NCBI GenBank assembly: GCA_029959645.1
Contig: JASCOJ010000009.1
Span: 1 to 41,183 of the forward strand
From: Microbacteriaceae bacterium PS02332
GTDB taxonomy: Bacteria > Actinomycetota > Actinomycetes > Actinomycetales > Microbacteriaceae
DNA length: 41,183 nt
Direction: 5' to 3'
Positions 1 through 41,183 of this stretch are shown here, one piece after another (position 1 is the first letter of the stretch; every line of letters begins with the position of its first letter). The notes under the pieces are model-generated. The model saw only the letters and a list, made by a program, of their open reading frames with translations, did no database searches and had not been told where the DNA came from. A program made the position numbers and the translations under genes.

Positions 1-100
<100 letters not shown>

Positions 101-116
101 TCGTCTGGGAGATCCG

Positions 117-1667
117 TCAGGCGGCGGGGCCGGCCGTCAGCGTGACGGTCGCGGTGTGCGCGGTGCCGTCGCTCGTCGTGTAGCCGACGACGACCCGGTC
201 GCCGACCGCGTGCTTCCCGATGAGCTCGGTGAGCTGCGCCGACGTGGTGACCGCCGTGCCGTCGAGGCTCGTGATCGTGTCACCCGCCACCAGCCCGGCG
301 GCCGCGGCACCCGACTCCGCGACGGTGCCCGCCACGGCGACGCCGCCGGTCGCGCCCGCGGTGCTGCTGACCTGCACCCCGAGGAACGCGGGCAGGCCGA
401 TCGTGACGGTGCCGGACGCCGTACCCGAGAGGATCTGCTCGGCGATCCGCTTCGCCGTGGTGATCGGGATCGCGTAGCCGGTCACGTCCGCACTCCCGGA
501 GGAGGCCGCGGTGGCCATGCCGACGACCTCGCCCTCGCTGTCGAGGACCGGACCGCCGGAGTCACCCGACACGACCTGCGCGGCGACCTCGATCAGACCG
601 GAGAGCGACTCGGTGCCGGTGCCCGACTCGCTCTGCACCTGGATCGCCTGGTCGGTCGCGGTCACGGTGCCCTCGGCGGCGACGAGGTTCCCGGTGCCCT
701 CGGCGTTGCCGACGTCGGTGACCGTGTCGCCGGTGCTCGGCTCACCGTCGTCGTCGAGCGTCACGGTCGACAGGCCGGACGCGTCGCGGAGCTTCAACAC
801 GGCGACGTCGTTCGTGGCGTCGCTGCCGACCACGTCCGCGGTGTACTGCTTGCCGGTCGTCTCGTCGGTGACCTCGATCGACGTCGCGCCCTGGATGACG
901 TGGTTGTTCGTCAGGACCGTGCCGTCACCGGTGAGGACCATGCCGGTGCCCGCGGCCTGCTGGGCGGCGTCGTAGCCGATCACGGTGTTGATCGTCACGA
1001 CGCCCTTCTTCTGCGCGGCCGTGGCGGCGACGGCGGGGGACTGCGTGGCGGTGTCCGAGCCGGTGCCCGTGCCCTGACCCGGGACCGTGAAGCCGTTCGT
1101 GCCGCCGCCGGTGCCGAGCCCCGAGCCGGAACCGGTGCCCGTGCCCGTGCCCGTGGAACCGCTGCCGGAGCCGGGCGACGTCGTGCCCTGGGACTGGCTC
1201 GAGGTGGTCGTCGTGCCGTGCGTGGTCAGGCCGTACGCCGTGCCGCCGGCTGCACCGAGCACGGCGAGGGCGGCGATCCCGGACCCGATCGCCAGGCCCA
1301 CGCGCCGTCGCCGGGGCGACGGCCCGCCGGCGGCACCGGCGAACGCGCCCCACGCGGAAGCGGCGTGGTCACCGGCCGGCGGCGTCGTCGCCCAGGCCCT
1401 CGCCCCGGCGGACGGGTGCTGGTCGGCGGCGAGGGGTGCGCTGCCGGCCAGGTAAGGACCACGGCCGTCGCGGGTGTAGCTGTAGGGGCCGGAGCCGTCG
1501 GGCGCGTAGAGCCACGGGCCGGAACCGTCGAACGCGTACGCCGAGCGGAGGGTCGACGGGTCCGCGTGCGGTGCCTGCCACGAGCCACCCGGGGTCGCGG
1601 TCGGGTCGGCGGTCTGCTCCTGCTCGCGACGCTCGTCGTCCGCGGCGGGGTTCGGGGTTGCGTTCAT
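117..1667 (-). CDS. membrane-anchored trypsin-like (S1C/HtrA-type) serine protease with PDZ domain
   Basis: A 516-residue protein. Residues 1-120 are a polar, presumably cytoplasmic N-terminus with three tandem DGxGP-type repeats (about 44-73). One membrane segment lies at about 123-147 after a PRRRR positive cluster. A Thr/Gly/Ser-rich linker (about 150-205) leads to a chymotrypsin-fold protease (about 215-415) with the catalytic triad visible as H256 (TNNHV), D287 (NDVAVLK) and S370 (GDSGGP). A C-terminal PDZ domain (about 425-512) follows. This is the layout of actinobacterial HtrA/PepD-type proteases, which act outside the membrane in envelope quality control; the substrate is unknown. 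The ATG start at 1665-1667 is the natural one for the complete N-terminus. It is divergent from the permease genes. Linker composition is low-complexity but the frame is intact. Confidence 0.93.
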   Translation of the reverse strand: MNATPNPAADDERREQEQTADPTATPGGSWQAPHADPSTLRSAYAFDGSGPWLYAPDGSGPYSYTRDGRGPYLAGSAPLAADQHPSAGARAWATTPPAGDHAASAWGAFAGAAGGPSPRRRRVGLAIGSGIAALAVLGAAGGTAYGLTTHGTTTTSSQSQGTTSPGSGSGSTGTGTGTGSGSGLGTGGGTNGFTVPGQGTGTGSDTATQSPAVAATAAQKKGVVTINTVIGYDAAQQAAGTGMVLTGDGTVLTNNHVIQGATSIEVTDETTGKQYTADVVGSDATNDVAVLKLRDASGLSTVTLDDDGEPSTGDTVTDVGNAEGTGNLVAAEGTVTATDQAIQVQSESGTGTESLSGLIEVAAQVVSGDSGGPVLDSEGEVVGMATAASSGSADVTGYAIPITTAKRIAEQILSGTASGTVTIGLPAFLGVQVSSTAGATGGVAVAGTVAESGAAAAGLVAGDTITSLDGTAVTTSAQLTELIGKHAVGDRVVVGYTTSDGTAHTATVTLTAGPAA

Positions 1668-1683
1668 GGTGCTCTCCGGTCGT

Positions 1684-1713
1684 TCCGTCGATGCCCGGTC
1701 TGGCGTCGACGGA
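1684..1713. promoter_or_regulatory. 8-bp inverted repeat upstream of the protease gene
   Basis: TCCGTCGA at 1684-1691 is perfectly repeated in inverse at 1706-1713 with a 14-nt spacer, 17 bases upstream of the protease start codon. It could be an operator or a 5'-UTR hairpin of the minus-strand gene. No regulator is identified. Confidence 0.3.
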
Positions 1714-1834
1714 GATCAGTACAGGCCGCTTCCCCATGACGAGCCTATGAACCGGCCCAGCCTGCGCCGAGCACCGCCTCCGGGATCGCCGAGTGCGCTT
1801 CGCCGCCTCCCCGGGGCCCGGCAAACGGACCCGG

Positions 1835-1840
1835 TAGCAT
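1835..1840 (+). promoter_or_regulatory. possible -10 element (TAGCAT) for the permease operon
   Basis: TAGCAT fits the TANNNT actinobacterial -10 pattern and sits 13 bases before the first permease ATG. No clear ribosome binding site precedes that ATG, so a very short leader is plausible. No convincing -35 is seen. Confidence 0.35.
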
Positions 1841-1853
1841 TCCTGCACCGCCC

Positions 1854-2888
1854 ATGCGCTCCCGTCCCGTCGCGCCACCCGCGCCAGCTCCCGTCTCCCG
1901 CCTCGTCCTGGCGACCGTCCTCGCGGTCGTCGTCCTCCTGGCCGCCTGCGCGCTGAGCGTCGTCGTCGGGTCGCGACCGATCCCGCTCGGGACCGTGCTG
2001 GACGCGCTCGCGCACTCGGGGCGCCACGACGAGGTCGGACTCATCGTCCTCGGCAACCGCCTGCCCCGGACCGTCGTCGGACTGCTCGCCGGCGCCGCGC
2101 TCGGGGTCGCCGGCGCCGTCATGCAGGGCGTCACGCGCAACCCGCTCGCCGACCCGAGCGTCCTCGGGGTCAACGCCGGCGCCGCCCTCGCAGTGGTCGT
2201 CGGCATCGCCGTGTTCGGCATCAGCGGCACCGCCGCCTACCTGCCCTTCGCGTTCGTCGGCGCCGCGCTCGCCGCCCTGCTCGTCTACGGCGTCGCGGCC
2301 GTCGCCCGCGGCGGACTCACCGCCGTCGGGCTCGCACTCGCCGGGGCCGTCGTCGCCGCAGCGCTGTCCTCGGTGACGACGGCCGTCCTCGTCACGAACC
2401 AGAGCCTGCTCGACCAGCTGCGGTTCTGGCAGGTGGGCGCGCTCGCCGGCAAGGACCTCGGCACCGCCGCGGTCGTCACCGCGCCGGTGCTCGTCGGGCT
2501 CGTCGTGGCCGTCGGGCTCGGCCGGTCGCTGAACACGCTCGCGCTCGGCGACGAACTCGCGGCCTCCCTCGGACAGCGGGTGGTGCTCGTCCGCGCGGTC
2601 GGCGGCGTCGTCACCGTGCTGCTCGCCGGCTCGGCCGTCGCCGCCGCGGGGCCGATCGCCTTCGTCGGGCTGGCCGTGCCGCACGCCGTCCGCCGGCTGT
2701 CCGGCCCGGACCACCGGTGGACGATCACGCTGTCGGCGCTCGTCGCCCCCGCGCTGCTGCTCGGCGCGGACGTGATCGGTCGCGTCGTCGCGTACCCGGG
2801 GGAGCTGCAGGTCGGCATCGTCACCGCCCTCGTCGGTGCACCCGTCTTCATCGCGCTCGTCCGGTCCCGGGCGGTGCGCGGACTGTGA
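1854..2888 (+). CDS. FecCD-family iron-siderophore ABC transporter permease (first subunit)
   Basis: A 344-residue, very hydrophobic protein with about nine to ten membrane segments after a short Pro/Arg-rich N-terminus. Family signatures are clear: LPRTVVGLLAGAALGVAGA with VTRNPLADPSVLGVNAGA (about 69-107) and the C-terminal GPIAFVGLAVPHAVRRL, the coupling region that contacts the ABC ATPase. FecCD permeases form the membrane channel of ferric-siderophore, haem or cobalamin importers. Its stop codon overlaps the GTG start of the second permease (GTGA), so the two are translationally coupled and probably heterodimerise. No substrate-binding lipoprotein or ATPase gene lies next to the pair in this window. 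Confidence 0.93.
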   Translation: MRSRPVAPPAPAPVSRLVLATVLAVVVLLAACALSVVVGSRPIPLGTVLDALAHSGRHDEVGLIVLGNRLPRTVVGLLAGAALGVAGAVMQGVTRNPLADPSVLGVNAGAALAVVVGIAVFGISGTAAYLPFAFVGAALAALLVYGVAAVARGGLTAVGLALAGAVVAAALSSVTTAVLVTNQSLLDQLRFWQVGALAGKDLGTAAVVTAPVLVGLVVAVGLGRSLNTLALGDELAASLGQRVVLVRAVGGVVTVLLAGSAVAAAGPIAFVGLAVPHAVRRLSGPDHRWTITLSALVAPALLLGADVIGRVVAYPGELQVGIVTALVGAPVFIALVRSRAVRGL

Positions 2889-3913
2889 CACGACCGACCC
2901 CACGCGGGACGACCCTCCCGAGCCGCCCGCACGTCGGCGTGGTCCGCCGGGAACTCGGCGTGCTCGCGGCGCTCGTCGGCGTGCTCGTGGTCCTCGTGCT
3001 CGTCGGTCTCGGCGTCGGCGACATCCCGCTCTCGCCGCTGCAGGTGGCCGGTGCGCTCGTCGGGCACGGCGACACCGTGTCGGACTTCGTCGTCGCACAG
3101 CTCCGCGGTCCCCGGGTGCTGGCTGCGGTGCTCGTCGGCGCCTCCCTCGGTGTGGCCGGTGCGATCGTGCAGAGCGTCGTCCGCAACCCCATCGCGAGTC
3201 CGGACGTCATCGGGGTGACCTCGGGCGCGAGCGCCGTCGGACTCGCCGCCATCGTCCTGCTCGGGGTGTCCGGCGTCGCGCTCTTCGGCGTGGTGCTCGT
3301 CGGCGGGGTCGTCGTCGCGGTGCTCATCGCGGCACTGGCCTGGCGCCGCGGCATCACCGGCAACCGAGTGGTCCTCGTCGGCATCGGGGTCTCGGCGATG
3401 GCACTCAGCGCGGTCGGGTGGCTGCTGACCAGCGGCAGCGTGCAGCAGGCGGGCACGGCACTGCTCTGGTTGTCCGGCAGCCTGAACGCGGTCGACCGCG
3501 GCGTCGTCGGCGCCCTGCTCGTCGGGACCGTCGTGCTCGTCGTCGCCGCGCTCCTGCAGGGACCCCGACTCACGGTGCTGACGCTCGGGGACGAGGTCGC
3601 CGCCTCGCTCGGGCTGCGACCCGACCGCGCGAAGGTCCTCCTGTTGCTCACCGCCGTGCTGCTCACCGCCGGGGCCGTCGCCACCGCCGGTCCGGTCGCG
3701 TTCGTCGCCCTCACCGCGGCACCGACGGCACGACGTCTGGTCGGCGGTGGGCGGGTCGCGCTCGGACCAGCCGCCGCCGTGGGCGCGGTCGTCACGCTCG
3801 GTGCCGACCTCGTCGGCCAGTTCGCCCTGCCCGGTGTGACGCTGCCCGTCGGGGTCGTCACCGGTGCCGTCGGGGCGCCGTACCTGCTCTGGCTGCTCGC
3901 CCGCGGACGCTGA
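2885..3913 (+). CDS. FecCD-family iron-siderophore ABC transporter permease (second subunit)
   Basis: A 342-residue permease starting at the GTG that overlaps the upstream stop. The start is preferred over in-frame upstream codons because these lie inside the first permease. It shows the FecD signature LRGPRVLAAVLVGASLGVAGA with VVRNPIASPDVIGVTSGAS, and late in the protein GPVAFVALTAAPTARRL. The usual APH of the coupling helix is APT here, a small deviation in the ATPase-contact region. With its partner it should form the membrane part of a Fe(III)-siderophore importer. A strong hairpin follows directly, so the transcription unit appears to contain only the two permeases; the binding protein and ATPase must be supplied from elsewhere. 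Confidence 0.92.
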   Translation: MTRPTPRGTTLPSRPHVGVVRRELGVLAALVGVLVVLVLVGLGVGDIPLSPLQVAGALVGHGDTVSDFVVAQLRGPRVLAAVLVGASLGVAGAIVQSVVRNPIASPDVIGVTSGASAVGLAAIVLLGVSGVALFGVVLVGGVVVAVLIAALAWRRGITGNRVVLVGIGVSAMALSAVGWLLTSGSVQQAGTALLWLSGSLNAVDRGVVGALLVGTVVLVVAALLQGPRLTVLTLGDEVAASLGLRPDRAKVLLLLTAVLLTAGAVATAGPVAFVALTAAPTARRLVGGGRVALGPAAAVGAVVTLGADLVGQFALPGVTLPVGVVTGAVGAPYLLWLLARGR

Positions 3914-3917
3914 TCCC

Positions 3918-3964
3918 GGCCCGCTCCGGCGACCGCAGCGGAGCTGCCGGACCGGAGCCGGGCC
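3918..3964 (+). terminator. stem-loop terminator after the permease pair
   Basis: GGCCCGCTCCGG (3918-3929) pairs with CCGGAGCCGGGCC (3952-3964) with a single bulged C, and the loop holds an inner GCAGC/GCTGC stem. It begins 5 bases after the permease stop. No U tract follows, which is common for terminators in this group. Confidence 0.6.
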
Positions 3965-4081
3965 TCCAGGTCGTCCATCCCCCGATCGGGTGACGTCCAG
4001 CGAACCACCGGACTCGCCGATTGCGGTCTCGGTGCGGCCGTCCGCGCAACTCTGCGGGAAACCGCACGAGACCCCCGACAC

Positions 4082-4128
4082 CCCCCGTTCGGGGGTCCGT
4101 ACCGAACGGTACGGCCACCTACCGTTCG
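4082..4128. promoter_or_regulatory. cluster of overlapping inverted repeats upstream of the glycosyltransferase
   Basis: Three copies of a CGAACGG/CCGTTCG core can pair in mutually exclusive ways. CCCCC/GGGGG flank GTTC (4082-4095). CCGTACC-GAAC-GGTACGG is perfect at 4097-4114. CGAACGGTA (4103-4111) pairs with TACCGTTCG (4120-4128) over an 8-nt spacer. A GTTCGAAC palindrome follows at 4181-4188, just before the ribosome binding site. This may be an operator or a switchable leader RNA. Confidence 0.5.
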
Positions 4129-4198
4129 AGGAGACCACCGGACACCCGACAGCTCGCCGACCCGAAGGCGCGCTGGTCCGGTTCGAACGAAGGACAGC

Positions 4199-6571
4199 AT
4201 GCCCGAACAGCTGGACGGCACCCGTACCCGCCGTCGTCAGTGGGGTGCCGAGCGGCGGACCCAGCCGCTCGACACGATCCACGCCCGCCCCTCCGACCGG
4301 AAGCTCGTCTCCGGCCGCGTCGCCATCATCCTGACCGTCGCCTTCTGGCTCGCGTACGTGATCTACACCGTGATCCGCCAGTTCCTCGACTACGGCGCCG
4401 AGAGCTTCCGGTTCACCACCGAGGCGCTGTCCTACCTCGTCGTGGTCACGTTCCTGACCTTCTCCGCGCTCATGCACCTCGTCGCCCGGCAGGGCGCCCT
4501 CGAGCGCTTCGCGACGCACGTCCGCGTGCCGCGCGCCGAGCTCGACCGGCACTTCGCCGAGGGCCACGAGTCGCCGCTGACCGTCCTCGTCCCGAGCTAC
4601 GCCGAGGAGCCGGACGTCATCGCGACGACCATCTGGTCCGCTGCGCTGCAGGAGTACCCGGACCTCCGCATCGTCCTGCTGGTCGACGACAGCCCGTTCC
4701 CCACCGACCCGGAGACCGCCGCCAAGCTCGAGCGCACCCGCGCGGTGGCCTCGACGATCCAGGCGCAGCTCGAGGCGCCGTCCCGGCGCTTCCGCGAGGC
4801 CCTGTTCTTCGCGGAGATCGAGGCCGAGCAGGCACCGACGGCCTCCGTGGAGGCCCTCCGCACCCTGGTCACGCACCACCGGTGGGCCGACGCCTGGCTC
4901 CGCCGCCACGCCCGTGAGCACGGGGTCGGCGACCACGTCGACCGGTTCTTCCACGACGAGGTCCTCCTCGGGCTCGCCGACGAGCTCCGGCTCACCTCGG
5001 ACGCGCTGGAGGCGGCGATCGCCGACGCGGACGCCGCGGGGAACACCGGCATCACGTCGGCCCGTGCGGTCGAGCTGCAGCGACGGCTCACCTGGACCTT
5101 CACGGCCGAGGTCACGACGTTCGAGCGCAAGCGCTACGCGAACCTGTCGCACGAGGCGAACAAGGCGATGAACCTCAACTCGTACATCGGGCTGCTCGGC
5201 GGCTCGTACCGGTACGAGCAGGCGGCCTCCGGCACCATCCTCCGGGCGGTCGTCGACCCGGCCGAGGCCGACCTCGTGGTCCCGGCGTCCGACTACGTCC
5301 TGACGCTCGACGCCGACTCGGTCCTGCTCCGCGACTACTGCCTGCGCCTGGTCTACTTCCTCGAGCAGCCGGAGAACGCGAACGTCGCCGTCACGCAGAC
5401 GCCGTACTCGTCGTTCCGCGGCGCCGCGACCCGCATCGAGCGTCTCGCCGGTGCCACGACGGACATCCAGCACATCCTCCACCAGGGCATGTCGAAGTAC
5501 GGGGCCACCTTCTGGGTGGGCGCGAACGCCGTCATCCGCACCCGGGCGCTCCGCGACATCGAGGAGACCGAGACCGTCGGTGGCTTCGAGGTCAAGCGGT
5601 ACGTCCAGGACCGCACGGTCATCGAGGACACGGAGTCGAGCGTCGACCTCGGCATGCACGGGTGGACCCTCGTCAACTACCCGGAGCGGCTGTCCTACAG
5701 CGCGACCCCGCCGGACTTCGGGTCGCTCATCGTGCAGCGGCGTCGCTGGGCCAACGGCGGTCTGCTCATCCTGCCCAAGTACATCCGGCAGGTCCGCGAG
5801 CGCCGAGCCCGCGGTGAACGGGTCGGCATCGTCGAGATGGCGCTCCGCGTGAACTACATGGCGTCCATCGCGTGGGGTTCGCTCGGCCTGATCTTCCTGC
5901 TGGCGTACCCGTACGACTCCCGGCTCCTCAGCCCGATGGTGCTGCTCGCCGCACTGCCGTACTTCTGGCTCTTCGCGAGCGACCTGAAGTACTGCGGGTA
6001 CAAGCGCACCGACATCCTCCGGATCTACGGGTTCAACCTCATCCTCATGCCGGTGAACGTCGCCGGTGTGCTCAAGAGCATCCAGCAGGCCCTCACCGCG
6101 AAGAAGATCCCGTTCGCCCGCACGCCGAAGGTCCGCGACCGCACGGCGTCCCCGGCGCTGTACGTCCTCGCGCCGTACGCGATCGTCGTCTTCTCGGTGT
6201 TCACCTTCGCCCGCGACTTCAGCGCACAGAACTGGGGCAACGCGGTGTTCGCCGCGTTCAACGCGCTGCTCGCCACCTACGCGATCGTCGCCTACATCGG
6301 CATCTGGAACTCCGTCGTGGACGTCTTCATCTGGGCCACCAAGTGGATGTTCTACGACCCGTCCGCACGGGCGGCCCGTCGAGCGGCTCGACGTGCGGCG
6401 CGCACCGAGCGTCGTGCGGTCCGCCGCGGCATCGCCCCGGAAGTCGAGATCCCGACCGAGGACTGGCGCGCGGTGCTGTACTTCGGGCACCGCGGCACGA
6501 CGATGCCCGAGCACCTGGCCGCACAGCCGACCCCCGAGACCCAGCACCACGACGAGAAGACGGCGGCCTGA
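4199..6571 (+). CDS. processive GT2-family glycosyltransferase (cellulose/chitin/hyaluronan-synthase-like)
   Basis: A 790-residue membrane protein. Two membrane segments (about 41-60, 77-98) precede a cytoplasmic GT-A domain, and four or more follow (about 555-575, 578-595, 655-675, 685-712). The processive GT2 set is visible: D163-D164 (LVDDS), DAD 371-373, ED 476-477 in IEDTES, and QRRRW 513-517. These are the UDP-binding, metal-binding, base and acceptor-site motifs of synthases that polymerise and export a beta-linked polysaccharide. Between D164 and the NKAMNLN motif lies an unusually long, mostly helical insertion (about 170-312). The C-terminus is Arg-rich (about 722-743). RBS AAGGA precedes the ATG. 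The next gene, 2 bases downstream, is a secreted GH18 enzyme, suggesting an exopolysaccharide synthase with its own hydrolase. Product chemistry cannot be read from sequence. Confidence 0.9.
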   Translation: MPEQLDGTRTRRRQWGAERRTQPLDTIHARPSDRKLVSGRVAIILTVAFWLAYVIYTVIRQFLDYGAESFRFTTEALSYLVVVTFLTFSALMHLVARQGALERFATHVRVPRAELDRHFAEGHESPLTVLVPSYAEEPDVIATTIWSAALQEYPDLRIVLLVDDSPFPTDPETAAKLERTRAVASTIQAQLEAPSRRFREALFFAEIEAEQAPTASVEALRTLVTHHRWADAWLRRHAREHGVGDHVDRFFHDEVLLGLADELRLTSDALEAAIADADAAGNTGITSARAVELQRRLTWTFTAEVTTFERKRYANLSHEANKAMNLNSYIGLLGGSYRYEQAASGTILRAVVDPAEADLVVPASDYVLTLDADSVLLRDYCLRLVYFLEQPENANVAVTQTPYSSFRGAATRIERLAGATTDIQHILHQGMSKYGATFWVGANAVIRTRALRDIEETETVGGFEVKRYVQDRTVIEDTESSVDLGMHGWTLVNYPERLSYSATPPDFGSLIVQRRRWANGGLLILPKYIRQVRERRARGERVGIVEMALRVNYMASIAWGSLGLIFLLAYPYDSRLLSPMVLLAALPYFWLFASDLKYCGYKRTDILRIYGFNLILMPVNVAGVLKSIQQALTAKKIPFARTPKVRDRTASPALYVLAPYAIVVFSVFTFARDFSAQNWGNAVFAAFNALLATYAIVAYIGIWNSVVDVFIWATKWMFYDPSARAARRAARRAARTERRAVRRGIAPEVEIPTEDWRAVLYFGHRGTTMPEHLAAQPTPETQHHDEKTAA

Positions 6572-6573
6572 CC

Positions 6574-8174
6574 ATGAGCACGACACGACGACTCTCCCCG
6601 TGGCGGGTCCTGCTCGCCGGCGTGGTGGCCGTGGGCCTCGTCGGCGCCGGCTACGTCGGCTTCGACCGCTGGCAGAGCGCCCAGGCCGCCGAGACCGAGA
6701 AGTCCTGGTTCGCCGCGTACACGGACGTGACCGCGACCCCGACCTTCGCGTTCGAGGACGTGAAGTCGGGCAAGGGCCGCAACGTGATGCTGTCCTTCAT
6801 CGTCGCGGACCACGACCAGGCCTGCACCCCGACCTGGGGCTCCGCGTACGGCCTCCAGGCGGCGTCCGACCAGCTCGACCTGGACCGCCGCATCGCCCGG
6901 CTCGAGCAGCAGAAGGGTGAGGTCGGCGTCTCCTTCGGCGGCCTCGCCAACGACGAGCTCGCGACGACCTGCACCGACCCGGACAAGCTCGTGAGCGCCT
7001 ACCGCACCGTGGTCGACCGGTACGACCTGTCGACGGTCGACTTCGACGTCGAGGGGGAGTCCCTCACCAAGAGCGACGCCGGCAAGCGCCGCGCGGCGGC
7101 CGTGGCCGCGCTGCAGAAGGAGCGCCGCGCCTCCGGGCACCCGCTCGCCGTCTGGCTGACCCTGCCGGCCGCGCCCGGCGGACTCACCTCCGACGGCACC
7201 ACCGCCGTGTCGCAGTTCCTCAAGGCCGGGGTGGACCTGGCGGGCGTCAACGCGATGACGATGGACTACGGCGACAGCAAGGGCTCGAGCCAGAGCATGT
7301 ACTCCGCCTCGGTGGAGACCCTGCAGGAGGTGCAGCGCCAGCTCGGCATCCTGTACCAGCGCGCCGGCACCCCACTGACGTCGCGGACGCTGTGGCACAA
7401 GGTCGGCGCGACGCCGATGATCGGGCAGAACGACATCCAGGACGAGGTGTTCTCGATGGCCGACGCGCGCAAGCTCAACGCCTGGGCGCGCCAGCACGAC
7501 CTCGGTCGGATGTCGATGTGGTCGCTGAACCGCGACGCCACCTGCGGGCCGAACTACGTCAACCTGACGACCGTGTCGAACAACTGCTCGGGTGTGAACC
7601 AGAACGGTGTGTTGTTCGCCGACGTGCTCGGCAAGGGGTTCACCGGCGGCATCGTCGCGGCCTCGACGGACGTGACGAAGGCCGAGCCGTCCGCCACGGT
7701 GCAGCCGACCGACGACCCGAAGTCGAGCCCGTACCCGGTGTGGAGCTCGGACGCGGCGTACCTCGAGGGCACGAAGGTCGTCTGGCACCGCAACGTCTAC
7801 CAGGCGAAGTGGTGGACCTCGGGCGACCTGCCCGACGACGCCGTGCTGAGCGCCTACGAGACGCCGTGGCAGCTCGTCGGCCCGGTGCTCAAGGGCGAGA
7901 AGCCCGTGAAGCAGGTCACGCTGCCGACGGGGACCTACGCCGCATGGTCGGGCACCGCCACCTACGACACCGGTGACCGTGTGCTCTTCGGCGGCGTGCC
8001 GTACCAGTCGAAGTGGTGGAACACCGGCGACAGCCCGGAGGCCTCGACGAGCGACCCGGACGGCTCGCCCTGGGTGAAGCTCAAGGACGCCGAGATCGCG
8101 AAGATCCTGCAGACCGTGCAGAAGGGCGGGGCCGCCCCGAGCGGCTCCGCGGGGGGACCGACCCGACGGACTGA
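6574..8174 (+). CDS. secreted GH18 chitinase-like protein with two CBM5/12 modules; 3' end apparently frameshifted
   Basis: A signal peptide/anchor (about 10-38, AQA-AE) precedes a GH18-type TIM barrel (about 42-365). The catalytic motif appears as STVDFDVE with D156, D158 and acid/base E160, and MTMDYG (228-233) and MSMW (313-316) are typical barrel strands. Two CBM5/12 chitin-binding modules follow (about 387-437, 455-505), each with the KWW signature. In the sequence as given there is no stop: the frame continues in phase into the FHA gene up to 8775. Adding one G to the G6 run at 8151-8156 gives a stop at 8172-8174 and a 533-residue protein ending in a short tail. I take this as the true end, with either a sequencing deletion or a real frameshift. 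It starts 2 bases after the GT2 stop and is likely translationally coupled. Confidence 0.85.
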
Positions 8175-8185
8175 CCACCACGACC

Positions 8186-8226
8186 GTGGCACGTCGTGGC
8201 CGCCCGGAGCGGACACGGCGTGCCAC
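8186..8226 (+). terminator. possible stem-loop after the GH18 gene
   Basis: GTGGCACG (8186-8193) is inverted perfectly at 8219-8226 with a 25-nt loop. It begins 12 bases after the predicted corrected stop (8174), which supports that stop being real. No U tract follows, so it is a modest call. Confidence 0.4.
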
Positions 8227-8295
8227 CCTTGCAGGGGGCTCTCGCTCCGTCAGCCGTTTCCGATACGCTGGGCGACCAAGAGGAGGAGGTCCACG

Positions 8296-8775
8296 ATGCC
8301 AGACCCAGTGGTCCCGCACACCGAGGGACGACGTACCCCGGAGCAGCGGGCGGTCGACACCACGCTGACCTTCAGCCTGGAGAACGCCGCGTCCCTGACG
8401 CCGGAAGCCGGCGTCTCCCCGGAGGAGCGCGACGCCATCTCGGCCCTGCCGTCCGGATCGGCGTTGCTCGTCGTCCGTCGCGGCCCCAACGTCGGAGCCC
8501 GCTTCCTGCTCGACTCCGACGTCACGACGGCCGGTCGTCACCCCGACGCCGACATCTTCCTCGACGACGTCACGGTGTCGCGCAAGCACGCCCAGTTCGT
8601 CCGGAACGGTGCCGCCTTCAGCGTGAAGGACCTCGGCTCGCTCAACGGCACGTACTTCGACGGGGCCCGCATCGACGAGGCCCTGCTGGTCGACGGCGCC
8701 GAGGTGCAGGTCGGCAAGTTCCGCCTGACGTTCTACGCGTCCCGGGTCGACCTGGCGCGCCTGGCGCACGCGTAG
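8296..8775 (+). CDS. garA: FHA-domain signalling protein, GarA/OdhI type
   Basis: A 159-residue protein. An N-terminal tail carries a DTTLTF motif (T22-T23), equivalent to the phosphorylated double-Thr motif of GarA/OdhI. An FHA domain (about 57-145) shows GRH 80-82, SRKH 95-98 and LGSLNGTY 113-120, the phosphothreonine-binding residues. In mycobacteria and corynebacteria the unphosphorylated protein inhibits 2-oxoglutarate dehydrogenase and regulates glutamate metabolism; Ser/Thr kinase phosphorylation makes it fold on itself and releases the targets. A very strong RBS (GAGGAGGAGG, 8281-8290) supports this ATG even though the frame is open upstream into the GH18 gene. Two MerR regulators follow, as at the mycobacterial Rv1827 locus, which supports the GarA assignment. 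Confidence 0.92.
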   Translation: MPDPVVPHTEGRRTPEQRAVDTTLTFSLENAASLTPEAGVSPEERDAISALPSGSALLVVRRGPNVGARFLLDSDVTTAGRHPDADIFLDDVTVSRKHAQFVRNGAAFSVKDLGSLNGTYFDGARIDEALLVDGAEVQVGKFRLTFYASRVDLARLAHA

Positions 8776-9479
8776 TGGCCCCCCGCTCCGCTGCGGCGCG
8801 GGCGGTCCCGTCGGCGCCGGACCTGCTCACGATCGGTCAGGTGCTGGCACGGCTCAAGCCGGAGTTCCCCGACCTCTCGAGCTCGAAGTTGCGCTTCCTC
8901 GAGGAGCGTGACCTCGTCACGCCGGTGCGGACGCAGAGCGGGTACCGGAAGTTCTCGGCGGCCGACGTCGACCGCCTCCGGGTGGTCCTCGGCCTCCAGC
9001 GCGACCACTACCTGCCGCTCAAGGTCATCAAGGACTACCTCGCCGACCTCGACGCTGGGCGTGACCCGGTCCTCCCCGGCGGCGGTGACGCACCCCGGCC
9101 GACGATGCTCGGGCGGGAGCGGCGGTACACGCGTGACGAACTGCAGCGGGCCGCCGGCGCGTCCCCGATGCTCGTCGGCGACGCGGTGTCCGCCTCGCTC
9201 ATCCCCGCGGCCGAGACCTACGGCGAGGACGCCGTCGGTGTCGTGAAGTCGCTCGTCGAACTGCAGCGGTCCGGCATCGAGCCGCGGCACCTGCGCACCT
9301 TCCGCAGCACCGCCGAGCGCGAGGTCGGGCTCATCGAGTCCGCCCTGATGCCGGTGTCCCGGCGGGGGGACGCCACCTCGCGGGCGAAGGCGGTCGAACT
9401 CGCCCGCGAGATCTCCGGGCACCTCGAGGTCATCCGCTCGTCGCTCATCCGGGCGGCCATCACCCGGCTCGACGCATGA
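8775..9479 (+). CDS. MerR-family transcriptional regulator, Rv1828 type
   Basis: A 234-residue protein starting at the GTG that shares a base with the TAG stop of the FHA gene, so expression is coupled. The N-terminal winged helix (about 18-90) has the MerR pattern: LTIGQVLARL, LRFLEERDLVTPVRTQSGYRKFSAADVDRL. The C-terminal part (about 125-230) is helical, without the cysteines of metal sensors. Immediate linkage to a GarA-like FHA gene matches the mycobacterial Rv1827-Rv1828 order. Target genes are unknown. No frameshift or missing helix is seen. Confidence 0.9.
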   Translation: MAPRSAAARAVPSAPDLLTIGQVLARLKPEFPDLSSSKLRFLEERDLVTPVRTQSGYRKFSAADVDRLRVVLGLQRDHYLPLKVIKDYLADLDAGRDPVLPGGGDAPRPTMLGRERRYTRDELQRAAGASPMLVGDAVSASLIPAAETYGEDAVGVVKSLVELQRSGIEPRHLRTFRSTAEREVGLIESALMPVSRRGDATSRAKAVELAREISGHLEVIRSSLIRAAITRLDA

Positions 9480-9676
9480 GCGCCGCGGGGTCGGTCGGCG
9501 CCGGGCGTGGGGGCCGCCGGGTGACCGTCGCTGGCCTCGTGCTCGACACGCCGGACGCGCCGTGCCGGATGTCCCGCGTCGACACCGTCGGACTCGCTAC
9601 CGTGGACCCCGGAACAACTCTCAACCCGCTGTTGAACCTTCGGGCGGGGGCTCGATCGTCGTGGAAGGCAATCTGA
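9476..9676 (+). CDS. 66-codon ORF bridging the two MerR genes; hypothetical, possible DUF151 remnant
   Basis: An ORF begins at an ATG overlapping the first MerR stop (ATGA) and ends in a TGA that shares its A with the ATG of the second MerR gene. In mycobacteria the slot between these regulators holds Rv1829, a DUF151 bifunctional-nuclease-type protein. The stretch VTVAGLVLDTPDAP (residues 16-29) vaguely resembles the first beta strand of DUF151 proteins, but the rest does not, and the protein is far too short. It may be decayed, or merely leader DNA with promoter elements. Low confidence that it is a functional protein. Confidence 0.3.
   Translation: MSAAGSVGAGRGGRRVTVAGLVLDTPDAPCRMSRVDTVGLATVDPGTTLNPLLNLRAGARSSWKAI
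9621..9635. promoter_or_regulatory. TCAAC-N5-GTTGA inverted repeat upstream of the second MerR gene
   Basis: Perfect 5-bp arms (9621-9625 and 9631-9635) lie about 40 bases before the second MerR ATG, after a TANNNT-like TACCGT at 9598-9603. Size and symmetry suit a regulator dimer, possibly one of the two adjacent MerR proteins. The assignment is inference. Confidence 0.35.
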
Positions 9677-10236
9677 TGAGTGGGAACGACACCCCCGGTA
9701 CCCCGTCTGACATGACGCGGTACGACCTCGGGTTGCTCTTCACCGACGGCATGCCCGAGCGCGACGAGCAGAACGGCTACCGCGGCACCGTCGCCGCCAA
9801 GGCCGCCGGCATCAGCTACCGCCAGCTCGACTACTGGGCCCGCACAGAGCTCGTGCAGCCGACCATCCGCGGTGCGGCCGGCTCGGGCTCGCAGCGGCTC
9901 TACGGGTTCCGTGACATCCTCGTCCTGAAGCTCGTCAAGCGCCTGCTCGACACCGGCATCTCGCTCCAGCAGATCCGCACCGCCGTGAACCAGCTCCGCG
10001 AAGCCGGCGTCAGCGACCTGGCCCAGACGACACTGATGTCCGACGGCGCCTCGGTCTACCTGTGCACCTCGGACGACGAGGTCATCGACCTGGTCTCCCG
10101 CGGGCAGGGCGTGTTCGGCATCGCCGTCGGCAAGGTCCTGCGCGAGGTCGAGTCCTCGCTCGTCGAGCTCGACGCGACGCCCGCGGCGGACCCGAGCGAC
10201 GAGCTCGCGGCCCGCCGCGCGACCCGCGCGTCCTAG
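9676..10236 (+). CDS. MerR-family transcriptional regulator, Rv1830 type
   Basis: A 186-residue protein. The ATG at 9676 is chosen because GGAAGG lies about 8 bases upstream; the frame is open further upstream but has no better site. The N-terminal tail is polar, followed by a winged helix (about 38-105: AAKAAGISYRQLDYWARTELVQPTIRG, RLYGFRDILVLKLVKRLLDTGISLQQIRTAVNQL). The C-terminal domain (about 110-170) is small and ends in an Ala/Arg-rich tail. It is the second regulator of the garA-merR-merR group. Its mycobacterial counterpart Rv1830 lies in the same neighbourhood; targets here are unknown. Confidence 0.88.
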   Translation: MSGNDTPGTPSDMTRYDLGLLFTDGMPERDEQNGYRGTVAAKAAGISYRQLDYWARTELVQPTIRGAAGSGSQRLYGFRDILVLKLVKRLLDTGISLQQIRTAVNQLREAGVSDLAQTTLMSDGASVYLCTSDDEVIDLVSRGQGVFGIAVGKVLREVESSLVELDATPAADPSDELAARRATRAS

Positions 10237-10280
10237 CCCCGGCCTACCGGCCGCCGCCGCCGGCTGGCGCGCCCTGCGTC

Positions 10281-10375
10281 CGCCGAGGTCGCACAACCCG
10301 CCGCGGACGACCCGCCGAGGTGTCACGAACTGTCGACTCGGAGGCTCGCACCCGACAGTTCGTGCGACCTCGGCG
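10281..10375. repeat. REP-like palindromic element between convergent genes
   Basis: A 23-bp arm at 10313-10335 (begins CGCCGAGGT, ends GAACTGTCG) is inverted at 10353-10375 with two mismatches and a 17-nt loop. The inner 12 bp, CACGAACTGTCG, are perfect. A further copy of the outer half, CGCCGAGGTCGCAC, occurs at 10281-10294. The three related arms in under 100 bases look like a dispersed palindromic element or an unusually long bidirectional terminator between merR and parA. Confidence 0.6.
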
Positions 10376-10404
10376 AACATGAGCGGGGTGTCGGCCCCGC
10401 ACAG

Positions 10405-10446
10405 ACGAACGCACCCTGCGGTCCGAGGACCACGGGGTGCGTTCGT
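10405..10446. terminator. bidirectional terminator between merR and parA
   Basis: ACGAACGCACCC (10405-10416) pairs perfectly with GGGTGCGTTCGT (10435-10446), and the loop has an inner GTCC/GGAC stem. A smaller GCGGGG/CCCCGC hairpin lies at 10383-10400. It ends 15 bases from the stop of the minus-strand parA, so it probably serves both converging genes. Confidence 0.7.
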
Positions 10447-10461
10447 ACGACAGGACGCGGA

Positions 10462-11280
10462 TCAGGCGGGAGCGCCCGCTCCGTCCGCATAGGGCCCGAT
10501 CTTGCCCGTGCGCATGATGCGCTCGAGCAGCTGGTCGAAGTTCTTCGCCATCTCCTGCGCCGACTCACCCGGCCACACGTGCAGGGGCTTCGCGGCACCC
10601 TGCGCCTGCTGCAGCGAGGTCCGCTCCGGCAGCTGCGGGGAGAGCACGAGCGGCCCGAACATGTCGCGGAGCTCCTTGATGCGGAACTGGTGCTCGAGCG
10701 ACTGCACGCGGGCGCGGTTCACGATGATGCCGAGGGGCTGGAGGCGCGGGGACAACCCGCGACGGATCTCCTCGATCGCACGGAGCGCGCGGTCGGCGGC
10801 GGCGACGGAGAACAGACCGGGCTCGGTCACGACGGTGACGCGGTCGGAGGCGGCCCACGCGGTGCGCGTCAGGGCGTTCAGCGACGGCGCGCAGTCGATG
10901 AGGACCAGCTCGTAGTCCTGCTCGACGTTGGCCAGGGCCTCCTCGAGCTTCCAGATGTCGCGGATCGAGGGGTGGGGGCCGTCGAAGTTGATCGCCGAGG
11001 GGGAGCCGACCATGACGTCGACCTTGCCCTGGGAGCCCTTCGTCCAGCCGGAGGGGGCGATCGCCTGTCGGACGATCTTCTCCTTCGGGTTCTCCAGGAC
11101 GTCGGCGACGTTGAGGTGCCCGGCGAGGTCGATGTCCAGGCCCGTCGAGACGTCCGACTGCGGGTCCAGGTCCACCACCAGCGTGCGCAGGCCCTTCGCG
11201 AACGCAGCGGACGTCAGGCCGAGCGTCACCGTCGTCTTGCCGACACCACCCTTGAGGGAGCTCACGCTGAGTACATGCAC
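10462..11280 (-). CDS. orphan ParA/Soj-family ATPase
   Basis: A deviant Walker-A ParA/MinD-type ATPase: KGGVGKTT near the N-terminus (residues 10-17), A' motif LDPQ, Walker B LVLIDCAP, then a regular Soj fold. Such proteins dimerise on ATP and position DNA or protein cargo. No ParB, ScpA/ScpB or MinE-like partner is adjacent, so the cargo is unknown. I choose GTG at 11278-11280 (272 aa), because a TANNNT element (TAACGT, 11294 to 11289 on the minus strand) lies 8 bases before it and would give a leaderless message. A TTG at 11287-11289 would add three residues. The gene is divergent from pyruvate carboxylase and ends at a strong terminator. Confidence 0.9.
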   Translation of the reverse strand: MHVLSVSSLKGGVGKTTVTLGLTSAAFAKGLRTLVVDLDPQSDVSTGLDIDLAGHLNVADVLENPKEKIVRQAIAPSGWTKGSQGKVDVMVGSPSAINFDGPHPSIRDIWKLEEALANVEQDYELVLIDCAPSLNALTRTAWAASDRVTVVTEPGLFSVAAADRALRAIEEIRRGLSPRLQPLGIIVNRARVQSLEHQFRIKELRDMFGPLVLSPQLPERTSLQQAQGAAKPLHVWPGESAQEMAKNFDQLLERIMRTGKIGPYADGAGAPA

Positions 11281-11281
11281 G

Positions 11282-11307
11282 TTGAGCAACGTTACCGCCG
11301 ATAGGGT
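11282..11307 (+). promoter_or_regulatory. candidate promoter for pyruvate carboxylase in the divergent parA-pyc region
   Basis: TAGGGT (11302-11307) is a TANNNT -10 candidate 33 bases before the pyc GTG. TTGAGC (11282-11287) lies upstream but only 14 bases away, so it is a poor -35. The same short region holds the parA start signals. GTTG/CAAC repeats flank the -10. Confidence 0.35.
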
Positions 11308-11340
11308 TGTGGCACCTCAACCCGGGCTGAAAGGGACCTC

Positions 11341-14300
11341 GTGTTCACCAAGATCCTGGTCGCGAACCGTGGCGAGATCGCGATCCGTGCCTTCCGGGCG
11401 GCCTACGAACTCGGGGCGCGCACCGTCGCCGTCTACCCCTACGAGGACCGCAACTCCCTGCACCGGCTGAAGGCCGACGAGGCGTACCTCATCGGGGAGC
11501 GCGGACACCCGGTGCGCGCCTACCTCGACGTCGCCGAGATCGTGCGGGTCGCGCGTGAGTCCGGTGCCGACGCGATCTACCCGGGCTACGGCTTCCTCTC
11601 CGAGAACCCCGACCTCGCGGCCGCGGCGGCCGCGGCGGGCATCACGTTCATCGGCCCAGGTGAGCACGTCTTGCAGATGGCGGGCAACAAGGTCACGGCG
11701 AAGGAGCACGCGATCGCGGCGGGCGTCCCGGTCCTCGCCAGCACCCCGGCGAGCCGCGACGTCGACGAGCTCGTCGCCGGTGCGGCCGCGATCGGCTTCC
11801 CCGTCTTCGCCAAGGCCGTCGCCGGCGGTGGCGGACGAGGCATGCGCCGGGTGGAGACCGAGGCCGAGCTGCGGCCGGCGCTCGAGGCGGCGATGCGGGA
11901 GGCCGACAGCGCGTTCGGCGACCCGACTATGTTCCTGGAGCAGGCCGTCCTCCGCCCGCGGCACATCGAGGTGCAGATCCTCGCGGACGCCACCGGGGAC
12001 GACGCCGGCACGATCCACCTGTTCGAGCGCGACTGCTCGGTCCAGCGCCGCAACCAGAAGGTCGTGGAGATCGCCCCGGCGCCGAACCTCGACCCCGAGG
12101 TCGCCGCGGCACTGCACCGTGACGCGGTCGCCTTCGCCCGGTCGATCGGGTACGTGAACGCCGGCACGGTCGAGTTCCTGCTCGACACCGTCGGTGAGCG
12201 GGCCGGCCAGCACGTCTTCATCGAGATGAACCCGCGCATCCAGGTCGAGCACACCGTGACCGAGGAGGTCACCGACGTCGACCTCGTGCAGTCGCAGATG
12301 CGGATCGCCGCGGGGGAGACCCTGGTCGACCTCGGGCTGTCGCAGGACACCGTCGCGGTGCACGGTGCCGCGCTGCAGACCCGCATCACCACCGAGGACC
12401 CGACCCAGGGCTTCCGCCCGGACACCGGCCGCATCACGACGTACCGGAGCCCGGGTGGCGCCGGTGTCCGGCTCGACGGCGGCACGGTCGCGACCGGTGC
12501 GCAGATCAGCCCGCACTTCGACTCGATGCTGGCGAAGATGACCTGCCGCGGGCGGGACTTCCCGGCCGCCGTCGCCCGTGCGCGTCGGGCACTCGCCGAG
12601 TTCCGCATCCGCGGTGTCAGCACGAACATCCCGTTCCTCCAGGCCGTCCTGGAGGACCCGGACTTCGCCCGCGGCGACGTCTCGACGGCCTTCATCGAGG
12701 AGCGTCCGCAGCTGTTCGACGGCCACGTGTCGAAGGACCGCGGCACGAAGATCGTCAACTGGCTCGCCGACGTCACGGTGAACAAGCCGAACGGCACCCC
12801 GGCGGCGCACGTGGTCGACCCCGCGGTCAAGCTGCCCCGGCTGGACCTGTCGGCGCCCGTGCCGGAGGGCCAGCGCGACCGTCTGCTCCGCCTCGGCCCC
12901 ACCGCATGGGCCGCGGCGCTCCGCGAGCAGACCGCGCTGGCGGTCACCGAGACGACGATGCGCGACGCGCACCAGTCGTTGCTCGCGACCCGCGTCCGGT
13001 CGAAGGACCTCGTCGCGGTCGCCCCGCACGTCGCCCGCCTGACGCCGCAGCTGCTCAGCATGGAGGCGTGGGGTGGCGCCACGTACGACGTCGCGCTCCG
13101 GTTCCTCGGCGAGGACCCGTGGGAGCGCCTGGCGGCACTGCGTGCCGCGATGCCGAACATCCCGGTCCAGATGCTGCTGCGCGGCCGCAACACGGTCGGC
13201 TACACGCCCTACCCGACCGAGGTCACCGACGCGTTCGTCGCGGAGGCCGCCGCGACCGGCGTCGACGTCTTCCGGGTGTTCGACGCCCTGAACGACGTGG
13301 CGCAGCTGCGCCCCGCCCTGGAGGCCGTGCTCGCCACCGGCACGGCCGTCGCCGAGGCGGCGCTCTGCTACACGGGCGACCTGCTCGACCCGGCGGAGGA
13401 CCTCTACACGCTCGACTACTACCTGCGCCTCGCGGAGCAGATGGTCGAGGCCGGTGCGCACGTCATCGGCATCAAGGACATGGCCGGGCTGCTCCGCGCC
13501 GGTGCGGCGGAGAAGCTCGTCACCGCCCTGCGCGAGCGGTTCGACCAGCCGGTGCACGTGCACACGCACGACACCGCCGGCGGTCAGCTCGCGACGCTCC
13601 TCGCGGCCTCCCGTGCGGGTGCCGACGCGGTCGACGTCGCCGCGGCGCCGATGGCCGGCACGACGAGCCAGCCGAGCATGTCGGCGCTCGTCGCGGCCCT
13701 CGCGCACACCGAGCGCGACACCGGGCTCTCGCTGGCCGCGGTCGGTGACCTCGAGCCGTACTGGGAGGCCGTGCGCCGTGCGTACGCGCCGTTCGAGTCC
13801 GGGCTCGCCGGGCCCACCGGCCGCGTGTACCAGCACGAGATCCCCGGCGGGCAGCTGTCGAACCTCCGGCAGCAGGCGATCGCACTCGGGCTCGGCGACC
13901 GGTTCGAGCAGGTGGAGGACCAGTACGCCGCGGCGAACCGGATCCTCGGTCGCCCGCCGAAGGTCACGCCGTCCTCGAAGGTGGTCGGCGACCTCGCGCT
14001 GCAGCTCGCCGCGGTGGACGCCGATCCGGCGCACTTCGAGCAGCACCCGGAGCAGTACGACGTCCCGGACTCGGTGATCGGCTTCATAGCCGGCGAGCTC
14101 GGCGACCTGCCCGGCGGCTGGCCGGAGCCCTTCCGGTCGAAGGTGCTCGCGGGTCGGGACGTCCACATCGCGGTGACGCCGGTGCCGGACGCCGAGCGCC
14201 CGCACCTCGAGGCCTCGGGCACCGAGCGCCAGCAGGCCCTGAACCGGCTCCTGTTCGCGCAGCCGACCGAGCAGTTCCGCCGCGTCCGCGAGGAGTACGG

Positions 14301-14751
14301 CGACCTGTCGACCGTGTCGACCCTCGACTACCTGTACGGTCTCCGCCCCGGGCAGGAGCACGTCGTGCCCCTCGGTCGCGGTGTCGACCTGTTCGTCGGG
14401 CTCGAGGCCATCGGCGAGGTCGACGCCCGCGGCATCCGTACGGTGATGACGACGCTGAACGGGCAGCTCCGGCCCGTCGCGGTCCGCGACCGCTCGGTCG
14501 ACGTCGAGACGAAGGCCGCCGAGAAGGCCGACGCCTCCGACCCGAAGCAGGTCGCGGCACCGTTCTCGGGCGTCGTGACGCTCAAGGTCGCCGTCGGTGA
14601 CGTGGTCGCGGCCGGACAGGCCGTGGCGAGCATCGAGGCGATGAAGATGGAAGCGGCCATCACGGCGCCCGTGGCGGGCACCGTCGGCCGTCTCGCTACC
14701 CCGGTGACCCAGCAGGTGGACGCCGGCGACCTCCTGGTGGTGCTGCAGTAA
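11341..14751 (+). CDS. pyc: pyruvate carboxylase
   Basis: A 1136-residue single-chain biotin carboxylase, carboxyltransferase and biotin carrier protein, normal length for the family. It makes oxaloacetate from pyruvate, bicarbonate and ATP (anaplerosis). The biotin carboxylase domain covers about 1-450 (ILVANRGEIAIR, KAVAGGGGRGMR, EMNPRIQVEHTVTEE). The carboxyltransferase domain (about 530-800) has TTMRDAHQS with metal ligand D542, K712 of IKDMAG (the carbamylated-Lys position), and HVHTHDT. The carrier domain ends in EAMKME with biotinyl K1102. The start is GTG 11341, with GAAAGGGA upstream. Peptide deformylase begins one base after its stop. No frame damage is seen. Confidence 0.98.
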   Translation: MFTKILVANRGEIAIRAFRAAYELGARTVAVYPYEDRNSLHRLKADEAYLIGERGHPVRAYLDVAEIVRVARESGADAIYPGYGFLSENPDLAAAAAAAGITFIGPGEHVLQMAGNKVTAKEHAIAAGVPVLASTPASRDVDELVAGAAAIGFPVFAKAVAGGGGRGMRRVETEAELRPALEAAMREADSAFGDPTMFLEQAVLRPRHIEVQILADATGDDAGTIHLFERDCSVQRRNQKVVEIAPAPNLDPEVAAALHRDAVAFARSIGYVNAGTVEFLLDTVGERAGQHVFIEMNPRIQVEHTVTEEVTDVDLVQSQMRIAAGETLVDLGLSQDTVAVHGAALQTRITTEDPTQGFRPDTGRITTYRSPGGAGVRLDGGTVATGAQISPHFDSMLAKMTCRGRDFPAAVARARRALAEFRIRGVSTNIPFLQAVLEDPDFARGDVSTAFIEERPQLFDGHVSKDRGTKIVNWLADVTVNKPNGTPAAHVVDPAVKLPRLDLSAPVPEGQRDRLLRLGPTAWAAALREQTALAVTETTMRDAHQSLLATRVRSKDLVAVAPHVARLTPQLLSMEAWGGATYDVALRFLGEDPWERLAALRAAMPNIPVQMLLRGRNTVGYTPYPTEVTDAFVAEAAATGVDVFRVFDALNDVAQLRPALEAVLATGTAVAEAALCYTGDLLDPAEDLYTLDYYLRLAEQMVEAGAHVIGIKDMAGLLRAGAAEKLVTALRERFDQPVHVHTHDTAGGQLATLLAASRAGADAVDVAAAPMAGTTSQPSMSALVAALAHTERDTGLSLAAVGDLEPYWEAVRRAYAPFESGLAGPTGRVYQHEIPGGQLSNLRQQAIALGLGDRFEQVEDQYAAANRILGRPPKVTPSSKVVGDLALQLAAVDADPAHFEQHPEQYDVPDSVIGFIAGELGDLPGGWPEPFRSKVLAGRDVHIAVTPVPDAERPHLEASGTERQQALNRLLFAQPTEQFRRVREEYGDLSTVSTLDYLYGLRPGQEHVVPLGRGVDLFVGLEAIGEVDARGIRTVMTTLNGQLRPVAVRDRSVDVETKAAEKADASDPKQVAAPFSGVVTLKVAVGDVVAAGQAVASIEAMKMEAAITAPVAGTVGRLATPVTQQVDAGDLLVVLQ

Positions 14752-14752
14752 C

Positions 14753-15247
14753 GTGACCGTCCGTCCCATCCGCCTCTTCGGCGACCCCGTCCTCCGTTCC
14801 GCCGCCGACCCGGTCCGGATCGGTGCCGACGGCGTCCGCGAGCTCGTGCAGGACCTCCTCGACACCGTGCGCGAGCCCGGCCGTGCTGGTGTCGCCGCCC
14901 CGCAGATCGGCGTCGGCGTCCGGGCGTTCTCGTACAACGTCGACGGCGAGGTCGGCTACGTCCTCAACCCCGAGCTCGTCGAGGTCTCCGGTGAGCCCGA
15001 GCTCATGGACGAGGGGTGCCTCTCGGTCCCCGGCCTGGCGTACCCGACGAAGCGGCATCCGTACGCGAAGGTGCGCGGCGTCGACGTCGACGGCGAGCCC
15101 GTCGAGGTCGAGGGCACCGGGCTCATGGCCGAGGCGCTCCAGCACGAGTGCGACCACCTCGACGGCACCGTGTACGTGATGACGCTCGACCCGGAGACCC
15201 GGCGGCAGGCCCTGCGCGACATCCGCGCGCAGGAGTGGTTCCACTAG
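14753..15247 (+). CDS. def: peptide deformylase
   Basis: A 164-residue cytoplasmic metalloenzyme that removes the formyl group from new N-terminal methionines. The three signature motifs are intact: GVAAPQIG (46-53), EGCLS (87-91, metal ligand C89) and HECDH (131-135, H131, catalytic E132, H135). The GTG start lies one base after the pyc stop, so it is coupled to pyc and transcribed with it. The C-terminus ends shortly after the last helix, typical of short actinobacterial deformylases. Confidence 0.97.
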   Translation: MTVRPIRLFGDPVLRSAADPVRIGADGVRELVQDLLDTVREPGRAGVAAPQIGVGVRAFSYNVDGEVGYVLNPELVEVSGEPELMDEGCLSVPGLAYPTKRHPYAKVRGVDVDGEPVEVEGTGLMAEALQHECDHLDGTVYVMTLDPETRRQALRDIRAQEWFH

Positions 15248-15318
15248 ACCGCCGAGCGCGCCGGCCAGGGCGCCGGGGGACACCTCCGGGGGACGGTCGG
15301 TGACACCCGGACGCGGGA

Positions 15319-15349
15319 TTGTCGCCCCGTCCGGCGGACGTTGTACGGT
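15319..15349 (+). promoter_or_regulatory. promoter for the 43-aa gene
   Basis: TTGTCG (15319-15324) and TACGGT (15344-15349) are spaced by 19 bases and stand about 50 bases before the small gene's ATG. Both hexamers keep the most conserved sigma-A positions, though the spacing is slightly long. Confidence 0.45.
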
Positions 15350-15400
15350 GTCGGAGTCGGCCTCCCACCGACCCAGATCCCTCTCTCCAGGACGACCACG

Positions 15401-15532
15401 ATGGCACTCCAGAACGACGAGCTGAGCTCGCACCGCACCCGCACGAACCGCCGACCGGAGCCGGTCTCGACCAGTACCGCGGCCACCGCCGTCCTCGAGC
15501 CGGTCGAGGCCATGGAGCCCCAGCAGGCCTGA
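15401..15532 (+). CDS. 43-aa hydrophilic hypothetical protein
   Basis: A stand-alone small gene of 43 codons with an ATG start, AGGAC about 8 bases upstream, a likely promoter before it and a very strong hairpin terminator 13 bases after its stop. The peptide has a basic stretch (HRTRTNRR, residues 11-18), a Ser/Thr/Ala-rich centre and an acidic, Gln-rich end (EPVEAMEPQQA). It has no cysteine, membrane segment or signal peptide. It is not a Pup: it is too short and lacks the GGQ/GGE tail. I do not recognise a family. The framing by its own signals argues that it is expressed. Confidence 0.6.
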   Translation: MALQNDELSSHRTRTNRRPEPVSTSTAATAVLEPVEAMEPQQA

Positions 15533-15545
15533 GTCGTCCTCCGCA

Positions 15546-15598
15546 CGGCCAGGAGGCCCGCAGCCCGTCCCACGGACGCGCTGCGGGCCTCCCGGCCG
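15546..15598. terminator. strong terminator between the small gene and fadD
   Basis: CGGCC-A-GGAGGCCCGCAGC (15546-15564) pairs with GCTGCGGGCCTCC-C-GGCCG (15580-15598), one mismatch in an 18-pair stem, and the loop folds further as CGTCC/GGACG. It lies between convergent genes and probably acts in both directions. Confidence 0.85.
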
Positions 15599-15613
15599 TT
15601 CCGGGGCCGCGGC

Positions 15614-17497
15614 TCAGCGGCGGCGGCGTTGTTGCACCACGGGGGTCGCGGTCGTCTGCACGGCCGACCCCGAGTAGATGTACTCGACGTCCGCGGCGAA
15701 GTCGCGGAGCACCACCGCGCGCTTGATCGTGAGCTTCGGGGTCAGGTGGCCGGACGCCTCGCTCAACTCGGCGTCGAGGATCGTGAACGACCGCACGGAC
15801 TCCGCGCGGGACACGCGTGCGTTCGCCGCGTCCACCGCCTCCTGGACGGCCCGGTGCACCCGCTCGTCGCGCGTCGCGGCGGCCGGGGAGAGCGCGGGGT
15901 CGATCCCGCGGGCCGCGCACCAGCCGGGCAGCATGTCCCGGTCGAGCGTGACGATCGCGGCGACGAAGGGCTTCCCCTCGCCGACCACCACCACCTGCCC
16001 GACGAGCGGGTGTTCCCGGATCGCGTCCTCGAGCGGCGCGGGCGCGACGTTCTTGCCGCTCGCGGTGACGATGAGCTCCTTCGCCCGGCCGGTCACGGTG
16101 AGGACGCCGTCGCCGTCGAGGCGACCGAGGTCACCGGTGCGGAACCACCCGTCGCGGAACGCCGCCGCGGTGGCGTCCGGGTTCTGCCAGTAGCGGTCGA
16201 ACACGTCGACGCCGCGGATCAGGATCTCCTGGTCGTCGGCGATGCGGACGTCGACGCCCGGGAGTGCTCGCCCGACCGAGCCGATCCGGAGCTCCGCCGC
16301 GCGGTTCACGGTGGCCGGGGCGGTCGTCTCGGTCAGGCCGTAGCCCTCGAGGATGAGCACCCCGATCGACCGGAAGAAGTGCGAGAGGCGCGGGGAGAGC
16401 GGCGCGGACCCGCTGATCGCGTACCGCACCCGACCGCCGATGGCGTCACGGAGCTTGGCGTAGACGAGCCGGTCGAACAGCCGGAACCGCAGGGCGAGAC
16501 CGAGCGGGACGCGGCCGGCGGCCAGGGCCTCGGAGTGCGCGACCGCGGTGGCGGCGGCGGCTCGGAACACCCGGCCGCGACCGGCGAGGTCGGCCTTCTG
16601 CTCGGCCGAGTTGTAGATCTTCTCGAACACCCGCGGCACCGCGAGCAGGAACGTCGGCCGGAACGTCGAGACCGCACGCATGAGGTCCTTCGTGTCCGGC
16701 TCGTGGCCGACCAGGGTGCCGGCGGAGATGCTCATCACCGCGATGAAGCGGGCGAAGACGTGGGCCATCGGGATGAAGAGCAGCGTGGAGGCCCCGGGCG
16801 CGATGACCTCGGGCATCGCCTCGGCGGCGCCCTCCACGGTCCCGGTGAAGTTGTCGTGCCGCAGGACGCACCCCTTCGGACGCCCCGTGGTGCCCGACGT
16901 GTAGATGATCGTCGCGTCGTCCTGACCGTGCACCGCGGCGGTCCGCGCGTCGAGGTCGGCGTCGCTGACGTCCTCGCCGAGGCGCGTGAGGTCGTCGAGG
17001 CCGCCGCCGTCGATCGTCCAGTGCTGCCCGAGGTGCGGCAGGTCCGCGGCGATGCCCGCAACCCGGCGCGCGTGCTCCTCCTGCTCGACCACGATCGCGA
17101 CCGCCTCGGAGTCGGCCAGGATGTACCGGACCTGGTCCGGGGAGCTCGTCTCGTAGACCGGGACGGACACGAGGCCCGCGGTCCAGATCGCGAAGTCGAC
17201 GAGCGTCCACTCGAGTCGCGTGCGGGACAGCACGGCGACGTGGGCACCCGGTGCGAGGCCGGCGGCGACGAAGCCCTTCGCGATGCCGCGGACGCGGGAC
17301 AGGACGTCGGCGGCCGGGATGCCCGTCCAGGTGTCGCCGCGCCGTTCGGCGAGGACCGGCCGGTCCGGGGTCAGTCGGGCCCGGTCGGCGAGCAGCCGGG
17401 CCGCGGAGCCGTGGTCGGGTGCCACCGGCCCGTCGTCGCGGCCGGCACCGCCGGCGGTTCGTGCGTCAGTGGTGCGCTGGGCGCGCTCGTCGTTCAC
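15614..17497 (-). CDS. fadD15: long-chain fatty-acid-CoA ligase, FadD15-like
   Basis: A 627-residue AMP-forming acyl-CoA synthetase that activates long-chain fatty acids with ATP and CoA. The P-loop-like YTSGTTGRPKG lies at 199-209, EGYGLTETTAP at 384-394, WFRTGDLG at 451-458, the hinge region TGRAKELIVTASGKNV at about 469-484, and the C-terminal catalytic-lysine segment LTPKLTIKR near 590. The C-terminus ends in a basic VVQQRRRR tail. The start is GTG at 17495-17497 with AAGGAG 7 bases upstream. Its position before a glucokinase, a PlsC-like acyltransferase and a class II DAHP synthase parallels the mycobacterial fadD15 (Rv2187) region. Confidence 0.95.
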   Translation of the reverse strand: MNDERAQRTTDARTAGGAGRDDGPVAPDHGSAARLLADRARLTPDRPVLAERRGDTWTGIPAADVLSRVRGIAKGFVAAGLAPGAHVAVLSRTRLEWTLVDFAIWTAGLVSVPVYETSSPDQVRYILADSEAVAIVVEQEEHARRVAGIAADLPHLGQHWTIDGGGLDDLTRLGEDVSDADLDARTAAVHGQDDATIIYTSGTTGRPKGCVLRHDNFTGTVEGAAEAMPEVIAPGASTLLFIPMAHVFARFIAVMSISAGTLVGHEPDTKDLMRAVSTFRPTFLLAVPRVFEKIYNSAEQKADLAGRGRVFRAAAATAVAHSEALAAGRVPLGLALRFRLFDRLVYAKLRDAIGGRVRYAISGSAPLSPRLSHFFRSIGVLILEGYGLTETTAPATVNRAAELRIGSVGRALPGVDVRIADDQEILIRGVDVFDRYWQNPDATAAAFRDGWFRTGDLGRLDGDGVLTVTGRAKELIVTASGKNVAPAPLEDAIREHPLVGQVVVVGEGKPFVAAIVTLDRDMLPGWCAARGIDPALSPAAATRDERVHRAVQEAVDAANARVSRAESVRSFTILDAELSEASGHLTPKLTIKRAVVLRDFAADVEYIYSGSAVQTTATPVVQQRRRR

Positions 17498-17582
17498 GGC
17501 AACTCCTTCGTCGACCGGTCCGGTTCCGACCGCACTCGTCGTCGAGCGGGGTCCACCTCAGCATATGACCGGTCGTCGCGCG

Positions 17583-17612
17583 TTCGGTGAGGACCGGTCG
17601 AGCCGGTAGGCT
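17583..17612 (+). promoter_or_regulatory. promoter for the glucokinase gene, probably leaderless
   Basis: TTCGGT (17583-17588) and TAGGCT (17607-17612) are spaced by 18 bases. Transcription from this -10 would begin at or next to the GTG at 17621, and no Shine-Dalgarno sequence precedes either possible start. Confidence 0.5.
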
Positions 17613-17620
17613 CCATGCTC

Positions 17621-18574
17621 GTGCATGCCATCGGAATCGACATCGGGGGCACCAAGATCGCGGGAGCGGTCGTCACGGAGCTCGGTGAGATCCTCGCCGA
17701 GGACCGCGTCGCCACGAACGCTGCGGACCCAGTCGCCATGCTCGACGACGTCGTGACCATGGTGGAGCGGCTGCGTGCCCAGCACCAGGTCGGCGCGGTC
17801 GGCGTCGCGGCCCCCGGGTTCATCGACGCCTCGCAGTCGATCGTCTACTACACGCCCAACATCCGGTGGCGGAACGAGCCCCTGCGGCAGCAGCTCCAGG
17901 AGCGCCTCGGCGACCTGCACATCACGGTCGACAACGACGCGAACGCGGCCGGGTGGGCGGAGTTCCGGTTCGGCGCCGGACGGCTCGTGTCCGACATGAC
18001 GATGCTCACGATCGGCACCGGGGTCGGCGGCGCGATCGTCACCGAGGACCGCCTGTTCCGCGGCGGCTTCGGCACCGGCGGCGAGATCGGCCACCTCCGG
18101 ATCGTGCCGAACGGCCTGCCCTGCGGCTGCGGCGCCCGCGGCTGCATCGAGCAGTACGGCTCCGGTCGCGCCCTGCAGCGCATGGCGAACGACGTCGCGG
18201 ACGCCGGTGGCATCGGCTCGGCCCTCGCCGACGCGCGCGCGGCGAACGGCGGCCAGCTCGACGGGGCGATCGTCGGCGACCTCATCCTCGCCGACGACCC
18301 GGGCGCCCTCGCGGCCCTGCGCCGGCTCGGACGGCACCTCGGCGAGGCCTGCGCGTCGCTGTCCGCGGTGCTCGACCCGCAGCTGTTCGTCTTCGGCGGC
18401 GGCGTCGCGAGCGCGGGGGACCGCCTCCTCGAGCCGATCAAGCAGGCGTACCTCGGCAACCTGCCGGCCCGCGGTTACCACCCGGAGCCCGACTTCGTGA
18501 TCGCCGAGCTCGTCAACGACGCCGGCGTCGTGGGCGCCGCCGACCTCGCCCGCATCCACGCCCGTACGGCCTGA
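17621..18574 (+). CDS. glk: ROK-family glucokinase
   Basis: About 317 residues (319 if the ATG at 17615 is used; I prefer GTG 17621 because of the -10 position). It has the ASKHA sugar-kinase fold: phosphate-1 motif IDIGGTK at the N-terminus, catalytic aspartate in VDNDANAAGWAE, GGEIGH and the ROK zinc site CGCGARGCIEQYGSG with its three cysteines. It phosphorylates glucose to glucose-6-phosphate in the cytoplasm; ATP as donor is the default assumption, since polyphosphate preference cannot be read here. An equivalent glucokinase sits next to plsC near the DAHP-synthase/pknL region in corynebacteria. The DNA-binding domain of ROK repressors is absent, so it is an enzyme. Confidence 0.95.
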   Translation: MHAIGIDIGGTKIAGAVVTELGEILAEDRVATNAADPVAMLDDVVTMVERLRAQHQVGAVGVAAPGFIDASQSIVYYTPNIRWRNEPLRQQLQERLGDLHITVDNDANAAGWAEFRFGAGRLVSDMTMLTIGTGVGGAIVTEDRLFRGGFGTGGEIGHLRIVPNGLPCGCGARGCIEQYGSGRALQRMANDVADAGGIGSALADARAANGGQLDGAIVGDLILADDPGALAALRRLGRHLGEACASLSAVLDPQLFVFGGGVASAGDRLLEPIKQAYLGNLPARGYHPEPDFVIAELVNDAGVVGAADLARIHARTA

Positions 18575-18605
18575 CGCCCCCCCACCCCGAAGCACGGAGT
18601 CGACG

Positions 18606-19316
18606 ATGCTCTACTGGCTGCTGAAGAACTTCGTGCTCGGCCCGCTCATCCTCACGCTCTTCCGGCCCTGGGTCGTCGGGCGCGAGCACGTGCCGACCTC
18701 GGGCCCGGTGATCTTCGCGTCGAACCACGTGTCGTTCATCGACTCGGTGATCCTGCCGGCCGTGCTCGACCGCCGGCTGTCCTTCCTCGCGAAGAGCGAC
18801 TACTTCACCGGCCGTGGCCTGAAGGGGTGGGCGACGAAGACGTTCTTCAACGCCATCGGACAGCTGCCGATCGACCGCTCCGGCGGCAAGGCGTCCGAGG
18901 CGTCGCTGCGGACCGGCCTGCAGGTCCTCGCCCGTGGCGAACAGCTCGGCATCTACCCGGAGGGCACGCGGAGCCCGGACGGCACGCTGTACCGCGGCCG
19001 GACCGGCATCGCCCGCATGGTGCTCGAGGGGCGCGTGCTCGTCGTCCCCGTCGCCATGGTCGGCACGCGCGAGGTGCAGCAGATCGGCCAGAAGTTCCCG
19101 AAGTTCAAGCGGGTCGGCGTCGTGTTCGGCAAGCCGCTCGACTTCTCCCGCTTCGAGGGGCTCGAGACGGACCGGTTCATCCTCCGCAGCGTCACGGACG
19201 AGATCATGCACGAGCTGCGCGGGCTGTCCCGGCAGCAGTACGACGACGTGTACGCGACGAGCGTCAAGGAGCGGGCCACCGCGGCCAGGGAGACCGTCCT
19301 GCGTGCTCGTCCGTGA
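18606..19316 (+). CDS. PlsC-like 1-acyl-glycerol-3-phosphate acyltransferase
   Basis: A 236-residue membrane-associated acyltransferase. An N-terminal hydrophobic segment (about 3-20) precedes motif I NHVSFID (H41, D46) and motif III EGTRSPDG (119-126), the acyl-acceptor phosphate site; a hydrophobic VLVVPVAMVG strand follows. The family converts lysophosphatidate to phosphatidate, although members acting on other lysolipids exist. GGAG precedes the ATG at good distance, 31 bases after the glucokinase stop, so the two probably share a transcript. Its mycobacterial positional counterpart is Rv2182c. Confidence 0.92.
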   Translation: MLYWLLKNFVLGPLILTLFRPWVVGREHVPTSGPVIFASNHVSFIDSVILPAVLDRRLSFLAKSDYFTGRGLKGWATKTFFNAIGQLPIDRSGGKASEASLRTGLQVLARGEQLGIYPEGTRSPDGTLYRGRTGIARMVLEGRVLVVPVAMVGTREVQQIGQKFPKFKRVGVVFGKPLDFSRFEGLETDRFILRSVTDEIMHELRGLSRQQYDDVYATSVKERATAARETVLRARP

Positions 19317-19338
19317 CCGGCGGGGTGCGGCCGGACGG

Positions 19339-19392
19339 TAGGCTCGGACGGTCCCGTCACCCCGGCGGGACGTCGCCGGCACCCGGTGCCGG
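19339..19392 (+). promoter_or_regulatory. promoter and structured leader of the DAHP synthase gene
   Basis: TAGGCT (19339-19344), the same hexamer as before the glucokinase gene, is a -10 candidate. It is followed by two hairpins: GTCCCG/CGGGAC (19351-19371) and CCGGCA/TGCCGG (19376-19392). No aromatic leader peptide is visible in the leader, so classical attenuation is not supported. Confidence 0.4.
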
Positions 19393-19426
19393 TGGCAGCA
19401 CGCCCTGAGCTCCCGAGGTGCCGCCC

Positions 19427-20886
19427 GTGTCCGAGTCGATCGACTCCCTCGTCCTGCAGGACCCCGACGTGATCAGCGGCCTCGACCACTGGCGCACGCT
19501 CCCGATCAAGCAGCAGCCGACGTGGCCGGACCCGGCCGCGGCCGAGGCGGCGTCCGCTGAGATCGCGACGCTGCCCCCGCTCGTGTTCGCGGGCGAGGTC
19601 GACCAGCTCCGCGCCCGGCTCGCCGCGGCGGCCGAGGGCCGCGCCTTCCTGCTGCAGGGTGGTGACTGCGCCGAGACCTTCGCCGGTGCCACGGCCGACT
19701 CCATCCGCGACCGCGTCAAGACGATCCTCCAGATGGCCGTCGTGCTGACGTACGGCGCCTCGACCCCGGTCATCAAGATGGGCCGGATGGCCGGCCAGTT
19801 CGCCAAGCCCCGCTCGAGCGACCTCGAGACGCGCGGTGACGTGACGCTCCCCGCCTACCGCGGTGACATCGTCAACGGGTACGACTTCACGCCCGAGAGC
19901 CGCCAGGCCGACCCGCGCCGCCTGGTGCAGGGCTACCACACGGCCGCGTCGACGCTGAACCTCGTCCGCGCGTTCACGCAGGGCGGGTTCGCCGACCTCC
20001 GCCAGGTGCACTCCTGGAACAAGGGCTTCGCCTCGAACCCGGCGAACGCGCGCTACGAGCACCTCGCGCAGGAGATCGACCGCGCCATCCGCTTCATGGC
20101 CGCCTGCGGTGCCGACTTCGAGGCGCTGAAGAACGTCGAGTTCTACGCGTCGCACGAGGGCCTGCTCATGGACTACGAGCGGCCGATGACCCGGATCGAC
20201 TCGCGGTCCGGTCAGGCGTACGACACGTCCGGGCACTTCATCTGGATCGGTGAGCGCACGCGCGACCTCGACGGCGCGCACGTCGACTTCCTGTCGCGCG
20301 TCCGGAACCCCATCGGCGTCAAGCTCGGCCCGACGACGAGCGTCGACGACATGCGCGCCCTCATCGAGAAGCTCGACCCCGAGCGCGAGCCGGGCCGCCT
20401 GACCTTCATCACGCGGATGGGTGCCGGGAAGATCCGCGACGAGCTGCCGAAGCTCCTGGAGGCCGTGAAGGGCCTCGACGCGAACCCGCTGTGGGTGACC
20501 GACCCGATGCACGGCAACGGCCTCACCACGCCGAACGGCTACAAGACCCGTCGCTTCGACGACGTCGTGGACGAGGTCCTCGGGTTCTTCGAGGTGCACC
20601 GCGCCGCGGGCACGTACCCGGGCGGCATGCACGTCGAGCTCACCGGCGACGACGTCACCGAGTGCCTCGGCGGCTCGGAGCACATCGACGAGGCGACGCT
20701 CGCCACGCGGTACGAGTCGCTCTGCGACCCGCGTCTGAACCACATGCAGTCGCTCGAGCTCGCGTTCCTCGTCGCGGAGGAGCTCCGCGCGCACCCGCAG
20801 GGGCGCGGACCGGACGGGCGCGGCCCCGCCACGGGGCGGACGGGAGGCCCGGCACCGGCCGGTGACGGGCCTCCCGTCCGTCGTCG

Positions 20887-20899
<13 letters not shown>
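19427..20899 (+). CDS. aroG: class II 3-deoxy-7-phosphoheptulonate (DAHP) synthase
   Basis: First enzyme of the shikimate pathway, condensing phosphoenolpyruvate with erythrose-4-phosphate. Plant-like class II signatures are intact: LLQGGDCAE with metal ligand Cys (about 81), MAGQFAKPRS, YRGDIVNG, SHEGLLMDYE, GPTTS, TFITRMGAGKI, DPMHGN, MHVELTGDDVTECLGG and DPRLNHMQSLELAFLVAEELR. GTG 19427 is preferred over GTG 19418 because GAGG lies 8 bases before it, whereas it abuts the earlier codon; length is 490 aa. The last roughly 34 residues (from PQGRG) are low-complexity, overlap a perfect terminator hairpin and run 13 bases into the convergent kinase gene. This tail is probably not conserved enzyme sequence. 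Confidence 0.95.
20837..20880. terminator. bidirectional terminator between DAHP synthase and kinase genes
   Basis: A perfect 15-bp stem, CGGACGGGAGGCCCG (20837-20851) with its inverse at 20866-20880, and a loop that contains the palindrome CACCGGCCGGTG. It lies inside the 3' extension of the DAHP synthase frame and 7 bases from the kinase stop. Confidence 0.85.
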
Positions 20900-22938
<2,039 letters not shown>

Positions 22939-22945
22939 CAGCGGC

Positions 22946-22951
22946 ATTCTA
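22946..22951 (-). promoter_or_regulatory. -10 element (TAGAAT) of the kinase gene, leaderless start
   Basis: On the minus strand TAGAAT is followed by 7 bases and then the ATG at 22938. No Shine-Dalgarno sequence is present. This decides the kinase start in favour of 22938. No clear -35 is seen. Confidence 0.55.
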
Positions 22952-23014
22952 CGAACGGCCACCGTGCAGTCCCGAACCGGCGCACCGGTTCGTCACCAGA
23001 TCGCGACCTGTGGG

Positions 23015-24247
23015 TCAGAGGGTGTGGAGCCAGGTCGTCGCCGACTGCTCCCACTGCGCGTACGCCTTCGGGTAGGCGGAGAGCTGCACGGCCTGCGCAG
23101 CGTCGCTGAGCCCCATCGTCGACCAGCCCGGGATGTCGAGCAGCCCGCGGGTGCGACCGGTGTTCGGGTTCCGGGAGCCGCCGAAGAACAGCTCGGTCGC
23201 GTACGCCGGGTCGTGGAGCTGGGCCGGTGTGCCCCAGCCCTGGCTCGGCCGCTGCTGGAAGAGGCCGACCGAGTCCCGGTCGCCGTGGGCGAGGTTGCGG
23301 AGGCTCGACTCCTGCATCGCCGTCGCGAGCGCGATGACCAGCCCGCGCTCCGGGACGCCGAGGGACCGACCGACGCGGACGATCGTCGCGGCGTTGGTGC
23401 GCTGCTCGCTCGTGAGCGTCGGGCCGCTCGTCGGCAGGACGAGGGTCTTCCCCGCGTAGATCGTGCTCGTGTACGTGAGGCCGTTGGCCGCGAGCAGGGA
23501 CGCGACGGACACCCCGTGCGCCACGGCGATCGAGGCGATGGTGTCGCCGGTGCCGATCGTCACCGACCCGGACTGCTGCCGGGTGGGCGCGGCCGCGACA
23601 GGCGCCCCGGACGGGGCCGGCGCCGTGGTGGCCACGGTGGTGCCGCGTGAGGCGGACGGCACCGTGAGGGTCTGCCCCGGGTAGATGACGCTGCGCGGCG
23701 ACAGGTCGTTGGCGGTCAGGAGTGCCTGGGTGGCCACGCCGGCGCGGGCGGCGATGCCCGAGACGGTGTCGCCCTGCTTGACGTGGTAGCCGGCGGTCGC
23801 GGTGCTCGGCGCCGCGGCGGCGGCCACCGGAGTGGTCGCGAGGCGGAGGGTCTGCCCGGGGTGGATGATCGTGTTCCAGCCGAGGCCGTTGCGCACGAGG
23901 ATCTCCTGGGCCGAGAGGCCGTGCCGTGCCGCGATCGACGAGACGGTGTCGCCCTGCTGCACGGTGTAGGTGCTCGGAGCGGGGCGGGTGGCGACGACCG
24001 TGGTCGCCACCGTCGCGGCAGGACGCGCCAGTGCCGGCCGGAAGACGGGGCCGGAGCCGAGGTCGCGGTCCTGGTCGACGTGCCGTCGGTTCGTGCCGTC
24101 GTCGTCGTGCCGCGGTTCCGCGTGGGCGATCGGGCCGGTCAGGCCGGCGGTCACCGCGATCGTGCCGGCGAGGACGATGGGCATGGTCGCGAAGCGTGCG
24201 GATCGCGCCCGGCGAGCTGCCTCGTCGGTGGTCGTGTCCCTGTCCAC
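23015..24247 (-). CDS. secreted triple-LysM peptidoglycan hydrolase (lysozyme/transglycosylase-like)
   Basis: A 410-residue exported protein. Its signal sequence at about 22-43 ends in AHA-EP. Three LysM modules (about 93-137, 153-197, 227-272), each with YxVxxGDTxxxIA or equivalent, are joined by Ala/Thr/Pro linkers. The C-terminal domain (about 285-410) has a lysozyme-like fold signature: E313 in AMQESSL as likely catalytic acid and GLFQQRPSQGWGT (328-340), typical of actinobacterial muralytic domains. It probably cleaves peptidoglycan glycan strands at the cell surface. The start is GTG at 24245-24247 with AGGAG 7 bases upstream. It lies between the PASTA kinase and its likely Rv2175c-like substrate, an insertion relative to mycobacteria. 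Confidence 0.92.
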   Translation of the reverse strand: MDRDTTTDEAARRARSARFATMPIVLAGTIAVTAGLTGPIAHAEPRHDDDGTNRRHVDQDRDLGSGPVFRPALARPAATVATTVVATRPAPSTYTVQQGDTVSSIAARHGLSAQEILVRNGLGWNTIIHPGQTLRLATTPVAAAAAPSTATAGYHVKQGDTVSGIAARAGVATQALLTANDLSPRSVIYPGQTLTVPSASRGTTVATTAPAPSGAPVAAAPTRQQSGSVTIGTGDTIASIAVAHGVSVASLLAANGLTYTSTIYAGKTLVLPTSGPTLTSEQRTNAATIVRVGRSLGVPERGLVIALATAMQESSLRNLAHGDRDSVGLFQQRPSQGWGTPAQLHDPAYATELFFGGSRNPNTGRTRGLLDIPGWSTMGLSDAAQAVQLSAYPKAYAQWEQSATTWLHTL

Positions 24248-24337
24248 GGTCGTACTCCTGTCGTTGCCTGTGCCGGCGGTCGTGCTGTCGACGTCGCCGT
24301 GCCGCCCGTCCGCCCAGGTGGGCGCTCAGGTCGCTCC

Positions 24338-24366
24338 ACGGTGACATGGTGCGATTCCCAAGTCAA
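24338..24366 (-). promoter_or_regulatory. promoter of the LysM hydrolase gene
   Basis: On the minus strand, TTGACT (24366 to 24361) is a near-consensus -35, followed after 17 bases by CACCGT (24343 to 24338). This gives a leader of roughly 80 bases. The -10 is weak, which would suit activator dependence. Confidence 0.5.
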
Positions 24367-24386
24367 CCAGAGCGCCGCACGGGGCG

Positions 24387-24404
24387 CGTGTGACTCGTGT
24401 GACC
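24387..24404. promoter_or_regulatory. 9-bp tandem direct repeat, MtrA-box-like
   Basis: On the minus strand the two units begin at 24403 and 24394 and read GTCACACGA then GTCACACG(C), 20 bases upstream of the hydrolase -35. Direct repeats of GTCACA-type 9-mers have been described as binding sites of the actinobacterial response regulator MtrA, which controls cell-wall hydrolases. The match to MtrA is inference. Confidence 0.4.
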
Positions 24405-24492
24405 AGTGGGAGGGGTGTTCTCTGCGCGGTCATGACGACGACTCCCGGTGTCGACGCTGTCCGGATGCCCCGGGCTCTGGCACCATGGGCTT

Positions 24493-24849
24493 GTGTCTGC
24501 CACATCCTCCGGAGACGAGACCCTGTCCGAACGTTGGCTCACCGTGCCCGACCTGGTCGACCTGCTCGGGGTGAGCCCCGGCCGCGTCCACCGCCTGTTC
24601 GAGCAGCGCACCCTGCTGCCGGCCCGGGTCGACGGTGTGCTCCGCGTGCCGTCCGAGTTCCTCGACGGCACCGAGCCGCTGCCCGAGGTCCGCGGGACCC
24701 TCACGGTGCTGTCCGACAACGGCTTCACCGACGACGAGGCGGTGCGGTGGATGCTCGGCGTCGACGACGCCCTCGGCACGAGCCCGATCGCAGCGCTGCG
24801 CGCCGGCCGCAAGGCCGAGGTGCGCCGCGTCGCGCAGTCGCTCCTCTAA
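24493..24849 (+). CDS. Rv2175c-like small winged-helix DNA-binding protein
   Basis: A 118-residue protein starting at GTG 24493, an apparently leaderless or short-leader start; longer in-frame starts lack support. It has a Ser/Thr-rich N-terminus (SATSSGDETLS), a helix-turn-helix of the MerR-like/excisionase type (WLTVPDLVDLLGVSPGRVHRLFEQRTLLPARVDGVLRVPSEFL, about 14-56), and a C-terminal helical domain (GFTDDEAVRWMLGVDDALGTSPIAALRAGRKAEVRR). In M. tuberculosis the homologue Rv2175c is phosphorylated on its N-terminus by PknL, which abolishes DNA binding; the Thr-containing tail here would be the analogous target. The gene points away from the kinase and converges with the polyprenyl synthetase gene. 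DNA targets are unknown. Confidence 0.88.
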   Translation: MSATSSGDETLSERWLTVPDLVDLLGVSPGRVHRLFEQRTLLPARVDGVLRVPSEFLDGTEPLPEVRGTLTVLSDNGFTDDEAVRWMLGVDDALGTSPIAALRAGRKAEVRRVAQSLL

Positions 24850-24877
24850 GCGGGAACTGCTCGCGGGCGCGCCGCCG

Positions 24878-24923
24878 CTCCGCTCCGGCGGATCGGCGCG
24901 CTCCGCTCCGGCGGACCGGCGCG
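24878..24923. repeat. two tandem 23-bp hairpin-forming repeats
   Basis: Units 24878-24900 and 24901-24923 differ at one base (T or C in GGAtCGG/GGAcCGG). Each contains TCCGC-TCCG-GCGGA, so each can fold into a small hairpin. They lie 29 bases after the Rv2175c-like stop and may act as its terminator. Confidence 0.65.
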
Positions 24924-24927
24924 GCCC

Positions 24928-24978
24928 ACTCAGGCGGACAGCCCGCTCAGGCGGACAGCCCGCTCAGGCGGACCGGCG
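24928..24978. repeat. three tandem 17-bp repeats overlapping the polyprenyl synthetase stop codon
   Basis: Units (A/G)CTCAGGCGGACAGCCC at 24928-24944 and 24945-24961 are followed by a partial third at 24962-24978, which contains the last codons and stop of the minus-strand polyprenyl synthetase gene. The upstream units therefore look like re-duplications of the gene's 3' end. Confidence 0.7.
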
Positions 24979-26082
24979 GCTCACGGCGTCCGCGAGTGAC
25001 GCGAGCTGGTCGCGCGCCGACGGGCTGAGCGGCGCCGCCTCGAGGGCGGCCTTCGCGCGCTGCACGTGCCGGTCGATCGACCGTTCCACCGCGGCGACGG
25101 CTCCCGACTCGGTCAGCGTCGCCCGGAGCATCTGCACCTGGTCGTCGTCGAGGTCCGGGTCACCGAGCAACTCGTCGAGCAGTTGCCGTGCCCCGACGGG
25201 CAGGGACTTCCGCGCCGTGGCGACGAGGACGGTGCGCTTGCCCTCGCGGAGGTCGTCGCCGGCGGGCTTGCCGGTGAGCTCCGGGTCGCCGAAGACACCG
25301 AGCATGTCGTCGCGCAGCTGGTAGGCCACGCCGAGCGGCAGGCCGAACGAGCGGAGCCCCTCGAGCTGGTTCGCGCTGGCGCCCGCGATGAGTGCGCCGA
25401 TGAGCAGCGGGGCCTCGACCGAGTACTTCGCCGACTTGAAGACGATGACGCGCTGGGCCCGGACGACGTGTTCAGCGTCGTCGACCGTCGGCCAGGCGGT
25501 CTCCTCGTGGACGTCGAGGTACTGACCGGCCGTGACGTCGAGGCGCATCGTGTGGAACTCCTGGCGCACGATGCGGGCGCGCACCGGGTCGAGGAGCGCG
25601 AGTGCCTCGTCGAACACCGAGTCGGCCAGCGAGAGCAGCAGGTCCCCGAGCAGCAGCGCGGCGTTCGTGCCGTACAGCGCACGGTCGCCGACCCACCCGG
25701 AGTCACCGTGCAGGGCCTCGAAGCGCCGGTGCGCGGCCGGTCGGCCTCGACGGGTGTCCGACCGGTCCATGATGTCGTCGTGCACGAGGGCCGCCGCGTG
25801 GAATACCTCGAGGGCTGCGGCAGCGGTGACGATCGCCTCGGCCGTGGTCTGGCGTGACCCCTCGGACAGCGGGTCGAACGAACCGCTGCGACCCGCGACG
25901 GACTGCCAGCCCCAGTAGCAGAACAGCGCCCGGAAGCGCTTGCCGCCGCTGAGGAGGTCGCGTGCGAACGTGTCGAACGGGACGAGGTCCGGACTGATCG
26001 CCACCAGGCGGTCGCGCTGCTCGTCGAGCGCCCGTTCGATCCGCGCGGAGACGAGGTCCACTAATCGCGTACTCTCAGCCAC
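24964..26082 (-). CDS. idsA: trans-polyprenyl diphosphate synthase (IspA/IdsA family)
   Basis: A 372-residue class I prenyltransferase that elongates allylic diphosphates with isopentenyl diphosphate. GGKRFR (46-51) binds IPP, the first Asp-rich motif is DDIMD (102-106), and the second is DDMLGVFGD beginning at D258-D259, followed by GKPAGDDLREGKRT. Chain length cannot be fixed from sequence; in mycobacteria the positional homologue idsA2 is next to the Rv2175c region. Start GTG 26080-26082: TAAGGT lies 7 bases upstream as a -10 and AAGGA overlaps the spacer, so a leaderless start is likely. In-frame sequence upstream of this start is open to 27123 but is non-coding in character. Confidence 0.93.
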   Translation of the reverse strand: MAESTRLVDLVSARIERALDEQRDRLVAISPDLVPFDTFARDLLSGGKRFRALFCYWGWQSVAGRSGSFDPLSEGSRQTTAEAIVTAAAALEVFHAAALVHDDIMDRSDTRRGRPAAHRRFEALHGDSGWVGDRALYGTNAALLLGDLLLSLADSVFDEALALLDPVRARIVRQEFHTMRLDVTAGQYLDVHEETAWPTVDDAEHVVRAQRVIVFKSAKYSVEAPLLIGALIAGASANQLEGLRSFGLPLGVAYQLRDDMLGVFGDPELTGKPAGDDLREGKRTVLVATARKSLPVGARQLLDELLGDPDLDDDQVQMLRATLTESGAVAAVERSIDRHVQRAKAALEAAPLSPSARDQLASLADAVSRRSA

Positions 26083-26087
26083 GGTCC

Positions 26088-26117
26088 TTACCTTAGTGGG
26101 TGGCCCGGACGTAGGAT
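26088..26117. promoter_or_regulatory. overlapping divergent promoters of idsA and the DUF3040 gene
   Basis: Plus strand: TTACCT (26088-26093) and TAGGAT (26112-26117) with an 18-base spacer read toward the DUF3040 gene. Minus strand: TAAGGT (26095 to 26090) is the idsA -10 and overlaps the plus-strand -35, so the two promoters should exclude each other. Confidence 0.5.
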
Positions 26118-26166
26118 CGGTCCACCACTTCACCCGCGTTGACACAGGGGAACAGAGGCAATCAAG

Positions 26167-26571
26167 ATGCCACTCTCGGAGCAAGAGCAGCGACTCCTCG
26201 AGGAGATGGAGCGCAGTCTCTACCAGAACGACTCCGACTTCGTCGCGCGCGTCACCCGTCGCCAGGGCCGCCCGTCGTACACGTCGATCACCGTCGGGGT
26301 GCTCATCGGTCTCGTCGGGATCGGCGGGATCGTGCTGGGCCTCGTCCTCCGCCAGCCGCTGCTCGGCATCCTCGGCTTCGTCGTGATGCTCGCCGGCGTG
26401 CTCTTCGCGCTGCGCCCCGGGATGGGGTCGCCGAAGCCGCGCACGCCCCGCGCGGGCACCGGTCGCGGGCCTGCGGCGAGCGGTCGACCCGGCTCGACGC
26501 GCTCCTCGTCGGGAGGCTCCTTCATGGACCGGCTCAACGAGCGCTGGGACAAGCGCAACCAGCGGGACTAG
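26167..26571 (+). CDS. DUF3040 family small membrane protein
   Basis: A 134-residue protein beginning MPLSEQEQRLLEEMERSLYQND, the characteristic start of DUF3040 proteins, followed by a short basic stretch, two membrane helices (about 40-60 and 65-88) and a basic, Gly/Arg/Ser-rich cytoplasmic tail ending in FMDRLNERWDKRNQRD. Function is unknown. It is conserved just upstream of mraZ in many actinobacteria, which hints at an envelope or division role. The ATG at 26167 opens the family motif; GAGG lies upstream. It is divergent from idsA and followed by a clear terminator, so it is transcribed alone. Confidence 0.9.
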   Translation: MPLSEQEQRLLEEMERSLYQNDSDFVARVTRRQGRPSYTSITVGVLIGLVGIGGIVLGLVLRQPLLGILGFVVMLAGVLFALRPGMGSPKPRTPRAGTGRGPAASGRPGSTRSSSGGSFMDRLNERWDKRNQRD

Positions 26572-26592
26572 TCCTCCCTCCACACTCCTCCA

Positions 26593-26620
26593 CGGGGTCG
26601 GCCCACTCGGGCCGGCCCCG
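26593..26620 (+). terminator. terminator after the DUF3040 gene
   Basis: CGGGGTCGGCCC (26593-26604), ACTC loop, GGGCCGGCCCCG (26609-26620): a 12-pair stem with one G-U pair, followed by TTCGTGTT. It begins 21 bases after the stop. Confidence 0.85.
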
Positions 26621-26999
26621 TTCGTGTTCCCCCCTCCTCGCTCGTCCCGCTCCGCCGTTCCCCTCGTCGTCGTCGTGGTCCGCCTGACCCTGCCGTGCCG
26701 GCCGTCCGCGCCGTGCCGCCCGCGCCGCGCCGGCCGCCCGTGCCGCCCGTGCCGTGCCGGTCGTCGTCGGCCCCGGCGTCCCGGCCGCCCGCGGTGCCCC
26801 CGTCGTCGTCGTCGCTCGCGCCGACCCACCGCTTCACCGGCCGGGGTGCACGCCGCGCAGGAGGCCAACCGCGCGGAGGGAGTCGAGCCACGCGGGGAGA
26901 CGATCCCCGCTGAGGAGGTCGGCCCCGACCGCCTCCGTACGTCCCGCCTCCTCACTGCGAGTGCCGTCGCGAGGAACGGCCCCACGGGGCCGTGAAGTC
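26621..26999. other. long intergenic stretch without a convincing gene
   Basis: Between the DUF3040 terminator and the mraZ control region I see no supported gene. Bases about 26690-26830 are low-complexity, rich in GCCGTGCCG-like units and CGTCGTCGT. Open frames on both strands encode only Arg/Pro/Gly-rich sequence. Small hairpins occur, for example CGGCCCC/GGGGCCG at 26977-26992. Confidence 0.6.
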
Positions 27000-27015
27000 C
27001 TCCACTTCCCTCCAC
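27000..27015. promoter_or_regulatory. mirror-image copy of the mraZ box pair
   Basis: The 16 bases here are the exact reverse complement of 27143-27158 (GTGGAGGGAAGTGGAG), that is, two GTGGAG boxes 10 bp apart on the minus strand. The distance between the copies is 143 bp. This suggests a distal binding site for the same protein. Confidence 0.6.
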
Positions 27016-27075
27016 ACCTCGGGTCGCAGCGCCCAGGGTGCGCGTCTCCGCGCCCGACCGGGCGCTGCGGAGGTG
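27015..27075. other. large imperfect hairpin between the two box arrays
   Basis: CACCTC (27015-27020) pairs with GAGGTG (27070-27075) and CGCAGCGCCC (27025-27034) with GGGCGCTGCG (27060-27069), leaving a GGGT bulge and a 25-base loop. It could be a cruciform, a transcript structure or a terminator; no small RNA promoter is evident. Confidence 0.45.
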
Positions 27076-27108
27076 ATCCGCGCCTCCAGGACGCCCCCAG
27101 AACGGGTG

Positions 27109-27188
27109 GTGGAGCACTTCCACAGGTGCCGAACGCCCCGGAGTGGAGGGAAGTGGAGTACCGTGGAGGACGACGAAGACCGGTGGAG
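27109..27188 (+). promoter_or_regulatory. MraZ operator and mraZ promoter: phased GTGGAG boxes
   Basis: Perfect GTGGAG boxes stand at 27143, 27153, 27163 and 27183, exactly 10 bp in phase, with a degenerate box at 27173. A further box at 27109-27114 forms GTGGA-N5-TCCAC with 27119-27123. MraZ proteins bind tandem G-rich repeats with about 10-bp periodicity upstream of their own operon, so this is the likely autoregulatory site of the dcw cluster. A -10-like TACCGT (27159-27164) lies inside the array. Confidence 0.75.
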
Positions 27189-27206
27189 CTGAGGGGAGGC
27201 CCCGAC

Positions 27207-27638
27207 GTGCTGCTCGGTACCCATGCCCCGAAGCTCGACGAGAAGGGTCGCGTGATCCTCCCCGCCAAGTTCCGGGACGAACTGTCCGGCGGTCTCGTCA
27301 TGACCCGCGGCCAGGAACGGTGCGTGGTCGTCTTCAGCAGCCGGACGTTCGAGGAGATCCACGAGCGCATCCGACAGGCACCGATGACGTCCAAGCGCAC
27401 CCGTGACTACATGCGCCTGTTCCTCTCCGGAGCGAGCGCGGAACAGCCGGACAAGCAGAACCGCGTGACGATCCCGCAGAACCTCCGTGAGTACGCGGGG
27501 CTCGAGCGGGACCTCACGGTCATCGGCAGCGGTGACCGTGCCGAGATCTGGTCGACTCCCGCGTGGGAGTCCTACTACGCCGAGGCCGAAGAGGCCTTCG
27601 CCGAGAACGACGAGGAGGTGATCCCGGGCATCTTCTGA
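27207..27638 (+). CDS. mraZ: MraZ, transcriptional regulator of the dcw cluster
   Basis: A 143-residue protein of exactly normal length. It has two SpoVT/AbrB-like halves: [17 protein letters not shown] (about 10-26) and [19 protein letters not shown] (about 81-99), the conserved DxKGRxxxP and DxxxRxxIP motifs of DNA-binding, ring-forming MraZ. It binds repeats upstream of its own gene and tunes division/wall operon expression. GTG 27207 is chosen because AGGGGAGG lies 6 bases upstream and the family N-terminus ([11 protein letters not shown]) starts there, although the frame is open far upstream. It is the first gene of the dcw cluster; rsmH follows after 105 bases. Confidence 0.97.
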
Positions 27639-27668
27639 TCCGCGGATCGGGACTCCCAGCCGTGAAGC

Positions 27669-27694
27669 CCTGACACACCTTCCCCGGTGTCAGG
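27669..27694 (+). other. hairpin in the mraZ-rsmH gap
   Basis: CCTGACAC (27669-27676) pairs perfectly with GTGTCAGG (27687-27694) around a 10-base loop, 31 bases after the mraZ stop. It may partly terminate or process the transcript between mraZ and rsmH. No U tract is present. Confidence 0.45.
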
Positions 27695-27743
27695 TCGCAT
27701 GGATGGGGATCCGGACCCGCGGCCCAGGAGAGCAGGGGCGCAC

Positions 27744-28697
27744 ATGAGCACACCCGAACGGTTCCCCCACACCCCCGTCATGCTCGACCGGATCGTCGAC
27801 CTCTTCACCCCGACGCTCGAGGGCCCGGGCAAGGTCGTCGTCGACGCGACGCTCGGCATGGGCGGGCACTCGGCCGGTCTCCTCGAGCGCTTCCCGGAGC
27901 TGACGCTCGTCGGGCTCGACCGTGACACCGACGCGCTCGGCATCGCGGGGGAGCGGCTCGCCCGCTTCGGCGACCGGGTGCACCTCGTCCACACCGTGTA
28001 CGACGAGCTGCCGGACGCGATCGCGTCGCTCGGGTACGACCAGGTCGACGGTGTGCTCTTCGACCTCGGTGTCTCGTCGCTCCAGCTCGACCGTGCCGAG
28101 CGCGGGTTCGCGTACAGCCAGGACGCCCCGCTCGACATGCGGATGGACCGGACGCAGGGCATCACCGCCGCCGAGGTCCTCGCCGAGTACGACGAGGGCG
28201 AACTCCGGCGCATCTTCCAGCGCTACGGCGAGGAGAAGCTGGCCGGACGCTACGCCAAGGCCATCGTGGCGCGGCGTGCCGAGACCCCGTTCACGATGTC
28301 CGGCGACCTCGTGCAGGTGCTGCACGACGCGACGCCGGTCGCCGTCCAGCGGCAGGGGCACCCCGCCAAGCGGGTGTTCCAGGCGCTCCGGATCGAGGTC
28401 AACACCGAGCTGAGCGTGCTCGAGCGGGCCATCCCGGCCGCACTCGACGCGATCGCCGTGGGCGGCCGCATCGTCGTGGAGTCGTACCAGTCCCTCGAGG
28501 ACCGCATCGTGAAGCGGGCCCTCGTGGCACGCACGACCTCGAGCGCACCGGCGGGCCTGCCGGTCGAGCTCCCCGAGCACGCACCGACCTTCTCCCTGGT
28601 CGTCAAGGGCGCGGAACTGGCCGACGAGGCCGAACGCGCCGCCAACCCCCGAGCAACACCCGTGCGCCTGCGCGCGGCCGAGCGGATCCGGAACTGA
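27744..28697 (+). CDS. rsmH: 16S rRNA (cytosine-1402 N4)-methyltransferase
   Basis: A 317-residue SAM-dependent methyltransferase modifying C1402 of 16S rRNA in the ribosomal P site. Family motifs: [12 protein letters not shown] at the N-terminus, [12 protein letters not shown] (SAM loop, about 30-41), [55 protein letters not shown] and the C-terminal [12 protein letters not shown]. The ATG at 27744 follows AGGGG at 5 bases; an in-frame codon at 27687 lies in the hairpin region and is less likely. The ftsL ATG is one base after its stop. Confidence 0.97.
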
Positions 28698-28698
28698 C

Positions 28699-29418
28699 AT
28701 GAGCACGAACCTCGCACTCGTCGACCCCGTCGTCGCCCCGTCGCGGGCCCCGCGCCCGGACCGCGCCAGACCCGACGCCGACCGTCCGGAGCTGGTGGAG
28801 GTCGCACCGACCCGCGCCCAGCGCCGGGCCCGGCCGCGCATCGCCTACGCGATCGTCGCGGTCGCGGCACTCGGTGTCCTGCTGCTCGCGCAGCTGGGCA
28901 TCAGCATGGTCCTGAGCCAGGGCGCCTACACGCTGAGCTCGCTCGACGACCAGCAGACGCAGCTGTCCCGCACGCAGCAGTCCCTCTCCGAGCAGCTCCG
29001 CGTGCTCGACTCGCCGCAGAACCTCGCCCGCAACGCGCAGTCGCTCGGCATGATCGCGAACTCCACGCCGGTGTACCTCGACCCGAAGTCGGGCGTCGTG
29101 TACGGCACGCCGAAGCCGGCCGACCCCGCGGAGGCGACCGGGAACACCACGAACCAGGTGCCGAACTCACTGCTCGGCGGCGTCCCGCTGGCTGCGACGC
29201 AGGGCGACACGGCGGCGAGCAAGGAGAACGGCGCCGCCGCGGACACGGCCACGACCGGGTCGGCGAGCACGCCCGCGGCCGGCACGCCCGCGGCCGCTCC
29301 GTCGTCCCCCGCGGCCGACGCTGGGAACACCGGTGGTGTCAGCGCGTCGACCGGGGCTTCGCCGAAGTCGTCCGTAGAGTCCGACCCGAACCAGCTCCAG
29401 GCACCGACCACCCGGTGA
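28699..29418 (+). CDS. ftsL: FtsL-like divisome protein with long disordered tail
   Basis: A 239-residue bitopic membrane protein: an Arg/Pro-rich cytoplasmic N-terminus (1-47), one membrane helix (about 48-71), then a short coiled coil (LDDQQTQLSRTQQSLSEQLRVLDSPQNLARNAQSLGM, about 81-117), which is the FtsL/DivIC-type helical neck that links FtsQ, FtsB and the FtsI-FtsW synthase. The last 110 residues are Ala/Thr/Ser/Pro-rich and probably disordered outside the cell, longer than usual for FtsL. Position between rsmH and ftsI, with a one-base gap after rsmH, supports the identity; primary sequence of FtsL is poorly conserved. Confidence 0.85.
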   Translation: MSTNLALVDPVVAPSRAPRPDRARPDADRPELVEVAPTRAQRRARPRIAYAIVAVAALGVLLLAQLGISMVLSQGAYTLSSLDDQQTQLSRTQQSLSEQLRVLDSPQNLARNAQSLGMIANSTPVYLDPKSGVVYGTPKPADPAEATGNTTNQVPNSLLGGVPLAATQGDTAASKENGAAADTATTGSASTPAAGTPAAAPSSPAADAGNTGGVSASTGASPKSSVESDPNQLQAPTTR

Positions 29419-29452
29419 CCTGCGGGTGCACGACCGGGAAGGACCGCACCGC

Positions 29453-31225
29453 GTGACCAAGACGATCCGCAACCGCCGGCTGCGCTACAGCGTGGTCATG
29501 ATCGCCGTGATCGCACTCGTCGCGGTCTTCGTCGTCCGACTGGTCGACATCCAGGTCGTCCAGGCGGACGAGCTCACCACGGCCGCCGAGCAGAAGCGCA
29601 GCATCCCGGTGACGCTGTACGGCACCCGCGGCGCGATCGAGGACCGGAACGGCGTCGCCCTCGCGGACAGCGTCACCCGCTACAACATCGTGACCGCCCC
29701 GAAGCTCGTGGCGGGGTACCAGGGCACCCTCGGCGGGACCCGTCTGAAGAAGATCTCGGTCGACCAGGCCCTCGCCGCGGTCGCCGCCGCCTCCGGTGGG
29801 GACGCCGCCGCGATGCGCAAGACCATCGACGACGACCCGAAGTCGAACTACGCGTACCTCGTCAAGGGGCTCGACGTCGCGCACTACGAGGCCGTCCTCG
29901 CGCTCAAGGTGCCGTGGCTCTACCCCGAGCGCCAGGCGGCGCGGACCTACCCGACCGCGGCGGCCACCGGCAACCTCACCGGGTTCATGGGCACCGACGG
30001 TGCGCAGGCGGGCCTCGAACTGGCGTACGACAAGTGCCTGGCCGGGAAGAACGGCTCGGAGACGTACGAGCGCGGTGAGGACGGCGTGCAGCTCCCGGGC
30101 AGCACCGTGACGAAGACCCGCGCGAAGGACGGCGGGACGCTGAAGACCACCATCGACAGCGACCTGCAGTACATGGCGGTGCAGGACATCGCGTCGGCCG
30201 CGCAGGAGATCGGTGCCGTGTCGGCCACCGCCACCGTGACGCGGGCGAAGACGGGGGAGGTGCTGGCGGTCGCGGACTACCCGACCGTCGACCCGAACGA
30301 CGTCGACGCCACCACCGACAAGGGCGCGTACGGCTCCCGGGCGCTCACCGACACGTACGAGCCCGGGTCGACGATCAAGGCGGCGATCGCGGCGGCGCTC
30401 ATCGACCAGGGCAAGGCGAGCCCGACCACCCGGGCCACGGTGCCGTACTCGCGCACCTTCCCCTGGGGCGGGCAGATCCAGGACGCCGAGTACCACCCGA
30501 CCGAGCAGCTCACGCTCACCGGCATCCTCCGTGACTCGTCGAACGTCGGCATCACCGAGCTCGGGGAGTCGCTGACGGCGCAGCAGCGCTACGACTACAT
30601 GCGCAAGTTCGGCCTGTTCGAACCGCAGTCGGGCATCACCTACGGCGGGCAGCCCGCGATGGACTACCCGGCCTCGCCGCAGTGGGAGTCCCAGACGAAC
30701 ATCAACTCGATGTTCGGGCAGGGCATCTCGACCACCGCGATGCAGGTCGCGAGCATCTACCAGACGCTCGCGAACGGCGGCGTCCGCATCCCGCTGCACT
30801 TCGTACAGGGCTGCGAGCTCCCCGACGGCACGACGGTCGACGCGCCCGAGGTCACCGGCCAGCGCGTCGTCTCCACTGCGGCGGCGAACGACGTCGTCAA
30901 GATGCTGCAGAGCGTCGTCAAGGGCGGCACGCTCGTCGGCATGAAGCCGATCTCGGGCTACAACGTCGCGGCGAAGACCGGCACGGCCGAGGTCGCTGAC
31001 CCGGGCAAGGGCTACGGCTCGGACCGGATCATCTCGGTGGCCGGAATGGCACCCGCCGAGGACCCCCAGTATGTTGTCACGGTGACGTTCACGAAGCCGG
31101 GGCCGGGACACAAGTTCTCCAGCTCCGCCGCTCCGGCGTTCCGTACCCTGATGTCCCAGGTGCTCGAGAAGTACCGTGTCGCCCCCTCCACGTCCGAGGC
31201 ATCGCTCTACCCGTCCACGTGGTGA
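29453..31225 (+). CDS. ftsI: septal penicillin-binding protein (class B transpeptidase, PBP2B/FtsI)
   Basis: A 590-residue class B PBP that cross-links septal peptidoglycan with FtsW. The short cytoplasmic tail and one membrane helix (about 11-34) precede the pedestal domain (TRGAIEDRNGVALA) and the transpeptidase: STIK with nucleophile S306 and K309, SSN at 362-364, KTG at 508-510. There is no PASTA domain at the C-terminus. GTG 29453 is chosen over GTG 29426 because GGGAAGGA lies 9 bases before it. The murE start codons overlap or closely follow its stop. Confidence 0.96.
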   Translation: MTKTIRNRRLRYSVVMIAVIALVAVFVVRLVDIQVVQADELTTAAEQKRSIPVTLYGTRGAIEDRNGVALADSVTRYNIVTAPKLVAGYQGTLGGTRLKKISVDQALAAVAAASGGDAAAMRKTIDDDPKSNYAYLVKGLDVAHYEAVLALKVPWLYPERQAARTYPTAAATGNLTGFMGTDGAQAGLELAYDKCLAGKNGSETYERGEDGVQLPGSTVTKTRAKDGGTLKTTIDSDLQYMAVQDIASAAQEIGAVSATATVTRAKTGEVLAVADYPTVDPNDVDATTDKGAYGSRALTDTYEPGSTIKAAIAAALIDQGKASPTTRATVPYSRTFPWGGQIQDAEYHPTEQLTLTGILRDSSNVGITELGESLTAQQRYDYMRKFGLFEPQSGITYGGQPAMDYPASPQWESQTNINSMFGQGISTTAMQVASIYQTLANGGVRIPLHFVQGCELPDGTTVDAPEVTGQRVVSTAAANDVVKMLQSVVKGGTLVGMKPISGYNVAAKTGTAEVADPGKGYGSDRIISVAGMAPAEDPQYVVTVTFTKPGPGHKFSSSAAPAFRTLMSQVLEKYRVAPSTSEASLYPSTW

Positions 31226-31239
31226 GGAAGAAGGAACAC

Positions 31240-32862
31240 TTGTCCGCACGGATCCCTCCGGTCCTCCGACCCGAACACCCCTCGCCCCGTCCGGTCGCCG
31301 AACTCGCCAACGGCTTCGGCCTGCGCGTGGTCGGCTCCCTCGACGGCGTCGAGACGACCGGAGTCACCCTGAGCGCCGCCGAGGTGCAGCCGGGCGACCT
31401 GTTCGTCGGCGTGCACGGCGCCCACCGTCACGGAGCCCAGTTCGCCGCGGACGCGGCCGAGCGCGGCGCCGTCGCGGTGCTGACCGACGCGGACGGCATC
31501 GCCCTCGCCGAGCCCTCCGGCCTGCCCGTGCTCGTGGTCGACGACCCGCGGGCCGCGCTCGGCGACGTCTCCGCCTGGGTCTACCGGACGGACCCCGACG
31601 AAGCCGAGATCCCGCAGCTCTTCGCCGTCACCGGCACGAACGGCAAGACGAGCACCTCGTACATCCTCGAGGGGATCCTCAAGCAGCTCGGGCTCGTCAC
31701 CGGCCTCAGCTCGACGGCCGAGCGGCACATCGGGTCGCTCAGCGTCACGAGCCGGCTCACCACGCCCGAGGCCAGCGAGATGCACGCCCTCCTCGCCCGG
31801 ATGCGCGAGAGCGAGGTGCGCGCGGTCGCCGTCGAGGTGAGCGCGCAGGCCCTCAGCCGGCACCGCGTCGACGGCATCGTGTTCGACGTCGTGGCCTTCA
31901 CGAACCTGAGCCACGACCACCTCGACGACTACGCCGACATGGAGGAGTACTACCAGGCGAAGCTCCCGCTGTTCCAACCGGAGCACGGCCGTCGCGGCGT
32001 CGTCTCGCTCGACACCGAGTGGGGCCAGCGCGTCGTGCAGGACTCCCGCATCCCGGTGACGACGATCACGGTGCACCCCGAGATCGAGGCCGAGTGGCAC
32101 GTCGAGATCGTCGATGCCCAGGCCGCCTACACGGAGTTCCGCCTGACCGGTCCCGAGGGCCGCGAGCTCACCACCCGCGTGCCCCTCATCGGCTGGCACA
32201 TGGCCGCCAACGCCGCGCTCGCGATCGTGATGCTGGTCGAGGGCGGCTTCGAGCTCGGCGCCGTCGCGCACGCACTCGGGAGCGACCACCGCCGGTACGC
32301 CGACGAGACCGACGGCCATACGGTCAGCGCCATCGAGTGCTACCTGCCCGGACGCACCGAGCGCGTGTCCGGCGACCGTGGGCCGAGCGTCTACGTCGAC
32401 TTCGGCCACAGCCCGGACGCCTTCGTCAACACCCTGGCGGCCGTCCGGCAGTTCACGCGCGGCAAGGTCCTCATGCTGTTCGGCGCCGACGGCGACCGCG
32501 ACACCACGAAGCGTGCCGACATGGCCCGCGTCGCCGCCGAGGGCTCGGACATCCTCGTGGTGACCGACCACCACCCGCGCTTCGAGGACGCCGCCTCGAT
32601 CCGGAAGACCCTCGTCGACGCGGCGCGCGCTGCGCTCCCGGACCACGAGATCCACGAGGTGAGCCCGCCCGAGGCCGCCATCCGCGCCGCCGTCGCGCTC
32701 GTCGGTGAGGGCGACTCGATCCTCTGGGCCGGCCCCGGTCACCAGGACTACCGGGACATCCAGGGTGTCCGCACGCCGTACTCGGCGCGTGACGAAGCCC
32801 GCGCCGCGCTGCGCGAGGCCGGCTGGGAACCCGCCACCGGCACCGCGGGGGACGTCGCATGA
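31240..32862 (+). CDS. murE: UDP-MurNAc-tripeptide ligase MurE with atypical third-residue specificity motif
   Basis: Adds the third amino acid of the peptidoglycan stem to UDP-MurNAc-dipeptide. The ATP loop TGTNGKTST lies at about 131-139, the carbamylated-Lys segment YYQAKLPLF has K241, and FGADGDRDTTKRADM is typical. The specificity motif, DNPR in diaminopimelate-adding MurE, is HHPR (444-447, bases 32569-32580), and GKGHE is GPGHQ (498-502). Residues that grip the distal end of diaminopimelate are thus changed, so another residue (for example L-homoserine, known at position 3 of some group B walls) may be used. TTG 31240 is chosen as start because AAGGA is just upstream; GTG 31219 or 31222 overlaps the ftsI stop and would add 6-7 residues. 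Confidence 0.95.
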   Translation: MSARIPPVLRPEHPSPRPVAELANGFGLRVVGSLDGVETTGVTLSAAEVQPGDLFVGVHGAHRHGAQFAADAAERGAVAVLTDADGIALAEPSGLPVLVVDDPRAALGDVSAWVYRTDPDEAEIPQLFAVTGTNGKTSTSYILEGILKQLGLVTGLSSTAERHIGSLSVTSRLTTPEASEMHALLARMRESEVRAVAVEVSAQALSRHRVDGIVFDVVAFTNLSHDHLDDYADMEEYYQAKLPLFQPEHGRRGVVSLDTEWGQRVVQDSRIPVTTITVHPEIEAEWHVEIVDAQAAYTEFRLTGPEGRELTTRVPLIGWHMAANAALAIVMLVEGGFELGAVAHALGSDHRRYADETDGHTVSAIECYLPGRTERVSGDRGPSVYVDFGHSPDAFVNTLAAVRQFTRGKVLMLFGADGDRDTTKRADMARVAAEGSDILVVTDHHPRFEDAASIRKTLVDAARAALPDHEIHEVSPPEAAIRAAVALVGEGDSILWAGPGHQDYRDIQGVRTPYSARDEARAALREAGWEPATGTAGDVA

Positions 32863-34355
32863 TCGCGCTGACCCTCGCCGAGATCGCCACCGCGGTCGAC
32901 GGCGAGCTCGTCGCCGGGGACGCCGCGACGGTCGTCGACGGCTCTGTCGAGACCGACTCGCGGCTGGTCCGCCCCGGCAGTGTGTTCTTCGCCCTGCTCG
33001 GTGACGCGACCGACGGCCACCGCTTCGTGCCGGACGTCGCCGGCGCCGGTGCCGCGCTCGTGGTGACCGAGCGCCGCGTCGACCTGCCCGAGGGCAGCGC
33101 GACCGCGCAGATCGTCGTCGCCGACGGCTACCGTGCCCTGGCCGACCTCGCGCACGACGTCGTCGCCCGCGTCCGGGCCGGCAGTGCCGACCGGGAGGGC
33201 GGTCCGCTGCGTGTCGTCGGCATCACCGGTTCGAACGGCAAGACCAGCACGAAGAACATGCTGCGGACGATCCTGGCCGGCGTCGGCGAGACGGTCGCCC
33301 CCGAGGGCTCGTTCAACAACCACGTCGGTGCGCCGATCTCGATGCTCCGGATCACGCACGACACCCGGTTCCTCGTGGTGGAGATGGGCGCGAGCGGCAT
33401 CGGGCACATCGCCTCGCTCGTCCGCATCGCCGAGCCCGACGTCGGCGTCGTCCTCAAGGTGGGCCTCGCGCACGCCGGCGAGTTCGGCGGCATCGAGGCG
33501 ACCGAGCGCGCGAAGTCGGAGATGGTCACCGACCTCCCGGCGACCGCCACGGCCCTCCTCAACGTCGACGACGACCGGGTCGCGCGGATGCGCGAGCGCA
33601 CCGCCGCCCGGGTCGTCGGCTTCGGCACCTCGGCCGGGGCGGACTACCGCCTCAGCGACGTGACCACCGACCGTGCGGGCACGCGCTTCACGCTCACCGC
33701 GCCTCCCGTCGGCGACGACGAGCGCGACGACGCCGGTTCGCCCGGTGACGGGTCGGGAGGCTCGTCCACCGACCTCGAGACCGTCGACGTCCGCCTCGCC
33801 ATCCTCGGCGAGCACCACGCGATGAACGCCGCCGCGGCGCTCACCGTCGCGCACCGCTGGGGCGTCCCGCTCGCCGCGGGCGCCGAGGCGCTCGCGACGA
33901 TGACCCGCGCCGAGCGCTGGCGCATGGAGCTCCTGCAGGGCCCCGACGGCGTGACCGTCATCAACGACGCCTACAACGCCTCACCGGACTCGATGGCGGC
34001 CGCCCTCCGCACGCTCGCGCAGGTCGCACGCCCGGGGGAACGGACCGTCGCGGTGCTCGGCGAGATGGCCGAGCTCGGCGAGTTCTCCGTCGAGGAGCAC
34101 GACCGGATCGGGCGCCAGGTCGTCCGGCTCGGCATCGGTCAGCTCGTCGTCGTCGGTGCGGGCGCCGCGCCGATCCACCAGGCCGCGACGCTCGAGGGCT
34201 CGTGGGACGGGGAGTCCGTGTACATCGAGGACGTCGACGACGCCGTCCGTGCCCTCCAGGAGATCGTGCGTCCCGGTGACGTCGTCCTGGTCAAGTCGTC
34301 GAAGTCGGCCGGGCTGCGCTTCCTCGGCGACCGCCTCGGAGGTGTCCTCGGATGA
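32859..34355 (+). CDS. murF: UDP-MurNAc-tripeptide:D-Ala-D-Ala ligase
   Basis: A 498-residue ligase that adds D-Ala-D-Ala to complete UDP-MurNAc-pentapeptide. N-terminal UDP-MurNAc-peptide domain with [17 protein letters not shown] loop [11 protein letters not shown] (121-131); [13 protein letters not shown] and the [11 protein letters not shown] strand; [11 protein letters not shown] in the C-terminal domain. A hydrophilic Asp/Gly/Ser-rich stretch at about 283-306 ([20 protein letters not shown]) looks like a disordered loop insertion. The ATG overlaps the murE stop (ATGA), and its own stop overlaps mraY in the same way, so translation is coupled. Confidence 0.97.
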
Positions 34356-35455
34356 TCGCGCTCCTCGTCGCCGGCGCTGTGTCGCTGGTGTTCACACTGC
34401 TGCTCACGCCGCTGTTCATCCGGCTCTTCCACCGCCTCGGGTGGGGCCAGTTCATCCGTGACGACGGCCCGAAGTCGCACCACACGAAGCGCGGCACCGC
34501 GACCATGGGTGGCATCGTGCTCATCCTCGGCGCGGTCATCGGGTACTTCGTCGGGCACCTCGTCGGGCGGGACTCGGTCACGCTCTCCGGCCTGCTCGTG
34601 CTGTTCCTCATGGTCGGGCTCGGCTTCGTCGGCTTCATCGACGACTTCCTCAAGGTCCGGCGTCAGCGGAGCCTCGGGCTCGGCGGCTGGGCCAAGGTGC
34701 TCGGCCAGGTGATCGTCGGCGTCGTCTTCGCGACGATCGCACTCGTGGTGCCCACCTCGAGCGGCAAGCCCCCGGCGTCGACCATGGTGTCCGCGATCCG
34801 GGACATCCCGTGGCTCGACTTCATGGCACTCGGCACCGTGATCGGCACCGTGCTGTTCCTCGCGTGGATCGTGCTGCTCACCGTCTCGACCTCGAACGGC
34901 GTGAACGTGGCGGACGGCCTCGACGGCCTGGCCACCGGGTCGAGCATCCTCGCGATCGGCTCGTACGTCATCATCGGCTTCTGGCAGTCGAACCAGGCCT
35001 GTGGCGGGGCGCGGATCGACAGCGACACGGCCCACGCCTGCTACACCGTCACGAACCCGCTCGACCTCGCGGTCGTCGCGGCGGCCGTCTGCGGTGGCCT
35101 CATCGGCTTCCTCTGGTACAACACGTCGCCGGCGCAGATCTTCCTCGGCGACACCGGTTCGCTCGGCCTCGGCGGCGCCCTCGCCGGGCTGGCGATCCTG
35201 AGCCGGACCGAGCTGCTGCTCATCCTCATCGGTGGGCTCTTCTTCATCGTGACCGGCTCGGTCATCCTGCAGCGGGCGTACTTCAAGATCACGCACGGCA
35301 AGCGCATCTTCCGGATGAGCCCCCTGCACCACCACTTCGAGCTCAAGGGCTGGGCCGAGGTGACCGTCGTCGTCCGGTTCTGGATCATCGCGGGGCTCTG
35401 CGTCGCGGCCGGGGTCGGGCTGTTCTACCTGGAATGGATCGCACGAGTCCAATGA
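34352..35455 (+). CDS. mraY: phospho-N-acetylmuramoyl-pentapeptide transferase
   Basis: A 367-residue integral membrane enzyme with about ten helices that transfers phospho-MurNAc-pentapeptide to undecaprenyl phosphate, making lipid I. Catalytic motifs: FIDDFLKV (D97, D98), [10 protein letters not shown] (185-194), [12 protein letters not shown] (D267) and HHHFELKGW (326-334). A periplasmic loop with two cysteines in [14 protein letters not shown] (about 217-230) could hold a disulfide. The start overlaps the murF stop (ATGA), and its stop overlaps murD the same way. Confidence 0.98.
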
Positions 35456-36981
35456 GCGAACGCCTGAACGGTCTCGACAGTTGGTACGCCGAGGGCTGGA
35501 AGGGACTGCGCGTCGCCGTGCTCGGCCTCGGTGCGACCGGCTTCTCGGTCGCCGACACCCTGGTCGAGCTCGGCAGCGAGGTCGTCGTCTACGCCCCCGA
35601 CGCCCCCGCGGACAGCGTGGAGCTGCTCGACGTCATCGGGGCCCGGTTCGTGCGCACGACGCTCGACACCGTCCCCGAGGAGCTCGTGGCGCAGGCGCCT
35701 GACCTCGTGGTCGTGTCGCCGGGCCTGCCGCCGCACACCGCGACCGTGGTCTGGGCCACCGGTCACAGCACGGTGTGGGGTGACGTCGAACTCGCCTGGC
35801 GCGTGCGTGACAAGGTCGTGCGCGGACCGGTCGCCGCCCCCTGGGTGACGATCACCGGGACGAACGGGAAGACCACCACCACGCAGCTCGCGACCGCCAT
35901 GTTCACCGCCGGCGGCCTCCGAGCCGTGGCGTGCGGGAACATCGGCGTGCCGGTGCTCGACGTCGTGCGCGACCCCGAGGGCTTCGACGTGCTCGTCGTC
36001 GAGCTGTCGAGCCACCAGCTGCACTACCTGCCGACCACCGGCCCCGGCGCCGTGGTGCCGCTCGCCTCGACCTGCCTGAACATCGCCGACGACCACCTGG
36101 AGTGGCACGGGTCGGCCGAGGCGTACCGCGCGGCGAAGGCGAAGGTCTACGAGCGCACGGTGATGGCGTGCGTCTACAACGTCGCCGACGAGGCCACCCG
36201 GCACATGGTCGAGGAGGCCGACGTGGTGGAGGGCTGCCGCGCGGTCGGGTTCACCCTCGGCATCCCCGCGCCGGGTGACCTCGGTCTCGTCGACGACGTC
36301 CTCTGCGACCGGTCCTTCACGGACGACCGCCGGAACAGCGCCCTCGAACTCGCGACCGTCGCCGACCTCGAGTCGGCCGGGCTCGACAGCCCGCACATGA
36401 CCATGAACGTGCTCGCCGCGGCGGCACTCGCCCGGGCGGCCGCGGTCCAGCCGAGTGCGATCCGCAGCGCCGTGCAGGCCTTCCGCCCGGACCACCACCG
36501 CACCGAAGTCGTCGCGACCGCGGACGGGGTCACCTGGGTCGACGACTCGAAGGCGACGAACCCGCACGCCGCGACCGCGTCGCTCTCGGCGTCCGAGCCG
36601 GTCGTCTGGATCGTCGGCGGGCTCTTCAAGGGCGTCGACGTCGACGGGCTCGTCGAGCGCTTCGGTCCCGCGGCGCGTGCCGTCGTCGTGATCGGCACCG
36701 ACCGGACGCCGGTCACCGAGGCATTCGCGCGACACGCGCCGGCGGTGCCGGTGCTGCAGGTCAGCGCGACGGACACTGAGCAGGTCATGCCCGAGGCGGT
36801 CCGGCATGCCGCCTCGGTCGCGCGACCCGGCGACACGGTCCTCCTCGCCCCGGCTGCGGCGTCCTTCGACCAGTTCGTGTCGTACGCCGATCGGGGCGAG
36901 CGCTTCGCGGCGGCGGTCCACGAGCACTTGGGAGGCGACGCCGATGGCGACACCGACGGATCTGCCGGGCAGCGGCCGTAG
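35452..36981 (+). CDS. murD: UDP-N-acetylmuramoyl-L-alanine:D-glutamate ligase
   Basis: A 509-residue cytoplasmic ligase adding D-Glu as second stem residue. N-terminal Rossmann-like domain ([17 protein letters not shown]), ATP loop [10 protein letters not shown] (about 139-148), [20 protein letters not shown] and the C-terminal [10 protein letters not shown] motif are present. The ATG at 35452 overlaps the mraY stop. The final 13 codons overlap the beginning of ftsW by 38 bases, an unusually long overlap in this cluster; the tail ([16 protein letters not shown]) is low-complexity and probably not functional. Confidence 0.97.
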
Positions 36982-38263
36982 CGCCCGGGCCCGCGCGAGC
37001 GCTACGGGGGCCTCCGTCGGCGCCCGGGCGACGGCCGGTGCCTCCGAGGCCCGCCGCCGGTCGAACGGCGTCGTCGTGGCGGTGAAGAACGTGTTCGTCG
37101 CGGAGTCGACGACGTTCTACACGATCCTCGGCGTCACGCTCTTCCTCGTGGTCTTCGGCGTCGTGATGGTCCTGTCCTCGTCGAGCGTCGAGGAGTACCG
37201 GTACAAGCACGGCTTCTTCGGCGCGTTCGCGAAGCAGGGCCTCTACGCGCTCATCGGGGTCCCGCTCATGCTCGTCGTGAGCCGGCTCCCCGCGGAGTTC
37301 TGGCGTCGCTGGGCGATGCGGATCTTCGCCGCGGGCATCGTGCTGCAGCTCCTCGTGTTCACCCCTATGGGCATCGACGTCCAGGGCAACCGGAACTGGA
37401 TCGGGTTCGCCGGCATCACCGCGCAGCCGTCCGAGGTGCTGAAGCTCGCGCTCGTGCTCGGCATCGGAGCGGTGCTCTACCGCAAGCGCGACAAGCTCCA
37501 CGACTGGCGCGAGGTCTTCATCCCGGTCGGGCTCGCCGCCGCCGTGGCCCTCGGCCTCGTGCTCCTCGGTGGCGACCAGGGCACCGCGATGATCATGATG
37601 ATCCTGGTCCTCGGCGCGCTCTTCGTCGGCGGTGCGCGTCTGCGGCACCTCGGCCTCGGCCTCCTCGCGGTCGCCGTCCTGCTCCCGGTCGTCACGATGG
37701 CCTCGAGTTCGCGTCAGGTGCGCATCAGCGCGTGGCTCTCCGGGTGCACCGACTCGAACCAGGCGCAGGACATCTGCTGGCAGCCGGTGCACGGCATGTG
37801 GGCCCTCGCCTCCGGCGGGGTGTTCGGCGTCGGGCTCGGCAACTCCAAGCTGAAGTGGTCGTGGCTGCCCGAGGCGGACAACGACTACATCTTCGCGATC
37901 GTCGGCGAGGAGCTCGGGCTCATCGGCGCCGTGGTGGTCCTGGCCCTGTTCGTCGTCCTCGCCATCGGGATGATCCGGGTCATCCGCCTGTCGCCAGACC
38001 CCTTCGCCCGCACGGTCACCGGCGGTGTCCTGGCCTGGGTGATCGGCCAGGCACTCGTCAACATCGGGGTCGTCCTCGGGCTGCTCCCGGTGCTCGGTGT
38101 GCCGTTGCCGTTGATCTCCGCCGGTGGTTCGGCGCTCATCATGACCCTCGTCGCGATCGGTGTCGTGCTGTCCTTCGCCCGCGACCTCCCCGGTCGCGCC
38201 GGCGCCGCCGACCCCGCCCGACGGGTCCCGCACCCCGAGGCACGGAACGGAGCCCTGCGGTGA
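36944..38263 (+). CDS. ftsW: FtsW, septal peptidoglycan glycosyltransferase (SEDS family)
   Basis: A 439-residue SEDS polymerase that builds septal glycan strands from lipid II together with FtsI. A long Ala/Arg/Ser-rich cytoplasmic N-terminus (about 1-45) precedes ten or so membrane helices. Family motifs are NRNWIGFAGITAQPSE (the active region before the catalytic loop), GGDQGTAMIM, the large extracytoplasmic loop around HGMWALASGGVFGVGLGNSKLKWSWLPEADNDYIFAIVGEELG, and GVPLPLISAGGSALI. ATG 36944 has GGGAGG 8 bases upstream and lies inside the murD end. Its stop overlaps the murG GTG (GTGA). Confidence 0.96.
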   Translation: MATPTDLPGSGRSARARASATGASVGARATAGASEARRRSNGVVVAVKNVFVAESTTFYTILGVTLFLVVFGVVMVLSSSSVEEYRYKHGFFGAFAKQGLYALIGVPLMLVVSRLPAEFWRRWAMRIFAAGIVLQLLVFTPMGIDVQGNRNWIGFAGITAQPSEVLKLALVLGIGAVLYRKRDKLHDWREVFIPVGLAAAVALGLVLLGGDQGTAMIMMILVLGALFVGGARLRHLGLGLLAVAVLLPVVTMASSSRQVRISAWLSGCTDSNQAQDICWQPVHGMWALASGGVFGVGLGNSKLKWSWLPEADNDYIFAIVGEELGLIGAVVVLALFVVLAIGMIRVIRLSPDPFARTVTGGVLAWVIGQALVNIGVVLGLLPVLGVPLPLISAGGSALIMTLVAIGVVLSFARDLPGRAGAADPARRVPHPEARNGALR

Positions 38264-39357
38264 GCCGCTTCCTCTTCGCCGGCGGCGGGACCGCCGGCCA
38301 CGTCAACCCCCTGCTCGCGGTCGCCGACCGGCTGACGCAGCGGTCGCCCGACGACGAGGTCGTCGTCCTCGGCACGGCCGAAGGGCTCGAGTCGCGGCTC
38401 GTGCCGATGCGCGGCTACGAGCTGCTGACCATCCCGCGGCTGCCCTTCCCGCGGAAGCTGAACCGCGCGGCACTGCGGTTCCCCGGTGCGTTCTGGTCGG
38501 CCGTCCGCCGGACCGAGGCGATCATCCGGGAGCGCGAGATCGAGGTCGTGCTCGGTGTCGGCGGGTACGCCGCCGCACCGGCGTACATCGCCGCGAAGCG
38601 GACCGGCACCCCGATCGTCGTGCACGAGCAGAACGCCAAGCCCGGCCTCGCGAACCGCCTCGCCGCCGTGCTGACGAAGCACGTCGGGGTGACGTTCTCG
38701 AACACCCGGCTGCCGCACTCCCGGGTCGTGGGCATGCCCCTCCGCCGTGAGATCGAGCGTCTCGACCGGCGCGCCGAGCGTGCTGCCGGGTTCGCCGAGT
38801 TCGGGCTGGACCCGGAGCGGCCGGTGCTGCTCGTCACCGGCGGGTCGTCCGGGGCGCGGAGCATCAACCGGACCGTCGCGCAGGCGGCGGCGACCATCGT
38901 CGGCGCCGGCTGGCAGGTCCTGCACGTCGTCGGTGCCGCGTCCGACATCGGTCCGAGTGACATCGACGGGTACGTCGTGTTGCCCTACTGCGACCGCATG
39001 GACCTGGCCTACGCCGCCGCCGACTTCGTCGTCTCGCGGTCCGGGGCCGGCATGGTCTGCGAGCTCACCGCGGTCGGGTTGCCGAGCGTCCTCGTGCCGT
39101 ACCCCGTCGGCAACGGCGAGCAGCGGCACAACGCGCGCGACGTCGTCGCCGCCGGGGGAGCGGTCCTCGTCGCCGACGAGGCGTTCACGCCGGACTGGGT
39201 CACGGCCCAGCTGCTCACCATCCTGGAGGACCGTGCCGGCATCGCCGACATGGCCGTCCGGTCCGGCAGCGTCGGTCACCGCGACGGCGCCGACCGCATG
39301 ACGGAACTCGTCCTCGGCGCAGCCGCCGGGCGCACCAGCACCACGGAGGAAGCATGA
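38260..39357 (+). CDS. murG: lipid II synthase MurG (UDP-GlcNAc transferase)
   Basis: A 365-residue GT28 enzyme on the cytoplasmic membrane face that adds GlcNAc to lipid I. The first glycine-rich loop [12 protein letters not shown] is at the N-terminus; [47 protein letters not shown] and the C-terminal donor-binding [34 protein letters not shown] follow. It starts at the GTG overlapping the ftsW stop, with GGAG about 7 bases upstream. Its stop overlaps the murC ATG (ATGA). Confidence 0.98.
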
Positions 39358-40793
39358 CCATCAAGCCGGACCTCACGCAGCCGATCCCGGACGACCTGGG
39401 CACGGTGCACTTCGTCGGCATCGGCGGCTCCGGCATGAGCGGCATCGCCCGGATGTTCCTGGCTGCCGGTCACCGTGTCTCGGGCAGCGACTCCCGGGAG
39501 ACCGCCACGACCGGACTCATGCGCGAGCTCGGTGCGGACGTCCGGATCGGGCACGACGCCGACAACCTCGGCGACGCCGACACGGTCGTGGTCACGAGTG
39601 CCCTCTGGCCGGACAACCCCGAGCTCCTCGAGGCCCGTCGCCGCGGCCTGCCGGTGCTGCACCGGTCGCAGGCCCTCGCCGCCCTCATCGCGTCGCACCG
39701 CCTCGTCGCGGTCGCCGGCGCGCACGGGAAGACCACGTCGACCGGGATGGTCGTGACCGCGCTCGTCGAACTCGGGCTCGACCCGAGCTTCGTCAACGGC
39801 GGCGTCATCCAGTCGCTCGGCACGAGCTCGGCCCCCGGCAGCAGCGACCTCTTCGTCGTCGAGGCGGACGAGTCCGACGGCTCGTTCCTGCTGTACGACG
39901 TCGCGATCGCACTCATCACGAACGTCGACGCCGACCACCTCGACCACTACGGCAGCGAGGAGGCCTTCATCGAGGCCTTCGTCGAGTTCGCCGCGAAGGC
40001 CCGCGAGCGCGTGGTCGTCTCGAGCGACGACGCCGGAGCGGTGCGGGTCACCGAGGGCATCCGGGCCCGCGAGGGCGCACCCGAGATCGTCACCTTCGGC
40101 GAGGCCGAGGACGCCGACGTCCGCATCGAGCGGGTCGTCGAGGGCGCGGGCGTCGCGGTCGACCTGCGCTGGGCCGGGGCGACCCACCACATCGCGCTGC
40201 GCGTCCCCGGTCACCACAACGCCGTGAACGCCGTCGGTGCCTTCGCGGTCCTCGTCGGGCTCGGCATCGCGCCCGATGACGCCGTCCGCGGCATCCAGGC
40301 GTTCGGCGGGACCGAGCGGCGCTTCGAGCTGCACGGCGTCGAGCGCGGCGTGTCCGTCTACGACGACTACGCGCACCACCCCACCGAGGTCGCCGCCGCA
40401 CTGCGCGCCGCGCGGGACGTCGTCGGCGAGGGCCGGGTCATCGCGATCCACCAGCCGCACCTGTACTCCCGGACGCGCCTGATGGCCGCCGACTTCGCCG
40501 CGGTCTACGAGGACCTCGCCGACCACACCGTCGTCCTCGACGTCTACGGCGCTCGGGAGGACCCGGAGCCCGGGGTCACCGGCGCCCTCGTGCAGGAGCG
40601 GTTCGCCGACCAGTCGCGCGTCGACTACCTGCCCGACTGGGCCGAGGCGTCCGCGCGGGCGGCAGCGGTCGCCCGCGAGGGGGACATCGTGATGACCCTC
40701 AGCTGCGGCGACGTCTACCGGATCATCCCGCAGGTGCTCACGGCACTGCACGACGGCCCCGCCACCAGCGAGGCCGAGGTCCCGGCGCGGTGA
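39354..40793 (+). CDS. murC: UDP-N-acetylmuramate:L-alanine (or glycine) ligase
   Basis: A 479-residue ligase adding the first stem residue. [15 protein letters not shown] at the N-terminus, ATP loop [11 protein letters not shown] (about 122-132), [44 protein letters not shown] and QPHLYSRT are all intact. Group B walls often carry glycine at stem position 1; nothing in the sequence here decides between Ala and Gly. The ATG overlaps the murG stop, and the ftsQ GTG overlaps its own stop (GTGA). The length is normal. Confidence 0.98.
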
Positions 40794-41183
40794 AGCGCCC
40801 CGACGGCTTCGACGAGCGTCCGGAGGAGCCGGCCGCCCGGCCCGCCGACGCTGCCGACCGAGCGCGGCGGACGCCCCGGCGCCCCCGCGCCGCAAGCCTG
40901 CGCGCAGCACTCGGCGCGGCGACCGGCCGGGAGGCCCGGAGTGCGTCCGACGCGTCCGTCACCACCGACGCGTCCGTCACCACCGACGCGCCCGGCACCG
41001 CCACGCCCCCTGCCCGCACGACCCGCACACGCCCGGGGGCCGGCCCGGACCGCCTGCCCGACCTGCCCGACCTGCCGGACGTGGACCTCGCGGACGACGA
41101 CCTCGGCGCCGGCGCCGGCGCCGGCCCCGGCGCCCCCGGCCGCGCCGCGGCCGCCCCCCGGGCCCCCGTGCCCGCCGGGCTCG
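40790..41183 (+). CDS. ftsQ: FtsQ, N-terminal part only (cut by window end)
   Basis: An open frame of 131 codons starting at the GTG that overlaps the murC stop and running off the window without a stop. Its place after murC, before an expected ftsZ, identifies it as ftsQ (divisome protein with one membrane helix, POTRA and beta domains). Only a cytoplasmic extension is visible: acidic start ([13 protein letters not shown]), a basic patch ([19 protein letters not shown]), a repeated ASVTTD unit, LPD repeats and Gly/Ala/Pro runs. No membrane helix or POTRA domain is reached, so the identity rests on synteny. The extension is long for FtsQ. Confidence 0.75.
40952..40987 (+). repeat. two tandem 18-bp repeats inside the ftsQ extension
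   Basis: GCGTCCGTCACCACCGAC at 40952-40969 is repeated exactly at 40970-40987, encoding ASVTTD twice. A second in-frame repeat, three 9-bp LPD units, lies at 41054-41080. Confidence 0.85.

Follow-up and report, generated by a model that had tools for sequence, protein, structure and literature searches.

The murE gene of a Curtobacterium strain encodes a housekeeping MurE that, to judge from its sequence, most likely adds L-homoserine as the third residue of the wall peptide, by means of a predicted pocket in which His, His and Gln leave no acid in place. The gene lies in a window of 41,183 nucleotides, the term being used here for the whole stretch of DNA that was analysed, and the genus of its source is Curtobacterium, in agreement with the Curtobacterium-type placement suggested in the preliminary description of this DNA. 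The genus is identified by two MurE copies whose positions are the same in Curtobacterium sp. ISL-83 and in another genome of the source's genus. The two altered motifs, HHPR and GPGHQ, define a conserved class and are not specific to one strain. DHHPR with GPGHQD was found in all 30 distinct Curtobacterium main copies that were read (31 rows with one duplicate, from a set of 67 genomes), and this agreement shows that the motifs are no sequence slip.

The window murE and its substrate pocket

In the window murE is placed between an ftsI-type gene and murF, in a dcw cluster with the following features.

29426..31225, + strand: ftsI-type penicillin-binding protein gene, upstream of murE (open reading frame, assigned by sequence and place)
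31240..32862, + strand: murE, UDP-MurNAc-dipeptide position-3 amino-acid ligase, 540 amino acids from TTG
31630..31650, + strand: intact ATP-binding loop TGTNGKT, residues 131-137 (T131-T137 invariant in alignment A2, n = 36 sequences)
31960..31962, + strand: codon of Lys241 (K241 invariant in alignment A2, n = 36 sequences)
32569..32580, + strand: HHPR replacing DNPR, residues 444-447 (alignment with E. coli MurE)
32731..32745, + strand: GPGHQ replacing GKGHE, residues 498-502 (alignment with E. coli MurE)
32859..34355, + strand: murF, downstream of murE with a 4-base overlap (open reading frame, assigned by sequence and place)
34352..35455, + strand: mraY, the next gene of the cluster (open reading frame, assigned by sequence and place)

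The start of murE is either the TTG at 31240 or a GTG at 31219, with the stop at 32862, and a ribosome-binding-like stretch, GAAGAAGGA, is found at 31227-31235, just 5' of the TTG. In other genomes the relative recovered with the ftsI query adjoins murE or murF, and that recovered with the murF query precedes mraY. The product of the window gene is a MurE by family model, fold, TGTxGKT loop and invariant lysine. It scores 340.7 bits against TIGR01085, the MurE subfamily model (cut-off 257.3; profile positions 3-471 of 472), and has the three-domain fold of the Mur ligases, with MurE enzymes as its best structural matches. Lys241 is presumably the lysine that is carbamylated in this family. A carbamylated lysine is mentioned for the S. 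aureus enzyme (PMC3829189).

Pocket positions were read by aligning the protein to E. coli K-12 MurE (NC_000913.3), for which the numbering of the file runs one above the published numbering. Window residues H444, H445, R447, P499 and Q502 align with E. coli D413, N414, R416, K465 and E468, the codon for Gln502 occupying 32743-32745 in TTG-start numbering, and R389, the arginine of GDRD in E. coli numbering, is kept. The alignment bears out the replacements of DNPR by HHPR and of GKGHE by GPGHQ proposed in the preliminary description, whose numbering of His444-His445 and Gln502 matches murE as read from the TTG start; the Arg of DNPR, said there to be kept, is present as R447 opposite R416. 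The two residues with which the S. aureus enzyme holds a distal amine have both given way, in the predicted pocket, to residues that bear no negative charge.

The window protein differs from each of the known enzymes to which it can be compared. Mycobacterial and E. coli MurE (meso-DAP, EC 6.3.2.13; PDB 2xja, 8g6p and 1e8c), with 37% and 28% identity over aligned residues, respectively, have D413, N414, K465 and E468 where the window protein has H, H, P and Q, and meso-DAP enzymes are recognized by DNPR together with the glutamate of GKGHE, in place of which HHPR and GPGHQ are found here. In the S. aureus L-lysine enzyme (PDB 4c12; PMC3829189) D, N and E are kept and Ala takes the place of Arg (DNPA), whereas the window protein shows the reverse, with His, Gln and a retained Arg at positions where L-lysine enzymes have Asp, Glu and no Arg at the fourth motif position. 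The earlier remark that lysine enzymes differ from this pocket was therefore correct, and the His-His/Gln (HH/Q) arrangement is unlike both textbook classes. Closer, at 58-67% identity, is an aromatic/Glu class found in Cryobacterium, Agromyces and Herbiconiux, which shares the GPGH loop, the Pro in place of Lys465 and HPR. It differs at the first His, where Phe is present (Tyr in other members of the class), in having Glu instead of Gln, and usually in having Tyr where the window protein has Trp before AGPG.

In the mechanism proposed, MurE would extend UDP-MurNAc-(Gly or L-Ala)-D-Glu by the third residue. The distal ammonium is held in meso-DAP and lysine enzymes by D413 and E468 (E. coli numbering), and their replacement by His and Gln would leave a pocket without negative charge for an amine. 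The His, His and Gln side chains could instead offer hydrogen bonds to a short uncharged side chain bearing a hydroxyl group. In the aromatic/Glu class (Phe/Tyr-His/Asn) the one retained acid, Glu, may hold the gamma-amino group of L-diaminobutyrate (DAB). We infer from the sequence that the lost acids have a role in the choice of homoserine. The main MurE is present in all 67 Curtobacterium genomes and is the sole MurE at E <= 1e-40 in 44 of them, and so should supply position 3; a needed enzyme whose pocket offers an amine no anion can be expected to accept a residue with an uncharged side chain. Given that Curtobacterium walls have homoserine at position 3, homoserine is then the obvious candidate. 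In S. aureus MurE, Asp-406 and Glu-460 are reported to bind the lysine amine, with very weak activity in the E460A mutant and none in N407A (PMC3829189).

Distribution and descent of the pocket classes

Within a family sample of 120 genomes, 116 had a MurE match at E <= 1e-40, at 128 places, and 111 of these were read. DHHPR with GPGHQ accounted for 40 and D[F/Y][H/N]PR with GPGHE for 32, the remaining 39 being small groups or broken; the small groups included HHPR or HHSR with GLAGK or GLASQ (seven) and DDDVH with GKGHE (five). The pocket is not special to Curtobacterium: DHHPR with GPGHQ is the commonest MurE class in the sample read and occurs also in Microbacterium, Rhodoluna and Salinibacterium. 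At L077, L082, L089, L097 and L090-L092, where HHPR or HHSR accompanies GLAGK or GLASQ, the changes extend to the GPGH loop itself. Two genomes of one genus, G045 and G116, have three MurE copies each, in three pocket classes (L054, L056, L064, L065, L086 and L096).

Over all family rows, without second readings (n = 264), 120 combine His with Gln and 92 an aromatic residue (Phe/Tyr) with Glu, and one is mixed. The remaining 51 show different residues, for example HH together with Leu, Thr or Lys at position 468. The first-His/aromatic position and the Gln/Glu position are concordant in 212 of the 213 unthinned rows with those letters; the mixed row, L100, has Phe with Gln in a degenerate second copy that lacks the Arg. 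A MurE tree was built from 163 thinned rows with the motif columns removed, 127 of which were scored (His, Phe or Tyr at 413 and Gln or Glu at 468) and 36 of which had other letters. Broken or partial rows (L107, L116, L276 and L338), aberrant or long-branch rows (L100, L106, L112, L113 and L115), repeat readings of one locus or genome, the near-duplicate L010 and non-family rows had been dropped beforehand, and Curtobacterium, its second copies, Microbacterium, Cryobacterium and Agromyces had been thinned. The scored rows comprise 73 with His and Gln (three of them HHSR with GLASQ), 54 with an aromatic residue and Glu, and none that is mixed. A third position goes with these two: Trp stands two residues ahead of the loop's first Gly in all 73 Gln rows and in 2 of 54 Glu rows.

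The pocket positions change only three times on this tree (independent-pairs test, two pairs, p = 0.5), so that phylogeny could carry much of their co-variation, the link being mostly one old split. One of the rows inside the HH/Q clade, L040, reads Tyr-Gln with Glu and differs at all three positions. In an FtsI tree of 81 rows, from which Microbacterium and five HH/Q Agromyces are absent because their loci, with 1.5-kb flanks, contain no ftsI, the aromatic/Glu genera again group together, which indicates that class largely follows lineage.

Among 39 Microbacterium genomes 34 are HH/Q, two are Gln-His/Gln, two have only lysine-like genes (DNPA or DNPY with GKG[D/H]E) and one is split and was left unread; one of the 34 HH/Q genomes also has a DNPA gene. 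Lysine-like MurE (DNPA/DNPY with GKGDE/GKGHE; L277, L278 and L279) is thus present in 3 of the 39, with D, N and E kept, and these genes fit the lysine-type walls known in the genus. All 31 Cryobacterium genomes are Phe-His/Glu, seven of them with a second, HH/Q copy (L339-L345). The 31 Agromyces genomes include 25 that are Phe-His/Glu, five that are HH/Q and one that is split and unread. In the five HH/Q Agromyces (L360, L362, L363, L364 and L367) the dcw cluster runs from ftsI straight to murF and mraY, no murE lying between them, and the HH/Q murE is located elsewhere; the same arrangement is found in the four Microbacterium examined (L365, L366, L368 and L369); in the one Phe-His/Glu Agromyces examined murE adjoins murF. 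At L364 the murE query re-finds only murF, at 26% identity. It appears that in Agromyces one MurE class replaced the other, and in Microbacterium murE has been moved or replaced. Such a pattern would be the expected look of a change of third residue, without proving one. At L333, as judged by eye, an HH/Q murE lies beside apparent tuf and ribosomal-protein genes.

A second MurE, at 48-51% identity, is present in 23 of the 67 Curtobacterium genomes, that of the source among them, and reads HHPR with GPGLT in 13 of 13 genomes read from these 23 carriers. The second copy of the source genome, located outside the window (L008:7665-9281, on contig C255 of G000), has 51% identity and the same HHPR and GPGLT. 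By eye, no gene order is common to L008 and the second-copy loci L355 and L356, which are alike.

Wall chemistry and the choice of the third residue

A scan of genome contigs gave at least 80 loci, at least eight of which are titled with a Microbacteriaceae genus; a search of plasmids for MurE of named Microbacteriaceae gave 40 records, none of the family by name. Among the matches listed, HH/Q is represented by Curtobacterium sp. ISL-83, Microbacterium sp. SD291, a Salinibacterium bin and a Rhodoluna bin, Phe-His/Glu by Agromyces sp. Root81, Cryobacterium shii and Herbiconiux oxytropis, and Tyr-Asn/Glu by Zimmermannella alba. These eight genera make up the comparison with wall type, outside of which lie L125 (an Actinobacteria bin with Tyr-His/Glu) and Clavibacter, Rathayibacter and Leifsonia, DAB genera that may lie near Curtobacterium. 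For Rhodoluna and Salinibacterium, whose loci are metagenome bins, the wall compared is that of the genus. The walls of Agromyces, Herbiconiux and Zimmermannella contain DAB. Published descriptions report homoserine in the wall of Rhodoluna lacicola, of type B2beta with a D-Dab bridge (PMC4156110), DAB in Cryobacterium, of type B2gamma, and Lys and Orn in Salinibacterium (PMC7033078, Table 3), both DAB and ornithine in one Cryobacterium species (PMC12113805), and D-Orn, L-Lys or DAB, by species, in Microbacterium (PMC10757982). HH/Q versus aromatic/Glu corresponds to homoserine or non-DAB versus DAB in four against four genera among the matches listed, a genus-level agreement that is suggestive only. 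Within Agromyces, described as a DAB-walled genus, 5 of 30 loci read are HH/Q; these five may combine homoserine with a bridge of D-DAB, or may be exceptions to a link between motif and wall type.

One competing explanation is that the pocket is a marker of lineage, belonging to a loose ligase for which the cytoplasmic pool, and not H444, H445 and Q502, sets the short residue. The small number of changes on the MurE tree and the grouping of the aromatic/Glu genera in the FtsI tree are in keeping with it, as is R416, which is kept in both classes, homoserine and DAB both being without a second carboxylate. For S. aureus MurE, moreover, the authors credit the size of the lysine pool, not the specificity of the enzyme, for selectivity, and the A409R mutant gave no DAP activity (PMC3829189). 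We nevertheless consider this explanation rather unlikely, because two positions distant in sequence are concordant in 127 of 127 tree rows, and all but once in the unthinned rows, because L040, deep in the HH/Q clade, has turned to Tyr-Gln with Glu, and because seven Cryobacterium genomes retain a copy of each class, for which there would be no need if the enzyme were loose.

Addition of a diamino acid (L-DAB, L-ornithine or L-lysine), as by other ligases of group B or group A4, would accord with DAB being a common wall diamino acid in the Microbacteriaceae and with the D-ornithine of the Curtobacterium wall bridge, but is very improbable given that both of the acids that bind a side-chain amine are absent. 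Glu is retained in the named DAB genera among the matches listed, and D, N and E in the three lysine-like genes of Microbacterium. The Arg kept by the window protein is absent from the lysine enzyme of S. aureus. An ordinary meso-DAP ligase with a tolerated change of motif is scarcely credible: the best NCBIfam models for the window protein are indeed those of 2,6-diaminopimelate ligase, but it falls below their equivalog cut-offs (e.g. 414.5 of 476 bits), three of the four DAP-binding positions are altered, and the group B walls of the Microbacteriaceae are not known to contain DAP. DNPR is, furthermore, described as conserved among experimentally authenticated MurEs (PMC3681970).

If homoserine is the residue added, the activity itself is probably not new. 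Wyke and Perkins are said to have reported in 1975 that extracts of 'Corynebacterium' poinsettiae (now Curtobacterium) added L-homoserine, with no gene or sequence assigned, and the activity seen in those extracts, from this very genus, was probably the one proposed here. The earlier statement that no matching MurE had been characterized must be qualified to this extent. No paper on a homoserine-adding MurE gene, pocket or class was recognized, by title or passages, in the open-licence literature searched. A plant MurE has been assayed with L-homoserine among alternative substrates (PMC12681378). What would be new is the gene-level assignment and the pocket.

The third residues named for MurE are DAP, lysine, ornithine, lanthionine, diaminobutyrate and homoserine (PMC3681970), among which homoserine is unusual in having no second ionic group; no cross-link through a side-chain amine is possible with it, in keeping with the different way in which group B walls are cross-linked. 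With a sequence rule for homoserine MurE, genomes would reveal wall type in a family whose classification relies on wall chemistry, and the MurE classes would be a natural set of enzymes for the study of amino-acid choice, a question left partly open by the S. aureus structure (PMC3829189). The pocket makes an old question on the unusual walls of Curtobacterium directly testable.

A broader proposal, on which we are evenly divided, is that interchangeable MurE modules with a pocket code at 413, 414 and 468 set position 3 of the wall in Microbacteriaceae and have been exchanged from genome to genome, the resident gene of the dcw cluster being lost. If this were true, His-His/Gln would denote homoserine, aromatic-His or aromatic-Asn with Glu diaminobutyrate, and Asp-Asn/Glu lysine, with further codes beyond these; some genomes would carry two or three modules, and the HHPR and GPGLT copy of Curtobacterium would be a module for another residue or condition.

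As a marker of DAB walls, dat (TIGR00709) and ectB (TIGR02407) were tried and rejected. Both match the same 21 of the 120 family genomes, with both MurE classes represented, and matches confined to these 21 do not explain the synthesis of wall DAB in the DAB-walled members; we take the genes to be of the ectoine type.
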